Assembly: GCA_903911145.1 (NCBI GenBank)
Contig: CAIWCD010000052.1
Span: forward strand, 62,001-126,000
Direction of reading: 5' to 3'
DNA length: 64,000 bases
From: an uncultured delta proteobacterium
Lineage (GTDB): Bacteria > Myxococcota > Myxococcia > Myxococcales > 40CM-4-68-19
In this document: piece by piece, positions 1 to 64,000 of the stretch
How positions within the stretch are numbered: the stretch's first letter is position 1
Layout: the number at the start of each line of letters is the position of its first letter
The notes under the pieces: model-generated
Database searches by the model: none
What the model was told of the DNA's origin: nothing
The model's input: the letters and a program-made list of their open reading frames with translations, nothing else
Position numbers and translations under genes: made by a program

Positions 1-826
1 GATAGGTCAGGCGACCCTCGTCGCACATCCAGACCTCATTCACCTCTTCATTGCGACGCGGGAGCAATCGATAGAGCACGTTCGCGCGGCTCTCTACGTA
101 GGTATTGCAGCCGTTCGAGCAACCATTGCAGACCGTGGGGCTCTTATTGACGAACCAGACGCGCGACTTGAACTTGAAATCGGTATTGAGCAACGCGCCG
201 ACCGGACAGACATCAACCGTATTGCCCGAATAGTTGCTATCGAGCGGCTGCCCCGGGAACGTCGAGATCATCGAGTGGTCGCCGCGATTGACCACCGCGA
301 GCTGCGGCTCCTGCGCGACCTCATCCATGAAGCGCACGCAGCGCGTGCACATGATGCAGCGCTCGGCGTCATAGACGACCATCGGCCCGAACTCTTCGCG
401 CTTGGGCTTCTGCAGCTTGTACGTCCGCTGCCGCGAAGGCTGGTGATCATAGTCCATGTAATAGTCTTGGAGCTTGCACTCGCCAGCCTGGTCGCAGATG
501 GAGCAGTCGACCGGGTGGTTGATTAAGTGAAACTCCATCACGCCGCGCTGGTTCTCCTTCACCGCGGGAGTGTTGGTGAGGATCTTCATCCCCTCCTTCA
601 CGCGCACCTGGCAGCCCGCCTGGAGACGGCCCGGCATATCGGCCGTCTCGACCAGACAGAGCCGGCATTTGGCGGCAATCGACAAGCGCGGGTGATAGCA
701 GAAATAGGGAATATGCTTATTCGCGCGGCGCGCCGCTTCAATCAGGTTATCGCGCGCGTCGACCTCGACAGCAACGCCGTCGACCTCGACCTTGACCATC
801 TTCACCGGGACCGTCGGCGTCGTCAC
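1..826 (-). CDS. nuoG: NADH-quinone oxidoreductase subunit G (NuoG), N-terminal part, cut by window edge
   Basis: The first 275 residues of NuoG, the large Fe-S subunit of the peripheral arm of complex I, are visible; the rest lies beyond the left edge. A ferredoxin-like 2Fe-2S domain has Cys43, Cys54, Cys57 and Cys72. It is followed by the His-Cys3 motif (HPVDC..C.....C), a ferredoxin-like 4Fe-4S pair (CIMCTRC and later DVCPVGAL), and the start of the molybdopterin-oxidoreductase-like 4Fe-4S motif (VCNGCSNGCN). The start is GTG at 826, which overlaps the nuoD stop as GTGA, so the two genes are translationally coupled. No nuoE or nuoF lies between nuoD and nuoG. Family assignment is very secure; the full length is unknown. 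Confidence 0.95.
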   Translation of the reverse strand, partial: MTTPTVPVKMVKVEVDGVAVEVDARDNLIEAARRANKHIPYFCYHPRLSIAAKCRLCLVETADMPGRLQAGCQVRVKEGMKILTNTPAVKENQRGVMEFHLINHPVDCSICDQAGECKLQDYYMDYDHQPSRQRTYKLQKPKREEFGPMVVYDAERCIMCTRCVRFMDEVAQEPQLAVVNRGDHSMISTFPGQPLDSNYSGNTVDVCPVGALLNTDFKFKSRVWFVNKSPTVCNGCSNGCNTYVESRANVLYRLLPRRNEEVNEVWMCDEGRLTY

Positions 827-2076
827 TGCTCCACCTCTCCACCAATCATGTTGATGCTATCGAAGATGGGAATCAGATCGCCGAGCGAGTGGCCGTGCAG
901 CAGCCGCGGCAACGCGCCGACGATGGGGAATCCGGGCGCACGCACCTGGATTGCGTAGGGCTTGCCCGCGCCGTTCGAGACGAGATGGAAGCCGAGCTCG
1001 CCATTCGAGCCTTCCGTGAACGAATAGACCTCGCCCGCCGGGACATGGATGCCTTCCATGATCAGCTTGAAGTGCGCCATCACGCCTTCGATGGACGAGA
1101 AGACATCCTTCTTCGGAGGCAGCGCATATCGCCAATCGTCGATGATGATCGGTCCGGGCGGCATCTGCTCGAGCGCCTGCAGCACGATCTTCGCGCTCTG
1201 GCGGATCTCCTCGAGACGGCAAAGGTAGCGATCAAACGTGTCGCCGCGCGAGCCAAGCGGAACGCTGAACTCCATGCGATCGTAGACGAGATAAGGATGC
1301 GCCTTGCGGATGTCGTAGTCGACGCCGCTCGCCCGCAGCGCGGGTCCCGTGAATCCCCACGAGATCGCTTCGTCCGCGCCGATGACGCCGACGTTGCGCG
1401 TGCGATCGACGAAGATGCGGTTCTTCGAGAAGAGCTTGTCGAGCTCGTCAGTCAGCTCGAGCACGCGCGGGATGGTCTCCTTCACGCGCTCGATCCAGCC
1501 GATCGGTGCGTCGGTTGCGACGCCGCCAATGCGCGTCCAGCTCGTCGTCATGCGCGCGCCGGTCAGCTCTGCGACGCGATCCCAGAGGATCTCGCGCGCC
1601 TCGACTCCGTAGAGGAACGCGCTCATCGCGCCGAGTTCGAGACCGATCGCGGAGACGCAGGTGAGGTGATCGCAGATGCGGCTGATCTCGCCCGCGGCGA
1701 CGCGCAGATACTTGCTGCGCTCGGTATCGGTGATGCCGATCAGCTTCTCAACGCCCATGATGTAACCGACGTTGTTGAGAATCGGCGAGACGTAGTTGAG
1801 GCGATCTGTGTACGGCAGTACCTGGTGCCAGGTCGCGTTCTCGCTGCTCTTCGAGAAGCCGCGGTGCAGAAAGCCGATCTCGGGAATGCACTCGACGATG
1901 CGCTCACCGTCGAGCGTCATGTTCAGGCGCACCGTCCCGTGCGTCGCCGGATGGCTCGGGCCCAGCTTCACTTTCGTGAATGCCGACGGCAGCTCATCGT
2001 CGAGCTCAAGCGGATCGGGATTGACCGGCACCACGCCTGCGCTGTGGCTCTGTGTCTCGCTCATGGTCCCGCTCAT
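823..2076 (-). CDS. nuoD: NADH-quinone oxidoreductase subunit D (NuoD)
   Basis: This is the 49-kDa subunit of complex I, which with NuoB forms the quinone-binding site where the peripheral arm meets the membrane arm. The 417-residue length is normal. Family signatures are visible: LGPSHPATHGTVR near residue 38 (the His residues line the quinone cavity), GFLHRGF near residue 68, and DRLNYVSPILNN near residue 90. The start ATG at 2076 overlaps the nuoC stop as ATGA; a second in-frame ATG four codons later is an alternative. The 3' end overlaps the GTG of nuoG. It is the fourth gene of the operon nuoA-B-C-D-G. Confidence 0.97.
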   Translation of the reverse strand: MSGTMSETQSHSAGVVPVNPDPLELDDELPSAFTKVKLGPSHPATHGTVRLNMTLDGERIVECIPEIGFLHRGFSKSSENATWHQVLPYTDRLNYVSPILNNVGYIMGVEKLIGITDTERSKYLRVAAGEISRICDHLTCVSAIGLELGAMSAFLYGVEAREILWDRVAELTGARMTTSWTRIGGVATDAPIGWIERVKETIPRVLELTDELDKLFSKNRIFVDRTRNVGVIGADEAISWGFTGPALRASGVDYDIRKAHPYLVYDRMEFSVPLGSRGDTFDRYLCRLEEIRQSAKIVLQALEQMPPGPIIIDDWRYALPPKKDVFSSIEGVMAHFKLIMEGIHVPAGEVYSFTEGSNGELGFHLVSNGAGKPYAIQVRAPGFPIVGALPRLLHGHSLGDLIPIFDSINMIGGEVEQ

Positions 2077-2735
2077 TCGTAGGTGTTGGGGTCGACGTTC
2101 TTGCGGCCGACGTGCGTCTGGCTCATCGGGACATTCGCGCCGCCGGGGCCAGGGCCGGGGCCGCGGACGAGATCGGGGAAGTCATGCTCATGCACGAGCG
2201 GCTGGCGGCGGTGGATCGGATAGTCCTTGCGCAGCGGGTGCCCGACGAACTCGGGATAGAGAAGGAGCCGCTCGAGATTCGGATGCGCCGTGAACTCGAT
2301 GCCCATCATGTCCCAGCAGTAGCGCTCCCACCAGTTGGCCGTCGGATAGAGCGACGTAATCGTGGGCAGCGTGCAATCGTCCGAACGCAGCTCGACGCGC
2401 ACGCGCAGGCGGTGCTTCTTCGTCACCGACGCGAGGTTGTATGCGACCTGGTATCGCGGCTCGTACGGCCCCTGGTTCGTCTTCGCGTACGCGGGCATTT
2501 CGAGAGACCCGATCGAGCCGCCGCCCGTCTGCTCAGTGGCAAACGTCAGCATGTCGATGCAGGCGATCTGCGAGAGCAGTTTCATCTCGGCCGCGGGATC
2601 ATCGCGCAGGAACTTGATCACGTCGACGATCTGCTCACGCTTCACCACCACGACCTCGTCGCCGCAGTGGGAGTGCGAGGAGACGATCGCGTCGGGCAGC
2701 TTCTCTTTGAGCAGATCGATCAGGGCTTGCGACAT
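2073..2735 (-). CDS. nuoC: NADH-quinone oxidoreductase subunit C (NuoC)
   Basis: This is the 30-kDa subunit of the complex I peripheral arm, structural and without cofactors. The protein is about 220 residues when started at the ATG at 2735 (MSQALIDLLK). A longer frame upstream encodes Arg/Ser-rich sequence overlapping nuoB and is not credible. The C-terminal half carries the family signature ERYCWDMMGIEFTAHPNLERLL followed by HPLRKDYPI. NuoC is separate here, not fused to NuoD as in E. coli. The stop overlaps the nuoD start, and nuoB ends 22 bases upstream. Confidence 0.95.
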   Translation of the reverse strand: MSQALIDLLKEKLPDAIVSSHSHCGDEVVVVKREQIVDVIKFLRDDPAAEMKLLSQIACIDMLTFATEQTGGGSIGSLEMPAYAKTNQGPYEPRYQVAYNLASVTKKHRLRVRVELRSDDCTLPTITSLYPTANWWERYCWDMMGIEFTAHPNLERLLLYPEFVGHPLRKDYPIHRRQPLVHEHDFPDLVRGPGPGPGGANVPMSQTHVGRKNVDPNTYE

Positions 2736-2757
2736 CGGATGCAACCTTCCTGTCTTG

Positions 2758-3414
<657 letters not shown>

Positions 3415-3498
3415 GCTGGACTCCCAGAGACAAAGAAGGCAGTGCGGAAAATCCTGGGCAGCTGCGTTCAGCAGCCCAGCCGTTCACGGAACTGCTCG

Positions 3499-3894
3499 CT
3501 AGCTGTTCACGTCCGCGCTCCAGTTGAGCGCGCCCTTGCGCCAGACGTAGACGAGGCCCAGCGCGAGCGTGGCCATGAACGACATCATCTCGCCGAACGC
3601 GAACCAGCCGAGGTGCTGCGCCTGAAAGTCGTGCAGCATCGCGCCCCACGGATAGACGAAGACGCTCTCCACATCGAAGACGATGAAGAGCAGCGCGACC
3701 AGATAGAAGCGCACCGAGTGGCGCGCGTGGCCGTCGCCGGTCGAGGGGTTTCCGCACTCGAACGCGCCCTCTTTCACCGAGGTGATCCGGCGCGGTCCGA
3801 GCTTGCCCGCGAGCAGGCTGATCGCGGTGCACATCACGCCCGCGATGACGAGGAGGATCAGGACTGGAAGGTACGGAGTCAGGTAGCTGTCCAT
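3499..3894 (-). CDS. nuoA: NADH-quinone oxidoreductase subunit A (NuoA)
   Basis: NuoA is a small subunit of the complex I membrane arm near the quinone site. The 131-residue protein has three hydrophobic segments (about residues 8-30, 63-83 and 95-115). The conserved loop KEGAFECGNPSTG between the first two contains the Cys characteristic of the family, and the second segment has the motif FYLVALLFIVFDVESVF. The ATG at 3894 follows a GGGAG ribosome-binding site by five bases. It is the first gene of the operon, and a good promoter lies just upstream at 3919-3947. Confidence 0.96.
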   Translation of the reverse strand: MDSYLTPYLPVLILLVIAGVMCTAISLLAGKLGPRRITSVKEGAFECGNPSTGDGHARHSVRFYLVALLFIVFDVESVFVYPWGAMLHDFQAQHLGWFAFGEMMSFMATLALGLVYVWRKGALNWSADVNS

Positions 3895-3918
3895 GGGTCT
3901 CCCTCTGAAAGGCGGCGG

Positions 3919-3947
3919 AAACTAAGCTGAGTGAGGGGGGGTGTCAA
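3919..3947 (-). promoter_or_regulatory. Predicted sigma-70-type promoter of the nuo operon
   Basis: On the minus strand, TTGACA (3942-3947) and TAGTTT (3919-3924) are separated by exactly 17 bases and sit 25 bases upstream of the nuoA ATG. The -35 is a perfect consensus match and the -10 matches at the key T-A-T positions. This is the best housekeeping-type promoter I found in the window. Confidence 0.7.
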
Positions 3948-3975
3948 CGAGGATGGTGGGGGTATTTTCGGCCGC

Positions 3976-4064
3976 GGGACACGATCCCTTTTTCCGTGCT
4001 CGCTGCTCGGTTCCCGCAAGGGGAACCTGCGCGGCTGTGCGCGGGAAAAATGGATCGCGCTCCC
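3976..4064. repeat. 89-bp imperfect inverted repeat between nuoA and the monooxygenase gene
   Basis: Arms at 3976-3995 and 4044-4064 are inverted copies, with about 17 of 20 positions matching. They enclose a perfect 7-bp stem (GGTTCCC/GGGAACC, 4009-4027) with a 5-base loop at the apex. The structure lies downstream of the monooxygenase stop (4140) and upstream of the nuo promoter. It could be a long terminator for the minus-strand monooxygenase transcript, a leader structure, or a degenerate repeat element. There is no clean T-tract, so the role is open. The rest of the 245-base gap holds nothing else I recognise apart from the nuo promoter. Confidence 0.6.
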
Positions 4065-4139
4065 CGCTGCCTGTGTACCCGCGATCTGCGTCGACACGGG
4101 TTGCGCCGTTCCAATGCGGTATTGCGCGAGCGGCGAGCG

Positions 4140-5606
4140 TTATCCGTGCGGGCGGCGTGAGAACGTCATGACGCCGTCGTCGATGCGCGCGTGGCGCAGC
4201 TTCAACAGATCGGCCACGTAGTTCTGGTAGAGCTTCCACGGCGCGACCGAGCCCTGGTGCGGGAACTCGTTGGCGGCGCGGCGCACGTATCCCGAGGTGA
4301 AATCGAGGAGCGGTTCTGCGGTCACGGATGGATCATTGTTGTGCGGGCTGCAGCTCGCATATCCGTTGATATCCATATATCGGAGCAATCGGCAGACATA
4401 TGCCGAGGTGAGGTCGCTCTTCAATGTCCACGAGGCGTTGGTATATCCAATCGCGAGCGCGAGATTGGGGACATCGCTGAGCATCATCCCCTTGTAGGCC
4501 ATCGCCTTTGCAGGCTCGACAACCTTGTCGTCGATTGAAAGCGATATCCCGCCGAGGAACTTCAATTTGAGTCCCGTCGCGGTGACGATGATATCGGCAT
4601 CGAGTCGCGCCCCTGAATGCAGCTGCAGGCCTGTCTCGGTGAAGGAATCGAACTGATCGGTCACCACCGACGCGCGTCCCGAATTGATCGCGGCGAAGAG
4701 ATCTCCATCGGGAACAAGACAGAGCCGCTGGTCCCAGGGTTGATAGTTCGGATTGAAATGAGTATCGACGTCGATATTCGGGCCGACCTGCTTGCGCACG
4801 AGCTTGACGAGGATCTTCTTCGCGCGCTCTGGATATCGACGGCAGAACGAATACATCGCCATTCCCAGGCCGACATTCTTCCAGCGCGCGATCGCGTGCG
4901 CGGCACCATCTCCGAGCAGCGCCCGCACCCCATTGGCAACAACATCCTGCTCGGGGCGCGAAAGAATATAGGTGGGCGAGCGCTGGAGCATCGTCACGTG
5001 GGCGGCCCGCTTTGCAAGCTGCGGGACGAGCGTCACCGCGGTCGCTCCGCTGCCGATCACGATGATGCGCTTGCCGGTATAATCGAAACCTTCAGGCCAA
5101 TGCTGCGGGTGAATGATTTGCCCGCGAAAGCGATCCTTCCCTGGCAGTGGCGGCGTATATCCGGCCTCGTAGTCGTAATATCCCGCGCAGACGAAGAGGA
5201 AGGCGCAGGTCCATTCCGATTCAATGCCTGTCGCGCTCTCGCGCACGACGACCGTCCATCGGGATGAACTGCTCGACCACCGCGCGAAGACAACGCGAAC
5301 ACCGCAATGGATCTTCTGATCCACGCCATAGGCCGCGGCGGTCTCGCGCAGATAGTTGAGGATCGATGGGCCATCCGCGAGCGCCTTCGCTCCGGTCCAC
5401 GGACGGAATGAATATCCCAGCGTGTACATATCGGAGTCGGAGCGGATACCGGGATAACGGAAGAGGTCCCAGGTGCCGCCGAGCCGCTCGCGCCCTTCGA
5501 GAATTGCATAGCTCTTCGACGGGCAGCTCTTCTGCAGATGGACGGCCGCACTGATTCCCGAGAGGCCCGCGCCGATGATCAGAACGTCCTGGTGACGCTG
5601 TTCCAC
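4140..5606 (-). CDS. Flavin-dependent Baeyer-Villiger monooxygenase, EthA-like
   Basis: The predicted 488-residue FAD/NADPH monooxygenase inserts oxygen into ketones or oxidises sulfur compounds. The N-terminal dinucleotide motif GAGLSG (residues 12-17) binds FAD. The Baeyer-Villiger fingerprint F-x-G-x3-H-x3-W-P is present as FRGQIIHPQHWP near residue 160. A second GSGATAVTL motif near residue 187 binds NADPH. Long stretches, for example GGTWDLFRYPGIRSDSDMY and NASWTLKSDL, closely resemble mycobacterial EthA, the ethionamide-activating enzyme, so it belongs to that subfamily. The start is GTG at 5606 behind a strong GGAGG five bases away. It is transcribed alone, divergent from the Ig-repeat lipoprotein gene. 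Its codons use TAT, GAT and AAT more than neighbours such as moaA. The physiological substrate is unknown. Confidence 0.9.
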   Translation of the reverse strand: MEQRHQDVLIIGAGLSGISAAVHLQKSCPSKSYAILEGRERLGGTWDLFRYPGIRSDSDMYTLGYSFRPWTGAKALADGPSILNYLRETAAAYGVDQKIHCGVRVVFARWSSSSSRWTVVVRESATGIESEWTCAFLFVCAGYYDYEAGYTPPLPGKDRFRGQIIHPQHWPEGFDYTGKRIIVIGSGATAVTLVPQLAKRAAHVTMLQRSPTYILSRPEQDVVANGVRALLGDGAAHAIARWKNVGLGMAMYSFCRRYPERAKKILVKLVRKQVGPNIDVDTHFNPNYQPWDQRLCLVPDGDLFAAINSGRASVVTDQFDSFTETGLQLHSGARLDADIIVTATGLKLKFLGGISLSIDDKVVEPAKAMAYKGMMLSDVPNLALAIGYTNASWTLKSDLTSAYVCRLLRYMDINGYASCSPHNNDPSVTAEPLLDFTSGYVRRAANEFPHQGSVAPWKLYQNYVADLLKLRHARIDDGVMTFSRRPHG

Positions 5607-5666
5607 GTTGCCTCCGCATGCAGGGCACAGGGCGAGTCGCGCGGCACCCTACGGGCAGCGTTAGCG

Positions 5667-5680
5667 CGACTCAAGAGTCG
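5667..5680. promoter_or_regulatory. Perfect palindrome CGACTC-AA-GAGTCG, possible operator
   Basis: A perfect 6+6 palindrome with a 2-base centre lies in the 200-base divergent region between the monooxygenase and the Ig-repeat lipoprotein. Its position would allow control of either gene. No cognate regulator is encoded next to it, so a regulatory role is inference. Confidence 0.35.
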
Positions 5681-5765
5681 AAATACCTGCGCCGCTGTCG
5701 CACGCAGATTGGCACTGGACAATCGCGATCGAACGATCTGATATGCCGCGCTCGCTCCAATGACC

Positions 5766-5780
5766 GGGGACCGTGTCCCC
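5766..5780 (+). promoter_or_regulatory. Short hairpin GGGGAC-CGT-GTCCCC in the 5' region of the Ig lipoprotein gene
   Basis: Perfect 6-bp arms with a 3-base loop lie 26 bases upstream of the start codon at 5807. In the mRNA this would form a stable hairpin just before the ribosome-binding site GGAGA. It could also be a protein-binding palindrome in DNA. Confidence 0.35.
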
Positions 5781-5806
5781 ACTCGACCTGCTTGGAGACA
5801 CCAAAT

Positions 5807-8704
5807 ATGAAACGACTGCTCCTCATCGCTGCAATGGCCAGTGCGGCCTGCAGCTCGACTGCGACACCCACGGTATCGATTGCGCTCAGCCCGGTGACGG
5901 CCACGATTTCGACTGGTGCCACGCAGGCATTCAGCACGACGGTCGGTGGGACCAGCAACGCGGGCATTACCTGGAGCGTGACGGAGGCGGACGGCGGCAC
6001 TGTCGCGGATGGCCTCTACACGGCTCCGGCAACCGCGGGCACCTATCACGTCGTTGCAACCACGGCGGCAGACACGAGCAAGAAGGCAACGGCGACCGTT
6101 ACCGTGACGACGCCGGTTGTAGTGACGGTTTCGCCCGCGACGGTGTCGCTCCTGACTGGAGCGACGCAGACGTTCACGGCGACCGTGACCGGTGCGACCA
6201 ACACGGCCGTGACCTGGTCTGTCGAAGAGATCGGAGACGGCACGGTCACTACGGCGGGCGTCTATACCGCCCCTTCAAACAGCGGCACGTATCGCGTCAT
6301 CGCAACCAGCGTCGCCGACGGAACCAAGGTGGGAAGCGCCGTCGTTACTGTCGGCGCGATCGGCGTCTCCATCGCGCCGGGCCTGGCGACGCTCATCACG
6401 GGCGCGCAGCAGACGTTCACTGCGACGATTACCGGCAGCACCAATACCGCTGCGACGTGGACTGTGGAGAATGGCGGCGGCACGATTACTCCGACGGGCG
6501 GCGTCTATACCGCGCCTGCAACAGCCGGCATCTATCACGTCGTCGCCACCAGCGCGGCGGATACCAGCAAGAAGGCGACGGCCGTCGTCATCGTGAATCA
6601 GGTGGCGGTATTCCTTTCGCCGACGAGCGCGACGGTGGCGCCGAACGGCACGCAAGCGTTCACTGCAACCGTGACTGGCACGACCAACTCCGCCGTGAAC
6701 TGGACGGTAGCGGAGGATGGTGGCGGCACGTTTACGAGCGGCGTCTATACCGCGCCTGCAACGGCCGGCACGTATCACCTCGTCGCCACCAGCGCGGCCG
6801 ACCCGAGCAAGTCTGCAACCGCAACCATCACGGTTCCGATTTCGATCACCCTCTCCCCGACCTCGAAGACGATGGGCCCGGGCGAGCAGCAGCAGTTCAC
6901 CGCAACGGTCACGGGCACGGGCAATCACGACGTGATCTGGTCGGTCGCGGAGTGGCAGCCGAGCAACTTCGGAGGTCAGAACCCGCCCATTGATCAGACG
7001 GGATTGCTCACGGCGCCGTCTCAGAATGGAATCTATCACGTCGTCGCCACCAGCCTCGCCGACCCGAGCGTGAGTGCGCTCGCGGAGATCAAGGTATCAA
7101 TGACGGTGTCGGGAACGGTTACCTATGAGGGCTCCAAGACCGGGCATGTCTACCTGGTGCTTGAGGAGTCCTTCGGCGGGGGCGGCAACGCGAACGTGAT
7201 CGGCGGCACGACCATCAGCGCCCCGGGACCGTTCACCATTCACGGCGTGACCGCGAGCGGATCAGGAAACAACGCCCAGTTGTTTCTGTCGGCGTGGCTG
7301 GACAGCACCGGTTCCACGCCGACTTATGTCGGCTCGCTCGATCCATATGGGACGGCGTTCCAGGCGTTCCCTGAGGCCGCCAGCGTGACGGGATTCGATG
7401 TCACGCTCGTTGACCCGACGGTATCGACGCCGAAGGCACCGCCCAACCTCCAGTTCGTCGGTGCGGGATCACACACTGCGCTGATCGCATTCCCGGGCAC
7501 CAAGAACAACAACAGCCCGGCACCGCTCGTCGACCATTACAAGTTCTACGCGTATCAGACGTCGAGCGATTGCCAGGCGGCCAACCTCCAGCCGTCTCCT
7601 GTCACGCTGACCATTCCTGCCTGGGCTTCCAACGTCGCGTTCATGGGTGGTCTGACCGACGGAACGATGTACTGCTTCGCCTATACCCAGATCGCGTCCG
7701 GCAACGAGAGTCCGAAGACGTCCTATGGCGACCCCGTCACCATCGGGCCGGCAACGGGCGGCGTGACGGTCTCGGGATCGGTCACCGACGCGAACTTCAC
7801 CGGAACCGGACACCTCATCATCGCCGCGCTGCTCAACGGTCAGCAGCCGGTTGCGTTCGCGCGCATTCCGCAGACGGCGAATCCGCAGCCCTACACGCTG
7901 ACGGGCCTCACGCCTGGAACCTACGGACTCGCCCTCATCTACGACCAGCATGACGTCGGATATATCGACCCAGCTGCGGATAACAACACCAGCGGCAATA
8001 AGGGCAACAACGCGCCGTCGTTCACTGTCTCGGACGCTGCGCTGACGGGAGTCGACGAAACGCTCACGGGCAGCGGCCCGAGCGCACTCATGTTCACTTC
8101 GAGGAGCACGCAATACGCAAGCAACCAGGCCGATGCCGGACTTGAGAATGGATACACCAGCCTGGCTGCCTATGTGACCGGCGGCAACATCGTGCCGTAC
8201 TCGGTGGAACTCGTCTCTGGCCCGAATGTCGTCGGGTCCGATATGGGCTTCAACGTGAACAACGGCGGAGGCGAATTCGGTTGGCTGACTGATATCCCGC
8301 TGACGGGAGGCATCCCGGCGGGCGCGACCTTCGGGTTCAACGTTGTCTCGGCCTCTGGCACGACGCCCATCAGCGTCGTCTGCCCGGCGCCGATTCCGTA
8401 CGTGACGAATCAGCGCCCCTCGAATGGTCAGCTGATCACCACGCTGACGCCGACGTTCACCTGGACGGCACCGAATCCGGCACCGGCGTCGTACAGCTAC
8501 CAACTCCGCGTCCAGGCCCTGAACGGAGCCACGATGTGGCAACTCAACAACATCGACAGCTCGACCACGAGCGCCACGTACAACTCCGATTCGCAAGCCA
8601 ACGCTCCGCTGATCGATGGAGACTACACGTGGAGTCTTCAGGTTCAGGACCATCAGAACAGCTGGTCTCAAGTGCAGACGAACTTCTCGGTCCAGGCGAA
8701 CTAG
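5807..8704 (+). CDS. Lipoprotein with tandem bacterial Ig-like domains and FN3-like domains
   Basis: The 965-residue secreted lipoprotein has signal peptide MKRLLLIAAMASAAC, with the lipobox Cys at residue 15. Five tandem Ig-like (Big_2-type) repeats of about 78-85 residues follow (about residues 22-430), each ending in a GxYTAPxxxGxYHVVATS...ATV-type segment. After these come a beta-rich domain (about 430-540), an FN3-like domain (about 548-650), a second beta-sandwich, and a C-terminal FN3-like domain beginning near RPSNGQLITT. No enzyme motif is visible; an adhesive or structural cell-surface role is likely but inferred. The start at 5807 is chosen because it gives the signal peptide and follows GGAGAC; an in-frame extension upstream to 5618 is Arg/Ser-rich and has no signal. 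The transcript ends at the hairpin at 8771. Confidence 0.85.
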   Translation: MKRLLLIAAMASAACSSTATPTVSIALSPVTATISTGATQAFSTTVGGTSNAGITWSVTEADGGTVADGLYTAPATAGTYHVVATTAADTSKKATATVTVTTPVVVTVSPATVSLLTGATQTFTATVTGATNTAVTWSVEEIGDGTVTTAGVYTAPSNSGTYRVIATSVADGTKVGSAVVTVGAIGVSIAPGLATLITGAQQTFTATITGSTNTAATWTVENGGGTITPTGGVYTAPATAGIYHVVATSAADTSKKATAVVIVNQVAVFLSPTSATVAPNGTQAFTATVTGTTNSAVNWTVAEDGGGTFTSGVYTAPATAGTYHLVATSAADPSKSATATITVPISITLSPTSKTMGPGEQQQFTATVTGTGNHDVIWSVAEWQPSNFGGQNPPIDQTGLLTAPSQNGIYHVVATSLADPSVSALAEIKVSMTVSGTVTYEGSKTGHVYLVLEESFGGGGNANVIGGTTISAPGPFTIHGVTASGSGNNAQLFLSAWLDSTGSTPTYVGSLDPYGTAFQAFPEAASVTGFDVTLVDPTVSTPKAPPNLQFVGAGSHTALIAFPGTKNNNSPAPLVDHYKFYAYQTSSDCQAANLQPSPVTLTIPAWASNVAFMGGLTDGTMYCFAYTQIASGNESPKTSYGDPVTIGPATGGVTVSGSVTDANFTGTGHLIIAALLNGQQPVAFARIPQTANPQPYTLTGLTPGTYGLALIYDQHDVGYIDPAADNNTSGNKGNNAPSFTVSDAALTGVDETLTGSGPSALMFTSRSTQYASNQADAGLENGYTSLAAYVTGGNIVPYSVELVSGPNVVGSDMGFNVNNGGGEFGWLTDIPLTGGIPAGATFGFNVVSASGTTPISVVCPAPIPYVTNQRPSNGQLITTLTPTFTWTAPNPAPASYSYQLRVQALNGATMWQLNNIDSSTTSATYNSDSQANAPLIDGDYTWSLQVQDHQNSWSQVQTNFSVQAN
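5870..7105 (+). repeat. Five tandem Ig-domain coding repeats of about 235-260 bp
   Basis: The repeats are detectable in DNA as well as protein. The segment around 6499-6570 (ggcgtctataccgcgcctgc onward) recurs nearly unchanged around 6739-6810, and more divergent copies lie around 6015, 6260 and 7015. The near-identity of units 3 and 4 points to recent duplication or gene conversion. Confidence 0.75.
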
Positions 8705-8770
8705 TCCGCATCGATTCACCTCGCGCCGCCAGTTCGTGCGGCGCGTAGAGTGGAACTCTGACGAAGAACG

Positions 8771-8807
8771 AAGGCCCGACTCCGACACCGGAGCGGGCCT
8801 TTTTCTT
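8771..8807. terminator. Rho-independent terminator
   Basis: A G+C-rich stem AAGGCCCG(A)CTCCG / CGGAGCGGGCCTT with one bulged A and a 4-base loop is followed by TTTTTCTTT on the plus strand. It lies 67 bases after the Ig lipoprotein stop and before the convergent end of the ketopantoate-reductase-like gene. It reads best for the plus strand; the AA at its 5' side gives little T-tract for the minus strand. Confidence 0.85.
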
Positions 8808-8853
8808 TGCGCATGCCGATGGATTCGGCCTGCGCGGAAAGCGATCGTTCGGC

Positions 8854-9912
8854 TCAGCTCAACTCGGCGAAGGCGTGAACGCCGATGCGCTCATCGCCCT
8901 GTTCGATCGCGCGGACCCGCGCCAGGAGCCGCTCATTGAGCGGGACCGCGAGATTGAGCGCGCGCGCCTGCGCCACGACTGCGCCGTTGAGATCTTCGAT
9001 CTGTCCTGAGCTGCGGCCGGCGAGAAGACGCTCGAGCATCCCTGAGCGCTGCGTCGGGCGCTGGCGCGAGACGAGGCGCAGCAGAGCGTGCCGCCACGGT
9101 CGTGCAATTCGCGCCATCGCACGGGAGGAGCCGGAATCGGCGAGCCAGCGCGGGTCGAGGCCGGAGATGCGCGAGAGCTTGACCCGCTTGGCCTGCGCGA
9201 CCTGCACGACTTCCGCGATGCACGCGAGCACGAGGCCGCGCGCGTCGGCCCGCAGGCAGAGTTCACCGAAGGAGAGGCCGGAGACAGCGCCGAGTGTCGA
9301 GATTGCGCAGTTGAGCGCGAGCTTGCTCCATCGTGCGCCGGCGAGATTGCGCGTCACCCGTGTTGGAAATGCGCGGGAGAGAAGTTGGCGCGCGTTCTCG
9401 AGTTGGCGCTCGCCGGCGGAATCGCTTGTCCCGAGCAGGAACGAGCCGCGGCCTGTAAGCCGGACCGAGCCACGAGCCACGCTGGTGGCGGACCAGCCGA
9501 TCACCGCGCCAAGCGTGCGCGCCGCGCCGACGCGGGCCGCGACCTTCTCCTCGGGGAGTCCATTCTGCAAACAGACGATCGCACCATCGCGCGCAAGCAG
9601 AGCCTGGGACACCGCGAGTGCGGGCTCCGTCTCTTGAGCGCGCGTGCAGAGCAGGATCAGTTCATAGAGCGCACCGTTGGCCAGCCTCGGCAGTTCGGCT
9701 CCGATCTCATCGGCAGCGATCGCTGCGCTGCACGCGACGGCAAGCCCCGCTCCGCCCAGCGTCACGCCCGATGCGCGCAGGAGCGCCGCTCTTTCATTGG
9801 AGCCCGCAGCAAAACCAAACTGATCATCCGGGTTGCGCGTGGAGAGCAGGCGCGCAGCCACTGCGCTTCCCACCGCGCCCATTCCGATGATGCCGATTCG
9901 AGTTGCCGTCAC
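8854..9912 (-). CDS. 2-dehydropantoate 2-reductase (ApbA/PanE) family protein
   Basis: This is an NADP-dependent oxidoreductase of the ketopantoate reductase family; PanE makes pantoate for coenzyme A. The N-terminus carries the Rossmann motif GIIGMGAVGSAVAARL. The conserved LCTRAQETEPAL...GAIVCLQNGLPEE segment follows, and the C-terminal domain has the family's KLALNCAISTLGAVSG (Lys and Asn of the active site). The protein has about 352 residues from GTG at 9912; a longer reading to 10056 adds 48 residues without family similarity and enters the divergent region. Members are often annotated PanE without proof, so the substrate may differ. No pantothenate genes adjoin. Confidence 0.8.
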   Translation of the reverse strand: MTATRIGIIGMGAVGSAVAARLLSTRNPDDQFGFAAGSNERAALLRASGVTLGGAGLAVACSAAIAADEIGAELPRLANGALYELILLCTRAQETEPALAVSQALLARDGAIVCLQNGLPEEKVAARVGAARTLGAVIGWSATSVARGSVRLTGRGSFLLGTSDSAGERQLENARQLLSRAFPTRVTRNLAGARWSKLALNCAISTLGAVSGLSFGELCLRADARGLVLACIAEVVQVAQAKRVKLSRISGLDPRWLADSGSSRAMARIARPWRHALLRLVSRQRPTQRSGMLERLLAGRSSGQIEDLNGAVVAQARALNLAVPLNERLLARVRAIEQGDERIGVHAFAELS

Positions 9913-10048
9913 GCGGCTTCCATCGCTCGCCAGCAACCCGTTGTCGAGCGCGAAGACGCTGCGCAGTGCAACTCTCGCGCAGGAATCTATTGCGAAGGCA
10001 GGAGCCCTGCTAGGTTGCGCGCGGCCGTACACCAACTCAGGAGCTCCT

Positions 10049-11116
10049 CTGCGCATTTCATCTCATTGCCGCTCCTTCGCCCTGCTCTGCGCCTCGATTC
10101 TCACCACGCCGCTCACTGCAACAGCAGCGGTCGAATCACTGCCCGCAGCGCCCCAGGCCGCCACCAGCGCGGTCGCCGTCGATTCACCCGCACCTGCGCC
10201 CAGCGAAGCGAAGGCGCTCCTCGACGATTTCAATTACGGCCTTCCCTTCTTCGGCAGAGAGGCCGTCAAGGCGGGCGCCAACCTGCCGCTGCCGATCGGC
10301 GTGATGCTGATCGGGCAATACCAACGCGAGGACATCAGCGTGCACGGCATGAAGATCGGCCTCGGCGGCCAACCGCTGGTCGACGCATCGTTCGTCGGCT
10401 TCAACGGATTGACCACACGTGTGAGCAACATGCTCGTGCGCGGCGACGTCTGGCTCTTTCCCTTTCTCAATGTCTACGGCATCGCGGGTGAATCCTGGTC
10501 GAACACGACCGTCTCGCTCACGCGGCCCATCAACACGTCGATCGAAGTTGACTCGCACGGCCTGACCATCGGGTTCGGCGGCACGGTCGCCTGGGGAATC
10601 GAGCCTTATGGATTCGTCACCCTCGACGCCAACCTGACCTGGGCAGACCAGAACATTCTCTCGAGCCCGCAGCGCACACTCACCGTCACGCCGCGCATCG
10701 GACACCGCTGGGTCTCGGAGACGAACGCTGGCCGCGCCTATACGATCTGGTTCGGCGCATCGATGGAAGAGTTCGAGAGCCATACGGATGGCTCGCTCGC
10801 ATTCAATTCGGTTCTACCGGGCGGCACGGGCGCAATCCTCCAGCAGATCCCCAGCGACTTCGGGCAATGGATTGGAACCTTGACGACAGCGCAGCAGAAC
10901 GCGCTCGGTGCGCTTCTGGGCGAACTGGGCAGCGCGTCCAAGGACCCGAATGCGCGCACGCAGTTCAGCATGTCGATCAACCCGCGGAAGGCCTGGAACA
11001 TGCTCGTCGGCGGCTCGACGGATCTCAATCGCCACTGGCAACTCACCGGCGAGGGAGGCTTCCTCGGTTCGCGCACCAGCGTGGTGGGCAATCTCTGTTA
11101 TCGATTCGGAATCTGA
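10049..11116 (+). CDS. Predicted outer-membrane beta-barrel protein, possible CTG start
   Basis: I do not recognise a family. The mature part (about 330 residues) has alternating hydrophobic/polar strands, aromatic girdle residues and a C-terminal strand VVGNLCYRFGI, as in outer-membrane barrels. No ATG, GTG or TTG is available close to the obvious signal peptide (HCRSFALLCASILTTPLTATAA). The best initiation site is CTG at 10049, five bases after a strong AGGAG (10039-10043). In-frame ATGs at 9833 and 9887-9892 would add 50-70 residues ahead of the signal and overlap the divergent gene. The stop lies two bases before the fabG-like gene, so the two form an operon. An upstream TGCTAGGTT may be the -10 element. 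Confidence 0.65.
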   Translation: MRISSHCRSFALLCASILTTPLTATAAVESLPAAPQAATSAVAVDSPAPAPSEAKALLDDFNYGLPFFGREAVKAGANLPLPIGVMLIGQYQREDISVHGMKIGLGGQPLVDASFVGFNGLTTRVSNMLVRGDVWLFPFLNVYGIAGESWSNTTVSLTRPINTSIEVDSHGLTIGFGGTVAWGIEPYGFVTLDANLTWADQNILSSPQRTLTVTPRIGHRWVSETNAGRAYTIWFGASMEEFESHTDGSLAFNSVLPGGTGAILQQIPSDFGQWIGTLTTAQQNALGALLGELGSASKDPNARTQFSMSINPRKAWNMLVGGSTDLNRHWQLTGEGGFLGSRTSVVGNLCYRFGI

Positions 11117-11118
11117 TC

Positions 11119-11868
11119 ATGACGCGTGAATTCGAAGGCAAGGTCGCTCTGGTTACGGGAGCCTCGCGGGGAATTGGACGGGCGACGGCGATTAAGCTGG
11201 CGCAAGAGCGATGCAAGCTCGCGCTCGCCTATGCCTCCAATGATGCGGCGGCGCTCGAGGTGAAAGCGCTCTGCGAAGTGGCCGGTTCGCCGCTGGTGCA
11301 GCTCTTCAAGTTCGACGTCGCCGACGCCGCCGCTTGCGCGAAGGCGACAGACGACGTGCTCGCTGCGTTTGGCGGACTTGATATCCTGATTAACAACGCC
11401 GGCATTTCAATCGACGGGTTAATCCTCCGTTACAAGCCGGCGGACCTCGAGAAGACGCTGCAAACGAATCTCTCGAGCGCGTTTCATCTCAGCAAGGCGG
11501 CGGCGCGCGCGATGCTGCGCAAGGGCGGCGCGATCGTCAACGTCACCAGCGTCGTCGGCGAGATGGGCAATGCCGGCCAGAGCGCTTATGCGATGGCGAA
11601 GGCGGGATTAATCGGATTAACCAAGAGTCTTGCGCGCGAACTGGGCAGTCGCTCGATTCGAGTCAATGCAGTCAGTCCGGGTTTTGTCGAGACGGATATG
11701 ACGAAGGAACTTCCCGAGGCGGCGAAGACCGCGATGGTGTCGGCGGCCGCGCTGGGACGCGTCGGGACGGCGGAGGAGGTTGCGGAGGCGATCGCATTTC
11801 TCGCGAGTGCGCGCGCGGCGTTCATTACGGGCGAAGTAATGCGCGTCAACGGCGGGCTCTATATGTAG
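11119..11868 (+). CDS. fabG: SDR family 3-oxoacyl-ACP reductase (FabG-like)
   Basis: The 249-residue short-chain dehydrogenase has NADP motif TGASRGIG (residues 13-20), NNAG near residue 94, catalytic Ser of NVTSVV near residue 143, and the YxxxK pair in SAYAMAKAG near residues 156-160. The C-terminal ITGEVMRVNGGLYM is typical of FabG, which reduces 3-ketoacyl-ACP in fatty-acid elongation. The ATG follows the stop of the barrel gene after two bases. No other fab genes are adjacent, so it may be a FabG paralogue with another ketone substrate. Confidence 0.88.
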   Translation: MTREFEGKVALVTGASRGIGRATAIKLAQERCKLALAYASNDAAALEVKALCEVAGSPLVQLFKFDVADAAACAKATDDVLAAFGGLDILINNAGISIDGLILRYKPADLEKTLQTNLSSAFHLSKAAARAMLRKGGAIVNVTSVVGEMGNAGQSAYAMAKAGLIGLTKSLARELGSRSIRVNAVSPGFVETDMTKELPEAAKTAMVSAAALGRVGTAEEVAEAIAFLASARAAFITGEVMRVNGGLYM

Positions 11869-11877
11869 TCGCTGGAA

Positions 11878-12432
11878 TCAGCGACTGCATTCCAGCGCCA
11901 AATGGGCGCCCGATACCAGGGCGCCCGCGGCCTGCAGCGGCACCTTGCGTACAACTCCATCTGCTCCAATCGCGATCATCGTCGGCGTATCCCCCGCACC
12001 AAGCTGCTGCGCCAATCGAATCTCAGGCGGCCCCGCCTCGATATCCACACGCACCTTCACCACGCCCAGGAGCAGGTGCTTCATCTCCGCCGATGCGAAC
12101 AGTTCATGCTCGACGCGCCGGCAGAGTTCGCAGCCGTGCCTGTGAAAGTAGACGACCATCCGCGCGCCACTGCGCTTGCGCTCGGCCTCTGCGCCCTCGT
12201 AGCCAGACGCATTGAGGAACCAGGCTTGCGTGACTTGCGGCACCGCGGGGCCCGTTGTCGCCGCGTCCAGCTTCTCGGTCAGGGAACTCGGCGGCGCGGG
12301 CGGAGGCGAAAAGTGGATGAGGTTCGCCATCTGTTCGTTGATGCCGCCAACGTCTCTCCAGAGTGCGCCAGCGAAGGCCAGCAGCAGCAACATCAAGACC
12401 CGTCCGAGATATTTTCCGTGCGCGTTTGCCAC
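11878..12432 (-). CDS. Membrane-anchored thioredoxin-fold protein with CxxC motif
   Basis: The 184-residue protein has an N-terminal transmembrane segment (about residues 10-27, VLMLLLLAFAGALW). A linker rich in Pro and Ser is followed by a thioredoxin-like domain with active-site CELC (near residue 108, YFHRHGCELCRRVE) and the downstream cis-Pro context GDTPTMIAI. It probably acts on the periplasmic face as a disulfide reductase/isomerase or redox sensor. The start is GTG at 12432. It converges with the fabG-like gene and diverges from moaA. The partner is unknown. Confidence 0.75.
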   Translation of the reverse strand: MANAHGKYLGRVLMLLLLAFAGALWRDVGGINEQMANLIHFSPPPAPPSSLTEKLDAATTGPAVPQVTQAWFLNASGYEGAEAERKRSGARMVVYFHRHGCELCRRVEHELFASAEMKHLLLGVVKVRVDIEAGPPEIRLAQQLGAGDTPTMIAIGADGVVRKVPLQAAGALVSGAHLALECSR

Positions 12433-12513
12433 GCGTCATCCTACTCCGCGTCCGCGCCGCGAGCTGCTCGACCAATGCGATCCAGCCGACAACCGAGGCG
12501 AAGTTCAACACCC

Positions 12514-12522
12514 TGCTAAAGT
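12514..12522 (+). promoter_or_regulatory. Extended -10-like element TGCTAAAGT directly before moaA
   Basis: TG-C-TAAAGT matches an extended -10 promoter element. It ends eight bases before the moaA ATG, so transcription would begin at or next to the start codon and the mRNA would be leaderless. There is no Shine-Dalgarno sequence before this ATG. The same layout is seen before bioB. The 98 bases between the divergent thioredoxin-like gene and moaA hold nothing else I recognise. Confidence 0.4.
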
Positions 12523-12530
12523 GCGCGCCG

Positions 12531-13706
12531 ATGATCCGCCTGCGCCACCCTCTCCCGCTCGCGCCGACGCACGCTCCCGGGCGACTCGACCCATCGAGTG
12601 CGGCGCGGCTGGGCATTGTCCCGCACGGCGAGGCGCGCGCAGAGGGGCTTCTCGATCGCTTCGGCCGCGCCCACCGCACTCTGCGCATCTCCCTCACCGA
12701 GCGCTGCAACCTGCGCTGCCGATACTGCATGCCCGAGGAAGGCGTTGCGCTGCATACGCGCGATGAACTGCTGACGTTCGACGAGATCGAGCGGATCGCC
12801 GCGCTGTTCGTCCGCCTGGGGATCCGGCGCATTCGCCTGACAGGAGGAGAGCCGCTGGTCCGGCGCGGAGTTGAAACGCTGGCGGCACGAATTGGCGCGA
12901 TGAAGAGATCGTTGGCACTCAACACATCTGCCCCGAGCGCGCAGGCGCCAGCTCTCGACGAGTTGCTGCTCACGACGAACGGACTTCTCCTCGAGCCGTT
13001 GCTGCCCGCGCTGCTCGCTGCCGGCCTCGATGGTGTCAACATCTCGCTCGACACGCTGTCGGCGGCGCGGTTCGAGAAGCTGACGCGGAGGACCGGACTT
13101 CGCGAGACGCTCTCCGCCGTACGGGCAGCCGCGCGCGCGCCCGGATTGCGCGTGAAGGTGAATGTCGTCGCGATGCGGGGAGTGAACGACGACGAGATCT
13201 GTCTGCTGGCGTCGCTCATTGCCGGAGAGCTCGGCCTCGAGCTGCGCTTCATCGAGTACATGCCGTTCGAAGGAAATCACTGGAGCGACTCGGCGCTCTT
13301 TCCGGCCGCGCAGATTCGCAGCGAACTCTCGCGTCGATTCCAACTCGAACCGCTCGGCCTCGATCAAGACGGCAACGGCACGGCGCAGATCTTCACGCTG
13401 CGCGAGCGCAGTTCAGACGCACTCCTGATCGGACGCGTCGGCATCATCTCCTCGATGAGCGAGCCGTTCTGCGCGACCTGTTCGCGGCTGCGTCTCACGG
13501 CGGACGGGCATCTGCGCTGGTGCCTGCTCGACGAGGGTGAGCTCGATCTGCGCGGCCCTCTGCGCGCGGGCGCGAGTGAAGCCGACCTCTGCGCGATCAT
13601 CGAAGAAGGTCTGTCACGCAAGCAGGCCGGACACGCATCCGCAGCAGATCTGCTCGAAGCGCAATCGCACACGGGTGCGCGCGCGATGATCCGCATCGGA
13701 GGATGA
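12531..13706 (+). CDS. moaA: GTP 3',8-cyclase MoaA (molybdenum cofactor synthesis)
   Basis: MoaA is a radical SAM enzyme that, with MoaC, turns GTP into cyclic pyranopterin monophosphate, the first step of molybdopterin synthesis. The N-terminal radical SAM cluster motif is CNLRCRYC (near residue 59). TGGEPLVRR follows, and the second cluster is in FCATCSRLRLTADGHLRWC (near residue 312). The C-terminal RIGG tail essential in the family is intact. The protein has 391 residues, longer than the usual 320-340. The excess is a 48-residue N-terminal extension before RAHRTLRISLT and an insert of about 20 residues before LLLTTNG. No other mo genes are in the window. Confidence 0.95.
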   Translation: MIRLRHPLPLAPTHAPGRLDPSSAARLGIVPHGEARAEGLLDRFGRAHRTLRISLTERCNLRCRYCMPEEGVALHTRDELLTFDEIERIAALFVRLGIRRIRLTGGEPLVRRGVETLAARIGAMKRSLALNTSAPSAQAPALDELLLTTNGLLLEPLLPALLAAGLDGVNISLDTLSAARFEKLTRRTGLRETLSAVRAAARAPGLRVKVNVVAMRGVNDDEICLLASLIAGELGLELRFIEYMPFEGNHWSDSALFPAAQIRSELSRRFQLEPLGLDQDGNGTAQIFTLRERSSDALLIGRVGIISSMSEPFCATCSRLRLTADGHLRWCLLDEGELDLRGPLRAGASEADLCAIIEEGLSRKQAGHASAADLLEAQSHTGARAMIRIGG

Positions 13707-13712
13707 ACGCCG

Positions 13713-15299
13713 TCAGTGCGCGTCCGCCGGAGGCTTCGCGCCACGTCCCGAGCCGAGCAGAAACACGAGCGGCAACGTCGCGATGATGGTGAAGCCGACG
13801 AGATAGAAGATGTCGCCAAACGAGAGCACGACGGCCTGGATCGATACGCTGCCGTCGAGCAGCGCGCGCGCGCGCTGTCCCGCGGAGACAAGATCTGCAC
13901 CCTTCGCGACCATGCCCGCGGTCAGCGCGGCGAGTCGGCCTTGCGCGAGTGCCGACGTCATCCCGAGTTTCTCGACGAGAACCGCGCGATGGAACGCGTT
14001 GCGATCAGTCAGCAGCATCGTCAGCACCGCGATGCCGACACTGCCGCCCATCTGCCGCAGGAGGGAGTAGATGCCGCTCGCCTTCGAGATGTCCTGCCGC
14101 GGGATGGGCCCGAGCGTCGCGAGCGTGAGCGGCAGATAGATCGACACGGAGGCCGCGCCGCGCACGATCATCGGCCAGAAGAAATCGTCCGCGCCCGTCT
14201 GCGGCGTCATGATTCCGCGCATCCAGAACATGGTGCCGCAGAGGATCAACGAGCCGATCACAATCAAGACGCGCGCGTCGATCCGACCATTCAGGCGGCC
14301 GAGCAAGGGAAACATGAAGGCCGACGCGAGGGCGCCCGGAAGCAGCATCATGCCTGTCTGTTCGGCGGTAAAATGGAGGATCGATTGCGCGAAGATCGGC
14401 ACGGCAAACATCGCGCCGTATAGCCCCATGCCGACGACCATCGAGAGCACGCCGCCGGCCGCGAGCGAGCGATGCCGCAGCACGCGCAGGTCGACGCAGG
14501 GAAATTCGATCACGAGTTGTCGCCAGACGAAGAAACCCAGGCCCAGCGCGGCGCAGAGCGCGCAGCCAATAATCAGCCTGGAGGCAAACCAGTCCTCCTG
14601 GTTGCCCTCCTCGAGCATCGTCTGCAGGCCGCCAACCGCGATGACGAGGAGAAGAATTCCCAGCCAGTCGACGGGCTGTCCGACCGTCTTCGCCTTGTCC
14701 TCGTGAAGGAACGCGATTGCCATCATCGTGGCCGCGATGCCGACCGGGAGGTTGATGAAGAAGATCCAGCGCCAGTCGAGCGCAGTCACGATGTAGCCGC
14801 CGAGCGTCGGGCCGATCGCAGGACCCGCGATGACACAGATCCCGAACACTGCCTGCGCCATCGGTTGCTGCGCGGGAGGAAACGTCTCGAAGAGAATCGC
14901 TTGCGCCTTCGCGAGCAGACCGCCGCCGCCGAGGCCCTGCAAGAGGCGCGCGAAGATCAGCACGGGCAGGCTGGTGGCCACTCCGCAGAGCATCGATGCG
15001 GCGGTGAACGCGACCATCGAGAAGATGAAATAGGTCTTCTTCCCGAACCGATCTCCCAGCCATGCCGTGAGCGGAAGAATGATGACGTTCGCGATCGCGT
15101 AGATGGTGACGACCCAGCCGACCTCGCTCAAAGTCGCGCCCAGCGAGGCCTGCATGTCGGTGAGCGCGACGTTGACGATGCTCGTGTCGATCACCTCGAG
15201 CAGCGCACCGAGCGACGCCGCGACGAGGATCGCCCATTTGCGCCAGGAGGGATCTGGCGCGAGCACGCTCGAAGATTTCGTTTCGGCCGCGTTGCTCAA
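13713..15299 (-). CDS. EmrB/QacA-type multidrug efflux MFS transporter (DHA2 family, 14 TM)
   Basis: The 528-residue integral membrane protein has about 14 hydrophobic segments. It carries DHA2-family motifs: LEVIDTSIVNVAL in TM1, AWLGDRFGKK (motif A) and ARLLQGLGGG (motif B). It is the inner-membrane proton-drug antiporter of a tripartite pump. It lies 11 bases downstream of its membrane-fusion partner gene and under the same TetR regulator. The start is TTG at 15299. No outer-membrane TolC-like gene is present in the cluster, so the third component must come from elsewhere. Confidence 0.92.
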   Translation of the reverse strand: MSNAAETKSSSVLAPDPSWRKWAILVAASLGALLEVIDTSIVNVALTDMQASLGATLSEVGWVVTIYAIANVIILPLTAWLGDRFGKKTYFIFSMVAFTAASMLCGVATSLPVLIFARLLQGLGGGGLLAKAQAILFETFPPAQQPMAQAVFGICVIAGPAIGPTLGGYIVTALDWRWIFFINLPVGIAATMMAIAFLHEDKAKTVGQPVDWLGILLLVIAVGGLQTMLEEGNQEDWFASRLIIGCALCAALGLGFFVWRQLVIEFPCVDLRVLRHRSLAAGGVLSMVVGMGLYGAMFAVPIFAQSILHFTAEQTGMMLLPGALASAFMFPLLGRLNGRIDARVLIVIGSLILCGTMFWMRGIMTPQTGADDFFWPMIVRGAASVSIYLPLTLATLGPIPRQDISKASGIYSLLRQMGGSVGIAVLTMLLTDRNAFHRAVLVEKLGMTSALAQGRLAALTAGMVAKGADLVSAGQRARALLDGSVSIQAVVLSFGDIFYLVGFTIIATLPLVFLLGSGRGAKPPADAH

Positions 15300-15310
15300 A
15301 GGGCGACCTG

Positions 15311-16558
15311 CTATCGCGTGTGAACGGTGACGTCGGCCGACATCCCCGCGCGCAACGCCACGCCCGGCGGGAGGTCGCGGAGCGTGATGCGAACAGGCAC
15401 GCGCTGCACGACCTTGACGAAGTTCCCGCTCGCGTTGTCGGGAGGCAGGAGAGCAAAGCGAGCGCCGGTGCCGCCCGCCATGCTCTCGATCACACCGTGC
15501 AGATGCTCACCCGAGAAGCTGTCGATGCGGACATCGACCGCCTGGCCCGCGCGCATCGAGCCGACCTGCGTCTCCTTGAAGTTCGCGACGAGATAGAGCG
15601 CGTGCGGCACCAGCGTCGCGATCGCCTGCCCCGCGCCGACGAGCTGGCCCTCGTGCGCAGAGAGGCGTGTCATCACGCCGTCCTCGGTCGCGACGATCTT
15701 CGTGTACGAGAGCTGCAGACGCGCGAGGTCGAGCGTCGCCTCCGCTGTCGTGACGCGGGCCTGCGAAAGATCTGCATTGGCGCGCGCAACGGCCACCATC
15801 GCGTTGACCGGTTCGCTCTGCCGCAGCTGCCCGCGGGCCTCGGCGATCTTCGTCTCCGCACCCTTTGCCTGATCGATCGCCGCTGTGAGCTGGGCGCGCG
15901 CACCGAGCAACGAAGCCTGCGCAGAATCATTCGTGGCCTGCGCGTTGTCCACGCGCTCCTGCGAGACAGCCTGCGCGAGCTTGAGTTCCTGCATGCGCGA
16001 GAGATCCTGCTGCGCGCGACGCGCCTCCGCCTCTGCACGCGCAAGCCCGGCCTTGGCCGCATCTACCTGTGCGCCCGCATTCCCCGCGGCCGCCGTCGAG
16101 CCCGAGACGCGCGCTTGCGCAGCGCCGAGCCCACCGCGCGCCGACGCCACCGCGACCTGCGCCTGCGCCTCCGCTGCCTGCGCCTGCGCGCGCGCTGTCG
16201 CGAGCTCTCCCTCCGCCTGCTTCACGCGCGCCGCATAGTCAGCCGGATCGAGCTCGATCAGCTTGTCGCCCTTGTGCACCGGCGCGTTGTCCTGGGCGAA
16301 GACATGCAGCACCTGTCCAGCCACGCGGGGGGCAAGCGGGACCACATCGGCCTCAATCTGCGCGTCGTCGGTCGTCTCATTTCCGCGCGAGAGAAACACG
16401 AGCAGAGCCGCGACCAGCGCGGTCCCGAGCAGCGCAACAGCAACAATCACCAGCGGCTTCTTCTGCGACTTCACAGCAAGCGGCGCCGCGCCACTGCGGG
16501 CCTCGGCGAGCGTCGCCACCTTCTTGCTGCCCTCGTCCGACTTTGCTGCCGACTCCAT
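15311..16558 (-). CDS. EmrA/HlyD-type membrane fusion protein of a drug efflux pump
   Basis: The 415-residue periplasmic adaptor has an N-terminal cytoplasmic tail with one transmembrane helix (about residues 35-57). A biotinyl-lipoyl-like segment (VVPLAPRVAGQVLHVFAQDN) follows. An Ala/Gln/Glu-rich coiled-coil hairpin (about residues 115-255) comes next, and the C-terminal half closes the lipoyl and beta-barrel domains (DGVMTRLSAHEGQLV...ATLVP). It would link the EmrB-like antiporter to an outer-membrane channel. It is the middle gene of a tetR-emrA-emrB operon. Confidence 0.92.
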   Translation of the reverse strand: MESAAKSDEGSKKVATLAEARSGAAPLAVKSQKKPLVIVAVALLGTALVAALLVFLSRGNETTDDAQIEADVVPLAPRVAGQVLHVFAQDNAPVHKGDKLIELDPADYAARVKQAEGELATARAQAQAAEAQAQVAVASARGGLGAAQARVSGSTAAAGNAGAQVDAAKAGLARAEAEARRAQQDLSRMQELKLAQAVSQERVDNAQATNDSAQASLLGARAQLTAAIDQAKGAETKIAEARGQLRQSEPVNAMVAVARANADLSQARVTTAEATLDLARLQLSYTKIVATEDGVMTRLSAHEGQLVGAGQAIATLVPHALYLVANFKETQVGSMRAGQAVDVRIDSFSGEHLHGVIESMAGGTGARFALLPPDNASGNFVKVVQRVPVRITLRDLPPGVALRAGMSADVTVHTR

Positions 16559-16631
16559 GTGCTGCTCCTCGAGAAGCGGCGTTCAGCACCACTTCGAACT
16601 TTGGACTTTGGGAACTGCCGGCGGGCAGAGA

Positions 16632-17258
16632 TCAGTGCCGTCCACCGCGCAGCAGTAGCGCAGAGATGTCGCGAGCCCACGCCTCGGGCGCGCGCCGACT
16701 CTGCGGCCGCGCGCGCGTCTCTTCCACCGCTCCGCGAAGCATTCCGCGAAAGAGCACGTGGAGGACCGGCATGCTCTCCACCGAGAGCGCCTTCGCGGCG
16801 AAACCGCGCTTGAGAAGGTCGTGCGCCTTCTGGCTGATCTGTTCGCCTGCGGCCTCCTTCTGCTTGCGCAGCGCGGGCGACGGTTCCGCCTCGGCCATCA
16901 GCGCGGCGAGGCTGCTCTTCTCTTCGCAGAAGGAGAGAAACACGACGATGAAGTGACGCAGTTGCTCCGAGAACGGCTCCGCCTTGTGGCTCACGAGCGA
17001 CGCATCGAGCACCTCGATGAGACCGTTGCGGCGAGCGTCCACCAGCGCGGCGAGCAGCGCGTGGCGATCCTTGAAGTGGTTGTAGAGGGTGCCCACCGCT
17101 ACGCCGGCACGCGCCGCGATCGCCTCCATCTTCGCGTCATGCAGGCCCATCTCGGAGAAGACCTGCTCGGCCGCCTGGAGGATCTGCGTCGTCGCCACCT
17201 CGCGCAGCCGGGTCCGCAGTGGCTGCGCCTTCACGCGCGAAGATGAATTTGGATTCAT
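16632..17258 (-). CDS. TetR/AcrR family transcriptional regulator
   Basis: The 208-residue repressor has a typical TetR helix-turn-helix (ILQAAEQVFSEMGLHDAKMEAIAARAGVAVGTLYNHFKDR, split here as residues about 27-65). The variable ligand-binding C-terminal domain follows. It is the first gene of the efflux operon and very probably represses it until a toxic substrate binds. The promoter region just upstream carries several TGAATC/GATTCA half-sites, including one copy over its own start codon, which suggests autoregulation. Confidence 0.92.
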   Translation of the reverse strand: MNPNSSSRVKAQPLRTRLREVATTQILQAAEQVFSEMGLHDAKMEAIAARAGVAVGTLYNHFKDRHALLAALVDARRNGLIEVLDASLVSHKAEPFSEQLRHFIVVFLSFCEEKSSLAALMAEAEPSPALRKQKEAAGEQISQKAHDLLKRGFAAKALSVESMPVLHVLFRGMLRGAVEETRARPQSRRAPEAWARDISALLLRGGRH

Positions 17259-17332
17259 ATTCTGAATCTATCTCCAGATTAGAGTCGCTGCATCACGAAA
17301 ATGAATCTGGATTCAGATTGTGAATCTAGATT
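17244..17332 (-). promoter_or_regulatory. Operator array and promoter of the tetR-emrAB operon
   Basis: This A+T-rich 89-base stretch is full of inverted half-sites. TGAATCTGGATTCA is perfect at 17302-17315, and a one-mismatch copy lies at 17244-17257 over the start codon. A single TGAATC is at 17263. AGATTGTGAATCT is at 17315-17327 and AATCTAGATT at 17323-17332. On the minus strand a candidate promoter, TTCATT (17300-17305), 16-base spacer, TCTAAT (17278-17283), has its -35 inside the perfect operator. Binding there would block RNA polymerase. The array overlaps the last codons of the EamA transporter gene. Confidence 0.65.
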
Positions 17333-18255
17333 TCATTTTGTGCAGTCCGGCATCCGTTCGCCGCGTCGGCGGGAGGACTCCCGATCGAGCGCAGGAGGAC
17401 CGCGCCCAGCACGATCGCCCCGCCCGTCAGCGCCCAGGCAGTCGGGCGCTCGCCCGTTCCCAGCAAGACCCAGAGCGGATTGAGCAGCGGTTCCAGCATC
17501 GACAAGAGGCTCGCCTCTGCGGCTGGGACCTGCGTAAGTCCCCGCGCGAAGAGCAGATAGGCGCAGCCCATCTGGACCACGCCGAGCCAGAGCAGACCTG
17601 CGAGCGCGAAGAGGGGCACCGGTGCGCAAGCCGTGAACGTCTGGTGGATCTCGGAGAGGGAGAACGGCAGCGCGATGCCCGCGGCGAGAAGATTTCCCAG
17701 CGTCGTCGACGCGACGGCGTCGCCTTCGCTGCCTCCCGACTGCCCCCGGGCATCGCGACGCAAGAGGAGCATCGAGAGACCGAAGAAGAGTCCGCTCGCC
17801 GCGCCCAATGCGTTGCCAAGCGCGTGTCCAGGCTCGATCCGTCCGACGAAGAAGAGCGACAGACCGGCAAGCGAGAGCACGATCGGCAGCACGTCGCGAC
17901 GGCGGCGCGGCTCTCCGAGCAGAAGCGGCGAAAGCAGGAGAACGTAGGCTGGGCCTGTGTACTGAAGGAAGATCGCGTTCGCCGCCGACGTGAGCTTCGT
18001 CGCGCAGACGAACGTGAGGATCATTGCGGCGTAGGCGAAGGCGGTGCTCCAGCGCGCACGCGAGAGCCTCGGACGCAGCACCAGCAGCGAAAAGAGGACC
18101 GTGATCGCCGCGCGCGCTCCCGCAATGGCGAGGCCGGACATCGGCGTCCATTTGATGAAGAGGCCGCCTGTCGACCAGAGCAGCGCTGCGCCAACGATGA
18201 AGAGCGCACCACGACGATGCGCGCTGGGGCCTTGCGCAGCCGGAGCATCGCTCAC
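17326..18255 (-). CDS. EamA/DMT family transporter, 10 TM
   Basis: The 309-residue membrane protein has two EamA repeats with about ten hydrophobic segments. Typical motifs are LLWSTGGLFIKWTP in TM1, QYTGPAYVLLLSPLLLGE at the end of the first repeat, and AAEASLLSMLEPLLNPLWVLLGTGE in the second. These transporters export metabolites such as amino acids or drugs; the substrate here cannot be told. The start GTG at 18255 overlaps the stop of the Hpt gene as GTGA. The 3' end runs into the operator array of the efflux operon. Confidence 0.88.
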   Translation of the reverse strand: MSDAPAAQGPSAHRRGALFIVGAALLWSTGGLFIKWTPMSGLAIAGARAAITVLFSLLVLRPRLSRARWSTAFAYAAMILTFVCATKLTSAANAIFLQYTGPAYVLLLSPLLLGEPRRRRDVLPIVLSLAGLSLFFVGRIEPGHALGNALGAASGLFFGLSMLLLRRDARGQSGGSEGDAVASTTLGNLLAAGIALPFSLSEIHQTFTACAPVPLFALAGLLWLGVVQMGCAYLLFARGLTQVPAAEASLLSMLEPLLNPLWVLLGTGERPTAWALTGGAIVLGAVLLRSIGSPPADAANGCRTAQNEI

Positions 18256-18596
18256 CCGCGCATCACCAGCGCCTGGAGTTCAAGCAATGCCGACCCAAAC
18301 GCCGTCTCGATCAACTCGAGCTGCGCCGTTGCCGAGGAGAGGTCGCTCGCCTTGGCGCGCAACTCCATCTGCGTAGCGAGCGCGAGCAACTCGACCGCGC
18401 CCAGTGTGCCGCAGCTCCCCTTGAGCGCATGGGCCTCGCGCACGACCGCGTCTGCATCGGCCACCATCACGGCGGCGCGAAGGCGCGCAATCCGATCGGG
18501 TGTCCCCGATGCGAACAGGTCGACGAGTTCGGAAAGGAGGCCGCCCGAATCGTCGAGGGCATTGAGCTCCGCAAGCGTGGCTGGGTCGATCGACAT
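18252..18596 (-). CDS. Stand-alone Hpt (histidine phosphotransfer) domain protein
   Basis: The 114-residue all-helical protein carries the Hpt signature REAHALKGSCGTLGA, with the phosphorylatable His near residue 57. Such proteins relay phosphate between response-regulator receiver domains in phosphorelays. No histidine kinase or receiver is encoded nearby, so the partners are unknown. It overlaps the EamA transporter gene and diverges from the serine protease gene, 81 bases away. Confidence 0.85.
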   Translation of the reverse strand: MSIDPATLAELNALDDSGGLLSELVDLFASGTPDRIARLRAAVMVADADAVVREAHALKGSCGTLGAVELLALATQMELRAKASDLSSATAQLELIETAFGSALLELQALVMRG

Positions 18597-18677
18597 TCCA
18601 GCAATCTACCCAAGGCGCGGCGTGTATGCGCGAACTCCTGTTACATTCGCCGCCCTCTCGCCACCGGAGGCCTTTTG

Positions 18678-19748
18678 ATGCGAACCGTCGCCCTCTGTCT
18701 CGCGCTGTGCTCTGCAATCGCGTTCCCGCGCGCTGCCCGCGCCGATGACATCGACTACAAGAAGCTCTACGCGCGCGTCGCGCCTGGCGTCGTGCTCGTC
18801 TATGGCGAGGCCGGGAAGCTCGGCTCCGTCGGCTCGGGGTCCATCATCCGCGACGACGGATTGGTGGTCACCAACGCGCACGTCATTCTCGATCACGAGA
18901 CGCAGAAGCCATACGAGAAGCTCTTCATCTTTCTCAAGCCCGACAAGATCACCGGCCACAACGAGGAGGATCTCAAGCGCGGGTTCGTCGCGCAGTGGGT
19001 CGTCTATAGCGCCGAGATGGATCTGGCGTTGCTGCGCATGGTCGCGCCGCCGCGCGGGCTGACGATCGTGCCGCTCGCGGACGATGCGAACATCGCGGTC
19101 GGAGAGGCCACGGCAGCGATCGGCCATCCCGAGAGCGGCGCGAAATGGTCGCTCACCACCGGACGCATCGGCGGAACCTGGAGCGACTTCGACGGCGTCA
19201 AAGGCAAGGACGTCTACCAGATGGAGACGAGCGTGAACCGCGGCAACTCGGGCGGGCCGCTGCTCGACGGCAACGGATATCTCATCGGCATCAACACCTC
19301 GATCGCACGGCGCGCGCCCGATGGATTGGCGATCACCGGCGTGAACTTCGCGATTCAGAGCAGCGTCGTCCGCCGGTGGATCGCCAGTTCGCACGAGCAG
19401 ATCGCGGCGGCCCCTGACCTCTCCAATGCACAACCAACGAGCGTTCCGCCCGCGCCAGACGCGATCGCGCGCGCGCAGCCACCTCCACCAGCAGAGGAGA
19501 CCGTGCCCGCGCCGGGAACACCGCCGCGTGAGCCGTCGCTGCAATCGCTGCCACAACCGGCGACGCCCGGAGACCAGGTCACCATCTCCGCGACGATTCC
19601 CGTCGCGCCTGCGCGCGGCAAGCGCGGCTACACCTCGCGCGAGCCGCCGGGCCGCGTGCTGAGCGGGTCGGAACTGACGAAGGCGCTCGCCAGGAAGGCG
19701 TTCGACGACCTCGACACCGAAGGCGCCAAGCACAAGTCGGCGCACTGA
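18678..19748 (+). CDS. Secreted trypsin-like serine protease with Pro-rich C-terminal tail
   Basis: The protein has 356 residues with signal peptide MRTVALCLALCSAIAFPRAARA. A chymotrypsin-fold domain follows with His (VVTNAHVI), Asp (SAEMDLALLRM) and Ser (NRGNSGGPLL), so the catalytic triad is complete, as in DegP/HtrA-type proteases. No PDZ domain follows; about 120 residues rich in Pro and Ala come instead. The ATG at 18678 is supported by GGAGG seven bases upstream. The gene leads a likely operon: the YkgJ-like gene starts four bases after its stop. Confidence 0.9.
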   Translation: MRTVALCLALCSAIAFPRAARADDIDYKKLYARVAPGVVLVYGEAGKLGSVGSGSIIRDDGLVVTNAHVILDHETQKPYEKLFIFLKPDKITGHNEEDLKRGFVAQWVVYSAEMDLALLRMVAPPRGLTIVPLADDANIAVGEATAAIGHPESGAKWSLTTGRIGGTWSDFDGVKGKDVYQMETSVNRGNSGGPLLDGNGYLIGINTSIARRAPDGLAITGVNFAIQSSVVRRWIASSHEQIAAAPDLSNAQPTSVPPAPDAIARAQPPPPAEETVPAPGTPPREPSLQSLPQPATPGDQVTISATIPVAPARGKRGYTSREPPGRVLSGSELTKALARKAFDDLDTEGAKHKSAH

Positions 19749-19752
19749 CCGG

Positions 19753-21054
19753 ATGGCACCCTCCCGCGTTCCACTTCCTCTCGCTGCGCCGCCGCGACCG
19801 AGCAGCGTTCTGCTCAGCGAGCCGATGCTGCGCTACCGCTGCAACCAGAAGGGCTGCTGCTGCCGCGGCTGGGACATCCCGTTCAAGCTCGATGACTTTA
19901 TTCGCCTATACGAATATCTCCCCGAGGCAGATCGGGCGGAACTTGGCGCCGGGCTCAAGCTCGTGGTCGACGAGGCGGCACCGGAAGAGTCGGTGGATCT
20001 CATCCTCAAGTCGCTCAAGCTCGCGGGCGTCGGAGAGGATCGCCACTGCCGTTTCGTCGAGGGAGACGGCGGCTGCCGCGTCCACGCCCAGCACGGCATT
20101 CCTGCTCTACCCGACATCTGCGTGAACTTCCCGGCGGTCGGCTTTCGCGACGAGCAGGCGGACGTCGTCGAGCTCTACTGGGACCCGGTCTGCCCCGAGG
20201 TCGTGCGGATCTTTGCTGAGAACGAGAGCACGCTCACGATGCACAGCATCGACGCAGGCACATCCAGCGCGCCGACCTCGATCGCGGCGCAAGCGACGAG
20301 TCCGGACGAGATGGGCTGGCACGACGCGGGCTTTGCGCAGCGGGTTGCGAATGCACGCGAGCCGCTCAGGGCGCATCTTGGCGGCATTGCGCTCTCTCGC
20401 GCACAACTGCTGCACCTCCGGCAAGCTTCTGTGCAGACGCTCGGTGATCGCGGTCGGGCCACGTGGGAGTCGCTTGCCGCGGTGCTCAACGGATTTCGCT
20501 CGCTCACGATTGAGCGTGCGCTGTCATTCACGCCGCAAGAACCAGAAGACCTCGAAGCGTTTCAGCGCTATCTCGGCGCCTGCATCGGCGCACACGGCGC
20601 CCCACTCCTCTTCTGGTCGCTGCGCAAGATGGAGCGGCTCGTGTTTGCCATCGACCTCGCGCCACTGCTTGCGAACCCGAAGCAACTGCTCGCGGCGCTC
20701 GAGAACTGGGGCGACGCGCTCGATGGCGCCTACTTCGCGCACGAGCAATCGCTGCGGCCGATCTTCTCGCGCTACCTTCAGCACCGCTTCGCGATGCTCT
20801 ACGTCAACCAGGAGGGCGAACTCCGCGAGGCCGCCGACACCGTCGCGCTGATTTTCGGAACCGCGCTCCGTTATGCGGGAGCGCTTGCGACCGCACTCGA
20901 GCGACCCGTCGATGATGCAGTCGCACAAGCGGCGATCAGCGCGGCCGAATATCTCTATCGCTCGCTTCAATTCGACGCAGAGTCCCTGCCCTGGTACGCG
21001 TCCGCCGAGGGAAGACCTCCGCGCGAGAAGGCGCAAGCCCCAGTGCAGCCATGA
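19753..21054 (+). CDS. YkgJ/FliB-like Cys-cluster protein
   Basis: The 433-residue protein has N-terminal motif RYRCNQKGCCCRGWDIPFKLDD, then HCRFVEGDGGCRVHAQHGIPALPDICVNFP. This Cys spacing is that of the metal-binding YkgJ domain and of FliB, which methylates lysines of flagellin. The C-terminal 250 residues are helical and without recognised motif. FliB-type lysine N-methylation is possible, but no flagellar gene is present, so an uncharacterised metal-dependent modification enzyme is the safer reading. It overlaps the next gene as ATGA. Confidence 0.7.
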   Translation: MAPSRVPLPLAAPPRPSSVLLSEPMLRYRCNQKGCCCRGWDIPFKLDDFIRLYEYLPEADRAELGAGLKLVVDEAAPEESVDLILKSLKLAGVGEDRHCRFVEGDGGCRVHAQHGIPALPDICVNFPAVGFRDEQADVVELYWDPVCPEVVRIFAENESTLTMHSIDAGTSSAPTSIAAQATSPDEMGWHDAGFAQRVANAREPLRAHLGGIALSRAQLLHLRQASVQTLGDRGRATWESLAAVLNGFRSLTIERALSFTPQEPEDLEAFQRYLGACIGAHGAPLLFWSLRKMERLVFAIDLAPLLANPKQLLAALENWGDALDGAYFAHEQSLRPIFSRYLQHRFAMLYVNQEGELREAADTVALIFGTALRYAGALATALERPVDDAVAQAAISAAEYLYRSLQFDAESLPWYASAEGRPPREKAQAPVQP

Positions 21055-22235
21055 AACACAAGGAGCAGGTCATGCAGCGCGCAGGATTATCGAAGGCCCG
21101 CTTCGTTTCCGTTCTCTGCGCGGGGGCAACCATCTTCTCGTTCGGGGCAGAAGCAGGAAGCGTCCCCGACGCGACGCCACCGCTCTCGGGCAAAACCAGC
21201 CCGCTTCCCGCGGCAAACGCCAGACCGCGCCTCGCGTTCCTCGATTTGGCGGCAGGCCCGGAGGTCACGCGCGAGGTTGCCCAGGCCGCCGGCGACCTGT
21301 TCGTCGTGTCGCTCTCCGACACGGCGCGGTTCGACGTCATTACCAAAGCCGACGTCAAGGCAATGCTCGGATATGAAGCGCAGGCCCAGCTGCTCGGCTG
21401 CGGCGAGGCGAGCTGCATGGTCGATCTCGGCGGAGCACTCGGCGCGGCCTATCTCGTCAACGGATCGCTCGGCCGGCTCGGCGGACAACTGCAGCTCACG
21501 CTCGCGCTGATCGACGTCGCCGCGGCCTCGGTGAGCAAGCGGGTTTCTCTCGCGCTCAATGAGGCTTCGCTGCAGGCGGGAATGCGCGATGCCGTGCTGC
21601 GGCTAACCGGGAGTGTCGTCATCGATCCGGGACCTGTCGACGCCTGCGGCACACCACCGTGCGCGCGCGAGGCAATCGCGGCCTGCAAGCGCTGGTGGGA
21701 GAAGGAGTGGGACTCGCAGACCATCGTGGGAATCGTTCCCGACGGTCCGGTGGAGCAGATGCTCGTGGATGGCAAGCCCGCGCGGGTCTTCCTGCTCCTC
21801 GTGCGCACGCGCGCATTGAATGGTGAGCGCAGCGAAGATATGGCCCATATCCGCTTCAAGAAGATCGAAGGGGATTGGTACTTCGACCAGGCCACGAAGA
21901 GCCACCTGCGCAATCTTCCCATCTCACCCGACGATCCACCGCCGGACGCGAACCTCGTCACATTGCTCGGCAGCGGATTCGCAGCCACCAAGGGCGGCGA
22001 TGCGCGCATCGTCAAACTGACTCCAGGGAGATTCCCTGATTACACGCGAGCGGTACCGACGGCCGCGCCACCCAGGACCGCGAAGTGGGCCTACACCTTC
22101 GGCGTGACCTATTCGAAAGCGGGCAAGACGACCATCTGTCCGCGCGCAGAAGCGGCGATCGTCAAGCTCAAGGGCGGCTGGAGTTATCTCGCCGGCGCCG
22201 ATGGACGCTGCGAAGAAGTACTCGACGCACAATAG
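21051..22235 (+). CDS. Secreted protein with CsgG/LpoB-like domain, function unknown
   Basis: The 394-residue protein has a signal-like N-terminus (SVLCAGATIFSFGAEAG). The first 150 mature residues follow the pattern RLAFLDLAAG...FDVITKADVKAML...LLGCGEASCMVDLGGALGAAYLVNGSLGRLGG. This is the layout of CsgG/LpoB/TolB-N-like secreted domains seen in many myxobacterial proteins, including a C-x4-C pair. The C-terminal half has a possible second Cys pair (CGTPPC) and no known motif. The protein at 31706 has a similar Cys-pair segment. It is translationally coupled to the YkgJ-like gene and followed after 11 bases by a radical SAM gene. Confidence 0.65.
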   Translation: MKHKEQVMQRAGLSKARFVSVLCAGATIFSFGAEAGSVPDATPPLSGKTSPLPAANARPRLAFLDLAAGPEVTREVAQAAGDLFVVSLSDTARFDVITKADVKAMLGYEAQAQLLGCGEASCMVDLGGALGAAYLVNGSLGRLGGQLQLTLALIDVAAASVSKRVSLALNEASLQAGMRDAVLRLTGSVVIDPGPVDACGTPPCAREAIAACKRWWEKEWDSQTIVGIVPDGPVEQMLVDGKPARVFLLLVRTRALNGERSEDMAHIRFKKIEGDWYFDQATKSHLRNLPISPDDPPPDANLVTLLGSGFAATKGGDARIVKLTPGRFPDYTRAVPTAAPPRTAKWAYTFGVTYSKAGKTTICPRAEAAIVKLKGGWSYLAGADGRCEEVLDAQ

Positions 22236-22246
22236 AGGCCGAGCCA

Positions 22247-23284
22247 GTGCCCCCGCCGGAGCAGCGAAACCCCAAAAAACGCTTCTCCTCTGTCGAGATC
22301 GACTGGGATGACGAACTGCCACCACCGCCGGCGCATCTCGAGCTCCTCGAGGATCGCTCGCGCGAAATCATCTCCAAGAACGAAAGCCCGGATATCGGCT
22401 TCAGTTACAGCATCAACCCTTATCGTGGCTGTTTTCACGGCTGCGCCTATTGCTATGCGCGGCCGACGCACGAATATCTCGGATATGGAGCGGGCAGCGA
22501 CTTCGAGAGAAAGCTGACGTTCAAGCCGCACGCTGCGCAGTTGCTGCGCGAGGCCTTCGAGCGGCCCTCGTGGGAGGGCGAGCTGATCGTCTTCTCCGGA
22601 GTCACCGATTGCTACCAGCCCATTGAAGCGGATATGCGGCTGACGCGTGGATGTCTCGAGGTCTGCGCCGACTATCGCAACCCGGTGAGCATCATTACAA
22701 AGTCGCCGTTGATTGAACGGGATATCGACCTCCTATTGGCGCTGCAGCGGGACGCGGCCTGCAGCGTGACGATATCGATTCCGCTCTGGAAGCGGGAGAG
22801 CGCGCACGCGCTCGAACCCTATGTCGCGACACCGCAGCGACGCATCGAGACGATTGCTCGACTGGCGCAGGCGGGTATTCGCGTCGGAGTGAATGTCGCT
22901 CCACTCATTCCGGGACTGGGCGACGAGGAGATGGTTTCCGTACTCGAAGCAGCGGCAGCCGCCGGCGCAGCGTGGGCGGGAACGGTCTTCCTGCGCTTAC
23001 CTGGTGCAGTCGCGCAGGTCTTTGAAGAGCGACTGCGCGCCAATCTTCCGCTGCGGGCCGAGCGGATTCTGCATCAGATTCGCGTGGCGCGAAAAGGTCT
23101 GCTCAACAGCGCCGCGTTCGGAGAGCGGATGCGCGGCAGCGGTGTGCATTGGGAGATGACGAGGCAACTCTTCAACAAGAGCTGCGAGCGCCTCGGTCTG
23201 GCCAACAGCGAGATGTTCGTGATCGAGAGGGAGAGCACGTTCCGCAGACCGCCGCGCGCAGGCGATCAACTCTCGCTTCTCTGA
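22247..23284 (+). CDS. PA0069/SplB-like radical SAM protein
   Basis: The 345-residue radical SAM enzyme has cluster motif CFHGCAYCYARPTHEYLG, with three Cys in CxxxCxxC spacing. The surrounding PYRGC...AGSDFERKL is characteristic of the COG1533 group that includes spore photoproduct lyase SplB and PA0069. Its reaction is unknown; photoproduct repair is only the nearest characterised function. The start is GTG at 22247 behind AGAGG. The last 19 bases overlap the convergent GNAT gene. It is the fourth gene of the protease/YkgJ/CsgG-like operon. Confidence 0.85.
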   Translation: MPPPEQRNPKKRFSSVEIDWDDELPPPPAHLELLEDRSREIISKNESPDIGFSYSINPYRGCFHGCAYCYARPTHEYLGYGAGSDFERKLTFKPHAAQLLREAFERPSWEGELIVFSGVTDCYQPIEADMRLTRGCLEVCADYRNPVSIITKSPLIERDIDLLLALQRDAACSVTISIPLWKRESAHALEPYVATPQRRIETIARLAQAGIRVGVNVAPLIPGLGDEEMVSVLEAAAAAGAAWAGTVFLRLPGAVAQVFEERLRANLPLRAERILHQIRVARKGLLNSAAFGERMRGSGVHWEMTRQLFNKSCERLGLANSEMFVIERESTFRRPPRAGDQLSLL

Positions 23285-23760
23285 GCCATCCTGCGCAGCG
23301 ATTCATCCCCCTGCACGCGCATATTGAACCAACCCTGCGTCCGTCGTGCGCCGAGGCTTTCATAGAACGCGATCGCCGATTCGTTCCAATCGAGCACCTG
23401 CCAATCGACCCGCCCGCAACCTTCCGCGAGCGCGGTCTGGGCGAGGTCGGCGAGGAGGGCCCGACCAATTCCCTGGCCTCGCAATTCAGGCATTACAAAT
23501 AGATCCTCGAGATAAATCCCCGGCCGGCCCAGCCAGGTTGAATAGTTATAGAACCAGAGAGAGAAGCCGGCCGAGGTTCCATTGAGCTCCGCGATCGTCG
23601 CGCGGAATCGCGGCTCCGGCCCGAATCCATCGCGCAGCAGATCGGCGTGCGTCGCAATCACGGCATCGGGAGCGCGCTCATAGTTCGCGAGAGCGCGAAT
23701 CAACGTCAGCAAGGTTGGGACGTCGCCTCGCTCCGCGCGCCGCAGGCGAATGGGGCTCAT
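23266..23760 (-). CDS. GNAT family N-acetyltransferase
   Basis: The 164-residue protein resembles the diamine (spermidine/spermine-like) acetyltransferase group. It has acetyl-CoA binding motif VMPELRGQGIGRALL and the preceding GIYLEDLF strand. FYNYSTWLGRPG is frequent in this subgroup. The ATG at 23760 overlaps the cyaY stop as ATGA, so it is co-expressed with frataxin; a longer N-terminus is Arg-rich and unlikely. The substrate is unproven. Confidence 0.85.
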   Translation of the reverse strand: MSPIRLRRAERGDVPTLLTLIRALANYERAPDAVIATHADLLRDGFGPEPRFRATIAELNGTSAGFSLWFYNYSTWLGRPGIYLEDLFVMPELRGQGIGRALLADLAQTALAEGCGRVDWQVLDWNESAIAFYESLGARRTQGWFNMRVQGDESLRRMAQRSES

Positions 23761-24071
23761 CGCAGCTTCACGTCGCGGCCAAGCTTGTTCCCGAGAACCT
23801 CTGCAATGCGCGCCCAGAGTTCGCCGCCGCCGCGGGTATCGATCCACGCGCCGGCGTCATTGCGGCTGTAATGCGCCGCCGCCAGCTCCGCAGCAAACCA
23901 GATCTGCCTCGCGGCGCGATGCGAATTGAGGATGTATCGCGCGCCGTCCTCGAACTCGATGGTGATGACATCACCCGTCGAATCGACCTCGATTCCACTG
24001 ACCGCGCCCAGCGCGCGATCGATCTGCTTGAGCTCATCGGCGGCCTGCTTGTCGAACATCGCGTCATCCAT
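23757..24071 (-). CDS. cyaY: Iron donor protein CyaY (bacterial frataxin)
   Basis: Frataxin regulates Fe-S cluster assembly on IscU and binds iron through acidic residues. This 104-residue protein has the acidic helix (MDDAMFDKQAADELKQIDRAL), then VITIEFEDGARYILNSHRAARQIWFAAELAA...DTRGGGELWARIAEVL. These match the frataxin strands with conserved N-x6-QIW and W. An alternative ATG lies four codons later at 24059. It diverges from glgP and is coupled to the GNAT gene. No isc genes are nearby. Confidence 0.85.
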   Translation of the reverse strand: MDDAMFDKQAADELKQIDRALGAVSGIEVDSTGDVITIEFEDGARYILNSHRAARQIWFAAELAAAHYSRNDAGAWIDTRGGGELWARIAEVLGNKLGRDVKLR

Positions 24072-24158
24072 ATTGCCAACATCGCACGAACGACGCCGAC
24101 GACGAAGGCGAAGGCAAAAGCTTGCGCAGTCCCGCCGCATCTGTTCACCTCGCGCCCC

Positions 24159-26615
24159 ATGCGCCGAGTCATCAGCCCCAACGAGGCGACCACGCTTCTC
24201 GCGTCGGTCCAGAACCACCTTCTCTACTCCCAGGGAAAGGACAAGTACGGCGCGACCCGCCACGACAAATTCATGTCTCTCGCGCTCGCCGTGCGCGATC
24301 GCCTCGTCGAGCGCTGGAGCGCGACGCAGCAGCGCTACTATCGAAGTGACGCCAAGCGCGTCTATTACCTCTCTGCTGAATTTCTCATGGGGCGCGCTCT
24401 CTATAACAACCTGCTCAACCTCGAGATGATCGACACCGCGCGCGAGGCGCTGCAGATGGGCGGGCTCTCGCTCGACGATCTCACCGAGCAGGAGCCCGAT
24501 GCAGGATTGGGCAATGGCGGCCTCGGTCGCCTCGCCGCCTGTTTCCTTGATTCAATGGCCACGCTGGATATCCCCGGATATGGCTATGGCATTCGTTATG
24601 AGTTCGGAATGTTCGAGCAGCAGATCCGCGACGGCGCGCAGATTGAAAAGCCGGACGAATGGTTGCGATTCGGAAACCCGTGGGAGCTGCCGCGGCCGGA
24701 ATATATGGTCCCGGTTCAATTCGGCGGGCGCGTCGAGGAGCGCAAGGATCCGAACGGAGACTTCAGCGTCCGTTGGGTGCCCAATGAGCAGGTCATGGCG
24801 ATGGCCTATGACACCCCGATCGCGGGATATGGCACCGAGACGGTCAATACGCTGCGCCTCTGGCGTGCGCGCTCATCGAGCGAATTCGATCTGACCCAGT
24901 TCAATGACGGTGATTATGAGCGCGCCGTCCTCGATAAGAACAAGAGCGAGACCATCTCGAAGGTCCTCTATCCCAGCGACCTGAAGATGTTCGGGAAGGA
25001 GTTGCGCCTCAAGCAGCAATACTTCTTCGTCTGCGCGTCGCTGCAGGACATTCTCCGCAGGCACCGGATTAATCACGCGTCATTCGACGATCTCGCGGAC
25101 AAGGTCGCCATTCAGCTGAACGATACGCATCCGTCCGTGGCGATCGCCGAACTGATGCGCATCTTCGTCGACGAGAACGGGATGCCCTGGGAGAAGGCCT
25201 GGGAGATCACGCAGGCGACGTTCGGATATACCAACCATACCCTGCTGCCTGAGGCTCTCGAGACCTGGCCGGTGGGAATGTTCGGCCAGATCCTCCCTCG
25301 ACATTTGTCGATCTGCTACGAGATCAACCGTCGACATCTTCGCCAAGTGATGACCCGTTTTCCGCGCGACGACGCGCGCATTGCACGCATGTCTCTGATT
25401 GATGACGGGGACGGTCGGCCTGAGAACAAGAAGCTGCGCATGGCCTCGCTGGCCGTCGTCGGATCCCATTCGGTGAATGGCGTCGCCGAGCTGCATACCC
25501 AGTTGTTGCGTGAACATCTGATGCGCGACTTCAATGAGATGTGGCCGGAGCGATTTAATAACAAGACCAATGGCGTGACGCCGCGCCGTTGGCTGTTGGG
25601 TTCCAATCCGCGCCTCGCGGCGGCCATTACCGCCCGGATCGGCGATGGCTGGGTTCGAGATCTTCCGCAACTCGAGAAACTGGTTCCCTTCGCCGACGAC
25701 GCGGGCTTCCGCGCCGAGGTGCGCGAGATCAAGCAGGCCAACAAAGAGTCGCTCGCGAAATGGATTGCCAGCGAATACCAGGTCGAACTCGACCCCCATT
25801 CGCTCTTTGACGTGCAGATCAAGCGCGTCCATGAATACAAGCGGCAACTGCTCAACGTGCTGCACATCATCGCGCTCTATCTGCGCATCAAGAAGAATCC
25901 CAAGCTGGATATGGTGCCGCGCTCGTTCATCTTCGGCGGCAAGGCGGCGCCGGCCTATTTCACTGCGAAGTCGATTATCAAATTAATCAACTCCGTCGCC
26001 GCGGTGGTGAACAACGATCCGCAGATCAATGGACATCTACGCGTCATCTTCCTGCCCAACTATCGCGTCTCGCTCGCCGAGCGCCTCTTCCCGGCATCCG
26101 ATCTCTCAGAGCAGATTTCGACCGCGGGAAAGGAAGCGTCCGGAACGGGCAATATGAAGTTCTCACTCAACGGCGCGCTGACGATTGGCACGCTCGACGG
26201 CGCCAACGTGGAGATCCGCGAGGAGGTGGGCGCGGAGAATTTCTTCCTCTTCGGTCTGACTGCGCAGGAGGTCAACGAGAAGCTCAAGAATGGATATCGA
26301 CCGCGCGACTATTACGAGAAGGACGACGAACTGCGCGCCGTGCTCGATCTGATTCAATCGGGCTTCTTCGCACCGCAGGCGCCGGAAGAGTTTCGCGCGC
26401 TCGTCCGCGGCCTGCTTGAACAGGACAGCTATCTGCTGCTCGCAGATTTCCGCGCCTATATGGATTGCCAGAGCAACGCGAGCGAGGCGTTCCGCGATCA
26501 GGACAAGTGGCACCGCACGGCGATCCTCAACATCGCGAAGATGGGGAAATTCAGCTCCGATCGCGCGATTCATCAATATGCGACTGAGATCTGGAACGCG
26601 GTGCCGATCAAGTGA
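24159..26615 (+). CDS. glgP: Glycogen/alpha-glucan phosphorylase
   Basis: The 818-residue enzyme releases glucose-1-phosphate from glycogen or maltodextrin. Family hallmarks are YYLSAEFLMGRAL, GLGNGGLGRLAACFLDS, the GYGYGIRYEFGMF segment, NDTHPS, NGVTPRRW, and the PLP-lysine motif EASGTGNMKFSLNGALTIG (Lys near residue 666). The start is ATG at 24159 without a clear ribosome-binding site; an in-frame extension upstream overlaps cyaY and is Arg-rich. Its stop overlaps the GTG of a PfkB sugar kinase gene, suggesting a carbohydrate-use operon. Codons such as GGA-TAT and GAT-ATC are unusually frequent for this G+C content. Confidence 0.96.
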   Translation: MRRVISPNEATTLLASVQNHLLYSQGKDKYGATRHDKFMSLALAVRDRLVERWSATQQRYYRSDAKRVYYLSAEFLMGRALYNNLLNLEMIDTAREALQMGGLSLDDLTEQEPDAGLGNGGLGRLAACFLDSMATLDIPGYGYGIRYEFGMFEQQIRDGAQIEKPDEWLRFGNPWELPRPEYMVPVQFGGRVEERKDPNGDFSVRWVPNEQVMAMAYDTPIAGYGTETVNTLRLWRARSSSEFDLTQFNDGDYERAVLDKNKSETISKVLYPSDLKMFGKELRLKQQYFFVCASLQDILRRHRINHASFDDLADKVAIQLNDTHPSVAIAELMRIFVDENGMPWEKAWEITQATFGYTNHTLLPEALETWPVGMFGQILPRHLSICYEINRRHLRQVMTRFPRDDARIARMSLIDDGDGRPENKKLRMASLAVVGSHSVNGVAELHTQLLREHLMRDFNEMWPERFNNKTNGVTPRRWLLGSNPRLAAAITARIGDGWVRDLPQLEKLVPFADDAGFRAEVREIKQANKESLAKWIASEYQVELDPHSLFDVQIKRVHEYKRQLLNVLHIIALYLRIKKNPKLDMVPRSFIFGGKAAPAYFTAKSIIKLINSVAAVVNNDPQINGHLRVIFLPNYRVSLAERLFPASDLSEQISTAGKEASGTGNMKFSLNGALTIGTLDGANVEIREEVGAENFFLFGLTAQEVNEKLKNGYRPRDYYEKDDELRAVLDLIQSGFFAPQAPEEFRALVRGLLEQDSYLLLADFRAYMDCQSNASEAFRDQDKWHRTAILNIAKMGKFSSDRAIHQYATEIWNAVPIK

Positions 26616-27583
26616 ATCGCGCCCGGCCGCTCGGCGTCGTCTCGTTCGGCGAGGCGCTCGTTGATTTCCTGCCCTCGGTGCGCGGGCGGCTGCGCGACTG
26701 CGATTCCTTCTCGATGCATTCGGGAGGTGCGCCGGCCAATGTCGCGGTGGGGCTCGCGCGGCTGGGCGTGCCGACCGCGTTCTGCGGCGTGCTCGGCGAC
26801 GATGAGTTCGGCCGCTGGCTCGAGCAGCAGCTCTCTCGTGAAGGCATCGACGCGCGTTTGCGATTTACTCCTGATGCGCCGACCGGCATCTGGTTCATCG
26901 CGCTCGACGCGCAGGGCAATCGCAGCTTCTTCACGCCCACCGGTGCCGGGAGCGCGGACAAGCTGATTCAATCCATCGATATCAACCGCGCAGGTATCGC
27001 TGAGGCGCGCTGGCTGCACACCGGAACGTCGGCCCATATCAAGCCCGAGGCGCGCGCGGCACTGATCGAAGCGCTCACAGACGCGCGCAATGCCGGCACC
27101 CGGACTTCGTGCGACCCCAATCTGCGGCCGCGCCTGTGGCCCGACCTCGGTGAGTTTCGCGCGCTCTGCGAGGCGGCGTTTCCGCTCTGCGATCTGGTGA
27201 AGATCTCCGAGGAGGAGGCGGAGGCCTGCACGGGCGCTGCCGATCCAGAAGAGGCGGCGGAGCGGCTCATTCGCGCGGGCGTGAAGCTCGCGTGCGTGAC
27301 GCTGGCCGAGCGCGGAGTTCTCGCGCGCCGGGGAGACGAGCAGTTCCGGATCGCCGCGCCGCGCGTCGAGGTCGTCGACACCACAGGAGCAGGCGATGGG
27401 TTCGTCGCGGGTCTCTTGTCCCGCCTCGCGCAGCCTGCGTGTCCTGCTCTCGAGGAGCTTCCGCACGATCAGTTGACGAGTGCGCTCACGTTCGCGTGCG
27501 AGATCGGAAGTCGCGTCTGCACCGCAGTGGGCGCGGTCGCGGGGCTCCCTCGCCGGATATCCGCGTTACCGGATATCCGCTGA
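26612..27583 (+). CDS. PfkB-family carbohydrate kinase (fructokinase-like)
   Basis: The 323-residue sugar kinase has ribokinase-family motifs GGAPANVAVGLARLG (residues about 30-45) and DTTGAGDGFVAGL (near residue 255) with the catalytic Asp. The N-terminal VSFGEALVDFLP is typical of fructokinases. GTG at 26612 overlaps the glgP stop as GTGA. A fructokinase would feed sugar phosphates into the pathway served by the phosphorylase, but specificity within PfkB enzymes cannot be read from sequence alone. Confidence 0.88.
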   Translation: MNRARPLGVVSFGEALVDFLPSVRGRLRDCDSFSMHSGGAPANVAVGLARLGVPTAFCGVLGDDEFGRWLEQQLSREGIDARLRFTPDAPTGIWFIALDAQGNRSFFTPTGAGSADKLIQSIDINRAGIAEARWLHTGTSAHIKPEARAALIEALTDARNAGTRTSCDPNLRPRLWPDLGEFRALCEAAFPLCDLVKISEEEAEACTGAADPEEAAERLIRAGVKLACVTLAERGVLARRGDEQFRIAAPRVEVVDTTGAGDGFVAGLLSRLAQPACPALEELPHDQLTSALTFACEIGSRVCTAVGAVAGLPRRISALPDIR

Positions 27584-27596
27584 CACAAATACGCCG

Positions 27597-28844
27597 TCAG
27601 ACCGCTGGAGCAGCTGCCGCGGGGCTTCCCGGACGCGCGTTGCGCAGCAGAATCCCCAGGAGCGCCAGCGACGCGGGCCAGAGGGCCCAGACGCCGAGCA
27701 ACCCTTGCGAGATGAGCGCGCCGCCGATCGCGGGCGAAACGATCTGCGCGACCGACATCAGAGACTGGTTGAGGCCGAGGATGGTCCCCTGCTCATCTCG
27801 GCGCACCGACTGCGTAATGAGCGACGTGAGCGTCGGCCGCAGCACGCCTGAACCGTACGACTGCACCGTCGCGGCGACCGCGAGCACACCGAGTGCAGTC
27901 GCGTTGGTCGTCGTGAGAAACCCGAGCGTCGCGAGCAGTCCGTACCCGAGCATCGCGGAGATGAAGCCGGAGACGATCAGCGGGCGCTCGCCGAATCGCT
28001 TCACGAGGCGACCGATGAGGCCGCCTTGGAGAATGATGCCGAGCAGGCCCGCGTAGGCGAAGACGAAGCCGACCTCGCGCGGGCTGAAGGCGCGGTCGTG
28101 CCAGGTCAAGCGGCGCTCGGCGTAGAGCGCGAATCCCGAGGTGAAGGCGGCGAAGGCGAGCGCGAAGCAGAAGAACTGTGCGAGCAGGCGCGCGAGTTGC
28201 GGGCGGCGGAAGTAGCCCGCGTACGACCCCCAATCGAGGAGCGCGAGGCGCTTGCCGCCGGGGAGCGCCGGCTCTTCGACGAAACCGGGAGGCCGCGGAG
28301 GATTGCGCGCGAGCAGTGTCGCCGTGCAGAGGATGCTCGTCGCGGAGAGCGCAGCGGCGAGATACGCCGGTGCCGCGCCGCCGTACGCGTGCTCGAGCAG
28401 GCCAGATGCGGCCGGGCCGACGAGAAAGCCCAGACCGAATGCGATGCCGATGAGCGCAAACGACTTCGCGCGATCCTTCGGTGCGGTCACGTCTGCGATG
28501 TAGGCCTGCGCGAGCGAGAGATTCCCTGCTGTGCTGCCGTCGATCACGCGGGAGAGGAAGACCATCCAGAGAGCGCTGGAGCGGGCGAGCAGGATGAAGC
28601 CGAGGAACGTGCCGAATTGCGACACGAGCAGCAGCGGCTTGCGGCCCGTGCGGTCGGAAAGCCGCCCCAGGAGCGGACCGGAGACGAGTTGGCAGGCGGC
28701 GTAGACAGAGGTGAGCAGACCCGCCTGCATCGGCGTCGCGCCGAATCGCTCTGCATAGAACGGCAGCAGAGGAAGCACGATCGTCAGGCCGAGCACGTCG
28801 ACGAGGACGATGAGAAAGATCGGCAGCAGCGGTGAGCGCTTCAT
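27597..28844 (-). CDS. MFS transporter, TetA-like (12 TM)
   Basis: The 415-residue membrane protein has about twelve hydrophobic segments. LIVLVDVLGLTIVLPLLPFYAERFGA in TM1 and motif A GRLSDRTGRKPLLL are those of the TetA/DHA1 drug:H+ antiporter group. The ATG at 28844 is the first Met before TM1; a frame extending to 29075 overlaps the divergent gene and is not supported. Substrate unknown; tetracycline or another lipophilic compound is possible. It shares a divergent region with the next MFS gene. Confidence 0.88.
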   Translation of the reverse strand: MKRSPLLPIFLIVLVDVLGLTIVLPLLPFYAERFGATPMQAGLLTSVYAACQLVSGPLLGRLSDRTGRKPLLLVSQFGTFLGFILLARSSALWMVFLSRVIDGSTAGNLSLAQAYIADVTAPKDRAKSFALIGIAFGLGFLVGPAASGLLEHAYGGAAPAYLAAALSATSILCTATLLARNPPRPPGFVEEPALPGGKRLALLDWGSYAGYFRRPQLARLLAQFFCFALAFAAFTSGFALYAERRLTWHDRAFSPREVGFVFAYAGLLGIILQGGLIGRLVKRFGERPLIVSGFISAMLGYGLLATLGFLTTTNATALGVLAVAATVQSYGSGVLRPTLTSLITQSVRRDEQGTILGLNQSLMSVAQIVSPAIGGALISQGLLGVWALWPASLALLGILLRNARPGSPAAAAPAV

Positions 28845-28917
28845 GGGCGGTCGCTTTAGCGGTCGTGCGCTGTGCGTGCAAGCAAACGCGTGTTGCCGCT
28901 CGCTTCCGAGGGAAACT

Positions 28918-28927
28918 CGTGTACACG
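28918..28927. promoter_or_regulatory. Palindrome CGTGTACACG before the plus-strand MFS gene
   Basis: A perfect 10-base palindrome is centred about 14 bases upstream of the ATG at 28936, in the 91-base gap between two divergent MFS genes. It contains the only TA-rich -10-like sequence close to this start. It may be an operator overlapping a promoter, but it is short and could be chance. Confidence 0.3.
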
Positions 28928-28935
28928 AAGGCCGC

Positions 28936-30225
28936 ATGGCCCCGGCCCGCACTCGCTCTGAACTGACGCTCATCCTGCTCGTCGCGGCGGTGCAGTTCGT
29001 CAACATCCTCGACTTCGTGATGGTGATGCCGCTCGGCCCGGACTTCGCGGCGGCGCTGCAGATCCCGATCTCCACCGTCGGCTATGTCGGCGGCGCGTAC
29101 ACCGCGGCGGCCTCGCTCGCTGGGCTTCTGGGCTCGCTCTTCCTCGACAGATTCGACCGCCGGCACGCGCTGGGCGTGGCGATGAGCGGGTTGGTGATCG
29201 CGACGGCGCTCGGCGGTTGCGCGCCGGAACTCGCGCGACTCATCCCGATTCAACTGCTCGCGCATGCGGTCGGCCAACCCGCGACGCTGGTCGCGCTGAT
29301 GTGCGCGCGCGTCCTCGCCGGCCTCTTTGGTGGCCCTGCAACTTCGGTCGCGCTCTCGATCGTCGCAGATCGCATCCCGCCCGAGCGGCGCGGAAGAGCG
29401 ATGGGGATCGTCATGGGCGCATTCGCATTCGCCTCTGTGCTCGGCGTTCCCGCCGGACTCGAAGCGGCCCGGCGCGGCGGTTGGCGCATGCCCTTCTTCG
29501 GGGTTGCAGCGATCGGCGTGCTCGTCGTCGTCGGCGCGATCGCGCTGCTCCCCTCTCTGGCTGGACATGTCGAGGCCGCGCGCAATCGCAACCGCTTCGC
29601 GTTCCTCGCGCTCTTCCGCCGGCCGATCGCGCTGCTCTCCTGGTCGACCACCGCAACCGTCATGATGGCCGGCTTCATCCTCATCCCCAACATCTCTGCC
29701 TATGTGCAGGGAAACCTCGGCTACCCGCGCGCACGACTCGGCCTGCTCTACATGGCAGGCGGCGTCTTCTCGCTCGTGGCAACGCAGGCAGGCGGCAGGA
29801 TCGTCGATCGCATCGGCGCCGCGCGCACGGGCCTGGTGGGCTCGCTGCTCCTCATTGCGACCATCCAGTGTGGCTTTGCGATGGTGACCCCGCCGATCCC
29901 GATCGTCGCACTCTTCATGCTCTTCATGACCGCGATGGGCCTGCGCAACGTGAGCCACCAGACGCTCACGTCGCACGTTCCCGACGGGCCGGAGCGCGCG
30001 GGCTTCATGTCGATCCAATCCTCGGTGCAGCACTTCGCCGCTGCGAGCGGAGCGTTTCTCGCAGCGCACGTACTCGTGGAAGAGAAGGGTAAATTGATTG
30101 GTATGCAAACGATCGCGCACATCTCGATGACCCTCTCCGTCGTCGTGCCGGTGCTCTTCTTCCTCCTCGAGCGGGCGGTGCGCCAGCGCCGACAAGCCCG
30201 CGAGGCCGCTCTGGCTGCGGCCTAG
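28936..30225 (+). CDS. MFS transporter (DHA1-like, 12 TM)
   Basis: The 429-residue membrane protein has about twelve segments. It starts MAPARTRSELTLILLVAAVQFVNILDFVMVMPLGPDF, and LFLDRFDRRHALG forms motif A between TM2 and TM3. It resembles the drug:H+ antiporter or arabinose-efflux (AraJ-like) group. GAAGG lies five bases before the ATG. It is followed after 12 bases by a MATE exporter gene, so the two are probably co-transcribed. Substrate unknown. Confidence 0.87.
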   Translation: MAPARTRSELTLILLVAAVQFVNILDFVMVMPLGPDFAAALQIPISTVGYVGGAYTAAASLAGLLGSLFLDRFDRRHALGVAMSGLVIATALGGCAPELARLIPIQLLAHAVGQPATLVALMCARVLAGLFGGPATSVALSIVADRIPPERRGRAMGIVMGAFAFASVLGVPAGLEAARRGGWRMPFFGVAAIGVLVVVGAIALLPSLAGHVEAARNRNRFAFLALFRRPIALLSWSTTATVMMAGFILIPNISAYVQGNLGYPRARLGLLYMAGGVFSLVATQAGGRIVDRIGAARTGLVGSLLLIATIQCGFAMVTPPIPIVALFMLFMTAMGLRNVSHQTLTSHVPDGPERAGFMSIQSSVQHFAAASGAFLAAHVLVEEKGKLIGMQTIAHISMTLSVVVPVLFFLLERAVRQRRQAREAALAAA

Positions 30226-30237
30226 AGAGCACACGGA

Positions 30238-31653
30238 ATGAGCGTCCCCATCCCGATCGCAGCGGAGGATCTGCCCGCGAACACAGTGGGCGAGGAGCTT
30301 CGCGCGCTGTTCAAGCTGGCCCTGCCGATCGCGGCTGCGCAGGCTGGCATGGCGTTGATGGGCCTCATCGACACAGCGGTCGTCGGTCGTGTCGGCGCGG
30401 GTCCACTCGGCGCAGTCGGACTCGGCAACGGGATCTTCTTCGGGCTCGGCGTGGTCGGCCTCGGCGTGATGATGGGACTCGATCCGCTGATCGCGCAGGC
30501 CGTGGGCGCACAGAATCGCGATCGGGCGCGCGCGCTGCTCTACCAGAGCGGCTGGCTTGCGCTCGGCACGACGGTGATCCTCGCCATTCCGATCGCACTC
30601 GCGCCGCTCTTGCTGCAGCCTTTCGGCGTCGCGCCGGAGGTCGCCCGCGACGCGCGCAACTTCATTCTCTGGCGTCTGCCAGGCCTCCTGCCGATGCTGC
30701 TGTTCACCGGCACGCGCGCCTATCTGCAAGGCATCGGTCGCGTGCGTGCGCTCGTCATCTCGACGGTGATCGCGAACGTCGCGAACCTCGGTCTCGACGT
30801 GCTCTTCGTCTTTGGCAAGGGACCCATCCCCGCGATGGGCGCATCAGGCGCCGGGATCGCGACGAGCATCTGCAGCGCCGTCCAGTTCGCCGTGCTCGCC
30901 TGGGACGCGCGCGCAAACAATGTTGAGTACAAAGGATCGACGCCGCGGGCCGCGCCAGACGTGACTTTGCTGAAGAGCGCACTGCGCGTCGGAATTCCCG
31001 TCGGGCTCCAGCTCGGTGCCGAGACGGGGATCTTCGCGCTCGCGGGTCTGCTCGCCGGTCGCCTCGGCGCGATCGAACTCGCCGCGCACCAGGTCGCGCT
31101 GTCGCTGGCGAGTTTCACGTTCTGTTTCGCGCTCGGCATCGGCAACGCCGCGGCCGTGCGCGTCGGCTGGTCGGTCGGCGCGCGCGATCACCACGCAGTC
31201 CGACGACGCGGATTCTGCGCGCTGGGCGCGGGCGCGGCGATGATGTCGCTCTCTGGACTGGCGTTCCTGATCATCCCCAGAGAGGTTGCGAGCCTGCTTT
31301 CGAATCGCCCGGAGGTCTTGACCGCGACCGTACCGCTGCTCGCCGTCGCGGCCCTCTTCCAGATCGCCGATGGAATCCAGGCGGTCGGCGCGGGTGTGCT
31401 GCGCGGACTTGGTGACACCCGCTTTGCGTTCCTCGCCAATCTCGCGGGCCACTACGCGCTCGGCCTCCCCATCGCGTTGATTTGCGGATTTCTCCTCGAG
31501 CGCGGCGTGCTGGGAATCTGGTGGGGACTCTCCGCCGGACTCTTCGCGGTCGCTGCCGCCCTGCTCGCCCGCTTCGCGCGCGTAGCCGGGCGCTCGTTCG
31601 AGGCGATCGATGCGGCGCCAATCGAGACACATTCGACCTCCTCTTCGCTTTGA
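30238..31653 (+). CDS. MATE family efflux transporter
   Basis: The 471-residue protein has about twelve transmembrane helices in two MatE halves. The first begins LFKLALPIAAAQAGMALMGLIDTAVVGRVG, and the second contains ALRVGIPVGLQLGAETGIFALAGLLAG with the repeat symmetry of the NorM family. These are Na+ or H+ coupled exporters of cationic drugs. It is co-oriented with the preceding MFS gene and separated from the next gene by 52 bases. Confidence 0.92.
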   Translation: MSVPIPIAAEDLPANTVGEELRALFKLALPIAAAQAGMALMGLIDTAVVGRVGAGPLGAVGLGNGIFFGLGVVGLGVMMGLDPLIAQAVGAQNRDRARALLYQSGWLALGTTVILAIPIALAPLLLQPFGVAPEVARDARNFILWRLPGLLPMLLFTGTRAYLQGIGRVRALVISTVIANVANLGLDVLFVFGKGPIPAMGASGAGIATSICSAVQFAVLAWDARANNVEYKGSTPRAAPDVTLLKSALRVGIPVGLQLGAETGIFALAGLLAGRLGAIELAAHQVALSLASFTFCFALGIGNAAAVRVGWSVGARDHHAVRRRGFCALGAGAAMMSLSGLAFLIIPREVASLLSNRPEVLTATVPLLAVAALFQIADGIQAVGAGVLRGLGDTRFAFLANLAGHYALGLPIALICGFLLERGVLGIWWGLSAGLFAVAAALLARFARVAGRSFEAIDAAPIETHSTSSSL

Positions 31654-31705
31654 GCTGCTCGCAATCTGAGCCATCGTGGTCCGCTTGAAATTGCTGGAGC
31701 CCCCA

Positions 31706-32980
31706 ATGCAGCCTCACGACGTCCTCTCGCGCCGAGCGAAGCGAACATCTCTCGTGTTGGCCAACGTCCTCTGTGCGCTCTGCACGGTGGTGGCGGCCCC
31801 GACCGCGCGCGCCGTCGACACGAGCGCCAGCGCGAATCCGGCGAACGATCTGCCGCTCACCGATCTGCCCGACCTGCCGGCAGTGAAGAAGAAGACGCCG
31901 AAGCCGAAGGTGAAGAAGAAGGAGGAGAACGCACAGGTCGACGACGCAACCGGAGGACTGGTCGCCGCACCTCCGACGCAGAGTTCGCTGCCGCCTCCCA
32001 CGCGACTTCCCGACGTTCCGGGGCTTACGCTGTCAACGCACTTCGGCGTCACGCTCGTGCGCAGCCAGCTGCTCGACGAAGCGACGACTGCGGACATCGA
32101 GTCGGGCATGCGAGGCATCGCGTTCCAGGCCCCGATGTCGCAATACCCGATGGTGCTGCGGGCGACGCCGGAAGCGGCCTGCGCGGCGGACGATGATCCC
32201 TGCTTCATCGCCAAGGGAGCCAAGGAAGGAGCCGACACGGTGATCGTCGCCGTCGCCGAGCGGAGCGCCGCGGGGATCACGATGCATCTGCGCGAGCTCT
32301 CGATCTTCGGTCGCCGTCGCGTTTCGGAGAAGCAGATCGAGTCGCCCGATGAGCGCATTTCGCTGAAGGCCGCAACCGAGGGTCTGCTCTGCAAGATGAT
32401 CGTGCCGGCCGGCTGCACCAACGAACTGCTCATCGATGTCGGTCGTGCCGATCTGCTCTACGACGGACGCGTGCTGCCGAAAGGGAACACGGTTCCGATG
32501 CGGCTGGCGCTTCCCGTGGGCCTCGCTCCGCTCTCTGCGCGAGAAGGCGGACGCACCGGTCCGACGCGGCTCGTGCCCGTGCTGCGCGAGAAGATGACCG
32601 GTGTGGCGCTGACCGTGCGCCCCGACGGGGATGGCCTTCCTGCACTCGCGACGCTCTCCGAACTGGATCACCCGCCTGCACCAAGCGCCGCGACCATCGC
32701 GCAGGCTGCACATCGGCGTGCGCTCGTCGGCAAGGTCGCCGGCTTCGGCGTCGCGGGCGCGGGCGTCGTCGTGCTCGCCGCGGGATTCATCGAAGGGCTC
32801 CACGCCCACTCCCTGTTGAGCCAATCGCAGAGCGCCTACGATTCCCATCCGGGAGCCTGGGCGAGCAGCGAACTCTCCACGCTCCACAACGGAAACTCTG
32901 CGGCCAGGACGGCAAATATTCTCTTCATCGCGGGCGGCATCGCAGCCGCTGCGGGCCTGACGTTCGCTTTGACTTTCTAA
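31706..32980 (+). CDS. Secreted membrane-anchored protein, first gene of a duplicated two-gene cassette
   Basis: The protein has about 424 residues, with an N-terminal signal (SLVLANVLCALCTVVAAPTARA), then a Pro/Lys-rich spacer (KKKTPKPKVKKK). A domain with EAACAADDDPCFIAKGAKEGADTVIVAV follows, whose Cys pair and following Gly/Ala pattern resemble the CsgG/LpoB-like protein at 21051. The C-terminus has two hydrophobic segments (about 342-365 and 402-424), and the last residues ANILFIAGGIAAAAGLTF end at the stop. It is probably anchored in the inner membrane with the domain in the periplasm. The stop TAA overlaps the ATG of the large lipoprotein as TAATG. ATG at 31706 follows CTGGAG; an upstream in-frame start at 31676 adds 10 residues. 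Function unknown. Confidence 0.7.
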   Translation: MQPHDVLSRRAKRTSLVLANVLCALCTVVAAPTARAVDTSASANPANDLPLTDLPDLPAVKKKTPKPKVKKKEENAQVDDATGGLVAAPPTQSSLPPPTRLPDVPGLTLSTHFGVTLVRSQLLDEATTADIESGMRGIAFQAPMSQYPMVLRATPEAACAADDDPCFIAKGAKEGADTVIVAVAERSAAGITMHLRELSIFGRRRVSEKQIESPDERISLKAATEGLLCKMIVPAGCTNELLIDVGRADLLYDGRVLPKGNTVPMRLALPVGLAPLSAREGGRTGPTRLVPVLREKMTGVALTVRPDGDGLPALATLSELDHPPAPSAATIAQAAHRRALVGKVAGFGVAGAGVVVLAAGFIEGLHAHSLLSQSQSAYDSHPGAWASSELSTLHNGNSAARTANILFIAGGIAAAAGLTFALTF

Positions 32981-35900
32981 TGCGCACCCTCGACGAAACG
33001 ACACCCATGCGCACGCCTTCGCTTCGCTTCTGCCTCGCTCTCTGCGCCCTGCTCTTCGGCGCTGCGCTCGCCGGATGCTCGCCGCTCAGCCTCGGCACCT
33101 GCTCGTCCAATGCAGACTGCAAGAGCGGCTCGACCTGCGACTTTGGCCAATCGCCCGCGGTCTGCGTGATCAATGCTGGCGCGTGTTTCCCGGCCTGTCC
33201 CGATGGCCGCACCTGCCAGGATGGCGTCTGCGTCGGCGTCATCTGCGCGCCCGCGTGCACGCCCGGAACGCAGACCTGCAATCCCGTCGACGGCGGCTGC
33301 ATCACGGTGACGGAGCCGGTCATTACCGTCACGAGCCCGGCGGCCGGCTCGTTCGCGGGCGCGCAGCTTCAGGCAACAGCCGACGCCGTCGCACCAGGCG
33401 GAGTCTCGGCGTTGAAATTCGAGGTGCACCAGAACAGCACGGTTGTCGCGCAAGGAACTGGCGCGGCCCACCCGACCGGGAGCGATCCGTCCAACTGGTC
33501 GGGCATCGCCGACTTGAGCGCGCTCGACGGCGGAAGCGATGGACCCGCGTTTCTCTACGCCGTCGCCACGCTCGATGGCGGCGTCCATGCGCTGAGCCCG
33601 CCTGTCGCAATCACCATTGATCGCACCGGGCCCGAACTCCTTGCGCTCAGCGATGGCCGCACGTCGTTCTACAGCGGCGGCGCGACCGCACAGGTCCAGA
33701 TCCAGGTCAAGGACACGGGCGCCGGGATCGCCCCGGGAGCGCAGGCGACGCTCGCGTTCATCGGCGTCACGCATGCGCCCACGACTGCAACGGTGAGCGA
33801 CGCTGGCATCGCGTCCTTCGCCATCGCACTCGACGACGTGCTTGGCCCTCCATCCGCGAACACGACAGTCGCCTTCTCCGTCTCCTCGACGGACGCGGTG
33901 GGAAACTCGTCGACGCTGGTGGGGAACGCCAAAGAGGTGCTCCAGATCGATCGCCTCCCGCCGAGCGGAATGGTCGACGCAAACCCCGGCTGGCACTCGC
34001 AAGCAGAGCAGGTCGTCGTCACCGGAACCATCAGCGACCCTGGAGGCAGCATCACCGGTGGACAGAGCGCGGTCGTGCTCTCGCACGCTGGCACCACCCT
34101 CGCGACCGCCACCATCGCGGTCGGTGCTGGCCTCATCACCAACGGCACCTGGAGCGCCACGATCGATCTATCGGCGCAGACATTCCCGTTCGGCTTCGAA
34201 GGCGCATGGACGCTCACGGCAACGCTCACCGACGCAGCAGGGAACAGCGCCACCGCGGCGGGAGCGCTCCTCGTCGACGCGAGCGCGCCGCAGATCTCGA
34301 ATGTGCAGCTGCTTACGGCGAGCCGACATGACGGCGGCATCTACGACACCGACGCGGGCCCGCTCGCGTTCTCCGCGCAGATCAGCGACGCCACTGGAGT
34401 CGCGCGCGCGCGATTTTCGTACCAGGGCCAATCGCCGATCGCGGGCACGTCGAGCGACGGGGGCTTCTGGCTCTTCACCGTGCCTGCGCCGATCGGGAAC
34501 TACGACAACCAGGCGCTCGCGTTCACGCTCAGCGCTGATGATCTCTTCGCAGATGGCGGCGCGCCGGGAAGCGCCGGGGCCTTGCACCGTGCGGCCGCGA
34601 ACGGCAGCACTCTCTTCGACAACACTCCACCGCAGCTCACGATCAGCAGTGCGAGCGATGCGGGCTGGTATGTGCGCAACCTGCCTGCCGGTGGGGCTGC
34701 GATGCTCGAGATCGACGTGGCGATCAGCGACGGCAGCGGAGTCGCGGATGGCGGCGCTGCACCGAAGATGGTTATCAATGGCAACAATTCCAGTCCGGTC
34801 GCGCCCACCGCGAACAACGGCAGCGCGTACGTGTTCTTCCTCGACGCGACGCTCGCGCAGTCCGGCCAGGCGAGCGCCCTGAACTTCGTGGTGACCGCGC
34901 AGGATCTTCTCGGCAACAGCCGCAGCGCAGCGGGTTCGCGCAACATCGACGACGTGCCGCCGAGCATCACCGGGCTGCAGATCTACCGCTCGAGCGATGC
35001 GCCACCGGGAGGAGGAGTCGTCGGCTATCCAACGCAGCAGCAAGGAACAGGGCACGACGGAACCGCGTTCATCTTCAACGATCCGCTCACCGTCGGCGGC
35101 ACCGTGAACGAGCAAGGCGCCGGCACGCTCACGCTCAACGTGCAGGTCAATGGTGCGCAGACCGACGGAGGCACGACGACGGGCCAGGCGATCGCGTTGG
35201 CCTCGAGCGACGCAGGGACGTTCGACTTCGCGCAAGCAGTGCAGCTCAACGACCCGCGAAGTGGAGCGTTCAACATGCGGCTCGCGGACATCGGCCAGCC
35301 CGGCTTCCCGACGGGGACGATGTCGATTGCTCTGCGCGTCGAGGATGCTGCGATGCTCCCCGACGGCGGCCCTGCGCACCACGGCAGCAGCACCAACACA
35401 AGCGTGAACGTCACCCGCTTTCTCTGGCAGTCGGGGCTGACCGGCCTGGTGAACACGCACAACACCTATTCGCCGGGGATCGCTGGCTTCGCGCTTCACC
35501 CGAGCGGCGCGCTGATCGTGACAGGCGCGGCCAGCAACAATTCGGTGAATGCGAATCTCGTCTGGGCGCTCGACACGAACGACAACGGGAATCAACTCTG
35601 GAGCTGGGGTGGATACGACAACGGGAGCAACAACACCGTGGGAAACTCGAGCGACGCGCCTGCGATCGGCGCGGGTGACGCGACCACCGCTCCCATCTAT
35701 GTGTCGTCGTTCGGTGGGTATCTGACCGCACTCAACGCGGATGGAGGCGTGCGCTGGCAACTCGACCAGTCCGGGACCGCGGCCTTCGTCACAACGCCGA
35801 CGGTCGTGGAGACGAGCTTCCAGAACGCACTCGGAATCGCCACGCCCATCGAAGAGCTGATCGTTCCCGCGGGCGCGCTCTACACCGTCTTCGCCGACCC

Positions 35901-36651
35901 CATCGATGGAGGCCTGACCACGCACACGATTCCGCTCGGTGGCAGCGCCTCGACCTCGCCGCCGCTTGCGTTCGGCGGCAGCGCGTTCCTCGGCAGCAGC
36001 GATGGAATCTTTGCCGCCTACTCCATCGTCGATGGGGGCCTCGTCGACGCCGGCGCAATCGCGACCGACGCGGGTTCGTTCTGGGAGCCAATCACGGACG
36101 GCAGCGATGTCATCGTCGCGTTCGCCAAGCCGAGCAACACCGGCACCGTCGCGACACCGATCTATTCGCTCAACGCCGCGCTCACGACCACCAATCTCCT
36201 CGGCTCATTCCAGGGCATCACTGCGCCGCCTGCACTCGACGAGACGGGTGGCCTCTTCGTCCCGACCGGCGAGCACGCGCTGCGCACGCTCAACATCGAG
36301 ACGCAGGGCCCCACGCCGCTCGTGAGCACGCTTGCGGGAACGGGGCTCGCGCCGCTCGTCGGCTCGGAAGGGAATATCTATCTGCCGATGACCCAGTATT
36401 CGGTGCTGGCCTTCCGCGCCGGACTGCCGAGCTGGAGCTACGTCGGCACCCGCTCGATCTCAACGCGGCTGATGATCGACTGCCAGGGAATCCTCTACGT
36501 CGGCGCCGGCAACAACGTATTCGCCTTCGTCACCGACGATCACGGACTCGCGAACTCGGCCTGGCCGAACCACCGGAGAGACAGCCGCTCGAGCGGAAAC
36601 GCCGATGCGCCTCACTACGGAATGGCTACACCGAACGGCTGTAGCCAGTAG
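32980..36651 (+). CDS. Large lipoprotein: Cys-rich segment, Ig-like domains and PQQ-like beta-propeller
   Basis: The 1223-residue lipoprotein has lipobox ALAGC at residue 33. A Cys-rich segment of disulfide-bonded type follows (CSSNADCKSGSTCDFG...CPDGRTCQDGVC, to about residue 107). A long run of Ig-like beta domains with recurring IDRTGPELL/NIDDVPPS-type boundaries comes next (about 110-800). The C-terminal PQQ-like beta-propeller (about 810-1223) ends WPNHRRDSRSSGNAD. ATG at 32980 overlaps the stop of the preceding gene by one base (TAATG), suggesting reinitiation; ATG at 33007 would also keep the signal. The gene at 61846-63888 has the same four-part architecture. Surface binding or structure is plausible; function unknown. 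Confidence 0.8.
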   Translation: MRTLDETTPMRTPSLRFCLALCALLFGAALAGCSPLSLGTCSSNADCKSGSTCDFGQSPAVCVINAGACFPACPDGRTCQDGVCVGVICAPACTPGTQTCNPVDGGCITVTEPVITVTSPAAGSFAGAQLQATADAVAPGGVSALKFEVHQNSTVVAQGTGAAHPTGSDPSNWSGIADLSALDGGSDGPAFLYAVATLDGGVHALSPPVAITIDRTGPELLALSDGRTSFYSGGATAQVQIQVKDTGAGIAPGAQATLAFIGVTHAPTTATVSDAGIASFAIALDDVLGPPSANTTVAFSVSSTDAVGNSSTLVGNAKEVLQIDRLPPSGMVDANPGWHSQAEQVVVTGTISDPGGSITGGQSAVVLSHAGTTLATATIAVGAGLITNGTWSATIDLSAQTFPFGFEGAWTLTATLTDAAGNSATAAGALLVDASAPQISNVQLLTASRHDGGIYDTDAGPLAFSAQISDATGVARARFSYQGQSPIAGTSSDGGFWLFTVPAPIGNYDNQALAFTLSADDLFADGGAPGSAGALHRAAANGSTLFDNTPPQLTISSASDAGWYVRNLPAGGAAMLEIDVAISDGSGVADGGAAPKMVINGNNSSPVAPTANNGSAYVFFLDATLAQSGQASALNFVVTAQDLLGNSRSAAGSRNIDDVPPSITGLQIYRSSDAPPGGGVVGYPTQQQGTGHDGTAFIFNDPLTVGGTVNEQGAGTLTLNVQVNGAQTDGGTTTGQAIALASSDAGTFDFAQAVQLNDPRSGAFNMRLADIGQPGFPTGTMSIALRVEDAAMLPDGGPAHHGSSTNTSVNVTRFLWQSGLTGLVNTHNTYSPGIAGFALHPSGALIVTGAASNNSVNANLVWALDTNDNGNQLWSWGGYDNGSNNTVGNSSDAPAIGAGDATTAPIYVSSFGGYLTALNADGGVRWQLDQSGTAAFVTTPTVVETSFQNALGIATPIEELIVPAGALYTVFADPIDGGLTTHTIPLGGSASTSPPLAFGGSAFLGSSDGIFAAYSIVDGGLVDAGAIATDAGSFWEPITDGSDVIVAFAKPSNTGTVATPIYSLNAALTTTNLLGSFQGITAPPALDETGGLFVPTGEHALRTLNIETQGPTPLVSTLAGTGLAPLVGSEGNIYLPMTQYSVLAFRAGLPSWSYVGTRSISTRLMIDCQGILYVGAGNNVFAFVTDDHGLANSAWPNHRRDSRSSGNADAPHYGMATPNGCSQ

Positions 36652-37669
36652 CGCCCGCGTGCTTGCGCACGAGCCCGGCGAGAGCGGAAACCCAGGCATC
36701 GTCGGCGTTGAGCGATGGCACCAGCGTCAGCGATTCGCCACCGCAACCGAGGAACTGATCGCGCGCGCGCAGCGAGATCTCCTCGAGCGTCTCGAGGCAG
36801 TCGGCCACGAAGGCCGGGCAGAAGACCGCGAGCCGCTTCTTGCCCGCTGCAGCCAGCTCCGGAATCACCACGTCGGTGTGCGGCGCGATCCAGGGAGTCC
36901 GCCCGAGCCGCGACTGGAAACAGATCGTGTAACCGTCCTCCGCAAGGCCCAGGCGCTGCGCGATCCCGCGCGCTGTCGCGAAGGATTGAGCACGATAGCA
37001 ATCGCGATTGGCCGGCCCGATAGAGTCGCAACAACCGCTGGATGCGAGGCAATGGCGGCCGCTCGAATCAGCCTTGCGAATCTGCCGCTCGGGCAGGCCG
37101 TGAAAGCTGAAGAGCACGTGGTCGGCCCGCTCGTCTGCGATCAGCTTCCGCCCTCGCTCGGCGAACGCATCGAGGAAAGCCGGGTCGTCATAGAAAGCCG
37201 GAAGCGTGGAGACCGACGGCACGACCGGCAGGTGATTGAGCGCCGCGAACGAGGCCTTCAACGTCGAACCCGTCGCTGCTGCCGAGTATTGTGGATAGAG
37301 CGGCGCAATGAAGATGCGTGAAGCACCCTGCGCGAGCAGTCGCGCAATCGACGCGCGGATCGACGGCTCGCCATAGCGCATCGCCAACTCCACGATCGCT
37401 TCACTGCCGAGCGACTCGCGCAGCTTCACCTCGAGACTGCGCGATTCAATCAAGAGCGGCGAGCCGGCCTCCGTCCAGATCTTCTGATAGGCCTCGGCGC
37501 TCTTCGCCGGACGAAACGGCAGGATCACCGCCTCGAGGAGAAACCAGCGCGCCACCGGGTGCACGTCGATCACTTCAGGGTCGTAGAGAAACTCTCGCAG
37601 ATAGCTGCGCACCGCGGAGGCGTGCGGGGCTTGCGGTGTGCCGAGGTTGACGAGAAGGACTCCGAGCAT
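36626..37669 (-). CDS. hemH: Ferrochelatase HemH with internal cysteine cluster
   Basis: HemH inserts Fe2+ into protoporphyrin IX in the last step of haem b synthesis. The 347-residue protein starts MLGVLLVNLGTPQAP. It has the catalytic His in FSFHGLPERQIR (near residue 190) and the Glu-rich FVADCLETLEEI (near residue 290). Between them HCLASSGCCDSIGPANRDC holds four Cys (C-x5-CC-x9-C), as expected for [2Fe-2S] ferrochelatases whose ligands are internal rather than at the C-terminus. The 3' end overlaps the convergent lipoprotein gene by 26 bases. The secreted hydrolase gene lies 39 bases upstream in the same direction. Confidence 0.94.
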   Translation of the reverse strand: MLGVLLVNLGTPQAPHASAVRSYLREFLYDPEVIDVHPVARWFLLEAVILPFRPAKSAEAYQKIWTEAGSPLLIESRSLEVKLRESLGSEAIVELAMRYGEPSIRASIARLLAQGASRIFIAPLYPQYSAAATGSTLKASFAALNHLPVVPSVSTLPAFYDDPAFLDAFAERGRKLIADERADHVLFSFHGLPERQIRKADSSGRHCLASSGCCDSIGPANRDCYRAQSFATARGIAQRLGLAEDGYTICFQSRLGRTPWIAPHTDVVIPELAAAGKKRLAVFCPAFVADCLETLEEISLRARDQFLGCGGESLTLVPSLNADDAWVSALAGLVRKHAGATGYSRSV

Positions 37670-37708
37670 TCCAATGACCTTTCAATCAAGACCGATTCGA
37701 GCCGGCGA

Positions 37709-39799
37709 TTATGGACACGCGGCTTCTTGCGCGGCGGGCGCTGAGACAGTGGCAACGCCAGTCCTCAGCCAGGTATCAACGAAGCAGCGATATTGATACT
37801 TCACGGCGGGAAGCTGTCGATAGATCGAGTGCGGCTTTTCGATCCCATCGCCGAGGAATTGCTCAACCACGCCGGTATATAAACTCCCATTCGCCGATTT
37901 GAGGTTCTGTGCAACCGGGAACGGCACGATTCCGTCGAAGCCGCTCAGCGCGAGCGCGGCCTGCATCGACGGCCATTGGATATCTCCCGCCTCCTCGTGA
38001 CCATAGGCCAATGCAATCGCGTCATAGAGTTGCGTGGGGAAGTATTGGTCGTCCTTACCAACCGGCTCATAGATCGGCCTCGCCGGATGGCCAGGCAACG
38101 GACGCCGCGAAACGCGGGGAATGGCAATAAAGGGATCGTTCGGCTCCCAGCCGGTCTGGAGCAGATGCATCACCGGGTGCATCTGCGTCAGCGGTTGCCC
38201 GGTGGCGAGCAGCGCAGCGAGCAATGGAACCACGTCGCCGAGAAGATGCGTCTGCAAGATGAAATAGGTCCAATACCCGCCCGCGCCGGTCGGGACGGCG
38301 ATCTTCACCTTCGGCTCCACTGCAGCGAAGAGGTTCGTATACATACCGCCCATCGACTGCCCCTCGGCGATGATATGCCCAGCATCGAAACCAAATGCCG
38401 TTGCATTCGAGGGCAGCGTCGGAATCGGGACGGTATTTCCATTCACTGTCGTCGGGCAGTTCGCCACCATCGCCGGGGGGATCTTCAGCGCGAGCATCGC
38501 CCTGAGGAGCATGCGCTGCTCAAACACGCCCTGCCGGAAGGTGTCGCGCATCGCCGCTGGATTCTGCAGATTGAGATAAGCCGTCTCGCCTGCCCCGACG
38601 AGGCGCTCGGGATTCACCGGGAGTGCGCCGCCGAATGAAGCGATATTCGACTCGGCGTGAACCCAACCCGGTCCTTGATTGGGCGTCGGCTGGCCGCCCA
38701 CCACCAGCGTCGGCCCGGTATCAACCACTTCGTTCGCATATCCGCCGGAGCCATGGAAGTATTGCATCACCGGATATCCCGCAGCGGGCATCTGTCGGCG
38801 CGGCAGGAGAATCACCATCGGCGCAACTTCGGTGCGCTGCTGGATCGGAAGTCCATCCGCACCGAATACGAAAAGACCCTGGGTATTAAACGGCGGCGCG
38901 CCCTGCTGGAACTGCGGATAGGTCACGTTCGCAGTCAGCCGGCAGACGCGATCATTGCCCGCGCTGTTGACTGCATCGAGCCCAATCTGATCGATCGTTA
39001 CCGAATACTTTTCAAGCATCCGATCATAGAGAGCGGCGTCATCTGCGACCTCGTCGCCCGTGGTGAATACCGTCGCCGCAGCGACCTGCGCGGAGTCGAT
39101 ATGAGCTGCATTCAGGACCGAGAACAGCGGCGCATAGAGAGCCAGCGCGGCCGCGCCCCTGGCCGTCGTGGGCGCAACGCCCTGCCGCAGCATATCGAGA
39201 TAGGAAGGAACGCCCAGCGCATTGCCGGCCGCGTCCTTGAGCGAGCGCATGATGACGAACGCATAGGTCCGCCTGGCAGTCAGGATGATTCCCGGACGCG
39301 GCGCGACGGCGAGGAGGTTATCGGGGACATATCCATTTATCTCAGCGGGTGGAGTCTCGAGAAGAATGGGGAAGAACTTCCCCTTCTCGGGCGAGGTCGC
39401 ATCGACGTCGACGAGAAACACCGGCTCCGTTCCATTCGCGGGCACGGCCTCGAGGGCGTGCTGCACGATCGGCGCATCAAAGAGGAAATAGGCGGTCGGG
39501 ATCACCGAGAAGCCGTGCGTCTGCATCGCGATGCCGCGAAAGCTCTCGACCATCGGCAGATGTCTCGGATTGGGAAAGCCGCTGTAATCAGGATGGCCAC
39601 TGCCGTCGAGCCGCAGATCAGAGGGCCACGGCTGCTGGTACCAGTCGTTCGCGATCGTCAAGTCAGCTTCGAGATCGAACGCGGCCTGCGTGCCGGCCTG
39701 GCCATAGTCCTTCGGATTCTGTGAGGGCGCGTGGTGACAGGCAGCGAGCAGCGCGAGCGCAATCAGACAGACGCGACGAGTGGCAGAACGAAGTTGCAC
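37709..39799 (-). CDS. Large secreted alpha/beta-hydrolase-fold lipoprotein
   Basis: The 696-residue lipoprotein has lipobox LLAACHH. The N-terminal half begins FDLEADLTIANDWYQQPWPSDLR, a pattern found ahead of lipase-like domains in large secreted bacterial hydrolases. The C-terminal half has an oxyanion segment MQYFHGSGGY and nucleophile elbow EGQSMGGMY (G-x-S-x-G variant Q-S-M-G-G), with late His candidates, so an esterase or lipase is likely. GTG at 39799 is chosen because it follows GGAG by six bases and opens the signal peptide; an upstream ATG adds 18 residues. The gene diverges from bioB. Many GAT-ATC and TAT codons are present. Substrate unknown. Confidence 0.75.
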   Translation of the reverse strand: MQLRSATRRVCLIALALLAACHHAPSQNPKDYGQAGTQAAFDLEADLTIANDWYQQPWPSDLRLDGSGHPDYSGFPNPRHLPMVESFRGIAMQTHGFSVIPTAYFLFDAPIVQHALEAVPANGTEPVFLVDVDATSPEKGKFFPILLETPPAEINGYVPDNLLAVAPRPGIILTARRTYAFVIMRSLKDAAGNALGVPSYLDMLRQGVAPTTARGAAALALYAPLFSVLNAAHIDSAQVAAATVFTTGDEVADDAALYDRMLEKYSVTIDQIGLDAVNSAGNDRVCRLTANVTYPQFQQGAPPFNTQGLFVFGADGLPIQQRTEVAPMVILLPRRQMPAAGYPVMQYFHGSGGYANEVVDTGPTLVVGGQPTPNQGPGWVHAESNIASFGGALPVNPERLVGAGETAYLNLQNPAAMRDTFRQGVFEQRMLLRAMLALKIPPAMVANCPTTVNGNTVPIPTLPSNATAFGFDAGHIIAEGQSMGGMYTNLFAAVEPKVKIAVPTGAGGYWTYFILQTHLLGDVVPLLAALLATGQPLTQMHPVMHLLQTGWEPNDPFIAIPRVSRRPLPGHPARPIYEPVGKDDQYFPTQLYDAIALAYGHEEAGDIQWPSMQAALALSGFDGIVPFPVAQNLKSANGSLYTGVVEQFLGDGIEKPHSIYRQLPAVKYQYRCFVDTWLRTGVATVSAPAAQEAACP

Positions 39800-39916
39800 G
39801 GTAGCTCCGCGAAAAAGTCGGGAATCATCGTTCGAGGCGGGTCGCGGGTGCAACCGGCAAAGCGGCGCGGAAAATCAGCATGCGCGCATTGACGCCGCAG
39901 CACGATGCCCAAGTTG

Positions 39917-39925
39917 TGCTAATTC
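39917..39925 (+). promoter_or_regulatory. Extended -10-like element TGCTAATTC directly before bioB
   Basis: TG-C-TAATTC ends eight bases before the bioB ATG at 39934. With such spacing, transcription would start at or beside the start codon. A TTGACG occurs at 39889-39894 but 25 bases separate it from the hexamer, too far for a standard -35. The layout repeats that seen before moaA. I saw no BirA-like operator in the 134-base divergent region. Confidence 0.35.
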
Positions 39926-39933
39926 GGCGGGCC

Positions 39934-40908
39934 ATGAAAATCCGCCACGACTGGACGCCAGAGGAAGTACGCGCACTGCATGACCTGCCGCTGCTCGACC
40001 TCGTCTATCGCGCGCAGACGGTGCATCGCAAAACCTTCGGTGACAACAAGGTGCAGCTCTGCTCGCTGCTCTCGATCAAGACGGGCGGCTGCTCGGAGGA
40101 TTGCGCCTATTGCCCGCAGTCGGCGCGCCACGACACCGGCGTGAAGGCCGAGAAGCTGATGCCGGTGCAGGAGGTGCTCGCGAGCGCGCAGCAGGCCAAG
40201 GACGCGGGCGCGACGCGTTTCTGCATGGGCGCGGCCTGGCGCGAAGTGAAAGACGGGCCGCAGTTTGACTCTGTCGTCGAGATGGTGAGCGGAGTGCGCA
40301 AGCTCGGCCTCGAGGCCTGCGCGACGCTCGGCATGCTCAACGCCGAGCAGGCGAAGAAGCTGAAGGACGCGGGTCTCTCCGCGTACAACCACAACCTCGA
40401 TACGAGCGAGAGCAACTACGCGAACATCATCACGACCCGCACCTATGACGATCGCTTGAGCACGCTGCGCGCGGTCCGCGAGGCCGGTATCAGTGTCTGC
40501 TGTGGCGGAATCATCGGGATGGGCGAGTCGATCGATCACCGGTGCGAGATGCTCTGCACGCTGGCCGCGCAGGATCCGCATCCGGAGTCGGTGCCGGTGA
40601 ACGCGCTGGTCGCGGTCGAGGGAACGCCGCTCCAGAATCTGCGCCGCGTCGATCCGATCGAGATGGTGCGCGTGATTGCGTGCGCGCGCCTGATGATGCC
40701 CTTCTCGATGGTGCGCCTCTCGGCGGGCCGCATGGAGATGAGCGACGAGGCGCAGCTGCTCTGCATGATGGCGGGCGCGAACTCGATCTTCTTCGGCGAC
40801 AAGCTGCTCACCACGGGCAATCCCGAGTACCAGCACGACATGGAGCTGCTCGCGAAGGCCGGCGTGACGCCGCTCACGCCCGACGCCGCGCGCGCGCCGC
40901 AGCCCTGA
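39934..40908 (+). CDS. bioB: Biotin synthase BioB
   Basis: BioB is a radical SAM enzyme that inserts sulfur into dethiobiotin. The 324-residue protein has the SAM-cluster motif [13 protein letters not shown] (near residue 50). It also has the conserved [21 protein letters not shown] and [11 protein letters not shown] segments, and the C-terminal [35 protein letters not shown]. The [2Fe-2S] ligands expected in the family are present. ATG at 39934 is preferred over an in-frame ATG at 39880, which adds 18 unconserved residues. No other bio genes are in the window. Confidence 0.97.
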
Positions 40909-40936
40909 CTCTCGCCGCGGTGGGAGGCTTCAACCG

Positions 40937-41536
40937 ATGTCGATCCGTCGCGTGATCACCGAGCCGCCTTGGTCAACGCGCTCTTCGACCGCGGATGAAC
41001 TCGTGCTGCGCGGCCGCACCGAGCGCGAGCTCTGGGGTTTCGGACAGCATCCCGCCACGTCGCTATGCCTCTCTGTTCTTGCCGGTCTCTACGCGAGCAA
41101 TGCGCCCCGTCCGCGACGCGTCGTCGAGCTCTCGTGCGGGTCGGGCCTGCTCTGCATCGCGGCCGCCGCTCTCGGCGCAGAGAGCGTCATCGGACTCGAC
41201 GAGAGTGACACCACGCGTGCGCTCGCCGACGAGAATGCGCGACTCAACAACGCGCAAGTTCGCTTCCAGAGCGGCTCCGCGCACACCGATCCGACCGCGA
41301 CAGATCTCGCGATCGCCAATCTCACCGCGCAGGAACTGCACGAGAGCGCCACGCGAATCGCGCAGCTCGCACCGCGCGGCCTTTTGCTCGCGGCAGGATT
41401 TCTTGAGAGCGAGCGCGAAACGGTCGAGCAGCGATTCATCGCGCTGGGCTTTCGCTTCCTCTACCGCGAGACGCGAGAGGAGTTCCTCGCCTCGGTATTC
41501 AAGGCGCGTGCGGGGGATCTGATCACCAGGGCGTGA
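40937..41536 (+). CDS. SAM-dependent methyltransferase (PrmA-like fold)
   Basis: The 199-residue class I methyltransferase has motif I VVELSCGSGLLCIAAAALG and the acidic end of strand 2 in VIGLDESD. The later DLAIANLTAQELHE corresponds to the catalytic-loop region of PrmA-like protein methyltransferases (usually NPP or N-I-L). It lacks the PrmA N-terminal domain. GGGAGG precedes the ATG. It follows bioB after 28 bases; a co-transcribed role with biotin synthesis (BioC-like) is conceivable but not supported by sequence. Confidence 0.75.
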   Translation: MSIRRVITEPPWSTRSSTADELVLRGRTERELWGFGQHPATSLCLSVLAGLYASNAPRPRRVVELSCGSGLLCIAAAALGAESVIGLDESDTTRALADENARLNNAQVRFQSGSAHTDPTATDLAIANLTAQELHESATRIAQLAPRGLLLAAGFLESERETVEQRFIALGFRFLYRETREEFLASVFKARAGDLITRA

Positions 41537-41558
41537 CGCGTCGAGCATCAACCTGCGA

Positions 41559-46130
<4,572 letters not shown>

Positions 46131-46161
46131 GGGAGTTGGTTTCCGATCGCGGCCGCAATCA

Positions 46162-46178
46162 ATGACGAATTGCGTCAT
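46162..46178. promoter_or_regulatory. 17-bp palindrome ATGACGAATTGCGTCAT, candidate gltB operator
   Basis: Arms ATGACG and CGTCAT are perfect with an AATTG centre. The site begins six bases downstream of the predicted gltB -10 element, so it covers the expected transcription start and would suit a repressor. The family of the binding protein is unknown. Confidence 0.5.
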
Positions 46179-46183
46179 AAATC

Positions 46184-46212
46184 GGCCTACACTCGCTGGG
46201 CACCGCAGTCAA
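46184..46212 (-). promoter_or_regulatory. Predicted promoter of gltB
   Basis: On the minus strand TTGACT (46207-46212) and TAGGCC (46184-46189) are separated by 17 bases. The -35 matches five of six consensus positions; the -10 is weak. The palindrome at 46162 follows immediately. The remaining bases up to the stop of the PDZ-protein gene at 46262 hold nothing else recognised. Confidence 0.45.
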
Positions 46213-46261
46213 TGGCTGGCCCGGTGCGATTCGCCGCGACCGCGAATCGTGCGTCTTGGCC

Positions 46262-49132
46262 TCAGGAGGCGCGCGTGATCTGCACGACGACCGAGCGGCC
46301 GCCGCGCGTGATTGTGAGGGAGACGCTGGTGTTGGGCGCGCCGCGGATGCGCGCCATCGCGTCGGCGATTCCATTCGTCGGCGTGCCATCGATCGACGTG
46401 ATCTGATCTCCCGCGAGCAATCCCGCCTGCTCGGCCGGCCCTCCAGCGATGACCGTGACGACGAACACGCCTCGAGAGTCGCCGCGGATCGAGATCCCGA
46501 TCGTGCCCGGAGCAGCGGTGGGCGCGAGGAAGATCACGTCGCCGAGATCGAGTTGCTGGCCCTGCGCGACCTGCACGTCCTGGTTGGCGCTGAGTTGCGG
46601 TTCGGCGCTGCCGGTCAAGTGGTGAGCCCCGGGCGCGATGCTGTCAAAGCGAAAGGCGCCGCTGCCGTCGGCGGAGGTATGGCTTGCGCGATCGAGTGCG
46701 ATGTGGGCGCCCGCGATCGGCGCGCCCTTCGCATCGACGGCGCGCCCGATCAGGCTGGTGGCCGACGCGAGCACGATCTGGACATTGCTCGTCTCGCCCG
46801 AACTGGTCGTCGCAGTCGCATCTCCGCCGCGTCCATCGCTGGTCTGGGCGTGCAGACGCAGCGTGCCGACGGGAACCTCGTCGATGGAAAACTCGTTGCC
46901 GACAAACTGCAGGCCACCCGACCCGGAGCCGATCGCGACAGACGGATCGGTGGGCGACAGGCCCGGGGCAAGCGGGATCACATTGAGCGTGAAAGCGGTC
47001 GCGGCAGGATCGCCGACGAGCTTCCCGTGCAGGCTGGCAGCGGGGCGCAACGGCACCGTCGCCTCGCCCGCCGACGCTGGAACCGAGATGGAGCCAGAGC
47101 GCGCGCCATTGCTCGCGTCGATATTCAGCGTCCCTGTGGCATCTCCGGTCGGGCGGTTCACACTGCACTGGCCGTTCGCGTCCGCGGCGCAGTACGCCCT
47201 GAATGCACCCCGGCCTCCGTTGCCGCCGATGATCGACACCGACGCTTTGGGAGAAGGTGCACCACCGGGTTCGAGCACCTGCACGCGCAATGTGCTCTGC
47301 GTTTGCTGGTCGGCGAGCACGAGATCGTGCGTTACCGTCGCTCCGCCCTCAATCGAGATGGTGTCGGACGACGAGACGAGCAGGGGATTCTGCGACTGCG
47401 CCTCCACGCCATAGGTGCCCGCGGGCAACTCGAACGAGTAGCTTCCATCCGCAGCGAGCTGGGTTGTCATTGGCGGATCGAAAACACTCCACTCCGGTTG
47501 CGGCGTCACGGTGATGCCGACCCCGCCCTCGGGCAGTGCGCCAACGGCACGCGTGACCCGCCCTGTCAGGCGTCCGGTCTCGGCGAGCGAAAAATCGGCG
47601 TGGCCCGTTTCGCCTTCTCGCACCGAGACACCTTGCGTTGTCCCGCGCACAGCACCGTTTCGGCGCGCCGTGATCACGGAGTGGCCGACCGGGACGCGGC
47701 CCAGGTGGTACGTGCCGTCGCCACCCGTGCGCGCGCTCGAAGCTGGCGACTCGCCGACCGGCTCACTCTCCACGATCGCGCCTTCGAGCGGATGGCCGTG
47801 GCGGTCGCGCACCGTGCCCTCAACCGAGCCGGTCCCGGAGAGCGCGAAGCGAAGCTCGAACCGCTGCCCTGCCGCGAGCGAGATCCCGCGCTGCTGGTCA
47901 CCGCGAAATCCGTCGGCCTCGACGACGACGTCGTAGCTGCCTGGTGCAAGCCCCGTGACGGCGTATTCGCCGACAGGCCCACTCACCGCCCGCCCGCTGT
48001 CGCCATCCTCGTCGTGAGGACTGACGGAAACACGCGCGCCCGAGATGCCCGCGTTGTCTCCTCGATGCACGACATTCCCGACGATCGCCGCGGCTGGGCC
48101 GAGGACGATCTCGATTCCGTGCAGCGTCTGGCCTTCCGCGACCGCGAGCTTGTGCGGCACAACTCCGGCCTCCACTCCGTGCCGCGCGCTGAGCGTCCAC
48201 GGGCCGGGAGAAACCTCGATCGAGAACGCGCCCGCCTCGCTGCTCGATGCGTGCTCGCTGCGCGCCGCGCCTCGGGCAGCCACCTCCGCGCGGGCCACCG
48301 GCTTGCCGAGAGAAGAGACGACGTGGCCTTCGAGATAACTCGCTCCGAGAAGCTCAAGCACCAACGGCGTCGCGCTCGGGATCATCATGGGCCGCGCGGT
48401 CGCGTGACCCGCCCCTGGTGCGCTCGCTTCGAACCTCCAGGCTCCAGGCACGAGACCAGAGACGCTGAACTGGCCGCGGGAATCGCTCTGCGCACGAACT
48501 TGAAGTCCGACCAGCCACTCGACTTCGCCGGACGCACCGAGAACAATCCTGGGAGTACCGACGATCTGCGCGAGCGGCACGGGCTCACCTGTGCCGTGCA
48601 TCAGTGTCCGCCCTGTCAACACCACGCCCGGCTTGAGCTCCAGCCGCACAAGAGTGAGCTTCTCTCCCTGCGGATGGCGCACCTCGGAGAACGCGCCTGC
48701 TGCGCCCGACGTCGTTGCAGAGACGAGATACTGGCCCGCGCGCGCCGGGATGCGCCAAGCCCCGCCCAGCGCGGTCGCGCCGCTCCCCTCCTTCGTCCAG
48801 ATCTGTTCGGCCGTGTTCGGATCCCGCTCGCCGCGCAAGAAGAGTTCGACCGTCGCGCCAATGATCGGCAGGCCCGCCTCGACGACCTGCACCTCGATCA
48901 CGCCGTCTTCGTTCGCTGTGGGCTTCTCCGCTTCAGCGTTCGCCGCCGTCGTGGCTTTCGGCCTCGGCGGTGCGGCATGCGTCGCCGCCTCCGTCGTCAT
49001 CTCTGCGTTCGACCAGTCAACCTCCGCCGGCACGATGGGCGCCGCCTCGTTACGCGCCACGAGCCAGACGACCAGGCCCATCGCCACGAAGAGGACGAAC
49101 AGAACCAATCTGCGCTGCGTCTGCTCGGACAT
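46262..49132 (-). CDS. Membrane-anchored protein with carboxypeptidase-regulatory-like repeats and C-terminal PDZ domain
   Basis: The protein has about 956 residues. One N-terminal transmembrane helix (RLVLFVLFVAMGLVVWLVA) is followed by a linker and about eight beta-sandwich repeats of the CarboxypepD_reg/SdrD-B type. Recurring phrases are GxVxDxxGxPLxGAxV and GxYxLxxVPxGxxxVxA, for example SVEGTVRDRHGHPLEGAIV. The last 90 residues form a PDZ-like domain (GVFVVTVIAGGPAEQAGLLAGDQITSIDG). It probably lies in the periplasm and may tether other proteins through the PDZ. ATG at 49132 follows AAGGAG; another ATG five codons earlier is possible. It diverges from gpx by 47 bases. Confidence 0.8.
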   Translation of the reverse strand: MSEQTQRRLVLFVLFVAMGLVVWLVARNEAAPIVPAEVDWSNAEMTTEAATHAAPPRPKATTAANAEAEKPTANEDGVIEVQVVEAGLPIIGATVELFLRGERDPNTAEQIWTKEGSGATALGGAWRIPARAGQYLVSATTSGAAGAFSEVRHPQGEKLTLVRLELKPGVVLTGRTLMHGTGEPVPLAQIVGTPRIVLGASGEVEWLVGLQVRAQSDSRGQFSVSGLVPGAWRFEASAPGAGHATARPMMIPSATPLVLELLGASYLEGHVVSSLGKPVARAEVAARGAARSEHASSSEAGAFSIEVSPGPWTLSARHGVEAGVVPHKLAVAEGQTLHGIEIVLGPAAAIVGNVVHRGDNAGISGARVSVSPHDEDGDSGRAVSGPVGEYAVTGLAPGSYDVVVEADGFRGDQQRGISLAAGQRFELRFALSGTGSVEGTVRDRHGHPLEGAIVESEPVGESPASSARTGGDGTYHLGRVPVGHSVITARRNGAVRGTTQGVSVREGETGHADFSLAETGRLTGRVTRAVGALPEGGVGITVTPQPEWSVFDPPMTTQLAADGSYSFELPAGTYGVEAQSQNPLLVSSSDTISIEGGATVTHDLVLADQQTQSTLRVQVLEPGGAPSPKASVSIIGGNGGRGAFRAYCAADANGQCSVNRPTGDATGTLNIDASNGARSGSISVPASAGEATVPLRPAASLHGKLVGDPAATAFTLNVIPLAPGLSPTDPSVAIGSGSGGLQFVGNEFSIDEVPVGTLRLHAQTSDGRGGDATATTSSGETSNVQIVLASATSLIGRAVDAKGAPIAGAHIALDRASHTSADGSGAFRFDSIAPGAHHLTGSAEPQLSANQDVQVAQGQQLDLGDVIFLAPTAAPGTIGISIRGDSRGVFVVTVIAGGPAEQAGLLAGDQITSIDGTPTNGIADAMARIRGAPNTSVSLTITRGGRSVVVQITRAS

Positions 49133-49179
49133 CCCTCTCCTTCGCATCGTTCTTCGGCGGCGGGCATCCTGCTGATGCC

Positions 49180-49752
49180 ATGAGTCCACTCTGCACGAAA
49201 TCTCTCTTTGCCTGCGCTGCCACCCTCTGCCTCGCCTCGGCCGCCGTGCGCGCCGACGCCGCCCATCCCGGAGCCACCCCGATGTCCTTCTTTGATCTCT
49301 CCGCAAATCGCCTCAACGGCACCAGCGAATCGCTCTCGTCCTACAAGGGCAAGGTCATCCTCGTCGTGAACACGGCCAGCGAGTGCGGCTTCACTCCGCA
49401 ATACAAAGGCCTCGAGGCGCTCTATGAGGCCTATCGCGAGAAGGGACTCGTCGTGCTCGGATTCCCTTCCAACGAGTTTGGCGGACAGGAGCCGGGAACG
49501 AGCGCCGAGATCGCGCAGTTCTGCGAGCGCAAATACGCGGTGAAGTTTCCCATGTTCGAGAAGGTGAAGACGCAGGGCCAGGGAGCCTCGCCCATCTACG
49601 CGTTTCTCACGACGAAGGAGGCCGCACCGAAGTGGAACTTCCATAAATATCTGGTCGGCAAGAACGGCCAGGTGATCGCGTCGTTCCCGAGCAAGGTCAC
49701 GCCCGACAGTGCTGAACTGCACGCGGCGATCGACGCGGCGCTCGCGCAGTAG
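49180..49752 (+). CDS. Secreted glutathione peroxidase family protein
   Basis: The 190-residue protein has a signal peptide (MSPLCTKSLFACAATLCLASAAVRADA) followed by a complete glutathione/thioredoxin peroxidase domain. The active-site Cys is in NTASECGFTPQY (near residue 69), with Gln in FPSNEFGGQEPG and Trp in WNFHKYLV. The nucleophile is encoded by TGC, so this is a Cys, not a selenocysteine, enzyme. Most bacterial homologues are cytoplasmic; the export signal suggests defence against peroxides in the periplasm. It is followed after 46 bases by the GH31 lipoprotein gene. Confidence 0.9.
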   Translation: MSPLCTKSLFACAATLCLASAAVRADAAHPGATPMSFFDLSANRLNGTSESLSSYKGKVILVVNTASECGFTPQYKGLEALYEAYREKGLVVLGFPSNEFGGQEPGTSAEIAQFCERKYAVKFPMFEKVKTQGQGASPIYAFLTTKEAAPKWNFHKYLVGKNGQVIASFPSKVTPDSAELHAAIDAALAQ

Positions 49753-49798
49753 CGACAGACGGCCACGCGCGCGAAGCATTCCCTCGCGACTCGGGGTA

Positions 49799-52291
49799 AT
49801 GCTCTCGCAAATGCCTTCTCTCCATCGCGCGCGCGCTGCTCTCCTCGTCGCCTCGCTGCTTGTCTGCAGCGCGTGTCGGCAAGGGCCTTTCGTCATCCAG
49901 AGCGACTCCGCCTGGGTGCGCGTCACCGTCTCGCCCTTCTCGCTTCAACTCCACGACGCAAGCGGGAGAGAAGTACTCACCACGCTCGAGGGGAGCGACG
50001 CGACACCTTACGGCGCACCAGGCGCGACGAACGATGCCGCCGTCTGGCTCGGCCAGTTCCTCATCGGCTGGGACGGATTCCAGGCGCACGAAGGGCCCTG
50101 GTCGCACGGGACGGACGCGCGCGTGCTCGCGCTGGGCGCGGAAATGGCGTCGCTTCAACTCGGGAGCGGCGACGCAAGCATGCAGCTCGATCTGCGCCTC
50201 GATGGCCCGCGACTCTCTGTTTCGCTGCGCGCCCTCGGAGGCGATTCCAACAAGGTCGGCCTCGCTTTCCGTCTCGATCCTGACGAGCACTTCTTCGGCT
50301 TCGGCGAACGCTACGGAAGCGTCGATCAGCGCGGATTCTCACTCTACAACTGGGCCGAAGAGGCAGGCCTCGGAGCGGGCGAGCAGGCGCCCGCATCACC
50401 GACCAATCCGTATCCGAATGGTCCGTCGATGACGTATTTCCCCGTCCCGTTTCTGCTCTCCTCGAGCGGATTCGCAGCTTCCATCCAGACGACGGCGCGC
50501 AGCGAATTCCACCTCGGCAGTGAGCGTGCGGACGCGTGGCGGATCGCCAGCGAGAGTCGTGAATTGAAGGTCGCCTTCTATGTCCATTCCAATCCACTCG
50601 ATTCAATCGCCGATTTCACCGGAGATGTCGGCCGGCCGATGATTCCCGCGCCCTGGGCGTTCGGTCCGCGCCGAGAGATCGGACTCGGCGATCAGATCGA
50701 CGGAGTCCCGGAGTGGCAGGCGCTGCGCGATCACGGAATTCCCACGACCGCGCTCGATGACAACGTCCATTTCCTGCCCGCGCGCAGCGAACTCGGCCAC
50801 GAAGCGGCGCTCGCTGCGTGGACGTCACAACTCCACGCGAAGGGGTTCAAGGTATTGGCCTATGCAACCCCCTATGTATCGACGTCGCTGCGCACCGCTG
50901 CCGGCGATCTCGCTTATGGATTGAGCAACCATCTCTTCGTTCTCGGCAGCGACGGCAAGCCCCTTCAAGTCTTCTTCTCCTCGGGCGAACCGCAGACGCT
51001 CGCGACCATCGACCTGACCAATCCCGCGGGCGTGAGCTGGTTTCAATCGATCCTCCAGCGCGCGGTCGATCTTGGCTACGACGGCTGGATGCACGACTTC
51101 GGCGAATACGTCGCGCACGATGCGAGCTTCTATGACTCGAGTATGGGAATCGATACCCACAATCGATTTCCACTGCTCTCGGCGAAGGCTGCGCACGATC
51201 TGCTCGAGAAGGACAAACCGGGCGATTACTTCTTCTTCGCGCGCTCAGGCTGGGCGGGCACGCAGGCTTTTGCGCCGGGAGTCTGGAGCGGCGATCCGGA
51301 AGCGACGTTCGACGAGACGCAGGGAATTCCAGCGCAACTGCGCGCGGGGTTGAATGCGTCGATGAGCGGCGCGCCCTATTGGGGCTCTGATATCGGCGGA
51401 TATAAATGCCTGACGGATGCACCCAACGATAAGGAGATGTATCTGCGCTGGACCGAGCTGGGCGCGGTCTCGCCGCTGATGATGAACGACACCGCTTGCT
51501 TCTCCGTCGCGGGTCCGGCCAAGCAGAAGTGGACGATCTGGAGCGACGCGGAGACGACGCAGCTCTATGGAAAATATGCGCTACTGCATACGCGGCTTGC
51601 GCCCTACTTCCAGTCGCTCGCGCAAGAGGCCCACGAAAGCGGCCGGCCGCTCATGCTGCATCCATTCCTGCTCTTTCCGAAACGGCCCGAGGCGATCTCG
51701 ATCGACGACGAGTTCTTCCTCGGGCGGGCGCTGCTCGCGGCGCCCGTGGTGCGGCGCGGCCAACTCGCGAGGCCGCTCTGGCTGCCGCCCGGACGCTATG
51801 TCGACCTGCGCGATCTCTCTCTGCTCGAGGGAGGTCGGACCGTCTCGATCTCCGCCCCGCTCAATGAGTTGCCGCTGCTGCTCGTCGCGGATCAGCTCCT
51901 GCCGATGCTCGATCCGAGCGTGCAGACGCTGGCACCAGCAAGCGACCCGACGGTCGTCACGGCGGCATCCGTCAACGACCGCCTCGACGTGCAGGTCGCG
52001 CTGGGCGCGGGCGAGAGCGCGCAACTGACGCTCGCCGACGGCACGAAGCTGTCGGCCTCACGAATGAAGAACAGCGCGTCGGCGAATCCGCTGCAGCTCG
52101 CGCAGGTCGATGCGAGCGCACTGGCCGGATGCGCGCTCTGCTATCGAACCGATGCACTCCCGCAGCTCTCCCGACTGCGCGCGAACTCCGCTCTCGCGCT
52201 CGCCTCGTCGCTGCCGATCGGCGACCTTCTCCTCTCCGCCAGCGGACCTTCCGCAAAACGCATCCGCTGGGATGTGATGGAACTCCCGTGA
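49799..52291 (+). CDS. Glycoside hydrolase family 31 lipoprotein
   Basis: The 830-residue lipoprotein has a signal ending LVASLLVCSAC. An N-terminal beta-sandwich (HFFGFGERYGSVDQRG near residue 165) is followed by a TIM barrel. The predicted nucleophile Asp is in DGWMHDFGEY (near residue 433), and the acid/base Asp is in GVWSGDPEATFDETQ (near 500). SDIGGY is also typical of GH31. The family includes alpha-glucosidases, alpha-xylosidases and sulfoquinovosidases. The GKRxxWNW-type substrate motif of sulfoquinovosidases is absent, so an alpha-glucoside-like substrate is more likely. ATG at 49799 or 49811 are both possible. Its stop overlaps the next lipoprotein gene as GTGA. Confidence 0.88.
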   Translation: MLSQMPSLHRARAALLVASLLVCSACRQGPFVIQSDSAWVRVTVSPFSLQLHDASGREVLTTLEGSDATPYGAPGATNDAAVWLGQFLIGWDGFQAHEGPWSHGTDARVLALGAEMASLQLGSGDASMQLDLRLDGPRLSVSLRALGGDSNKVGLAFRLDPDEHFFGFGERYGSVDQRGFSLYNWAEEAGLGAGEQAPASPTNPYPNGPSMTYFPVPFLLSSSGFAASIQTTARSEFHLGSERADAWRIASESRELKVAFYVHSNPLDSIADFTGDVGRPMIPAPWAFGPRREIGLGDQIDGVPEWQALRDHGIPTTALDDNVHFLPARSELGHEAALAAWTSQLHAKGFKVLAYATPYVSTSLRTAAGDLAYGLSNHLFVLGSDGKPLQVFFSSGEPQTLATIDLTNPAGVSWFQSILQRAVDLGYDGWMHDFGEYVAHDASFYDSSMGIDTHNRFPLLSAKAAHDLLEKDKPGDYFFFARSGWAGTQAFAPGVWSGDPEATFDETQGIPAQLRAGLNASMSGAPYWGSDIGGYKCLTDAPNDKEMYLRWTELGAVSPLMMNDTACFSVAGPAKQKWTIWSDAETTQLYGKYALLHTRLAPYFQSLAQEAHESGRPLMLHPFLLFPKRPEAISIDDEFFLGRALLAAPVVRRGQLARPLWLPPGRYVDLRDLSLLEGGRTVSISAPLNELPLLLVADQLLPMLDPSVQTLAPASDPTVVTAASVNDRLDVQVALGAGESAQLTLADGTKLSASRMKNSASANPLQLAQVDASALAGCALCYRTDALPQLSRLRANSALALASSLPIGDLLLSASGPSAKRIRWDVMELP

Positions 52292-52995
52292 CAGCCAGAC
52301 GAACCACGAGTTGCACCCTCGCGCTCTGCGCTCTCCTCGGCTGCGCGACGCCAACGCGCGTGCAGACTGAAGCGGCCGCGCACTCTGCCGCACCCGCGCC
52401 AACCGAATTCGGATCGCAGGAAACCCGCTCTGGCAGCGCTCCGGAGCATCACGCCGAGCCTGCGACCGCGCTGCACGAAGAGGTGATCTCGACTGGCGGC
52501 GAGCTCTCCTTTGCGGCAATTCCCGCCGCGACGATCCAACGCGCGAAAGGGGAGATTGTCGCGTGGGGGCTCGCCGAGGTGCCCGGCGATTCACGGCTTC
52601 AGGCTGCGCTCGCGCTCGTCGATGCAAACGTGCGCGCCGAGCTGCTCTCCTCAATCCGCGTGGGGATCACCAGCAGCCTCGAGACGAGCACGACGTCCGT
52701 GGCGACGCGCGATGCATCGGGTCGCGCGCAGAGCCATGAATCGCAGCAGGTGATCGAACACGTCGTCCAGGCCACGGCGGGAATGCTCCCGGCACTCGCC
52801 CCGATTCAACATGGCTGGCGAAAAGTCCGTCGTGATGGAGTTGTGATCCTGCAACTCTGCGCTCGCATCGTCGCTCCAGAGGAGACGCTGGTCGCGTCGC
52901 TGCGTTCTTCGCTGCCCGCCACAGACGATGCGGCCGCGCGTGCACGCGCCCTGCTCGACCGGCTCGGCACAGGGCGCCCGGTCGAACTCAAATGA
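52288..52995 (+). CDS. LPP20-like lipoprotein
   Basis: The 235-residue lipoprotein has signal TTSCTLALCALLGC. After a disordered Ala/Pro/Glu segment, a domain IVAWGLAEVPGDSRLQAALALVDANVRAELLSSI resembles the start of LPP20-type domains (short helix-rich lipoproteins found in many Gram-negatives). The start GTG at 52288 overlaps the GH31 stop, so both lipoproteins are co-translated. No enzymatic motif is present. Function unknown; confidence in the LPP20 link is moderate. Confidence 0.65.
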   Translation: MTARRTTSCTLALCALLGCATPTRVQTEAAAHSAAPAPTEFGSQETRSGSAPEHHAEPATALHEEVISTGGELSFAAIPAATIQRAKGEIVAWGLAEVPGDSRLQAALALVDANVRAELLSSIRVGITSSLETSTTSVATRDASGRAQSHESQQVIEHVVQATAGMLPALAPIQHGWRKVRRDGVVILQLCARIVAPEETLVASLRSSLPATDDAAARARALLDRLGTGRPVELK

Positions 52996-53001
52996 TTTGA
53001 G

Positions 53002-53016
53002 TGCCAATCATTGGCA
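53002..53016. other. Palindrome TGCCAAT-C-ATTGGCA between convergent genes
   Basis: A perfect 7+7 palindrome with one central base lies in the 50-base gap between the stop of the LPP20-like lipoprotein gene and the stop of the kinase gene. No T-tract follows on either strand. It may form a weak terminator hairpin or be a binding site. Confidence 0.4.
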
Positions 53017-53045
53017 TAGCAACGATCCGGCAGATCGTGCAGGCG

Positions 53046-56000
53046 CTATTCGCTGACGTCCGCGCTGTCGCCGACATCGACGGACACCTCCGCAGCCGAG
53101 TTCTTCCACGCGCGGCCGAGCAACGCCGGCGCATCGTCGAGCAGCTGAATGCCGTTGAAGCGGAGCTTCTGCTGGGCGAGCTTCTTCTTGAGTTCCGCAG
53201 CAGGAGAGAGCAGCGCGTGCTCGTCATCGAGTTCGACGAGCTGCACCGCCGGCCGCTCTCCCGCCGATGCGAGCAGCTTGCCATCGCTGCTGAAGGCAAG
53301 CGCGTGCGGCTCCGGAGATCGTTCGAGCCGCACCACCTCGCGACCTGTACGAACATCCCAGAGGCGGATGGTTCCGTCGGCGCTGGCTGAGGCGAGAATT
53401 TCACCGCCGGGTGCAAATGCGATCGTGTGGATGCGCGCACCGTGTCCATTCCAGACAGACCGCAGCTTGCCATTCGAGACACGGAACGAACGGATCGCCT
53501 GGTCGCGGCCTGCGGCGGCGATGATCGAGCTGTGCGGCGAGAAGTCGAGCGCGAGCACGACGTCAGGAGAGCCTTCGATCTTCTTGCGCGGCTTGTGCGA
53601 TTTCGCGTCGAAGAGGTGGAGCGCGCGGTCCTCTCCCGCGGCCGCCAGCAGGAGTCCATCGCGAGAGAACGTCACGGCGAAGAGCGGCGCGTTCGAGGCC
53701 TGGATCGTCGTGAGCGCCGTCTGGTTCTGCGCATCCCAGAGATGAATCAGGCCGTCCTGCCCGACCGACGCCAGCGTCTTTCCATCGCGGCTGAACGCGA
53801 CCGCGCGCACGAGCCCCTGGTGTCCCTCGAGCACTGCGCGCTGGCCGCTCTGGATATCGAGCAGGCTCACCAATTCGTCGGCGCCTGCCGCGGCGAGACG
53901 GTTGCCGTCCGGAGACCAGGCGAGCGTGCCTACCGGACCGAGCGGCAGCTCCATCGAGGAGAGCTTCTTGCCTGTCGCGCAGTCCCAGATCTGGATGTGC
54001 CCGACGCTGTCGCCCGCCGCGACCTGCTTGCCTGACGGAGAGAGCGCGATGGAGACCGCAGCGCCGAATCCAACCGGCGCGTCGAAGCTTCCAACGCGCG
54101 CGCCCGGTGCGACGCGCCAGAGGCGAAGTTTGCCATCGCGATTTCCCGAGGCGAGGCGATTCCCGTCGGCGGAGAGCGCAATCGCCGTCGCGGAGTCGTC
54201 TCCCTCGAGGCGCGCAACCTCGGTCTGCGACAGCGTATCGATGAGGATCACCGAGCTGTCCTGCCCGAGCGCAGCGACGAGCCCGCGATCCGCTGCGGCG
54301 AGATCGACGAGCGCGCCCTGCCCGGTCGCGAGCCGCGTCTGCTGCGTGTTCGCGTCGAGGTCGAAGAAGCGGACGGTGCCGTCGGTCGAGGCCGGCACGA
54401 GCATGTGGCCAACCGGCGCGAAGGCGAGGCGCGAGACCGGAGAGTGGCCCTGGGCGCGGATCATCTTCATCTCGACGTGCTGGCCTGCGCGCTGCGGGAG
54501 CGGCGACCAGAAGCGCAAGGTGCCGTCGTCGCCAGTCGAGGCAAGGCCGCTCTGGTCGGGCGCAAACGCGACGCCGCGCACCGCACCCTGGTGTCCCTCG
54601 AGCTGCGCGAGCTGTCGCCAGCTCTGCACCTCAAACAGCTTCACGGCGCTGCCAGCCGCGACGGCGAGCTCGGTGCCATCGGGAGAGAACGCGAGCTGCT
54701 CGACGCGGCCGGCGCCATCGAGGCGAACCAGCGCATCTCCGCTCTGCGTGTTGAACACGAAGATGCTGCTGCCCACTGCGGCCGCGAGCATCCCGCTGTC
54801 CGCCGAGAAGGCGAGCTGGTTCACGGACTCGGCGGGGATCTCGAGTGCGTGGAGCTCGCGCCCGTTCGCATCGACGAGATGCAGTCCGTTTCCGGTGAGC
54901 GCGTACGCCAGCAGTTGCCCGTCATGCGAAAGCGCGAGTCGATCGATCGGGCCGGCAAGATTCACGCGCTGGATCGGCTCGAGATCGATCGGGCCGCGAT
55001 GGGCGGCGCGCCATCTCGCCTCGGCCGAATCATCCTCGACGCGCGCAGCGGCCGCATAGACCGCCGCGCGGCCCCACGAAAGTTCGCGCGATGCGGTCGC
55101 CGATTTCTCGAGCAGCGCCTGCGCGAGATTGCGGCGTGCAACTGCGTTCTCGAGCGAGACGCGCACCGACCCGATGCCCAGCGCGACGATCACGCAGGCC
55201 GCAGTGATCGCGACCGCCCGGTTTCTGCGCAGCCAACGCGCCGTCCGCAGCCACGGCGTATAGCGGAAGACCGAGACCTCGCCTCCCGAGCGAAAGGCTT
55301 CGACGTCGGCGATCAGCTCGCGCGCACTCTGGTAGCGCAGCGCCTTGTCTCGCGTGAGTGCACGCATCGCGATCGCCGCGAGTTCCGGCGGCACTCGCGG
55401 CTGCAGCGTCGCCGGCTCGGGGATCGGATCCTTCGTCACCGCCACGAGCATCTGCATCAGGTTGCGCCCGACGAACGGTGGCCGACCCGTGATGATCTCG
55501 TAGAGCACCGCGCCGAGGCCCCAGACGTCGCTCTGTGTGTCAACCGTGCGCTTCTTGCCCGTCGCCTGCTCGGGACTCATGTACGCGGGCGTGCCGAGGA
55601 TGTCTCCCTCCTGCGTGCGCGCGAGATCCTCATCGTCGTCGCCGCCGGACTCATCGGCATCGAGCTGCTTGGCGAGTCCCCAGTCGAGCACCACCGTCTC
55701 GCCGAACTCTCCGACCATCACGTTGTCCGGCTTGATGTCGCGATGGATCACACCGCGCTTGTGCGCATACGCGATCGCCTGGCAGAGGTCGATGAAGTTC
55801 CCCAGCAGGCCCAGCCTCTCGCGCAGCGTCGTGCACGCAGCCAGCGCGTCCGTGAGCGTGCGGCCTCGCACCAGCTTCTGCGTGTAATAGAACGAGCCGT
55901 CGGCGCGTTTGCCAACCTCGTAGACCGGCACGATGCTCGGGTGCTCGAGCTGCCCCGTGATGCGCGCCTCGCGCACGAACCGCACGCCCATCGACGAGAT

Positions 56001-56702
56001 GATCTGCTTGCTCGCCCCCGCGCGCGCGTCGCTGTGCTGCGGCAGGAGTTGCTTGAACGCGACGTCTCGACCGATGTGCCGATCGAGCGCAAGCCAGACC
56101 GACGACTGCCCGCCGCGACCGAACTCTCGCTTGAGCTCATACCGGCCGGGACTCTCCGGCGTCATCGTCTCGCGCTTCTCCGGCAGTGCGGCCTGCGGTT
56201 CGGAACGCGCCTCGCGCAGCTTCACCGGCGGCTGGTTCTCCACCGAGATGTCGAGATCGAGGCTCACCCGCTTCGAACGCGGCCGCTCCTCTGGTTTCGC
56301 CTCGGCAGCACGCCGTGGAGCAGGCGCCTGCTCGGGCGCAAGCTGCTGCTCGGGGATCGTCTCGGTAAACGGCAACGGATCTGCGATCGAACTCGGACTC
56401 ACTGTCCGGATCGGCGCGGCCGCAGGTCTGGCCCGCGGAGGAAGCATGGCAGTCGCGTTTTCAGACTGCTCAGGAATCGTATTCTGACTCTGCGCAAGAG
56501 GCAGCGGCGAGGCCACGAGAGGCTTGCGCACGGGCAGTTGATCGAGCGGGATGGCGAGACGCGGAGGCCCCTTCGCGTTGGCGCTCTCCGCGCGCTCGAC
56601 GCGGCCCCCAAGAGAGGGATCTCGCTGCACAGGCCCGGTCGGGCCGCTGTCGTCGTCGTCAGGCATCGGAAGATCTGCCACCCCTACGGCGGTGCGCCGC
56701 AT
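53046..56702 (-). CDS. Transmembrane Ser/Thr protein kinase with C-terminal WD40 propellers
   Basis: The 1218-residue protein starts with about 185 disordered residues rich in Pro, Ala and Glu. A Hanks-type kinase domain follows (about 187-480): glycine loop FGRGGQSSVW, Lys in DVAFKQLL, catalytic HRDIKPDN, metal-binding LDWGLA (DWG in place of DFG), and TPAYMSPEQ. A transmembrane helix (AVAITAACVIVALGIGSVRV, near residue 520) separates it from about 14 WD40-like repeats (about 580-1190) with LAFSPDGxxLA...DGTxRLW phrases. The WD40 part is on the far side of the membrane and may sense a ligand or scaffold partners. ATG at 56702 follows GGAG by five bases; ATG at 56666 is an alternative. It diverges from the methyltransferase gene. 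Confidence 0.92.
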   Translation of the reverse strand: MRRTAVGVADLPMPDDDDSGPTGPVQRDPSLGGRVERAESANAKGPPRLAIPLDQLPVRKPLVASPLPLAQSQNTIPEQSENATAMLPPRARPAAAPIRTVSPSSIADPLPFTETIPEQQLAPEQAPAPRRAAEAKPEERPRSKRVSLDLDISVENQPPVKLREARSEPQAALPEKRETMTPESPGRYELKREFGRGGQSSVWLALDRHIGRDVAFKQLLPQHSDARAGASKQIISSMGVRFVREARITGQLEHPSIVPVYEVGKRADGSFYYTQKLVRGRTLTDALAACTTLRERLGLLGNFIDLCQAIAYAHKRGVIHRDIKPDNVMVGEFGETVVLDWGLAKQLDADESGGDDDEDLARTQEGDILGTPAYMSPEQATGKKRTVDTQSDVWGLGAVLYEIITGRPPFVGRNLMQMLVAVTKDPIPEPATLQPRVPPELAAIAMRALTRDKALRYQSARELIADVEAFRSGGEVSVFRYTPWLRTARWLRRNRAVAITAACVIVALGIGSVRVSLENAVARRNLAQALLEKSATASRELSWGRAAVYAAAARVEDDSAEARWRAAHRGPIDLEPIQRVNLAGPIDRLALSHDGQLLAYALTGNGLHLVDANGRELHALEIPAESVNQLAFSADSGMLAAAVGSSIFVFNTQSGDALVRLDGAGRVEQLAFSPDGTELAVAAGSAVKLFEVQSWRQLAQLEGHQGAVRGVAFAPDQSGLASTGDDGTLRFWSPLPQRAGQHVEMKMIRAQGHSPVSRLAFAPVGHMLVPASTDGTVRFFDLDANTQQTRLATGQGALVDLAAADRGLVAALGQDSSVILIDTLSQTEVARLEGDDSATAIALSADGNRLASGNRDGKLRLWRVAPGARVGSFDAPVGFGAAVSIALSPSGKQVAAGDSVGHIQIWDCATGKKLSSMELPLGPVGTLAWSPDGNRLAAAGADELVSLLDIQSGQRAVLEGHQGLVRAVAFSRDGKTLASVGQDGLIHLWDAQNQTALTTIQASNAPLFAVTFSRDGLLLAAAGEDRALHLFDAKSHKPRKKIEGSPDVVLALDFSPHSSIIAAAGRDQAIRSFRVSNGKLRSVWNGHGARIHTIAFAPGGEILASASADGTIRLWDVRTGREVVRLERSPEPHALAFSSDGKLLASAGERPAVQLVELDDEHALLSPAAELKKKLAQQKLRFNGIQLLDDAPALLGRAWKNSAAEVSVDVGDSADVSE

Positions 56703-56808
56703 GCAAGCTCCATAGCGCATACCCCGCCGCGATCTCCGCCTCAAGAAAGTGAAGGTCGGTCGTTGCGCGGTGGAGCCAAACGAGCGGGCCTGCTAGAAGG
56801 CTCGCCCC

Positions 56809-57852
56809 ATGCGAAAGACCCTTCTCCCTCATCTCGTGTGCCCGGGCTGCAGCGGCGTGCTGGCTCTGACCATCGATCGCGCAGAGGAGGAGTGGATTGA
56901 AGAAGGCAAGCTCACCTGCGATGCCTGCAGGAAGAGCTGGCCGATCGATCGGGGCGTGCCGGACTTCGTTCCGCGAGATGACCGCAGCGACGTCCAGCAG
57001 ACCACGTCGGGATTCGCGCGAAACTGGGACGAGTTCAACAAGGTCATCAACGCGCACCAGGCGCTCAACGACGAACTCTTCCGCGACTGGATTCTCCCTC
57101 TCGATCCGGAGCAGATCCGCGGGAAGCTCGTGCTGGAAGCCGGCTGCGGAATGGGCCGCTGGCTTCGCGTCGCAGCATCCTATGGGCCGCGTGTGCTGAT
57201 CGGTCTCGACTATTCAGCGATTGCCTTCACGGCCGCAAAGAACCTGCGCGACCTGCCCGACGTGCATATCGTCCGCGCCGATATCCTGCATATGCCGCTC
57301 AAGCGGGAGATCGAACTGACCTACTGCCTCGGCGTCGTGCACCACACGCCCGACCCCGCCCGCACGTTCGATGCGCTCGTCGACAAGCTTGCCGATGACG
57401 GCCTGATGACCGTCTGGGTCTATGGCGCGGAGAACAACGGCTGGATTCATCACGTCGTCACGCCGCTGCGCGAGAAGGTGACGAGCAGGCTGCCGCACGC
57501 GATCCTCAGCGGAATCTCGACGTCGCTGGCGCTTGTGCTCTATGGCGCCGCAGCGTCCTATAAGCTCGGGTTCGAGAAGCTCGGCTTCCCCTACGCTGAT
57601 TACTTGCGATATCTGCGGAGATATCCGTTCAAGTATATGGAGCATATCGTCTACGACCACCTCGTTCCGCGCATCGCCTACTATCTGTCGCGCGAAGAGC
57701 TGCTCGGTTGGGTGTCGAAGAACAACGTGTTCTTCAATCTGACCGCGCGGAACGGGAACTCGTGGCGGCTCCTCGTTTCACGCGATCGCACGCGGATTCC
57801 AGACGCAGCAGATCCCCATTCAGCCGCGCCGGGAGCGGCTTTGCGCACGTAG
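56809..57852 (+). CDS. SAM-dependent methyltransferase with N-terminal Trm112-like zinc ribbon
   Basis: The protein has 347 residues. The N-terminus LVCPGCSGVLAL...LTCDACRKSWPIDRGVPDFVP is a Trm112-like zinc ribbon (CxxC...CxxC). A class I methyltransferase core follows: VLEAGCGMGRWLRVAA, IGLDYSAIAF, IVRADILHMPLK, and the GVVHHTPDP motif. The C-terminal third has a hydrophobic stretch (about residues 232-250). It may methylate a lipid or natural product; substrate unknown. An upstream TGCTAGAAG resembles the -10 elements of moaA and bioB but also contains a GAAGG ribosome-binding site. Confidence 0.8.
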   Translation: MRKTLLPHLVCPGCSGVLALTIDRAEEEWIEEGKLTCDACRKSWPIDRGVPDFVPRDDRSDVQQTTSGFARNWDEFNKVINAHQALNDELFRDWILPLDPEQIRGKLVLEAGCGMGRWLRVAASYGPRVLIGLDYSAIAFTAAKNLRDLPDVHIVRADILHMPLKREIELTYCLGVVHHTPDPARTFDALVDKLADDGLMTVWVYGAENNGWIHHVVTPLREKVTSRLPHAILSGISTSLALVLYGAAASYKLGFEKLGFPYADYLRYLRRYPFKYMEHIVYDHLVPRIAYYLSREELLGWVSKNNVFFNLTARNGNSWRLLVSRDRTRIPDAADPHSAAPGAALRT

Positions 57853-57859
57853 CAGTGGT

Positions 57860-58345
57860 TCAGCGCGCGACGCGGTCCGTGCGCGCGAGCGAGGCATTGC
57901 TCGCGCCGACCATGCCCTCACGACCGAGAAGCTTGCGCTCCGCTGCGTCCATCCGCTTCGCGCTGCGCGCATCTTGATGATCGTGGCCGAGGCAGTGCAG
58001 CAGCCCGTGCGCGAGTAGGCGGCGAAGCTCGACGGCGAGTGTCCAGCCGCCCTCTTCGGCCTGGCGAATCGCGGTGTGCAGCGAGATCACCACGTCGCCG
58101 ATCGGCCCGACCGCACGAGCAGCGACGCCCGGCTCCTCTTGCGGAAACGAAAGCACGTCAGTCGACGCATCCTTCGCGCGATGCGAACGATTGAGCACGC
58201 GGATGCGCCGATCCGAGACGAGCGTCAGCGAGAGTTCACGCGACGCAAGGCCCATTGCAGCGAGTTGCTCGCGCGCCGAAACGCGCAACACCCGCGACGC
58301 AGCGAGCGCACGCGGGTGTTTGACCTCGAGAGAAAAGAGCACCAT
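57860..58345 (-). CDS. ybeY: Endoribonuclease YbeY (16S rRNA maturation)
   Basis: YbeY is a zinc-dependent RNase needed for 16S rRNA 3'-end processing and ribosome quality control. The 161-residue protein has the metal motif HGLLHCLGHDH (H-x3-H-x5-H, near residue 113) and the preceding DVLSFPQEE and GDVVISLHTA segments. The C-terminal region of about 40 residues is slightly longer than usual. It converges with the methyltransferase gene and is followed upstream, same strand, by the metallophosphoesterase-like gene. The usual neighbours phoH and era are not present. Confidence 0.93.
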   Translation of the reverse strand: MVLFSLEVKHPRALAASRVLRVSAREQLAAMGLASRELSLTLVSDRRIRVLNRSHRAKDASTDVLSFPQEEPGVAARAVGPIGDVVISLHTAIRQAEEGGWTLAVELRRLLAHGLLHCLGHDHQDARSAKRMDAAERKLLGREGMVGASNASLARTDRVAR

Positions 58346-58363
58346 CGAGCGACGCAGGCGCGG

Positions 58364-59464
58364 CTACGGCTTGACCTGCACCTCTGCGCCATTTCCCTCG
58401 ACGCGATCGGTGTGCGGGATCGGAGTCTCCTCGCCGTCCTTCGCGGGAGCGGGCGGCTTGATCGGCTTCGGGGTGCCGATCGGCGCCGCGACGAGCGGTT
58501 GCCACTCTCCCTTGCCTCCCTGGATCGTCAGGATCGCGGCCATCCCGTGGCTGATATGTCCGCCGTTGAGCGACCACGGATCGGAGAACGCCGGCCCCGG
58601 ATTGACCACCAGAGAGGAGACGAACGTGCCCGGCTTGACCGGGTGCGTGCCGTCGAGATCGGTGGCGCGGCCGCCAGACTCGAGAATGTGCCCGAAGATG
58701 CCGAACTCGATCTTCGCGGTCTTCATCGCTGCCGCCATGTCCGGATCACCGACGTTCTTTCCCTCGGTGGAGACATCGAGCGCGGCCTTGCCCGACTGGC
58801 GCGGAGGGCCGTGCGAGATGAGGACGACCGGGCTCTTCGCGCCGCGCGCGAGCTTGCCGATCTCTGCCACGTCATCCGCCTTGTAGAGGCAGCCCGACGT
58901 CTCGGCGATGAAGCGGCGATCGTAGTAGCCGGGCATCGAGACGAGCGTAAAGCCGTCAGCATCGACGCGGCGGACGAGGTCGAGATTGATCACGCTCTTG
59001 TTCTTGCGGAAGGCAGCGAGCACGCCGCGATTGAAGGCGCTGCCCGACTCGGAGTTCCCGATCACGACGTAGACGGGAACGCCCTGCTCGCCGAGCCAGG
59101 TGAACAGCGTCGCGATCGTCGAGTCCTGATCATCGACGCCGTACGCCGAATCGCCGTCGACGACAATCGCGTTGACGCCCGCCTTCTTGAACGCCGCGAT
59201 AAACGTCTCGAGGTTGTTCTGCGTCTCGGGTCCGAAATCCTTGATCGCAGCGAGGACGCCGATGCGCGCCGGGCCCTTCCTCGCGGCGTCCGCCTTCACT
59301 TCGGCGTGGGAACCAGTCACGGTGAACGTGTGGCCGGCGGCGCTCCACGTCTCGGGGGCGCCCGCAGGCTGGTCGGGATTGCCGACGCAGACCGTCTCGC
59401 TGTCCTGTTGGTACTGCTCGTACGAGCCGGCGGCGGCGATGAGCGCGATGGCGAGGGTAAGCAC
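58364..59464 (-). CDS. Secreted metallophosphoesterase-fold protein with altered metal-ligand motifs
   Basis: The 366-residue protein has a signal-like N-terminus (MLTLAIALIAAAGS). The core follows the calcineurin-like order RIGVLAAIKDF...VDGDSAYGV...VVIGNSESG...VVLISHGPPR...FGIFGHI. The usual DxH of motif I is missing (KDF), GNH is replaced by GNS, and the last motif is GHI rather than GHTH. GD and SHG are retained. It may bind one metal, act on an unusual substrate, or be inactive. The start is GTG at 59464 next to GGAGAG. A Pro-rich tail ends the protein. Confidence 0.65.
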   Translation of the reverse strand: MLTLAIALIAAAGSYEQYQQDSETVCVGNPDQPAGAPETWSAAGHTFTVTGSHAEVKADAARKGPARIGVLAAIKDFGPETQNNLETFIAAFKKAGVNAIVVDGDSAYGVDDQDSTIATLFTWLGEQGVPVYVVIGNSESGSAFNRGVLAAFRKNKSVINLDLVRRVDADGFTLVSMPGYYDRRFIAETSGCLYKADDVAEIGKLARGAKSPVVLISHGPPRQSGKAALDVSTEGKNVGDPDMAAAMKTAKIEFGIFGHILESGGRATDLDGTHPVKPGTFVSSLVVNPGPAFSDPWSLNGGHISHGMAAILTIQGGKGEWQPLVAAPIGTPKPIKPPAPAKDGEETPIPHTDRVEGNGAEVQVKP

Positions 59465-59515
59465 AAGCTCTCCGGTGCACGACGGGGAATTGAACGTCGC
59501 GCGGGAAACGCCGCC

Positions 59516-59543
59516 ATTAGCGCAATTCGACGACTCGCGTCAA
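59516..59543 (-). promoter_or_regulatory. Predicted promoter of the metallophosphoesterase-like gene
   Basis: On the minus strand TTGACG (59538-59543), a 16-base spacer and GCTAAT (59516-59521) lie about 50 bases before the GTG start at 59464. Both hexamers are moderate matches to the housekeeping consensus. Confidence 0.4.
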
Positions 59544-59566
59544 TCCGACGCAGGAATGGATGCGTC

Positions 59567-60553
59567 CTACTGCCCGCCTGAACCGTGGCAGCGCACCGCG
59601 AGCAGTGCACCATCATGGCCTGTCCAGTTCGCAGCATCGGCAGCGCCCTGAGCAGGCGGTTCGCCGACCACGAGCGCCTGGTAGGTGCGCGCGTGTTGAA
59701 GGCAGCGCCACGACAGCATGCTCCATCGCACCAGCCGCCCGTCGAGAACGGCCTCGCCGCGCAGCACGATCGCGGGATGGCCCTGCGGTCCGTTCGAGTG
59801 CTCACCAACTGCGACGTGCACCTCGTGCAGTCCGGCCGCTTCGATCCAGGCGGGCGCGAGATGCGCGGCGACCACGAGATCATCGCTGAGCGCCGCCTTG
59901 CGTCCGGCAAAGACGATCTCGAGCGCATCGCCGCGCAGGTAGACCGCGCTCGCAGACGTGCGCCGCGCGAGGACCCAACCGTCGCCCAGAGAAGCGACAT
60001 TCACGCTCGGGATCTGCGCGCTCGCTGCGCGCGTATGCGCATCGTGGCAATGGACGCTCGCTGCCTCGGTGGCGAACGCAAGCTCGCGCTCTGCAGCTCC
60101 ATCGCGCAGCAATCGGAAGATGCGGCCGCTCCTCTCGCACCGCCAGATGAGCGCCTCTCCGTCGGCTCCGCGGATGAGTGCAGCCGGATGTCCATCGACA
60201 GACCACTCCAGTGTCTCATCGCTTCGGTCTGCCGCATCTCCCGCAGTCAGACTGCGCAGGCTTGCGGCGCTTCGGATGATCGTCGCGTGGGCAAGCTCCG
60301 CGGCCTCGAGCGCCTCTTCATCGGTCGGCGGGCCCGCGCGTGGGTCGGGATCCCAGGAGAGGCGCACGCGCCATCTTCCAGGCTCGACGTGCTCGACGAA
60401 CCCATCGGTCGGCTCTGCGGAGGCCGAGCGCGTGCGGCCCAACGGCATGGCGATCGAAACGCCCGCAACTCTCTCGAGCGCGAGCTCCTTCGGCTTGCAC
60501 CCGCCCAGGCCAAGCAGCGCCAGAACGGCGAGCAGCGCGCGCGATTTCGCCAT
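59567..60553 (-). CDS. Lipoprotein of unknown function
   Basis: The 328-residue protein has a clear lipoprotein signal (MAKSRALLAVLALLGLGGC). I recognise no domain. It is a mixed alpha/beta protein with Cys residues in LIWRCERSG, ASVHCHDAH, LSWRCLQHA and LAVRCHGSG. The repeated W-R-C context suggests two related halves, each with disulfide-type Cys. It starts 14 bases after the acyl-CoA dehydrogenase stop and is probably co-transcribed with it, perhaps only by position. Confidence 0.65.
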   Translation of the reverse strand: MAKSRALLAVLALLGLGGCKPKELALERVAGVSIAMPLGRTRSASAEPTDGFVEHVEPGRWRVRLSWDPDPRAGPPTDEEALEAAELAHATIIRSAASLRSLTAGDAADRSDETLEWSVDGHPAALIRGADGEALIWRCERSGRIFRLLRDGAAERELAFATEAASVHCHDAHTRAASAQIPSVNVASLGDGWVLARRTSASAVYLRGDALEIVFAGRKAALSDDLVVAAHLAPAWIEAAGLHEVHVAVGEHSNGPQGHPAIVLRGEAVLDGRLVRWSMLSWRCLQHARTYQALVVGEPPAQGAADAANWTGHDGALLAVRCHGSGGQ

Positions 60554-60567
60554 AAATGACCGGCCGG

Positions 60568-61725
60568 TCAGAAACCCGGAACCAGCTTGGAGATGATCTC
60601 CTTCATGATCTCGCTCGCGCCGCCGCCGATGGTGATCAGACGCGCGTCGACGAAGGCCCGCGCGATGTGGCTCTCGGTGACGTAGCCCATGCCGCCGTGG
60701 ATCTGCTGGCAGTCGTAGACGACCTTCTGCATCAGGTCGCCCGCGAACAGCTTGGCCATGCTGATCTCCTTCGTCGCCGGCTCTCCTCGCGCGAAGAGGT
60801 CGCACGCCCGATAGGCGAGCCAACGCGCCGCTTCGATCGCAGTGAGGTGCTCGACCAGTTTGTGCTTCCAGACCTGCATCTTGATGAGCGGCTTGCCGAA
60901 CGCCGTGCGCTCGTTGCCGTACTGGATGGCGTCGTCGACCATCTGCTGCATCCCCGCAACCGCGCCCACCGCAGCGCAGAGCCGCTCGCCCTGGAAGTTG
61001 GTCATGATGTGATAGAAGCCCGCGTTCTCCTCGCCGAGCAGATAGCGCGCGGGAACCTTGCAATCCTCGAAGAAGAGCAGCGCGGTGTCGCTCGAGAGAT
61101 TGCCGATCTTCGACAGCTTCTTGCCAATCGAAAACCCCTTCACGTCGGTGGGGAACGTCAGCAGCGAGATTCCGCCGTAGCCGACTTCGCCGGTGCGCAC
61201 GGCGAGCGTGACGAAGTCGGCGCGCGTGCCGTTGGTGATCCACATCTTCGCGCCGTTGATCACGAAGTCGTCGCCGACGCGGCGCGCGGTGGTCTTGAGG
61301 TTGGCGACGTCGCTGCCCGCGTCCGGTTCGGAGACGCCGAGCGCCGCGATCTTCTCGCCCGCGAGGGCCGGCGCAAGGAACAGCTTCTTCTGCTCGTCGG
61401 TGCCGATCTCGTTGATGATCGGCGTCGCCATCTGCGCCTGCACCAGCATCGCCATGTTGACGCCGGCGTTGCGGCTCTTCACCAGTTCCTCTGCGAGCAC
61501 AACGACGTGCCAGTAGTCGCCACCGCCGCCCACCGACTCGGGATAGCCGACGCCGAGCGCACCGAGCGCGGCCATTCCCGTGAAGACTTCACGCGGAAAG
61601 ATTCCCGCCGCGTCCCAATCGGCCGCGTGAGGCGCAAGCTCGCGCTCGACATAGGCGCGCAGCGAGGCGCGGAAGAGATCGTGCTCAGGCGTAAAGGGAG
61701 GAAAGATCGGCGTCCCGGTGCTCAT
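60568..61725 (-). CDS. Acyl-CoA dehydrogenase
   Basis: The 385-residue FAD enzyme catalyses alpha,beta-dehydrogenation of acyl-CoA in beta-oxidation or branched-chain amino-acid breakdown. Signatures are GVSEPDAGSDVANLKTTA, WITNGTRADF, and ERTAFGKPLIKMQVWKHKL. YDCQQIHGGMGYVTE near the C-terminus is also typical. The usual catalytic Glu of the short/medium-chain enzymes (YEGT) is replaced here by a GGGAS segment. A Glu in NFQGERLCAA occupies the alternative position used by isovaleryl-CoA and long-chain dehydrogenases. AGGAG lies seven bases before the ATG. A FadR-type palindrome 26 bases upstream suggests control by acyl-CoA. Confidence 0.94.
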   Translation of the reverse strand: MSTGTPIFPPFTPEHDLFRASLRAYVERELAPHAADWDAAGIFPREVFTGMAALGALGVGYPESVGGGGDYWHVVVLAEELVKSRNAGVNMAMLVQAQMATPIINEIGTDEQKKLFLAPALAGEKIAALGVSEPDAGSDVANLKTTARRVGDDFVINGAKMWITNGTRADFVTLAVRTGEVGYGGISLLTFPTDVKGFSIGKKLSKIGNLSSDTALLFFEDCKVPARYLLGEENAGFYHIMTNFQGERLCAAVGAVAGMQQMVDDAIQYGNERTAFGKPLIKMQVWKHKLVEHLTAIEAARWLAYRACDLFARGEPATKEISMAKLFAGDLMQKVVYDCQQIHGGMGYVTESHIARAFVDARLITIGGGASEIMKEIISKLVPGF

Positions 61726-61750
61726 GCGCAGCTCCTGCGTTCGCGAAAAA

Positions 61751-61768
61751 TGAATGAGGACTCATTCA
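61751..61768. promoter_or_regulatory. FadR-type operator TGAATGAG-GA-CTCATTCA
   Basis: This perfect 8+8 palindrome with a 2-base centre lies 26 bases upstream of the acyl-CoA dehydrogenase start. Both TGAATGA/TCATTCA arms match the published Bacillus subtilis FadR (TetR-family) box TGAATGAMTANTCATTCA. A TetR-family regulator that releases DNA on binding long-chain acyl-CoA is a reasonable expectation. No such gene is adjacent; the TetR gene at 16632 has different half-sites next to it. The other bases of the 120-base gap hold nothing recognised. Confidence 0.7.
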
Positions 61769-61845
61769 GAAAGGCGCGGACGCTATCACGAGGAGCGAAG
61801 AGTCAAAGCGCCGCAACACGTTCGCGCGCCGAGCGCTGGCCGGAA

Positions 61846-63888
61846 CTACTCGCAGGCTCCCATCGAAGCATTGCCGGTGCCGCGTGCGTCGTGGCCAAAG
61901 CGCGACCAGCCTGGAGCAAGGCCACGGCTGTCGGTGGCGATCGAGCTGACGAATCCCGCGGCGTCGCCAAGATAGAGCGTGCCATCGCAGCCAATGGTCG
62001 GGCTTGAGGCGGTCGCCGCGCCGGGGAGAGGCAGCGACCAGAGCAGCCCGCCGGCGGGAGCGAACGCATAGAGCGTGCGTTCGGCCGCCAGGTAGACCGT
62101 GCCATCCGCGCCGACCGCAGGAGTCGACTCGACGTTGGCCGCACCCGCGATGCTGATGGGCGCGTAGGCCGGAGGAGCCGCAGCAGCGCTGCTGTTCGCG
62201 GTGGGAGCGAGCGAGCCGACGTCGTCGAGCGCGAGAAGTGTGCCGAAGGCGAAGACAGGAGAGGAGAGCACCTTGTCGGCGAGGGGCGCGGGAGTCGCGC
62301 GCGGCGCACCATTGGCGGCGAGCATCAGCAGTCGGCCGCTCTCGTCAGCGAAGGCGATGCCGTCCGCACCCAGCGCGGGCGAGGCGCTGATCTGTGCGCC
62401 CGTCGCGACGCTCCATTTCTCGATAAAGGCGAAGCGGCCCTGCGCGTCGCTCGAAACTCCGAGCGCGTGGGCCTTGGAGTCATCGCCACCGACGTAGATC
62501 GTCCCGTCGAGATCGATGGCGGGGCTCGTTCGGCCACCCGAGACAGGAGCGAAGAGGGTGCAGGAGCGCATGCCGTTCGCGCGAACGAATCCGGTCGTTC
62601 CCTCGAGGAGAAAGAGGCCACCCGCGACCGCGTCGCTGCCGAGCATGAAGGTGCCGGTGTTGACGAGCGCGATCGCTTCCATCGAGACGCCGCTCGAGCC
62701 GATTCCAGCGATCGAAGCGATCGCCGGAGAGGAGCGGAAGCTCAGGCCGGTCGGAAGATCGGCGCAACTCCAGAGAAGCGCGCCGGTGTCGGGATCGATC
62801 GCGCGCACCTCGCCTCCTTCGCTCGCGGCATACAGCGCATGGGCGCCTCGTGCGGGTGAGGCGCTCACAGGGCCGGCGAGCGTGCGGGACCAGAGCGGTG
62901 CTGCGGTCGCTCGATCGAGCGAGAGGATGTTGCCTGCGTCGGTGCCGATGAAGAGGTGGTGCGCGTCGATCACGGGAGAGCTGCGGATGGGCAGCCCCCC
63001 GCCGACTGAGCGGCTCCAGAGCGCGCGCGTCACCGGGACCGCGCCATTCATCGTCGCTTCGTTGCCGAGAAGATCGCGCGCCCGCACGCCGAGCGCGAGC
63101 GGACCTGTGCCGGCGAGGAAGTCCGGGGCAGCCAGAGGCACACGGAAGCTCCACTCCTGCGCGGAGAGACGCGTGCCGGAGATCGCGAGCATTCCCGGCG
63201 CGACGACGACCGGGGTCGCCGCGTCGATCCCGACTCCGTCATCGATGATGCGCGCGCGGATCTCGATGGTCTCCGTCCGGAGGAAGTTCGCTCCGCGCGG
63301 CGTTGGCAGGGAGAGCTCGATGTGCGGGCCGGTCCGATCAATCCGGATGCGGCGCGCGCCGCCGCTGTAGCTCTGGCCCGCAGCGAGGATGACCGGTTCG
63401 AGTTTCCAGTCGCGCTCCTCAAGAGCGCCAGCGTCAAAGAGACCGCGGTAGAGACCATCGGCCGCGAGAACCACCGGCACGAGCACCGTCGACACGCCGA
63501 CGCCATTGAGCGGCGTCAATCGCACCGCTGCCGTCACGGCAGGAGCTGGCGTCGAGATCGACAGCGCGAGTGAGACAGCGCCAGTCGCTACGCCCTGGCC
63601 GTCAGAGGGAGAGACCCACGAGACAGACGGAGGCGCATCAAGCGCGCAGGTGCCGTCGTCGCAGTGCAGCCCGCTCGCACAAGGATCCGAACAGGTGCGC
63701 GGCGCGCGCGTCTCGCAAAGCCCGCCCGTGCAGGCGAGGCCATAGCCGCAGTCGTTGTCGGTGCTGCACTGCCCGCCCGGATGAGGGATGCAGGCCGCGA
63801 ACAGCGCGGCACAGACAGAGACCAGAAGCAGGCGCGCCATACCCAACATAGATATCTGCTTATCGTTATATGCAACTTTGATTATCAT
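61846..63888 (-). CDS. Lipoprotein: Cys-rich segment, Ig-like domain and PQQ-like beta-propeller (second cassette copy)
   Basis: The 680-residue lipoprotein has lipobox ALFAAC at residue 33. A Cys-rich segment (CSTDNDCGYGLACTGGLC...CSDPCASGLHCDDGTC) follows, then one or two Ig-like domains (about 87-285). The PQQ-like beta-propeller (about 290-680) has repeated LWSRxLAGPVxASPAxG and GTxYxGxDxxxxxAL phrases and ends GWSRFGHDARGTGNAS. The order of parts is that of the larger lipoprotein at 32980. ATG at 63888 overlaps the stop of the preceding gene (TAATG) and follows AAGGGAAG. The first 16 codons are oddly A+T-rich and contain a -10-like TATAAC, so initiation at ATG 63849 or 63840 from an internal promoter is possible. 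Confidence 0.8.
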   Translation of the reverse strand: MIIKVAYNDKQISMLGMARLLLVSVCAALFAACIPHPGGQCSTDNDCGYGLACTGGLCETRAPRTCSDPCASGLHCDDGTCALDAPPSVSWVSPSDGQGVATGAVSLALSISTPAPAVTAAVRLTPLNGVGVSTVLVPVVLAADGLYRGLFDAGALEERDWKLEPVILAAGQSYSGGARRIRIDRTGPHIELSLPTPRGANFLRTETIEIRARIIDDGVGIDAATPVVVAPGMLAISGTRLSAQEWSFRVPLAAPDFLAGTGPLALGVRARDLLGNEATMNGAVPVTRALWSRSVGGGLPIRSSPVIDAHHLFIGTDAGNILSLDRATAAPLWSRTLAGPVSASPARGAHALYAASEGGEVRAIDPDTGALLWSCADLPTGLSFRSSPAIASIAGIGSSGVSMEAIALVNTGTFMLGSDAVAGGLFLLEGTTGFVRANGMRSCTLFAPVSGGRTSPAIDLDGTIYVGGDDSKAHALGVSSDAQGRFAFIEKWSVATGAQISASPALGADGIAFADESGRLLMLAANGAPRATPAPLADKVLSSPVFAFGTLLALDDVGSLAPTANSSAAAAPPAYAPISIAGAANVESTPAVGADGTVYLAAERTLYAFAPAGGLLWSLPLPGAATASSPTIGCDGTLYLGDAAGFVSSIATDSRGLAPGWSRFGHDARGTGNASMGACE

Positions 63889-64000
63889 TAGAACTTCCCT
63901 TGAATTGATGCGCCGTCCGGCGAGAGAAGAAACAGCGTGCCGCCGACAGCGAGCGCGCCCAGGCCGGTCGCGCCGACAATGAGGGCGGCGACGCCAGCGG
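63888..64000 (-). CDS. C-terminal end of a membrane-anchored protein, first gene of the second cassette
   Basis: Only the last 37 residues are in the window. They form a hydrophobic helix (AGVAALIVGATGLGALAV, GGTLFLLSPDG) followed by ASIQGKF and a TAA stop. This matches in character the C-terminal helix of the protein at 31706-32980 (ANILFIAGGIAAAAGLTF). The stop overlaps the ATG of the lipoprotein gene by one base, as in that pair. The rest of the gene lies beyond the right edge. Confidence 0.6.
   Translation of the reverse strand, partial: AGVAALIVGATGLGALAVGGTLFLLSPDGASIQGKF

What the first reader, a model, noticed from the sequence alone, without database searches (positions are those of the whole stretch)
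31706..36651. Two-gene envelope cassette present twice in the window, each time joined by TAATG
At 31706-36651 a secreted protein with a C-terminal transmembrane helix is followed by a lipoprotein with the order lipobox, Cys-rich segment, Ig-like domains, PQQ-like propeller. The stop and start share one base. At the right edge (61846-64000) the same arrangement recurs on the other strand: a hydrophobic C-terminal helix, TAATG, and a lipoprotein of the same four-part order ending in the same kind of W...R/H-D-x-R-x-x-GN tail. The repeated coupling suggests equimolar production of two partners, perhaps an inner-membrane protein handing over or displaying a surface propeller lipoprotein. I know of no named system with this layout.
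Basis: partly seen in the sequence, partly recalled or inferred. Interest (0 to 1): 0.7.

Follow-up and report, generated by a model that had tools for sequence, protein, structure and literature searches.

The report
Myxobacterial membrane-partner and Cys-rich lipoprotein cassette
Two neighbouring genes, one for an exported protein ending in a membrane hairpin and one for a cysteine-rich lipoprotein, occur side by side again and again in soil bacteria of the phylum Myxococcota, which suggests an undescribed two-part device for building or displaying proteins on the cell envelope.

Summary
Both TAATG junctions exist. The gene beyond 64000 was fetched and is a relative of the 31706 protein (E 6e-6). 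The two lipoproteins are also related (E 1e-8). A third full pair and a fourth partial one lie elsewhere in the genome. In relatives the two genes stay adjacent, and their divergence is parallel (r 0.92, 0 of 5000 permutations).

In 53 of 95 Myxococcota loci with a gene-1 relative, a Cys-rich lipoprotein starts within 60 bp downstream, against 4 of 405 background genes. Constant: gene 1's two-helix membrane hairpin and gene 2's lipobox plus small Cys module. Variable: gene 1's soluble part (TolB_N/LpoB/CsgG-like, TPR, PEGA) and gene 2's ectodomain (BamB-like propeller, FG-GAP, beta-helix, Ig/PKD, metal-binding repeats).

TAATG itself is not conserved; same-genus orthologues have offsets +13 and +1. 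So "equimolar coupling by TAATG" is not supported. Nearly half of gene-1 relatives lack such a neighbour, and some propeller lipoproteins are orphans. Best reading: a dedicated envelope partner that holds or displays its cognate lipoprotein. Physical complex and membrane location are inferred, not shown. I found no published description.

The parts
31706..32980 (+). Gene 1 of pair A: exported protein of 424 aa, member of family A1 (4 invariant Cys)
   Evidence: ORF; alignment A1 of 19 relatives; AF2 model mean pLDDT 79.6
31706..31813 (+). Probable Sec signal peptide (...APTARA/VD), followed by a Lys/Pro-rich disordered linker to about residue 105
   Evidence: sequence; pLDDT < 50 over most of residues 31-87
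32027..32410 (+). Soluble alpha/beta domain, TolB N-terminal/LpoB/PelC/CsgG-like
   Evidence: pLDDT mostly > 90; Foldseek TolB E 7e-5, PelC 1e-3, LpoB 4e-3; weak FlgO/TolB_N Pfam matches in relatives
32417..32653 (+). Beta-rich PEGA-like domain
   Evidence: strands 238-316 in the model; PEGA above cut-off in relatives L092, L089, L144, L147, L151
32687..32974 (+). C-terminal two-helix membrane hairpin (helices 328-380 and 387-423), protein ends in Phe
   Evidence: model; two hydrophobic peaks in 96 of 97 relatives
32978..32982 (+). TAATG junction of pair A
   Evidence: sequence
32980..36651 (+). Gene 2 of pair A: lipoprotein of 1223 aa (or 1214 aa from the ATG at 33007)
   Evidence: ORF; alternative start
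33076..33306 (+). Lipobox Cys (33076-33078) and Cys-rich module
   Evidence: sequence; invariant Cys in A2
35407..36609 (+). Diverged PQQ/BamB-type propeller region with the W-P-x-x-x-x-D-x-R-x-x-G-N type tail; approximate limits
   Evidence: alignment to the pair B propeller; PQQ_2 matches in relatives L075 and L086
61846..63888 (-). Gene 2 of pair B: lipoprotein of 680 aa
   Evidence: ORF; AF2 mean pLDDT 82.8
63790..63792 (-). Lipobox Cys of the pair B lipoprotein
   Evidence: sequence, invariant C33 of A2
61924..62991 (-). Propeller of the pair B lipoprotein, BamB/PQQ type
   Evidence: PQQ_2 E 1e-16; Foldseek 8-bladed designs E 2e-19, BamB E 4e-12
63886..63890 (-). TAATG junction of pair B
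   Evidence: sequence
63888..64000 (-). 3' end of gene 1 of pair B; the gene continues outside the window to L002:7013 (374 aa in all)

Best explanation
A two-gene envelope cassette of Myxococcota. Gene 1 encodes a Sec-exported protein with a soluble periplasmic interaction domain (TolB_N/LpoB-like, TPR or PEGA). It is fixed to a membrane by a C-terminal two-helix hairpin. Gene 2, probably translated next from the same message, encodes a lipoprotein with a lipid-anchored N-terminal Cys module and an exchangeable, probably ligand-binding or scaffolding, ectodomain. The most likely mechanism is that gene 1's product is the dedicated membrane partner of its own lipoprotein: it docks near the lipoprotein's constant Cys module and holds it in place or helps its assembly or display, while the ectodomain does the outward work (binding, adhesion, scaffolding). 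SHOWN: adjacency, co-inheritance, homology, constant and variable parts, folds by prediction. INFERRED: Sec export, lipidation, co-transcription, physical complex, site of docking, membrane identity, display.
For: The gene beyond the window edge is homologous. Three full pairs in the own genome (A, B, C23), plus a fourth cut by a contig end (C46, L133). Mirror-tree r 0.917 over 16 complete pairs, 0 of 5000 permutations as high. A gene-1 relative is followed within 60 bp by a Cys-rich lipoprotein in 53/95 loci vs 4/405 background genes (p 3e-40); outside the window's own family 31/61 vs 4/226. Hairpin present in 96/97 relatives. Soluble parts vary: TPR, TolB_N/PEGA. Ectodomains vary: propeller, FG-GAP, beta-helix, Ig/PKD, metal-binding repeats. 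Model and Foldseek results.
Against: No direct evidence of contact between the two proteins; linked genes share a tree in any case, so the mirror-tree shows inheritance as a unit, not binding. 42 of 95 gene-1 relatives have no such lipoprotein next to them. Propeller lipoproteins without gene 1 exist. The membrane of the hairpin is unknown, and the positive-inside signal is ambiguous. Loci are not phylogenetically independent.
Confidence: 0.5

Rival explanations
1. Co-transcribed neighbours without contact: myxobacteria have many Cys-rich lipoproteins and many PEGA/TPR hairpin proteins; the pair is a common operon layout inherited vertically and duplicated, with independent functions under shared regulation.
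For: 42/95 gene-1 relatives lack the neighbour and orphan lipoproteins exist; junctions vary.
Against: Association 53/95 against 4/405, held across families with unrelated soluble parts and ectodomains; parallel divergence.
Confidence: 0.25
2. BAM- or Tol-like assembly factor: a TolB_N- or TPR-containing partner plus a BamB-type propeller lipoprotein work together on outer-membrane protein assembly or on cross-envelope tethering (a 'split TolB' or BamB/BamD-like pair).
For: Foldseek: gene-1 domain nearest to TolB N-terminal domain, propeller nearest among natural proteins to BamB; TPR version of gene 1.
Against: Scores far below the BamB equivalog cut-offs (57.1 vs 285.2 and 36.1 vs 423 bits); several paralogues per genome; ectodomain is not a propeller in many relatives; the Cys-rich and Ig parts have no place in BamB or TolB.
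Confidence: 0.1
3. Sensor pair: the lipoprotein ectodomain senses a ligand and the hairpin protein passes the signal across the inner membrane, for example to a Ser/Thr kinase.
For: A Ser/Thr kinase is divergently encoded beside pair B and again beside its relative in L086; another kinase follows the C16 lipoprotein.
Against: No kinase relative found beside pair A relatives or in L088 and L089; the hairpin has no signalling domain.
Confidence: 0.1

Closest known systems
Slam/type 11 secretion (DUF560 outer-membrane protein next to its surface-lipoprotein cargo; PMC12282271)
   Same: Membrane protein encoded beside a cognate lipoprotein with variable effector domain; periplasmic N-terminal domain, TPR in some gene-1 proteins here (that Slam carries a TPR part is from memory)
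   Different: No DUF560 beta-barrel: gene 1 has only a two-helix hairpin; the lipoprotein has no C-terminal 8-strand barrel, its constant part is the N-terminal Cys module
BamB (PQQ-type propeller lipoprotein)
   Same: Lipoprotein with a propeller of the 8-bladed type; best natural structural match
   Different: Cys-rich and Ig domains added; far below the BamB equivalog cut-offs; several copies per genome; propeller exchangeable in relatives
TolB (N-terminal domain plus propeller) and the LpoB/PelC/CsgG/FlgO group
   Same: Fold of the gene-1 soluble domain; TolB joins such a domain to a propeller
   Different: Two separate proteins; PEGA-like domain and membrane hairpin added; four invariant Cys; propeller of PQQ type
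SlyB, a lipoprotein forming transmembrane rings in the outer membrane (PMC13067283)
   Same: Possible precedent for a non-barrel protein spanning the outer membrane
   Different: No sequence link tested; gene 1 is not a lipoprotein by its signal; a resemblance only
CglB and TraA of Myxococcus (surface lipoprotein adhesin; outer-membrane exchange protein)
   Same: Cell-surface proteins of the same phylum (PMC12282271 and PMC3325183; cysteine content from memory)
   Different: VWA (CglB) and, from memory, PA14-like (TraA) ectodomains and different partners; no homology tested

Membership tests
BamB | PQQ-type propeller | tested here: met
   PQQ_2 E 1e-16; Foldseek to BamB E 4e-12
BamB | Equivalog score above curated cut-off | tested here: not met
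   TIGR03300 57.1 vs 285.2 bits; PRK11138 36.1 vs 423 bits
BamB | Binds BamA POTRA-3 | not testable with these tools
   no complex prediction available
TolB | TolB_N domain and propeller in one chain | tested here: not met
   Domain in gene 1, propeller in gene 2; TolB_N only below cut-off in relatives
TolB_N/LpoB/CsgG/PelC fold group | Shared alpha/beta fold | tested here: met
   Foldseek E 7e-5 to TolB; PelC, LpoB, GNA1162 at probability 0.98-1.00; predicted model, not a solved structure
Slam/T11SS | DUF560 beta-barrel in the partner | tested here: not met
   No Pfam match of that kind; model ends in helices
Bacterial lipoprotein | N-terminal signal with lipobox Cys | tested here: met
   LAGC and FAAC; Cys invariant in 16 relatives. 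Lipidation itself not tested
PEGA-domain protein | PEGA above cut-off | tested here: inconclusive
   Not in the gene-1 proteins of pairs A and B; met in relatives L089, L092, L144, L145, L147, L151, L153

The most novel reading that the evidence does not exclude
A phylum-wide, undescribed route of lipoprotein display: gene 1 is an outer-membrane protein held by a two-helix hairpin, most members carrying an OMP-like aromatic C-terminus, and it places its cognate Cys-module lipoprotein on the cell surface, with exchangeable ectodomains across Myxococcota.
Probability: 0.12. Interest if true: 0.85.

Novelty: new variant of a known kind. Interest (0 to 1): 0.55.

Why it matters
Myxococcota have many uncharacterised Cys-rich lipoproteins whose partners, sorting and display are unknown. 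A conserved partner gene beside more than half of the sampled hairpin proteins gives a handle: it predicts cognate pairs, a constant docking part, and which ectodomains are delivered by the same means. It could be tested in Myxococcus laboratory strains.

Tried and rejected
TAATG as the conserved feature: rejected, junction offsets vary. GRF codons at the end of gene 1 as a hidden Shine-Dalgarno: rejected as the general reason, Arg is coded mostly by CGN (25 of 30). The own-genome propeller protein on C31 (L015) and the Cys-containing protein on C32 (L017) as further pairs: no gene-1 relative recognised among the listed ORFs (not searched specifically). Joining the contig ends C46 and C16 into one locus: no exact overlap. 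Named organisms for the window: the 31706 protein found none in genome contigs; a family alignment found only Deltaproteobacteria/Myxococcales MAGs. Profile A1 was too diverse for that scan. Paper searches on PEGA, Cys-rich lipoprotein, TolB/CsgG/LpoB, paralogous pairs and MopE gave no description.

Full report
CHECK OF THE OBSERVATION. Both pairs are in the sequence as described. In pair A, TAA (32978-32980) and ATG (32980-32982) share a base. In pair B, TAA (63890-63888) and ATG (63888-63886) do the same on the other strand. The window is C52:62001-126000 of a 5.3 Mb, 53-contig genome. The contig continues, so the gene cut at 64000 could be read in full: 374 aa, signal peptide, soluble domain, two hydrophobic helices, C-terminus SIQGKF. 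It matches the 31706 protein (26% over 127 aa, E 6e-6). The lipoproteins match each other in both halves.

START CODONS. Both lipoproteins have later in-frame ATGs that give a shorter, more typical lipoprotein signal (A: +26, position 33007; B: +47). Pair B has a plausible Shine-Dalgarno (AGGGAAG) before the TAATG start; pair A has none. So the A junction may be fortuitous.

OTHER PAIRS IN THE GENOME. C23 carries a third full pair: a TPR protein with the same kind of C-terminal hairpin, overlapping a propeller lipoprotein with a GTG start (L014). C46 ends inside a Cys-rich lipoprotein directly after a gene-1 relative (L133). C16 ends inside another propeller lipoprotein with a different tail (L016); no exact overlap joins these two contig ends.

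RELATIVES. The proteins P0001, P0003 and P0004 were searched in 60 related genomes, and the loci were fetched and read. In the window's family, gene-1 relatives of the A, B and TPR types are followed by a Cys-rich/Ig/PQQ lipoprotein, or by its start where the contig ends, with few exceptions. A further type (L090, L092-L095, L099, L101, L102) is not; in L090, L092, L094, L095 and L101 the next gene is a short non-Cys-rich lipoprotein, and in L093, L099 and L102 no lipoprotein was recognised. Alignment A1 of 19 gene-1 proteins has four invariant Cys (159, 166, 229, 237 of the window protein). Alignment A2 of 16 lipoproteins has an invariant lipobox Cys, four more N-terminal Cys, and the last Cys. 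Distances of gene 1 and gene 2 over 16 complete pairs correlate at r 0.917, and none of 5000 permutations reached it. This shows inheritance and duplication as units; it does not prove contact, since linked genes share history.

PHYLUM-WIDE PATTERN. Profile A1 matches 155 of 195 Myxococcota genomes, often only through PEGA and hairpin. Further loci were taken from that list without looking at their neighbours first. With one rule for both classes, 53 of 95 gene-1 relatives are followed within 60 bp by a Cys-rich lipoprotein, against 4 of 405 other genes of the same loci (Fisher p 3e-40). Outside the window's family it is 31 of 61 against 4 of 226 (p 2e-20) (an earlier rule gave 50/95 vs 6/372). 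The loci are related, so p overstates independence. Unpaired gene-1 relatives are common, for example in family f11, where a short RRxxPR-motif protein follows.

JUNCTIONS. Among 54 detected pairs the offset of gene 2's start from gene 1's stop is -4 in 15, -1 in 9, and mostly within 14 bp otherwise. Same-genus orthologues of the window pairs have +13 (L068) and +1 (L087). Tight spacing is general; TAATG is not.

STRUCTURE. The AF2 model of the 31706 protein (mean pLDDT 79.6) has a well-predicted alpha/beta domain (108-235), a beta-rich domain (238-316) and a hairpin of two long helices (328-380, 387-423). Foldseek puts the first domain with TolB, PelC, LpoB and GNA1162, and more weakly CsgG. 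The pair B lipoprotein model (pLDDT 82.8) matches 8-bladed designed propellers and BamB. BamB equivalog scores are far below the cut-offs. In distant pairs the ectodomain is a beta-helix, FG-GAP, PKD/Ig, Big_2 or metal-binding/disulfide repeats, and gene 1 carries TPR and/or PEGA.

TOPOLOGY. 96 of 97 gene-1 relatives show two hydrophobic stretches. Net charge averages +1.5 in the 15 residues before helix 1 and +0.3 in the loop; with a Sec signal peptide this does not fit the positive-inside rule well, but total K/R is higher in the longer loop. 75 of 95 relatives end in F or W, against 18 of 377 background ORFs, resembling the C-terminal signal of outer-membrane barrels (established knowledge). 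The location is left open.

ORPHANS AND LOSS. Propeller lipoproteins without gene 1 upstream: L225, L226, L227, L228, L232. In G006 the pair B locus, recognised by its acyl-CoA dehydrogenase (81% DNA identity), has a gene-1 remnant lacking most of its soluble domain, and no lipoprotein; a different ORF lies between. It sits at a contig end of a draft genome, so an assembly fault is possible.

NEIGHBOURS. Pair A lies between a MATE transporter and ferrochelatase, and the MATE gene is also near L069 and L077. Pair B lies between a Ser/Thr kinase and an acyl-CoA dehydrogenase, and the kinase recurs beside L086. No common functional neighbour emerges.

MECHANISM. A constant hairpin and a constant Cys module against a variable soluble domain and a variable ectodomain suggest that the constant parts work together near a membrane and the variable parts do the specific work. 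I put 0.5 on a dedicated membrane partner that holds or helps display its lipoprotein. This is inference from gene order and domain layout.

KNOWN SYSTEMS. Paper searches gave no description of this layout. The nearest in logic is Slam/T11SS, a membrane protein beside its lipoprotein cargo, but the DUF560 barrel is absent.

Noticed in passing
gene-1 relatives, loci L002-L192: 75 of 95 proteins end in Phe or Trp (background 18 of 377), many as G-x-F after a short strand-like tail, like the C-terminal signal of outer-membrane barrels although the protein ends in a helical hairpin.
   Followed up: partly
L137, L138, L150, L152 (family f11): The gene-1 relative is followed by a short protein with an RRxxPR motif, resembling PilZ proteins, in place of a lipoprotein; domain not tested.
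   Followed up: no
L090, L092, L094, L095, L101: A TolB_N-like/PEGA/hairpin protein is followed by a short non-Cys-rich lipoprotein (CR...YQQLYA-type sequence with QLDDAYGDP).
   Followed up: no
L002:7629-9386 and L086: A Ser/Thr kinase is divergently encoded beside pair B and beside its relative in L086.
   Followed up: partly
L223: Two propeller lipoproteins with near-identical tails lie in tandem.
   Followed up: no
L073: A TPR-type pair and a TolB_N-type pair lie back to back in one relative.
   Followed up: no
L091: Pair B locus with a shortened gene-1 remnant and no lipoprotein beside a conserved acyl-CoA dehydrogenase; contig end of a draft genome.
   Followed up: partly
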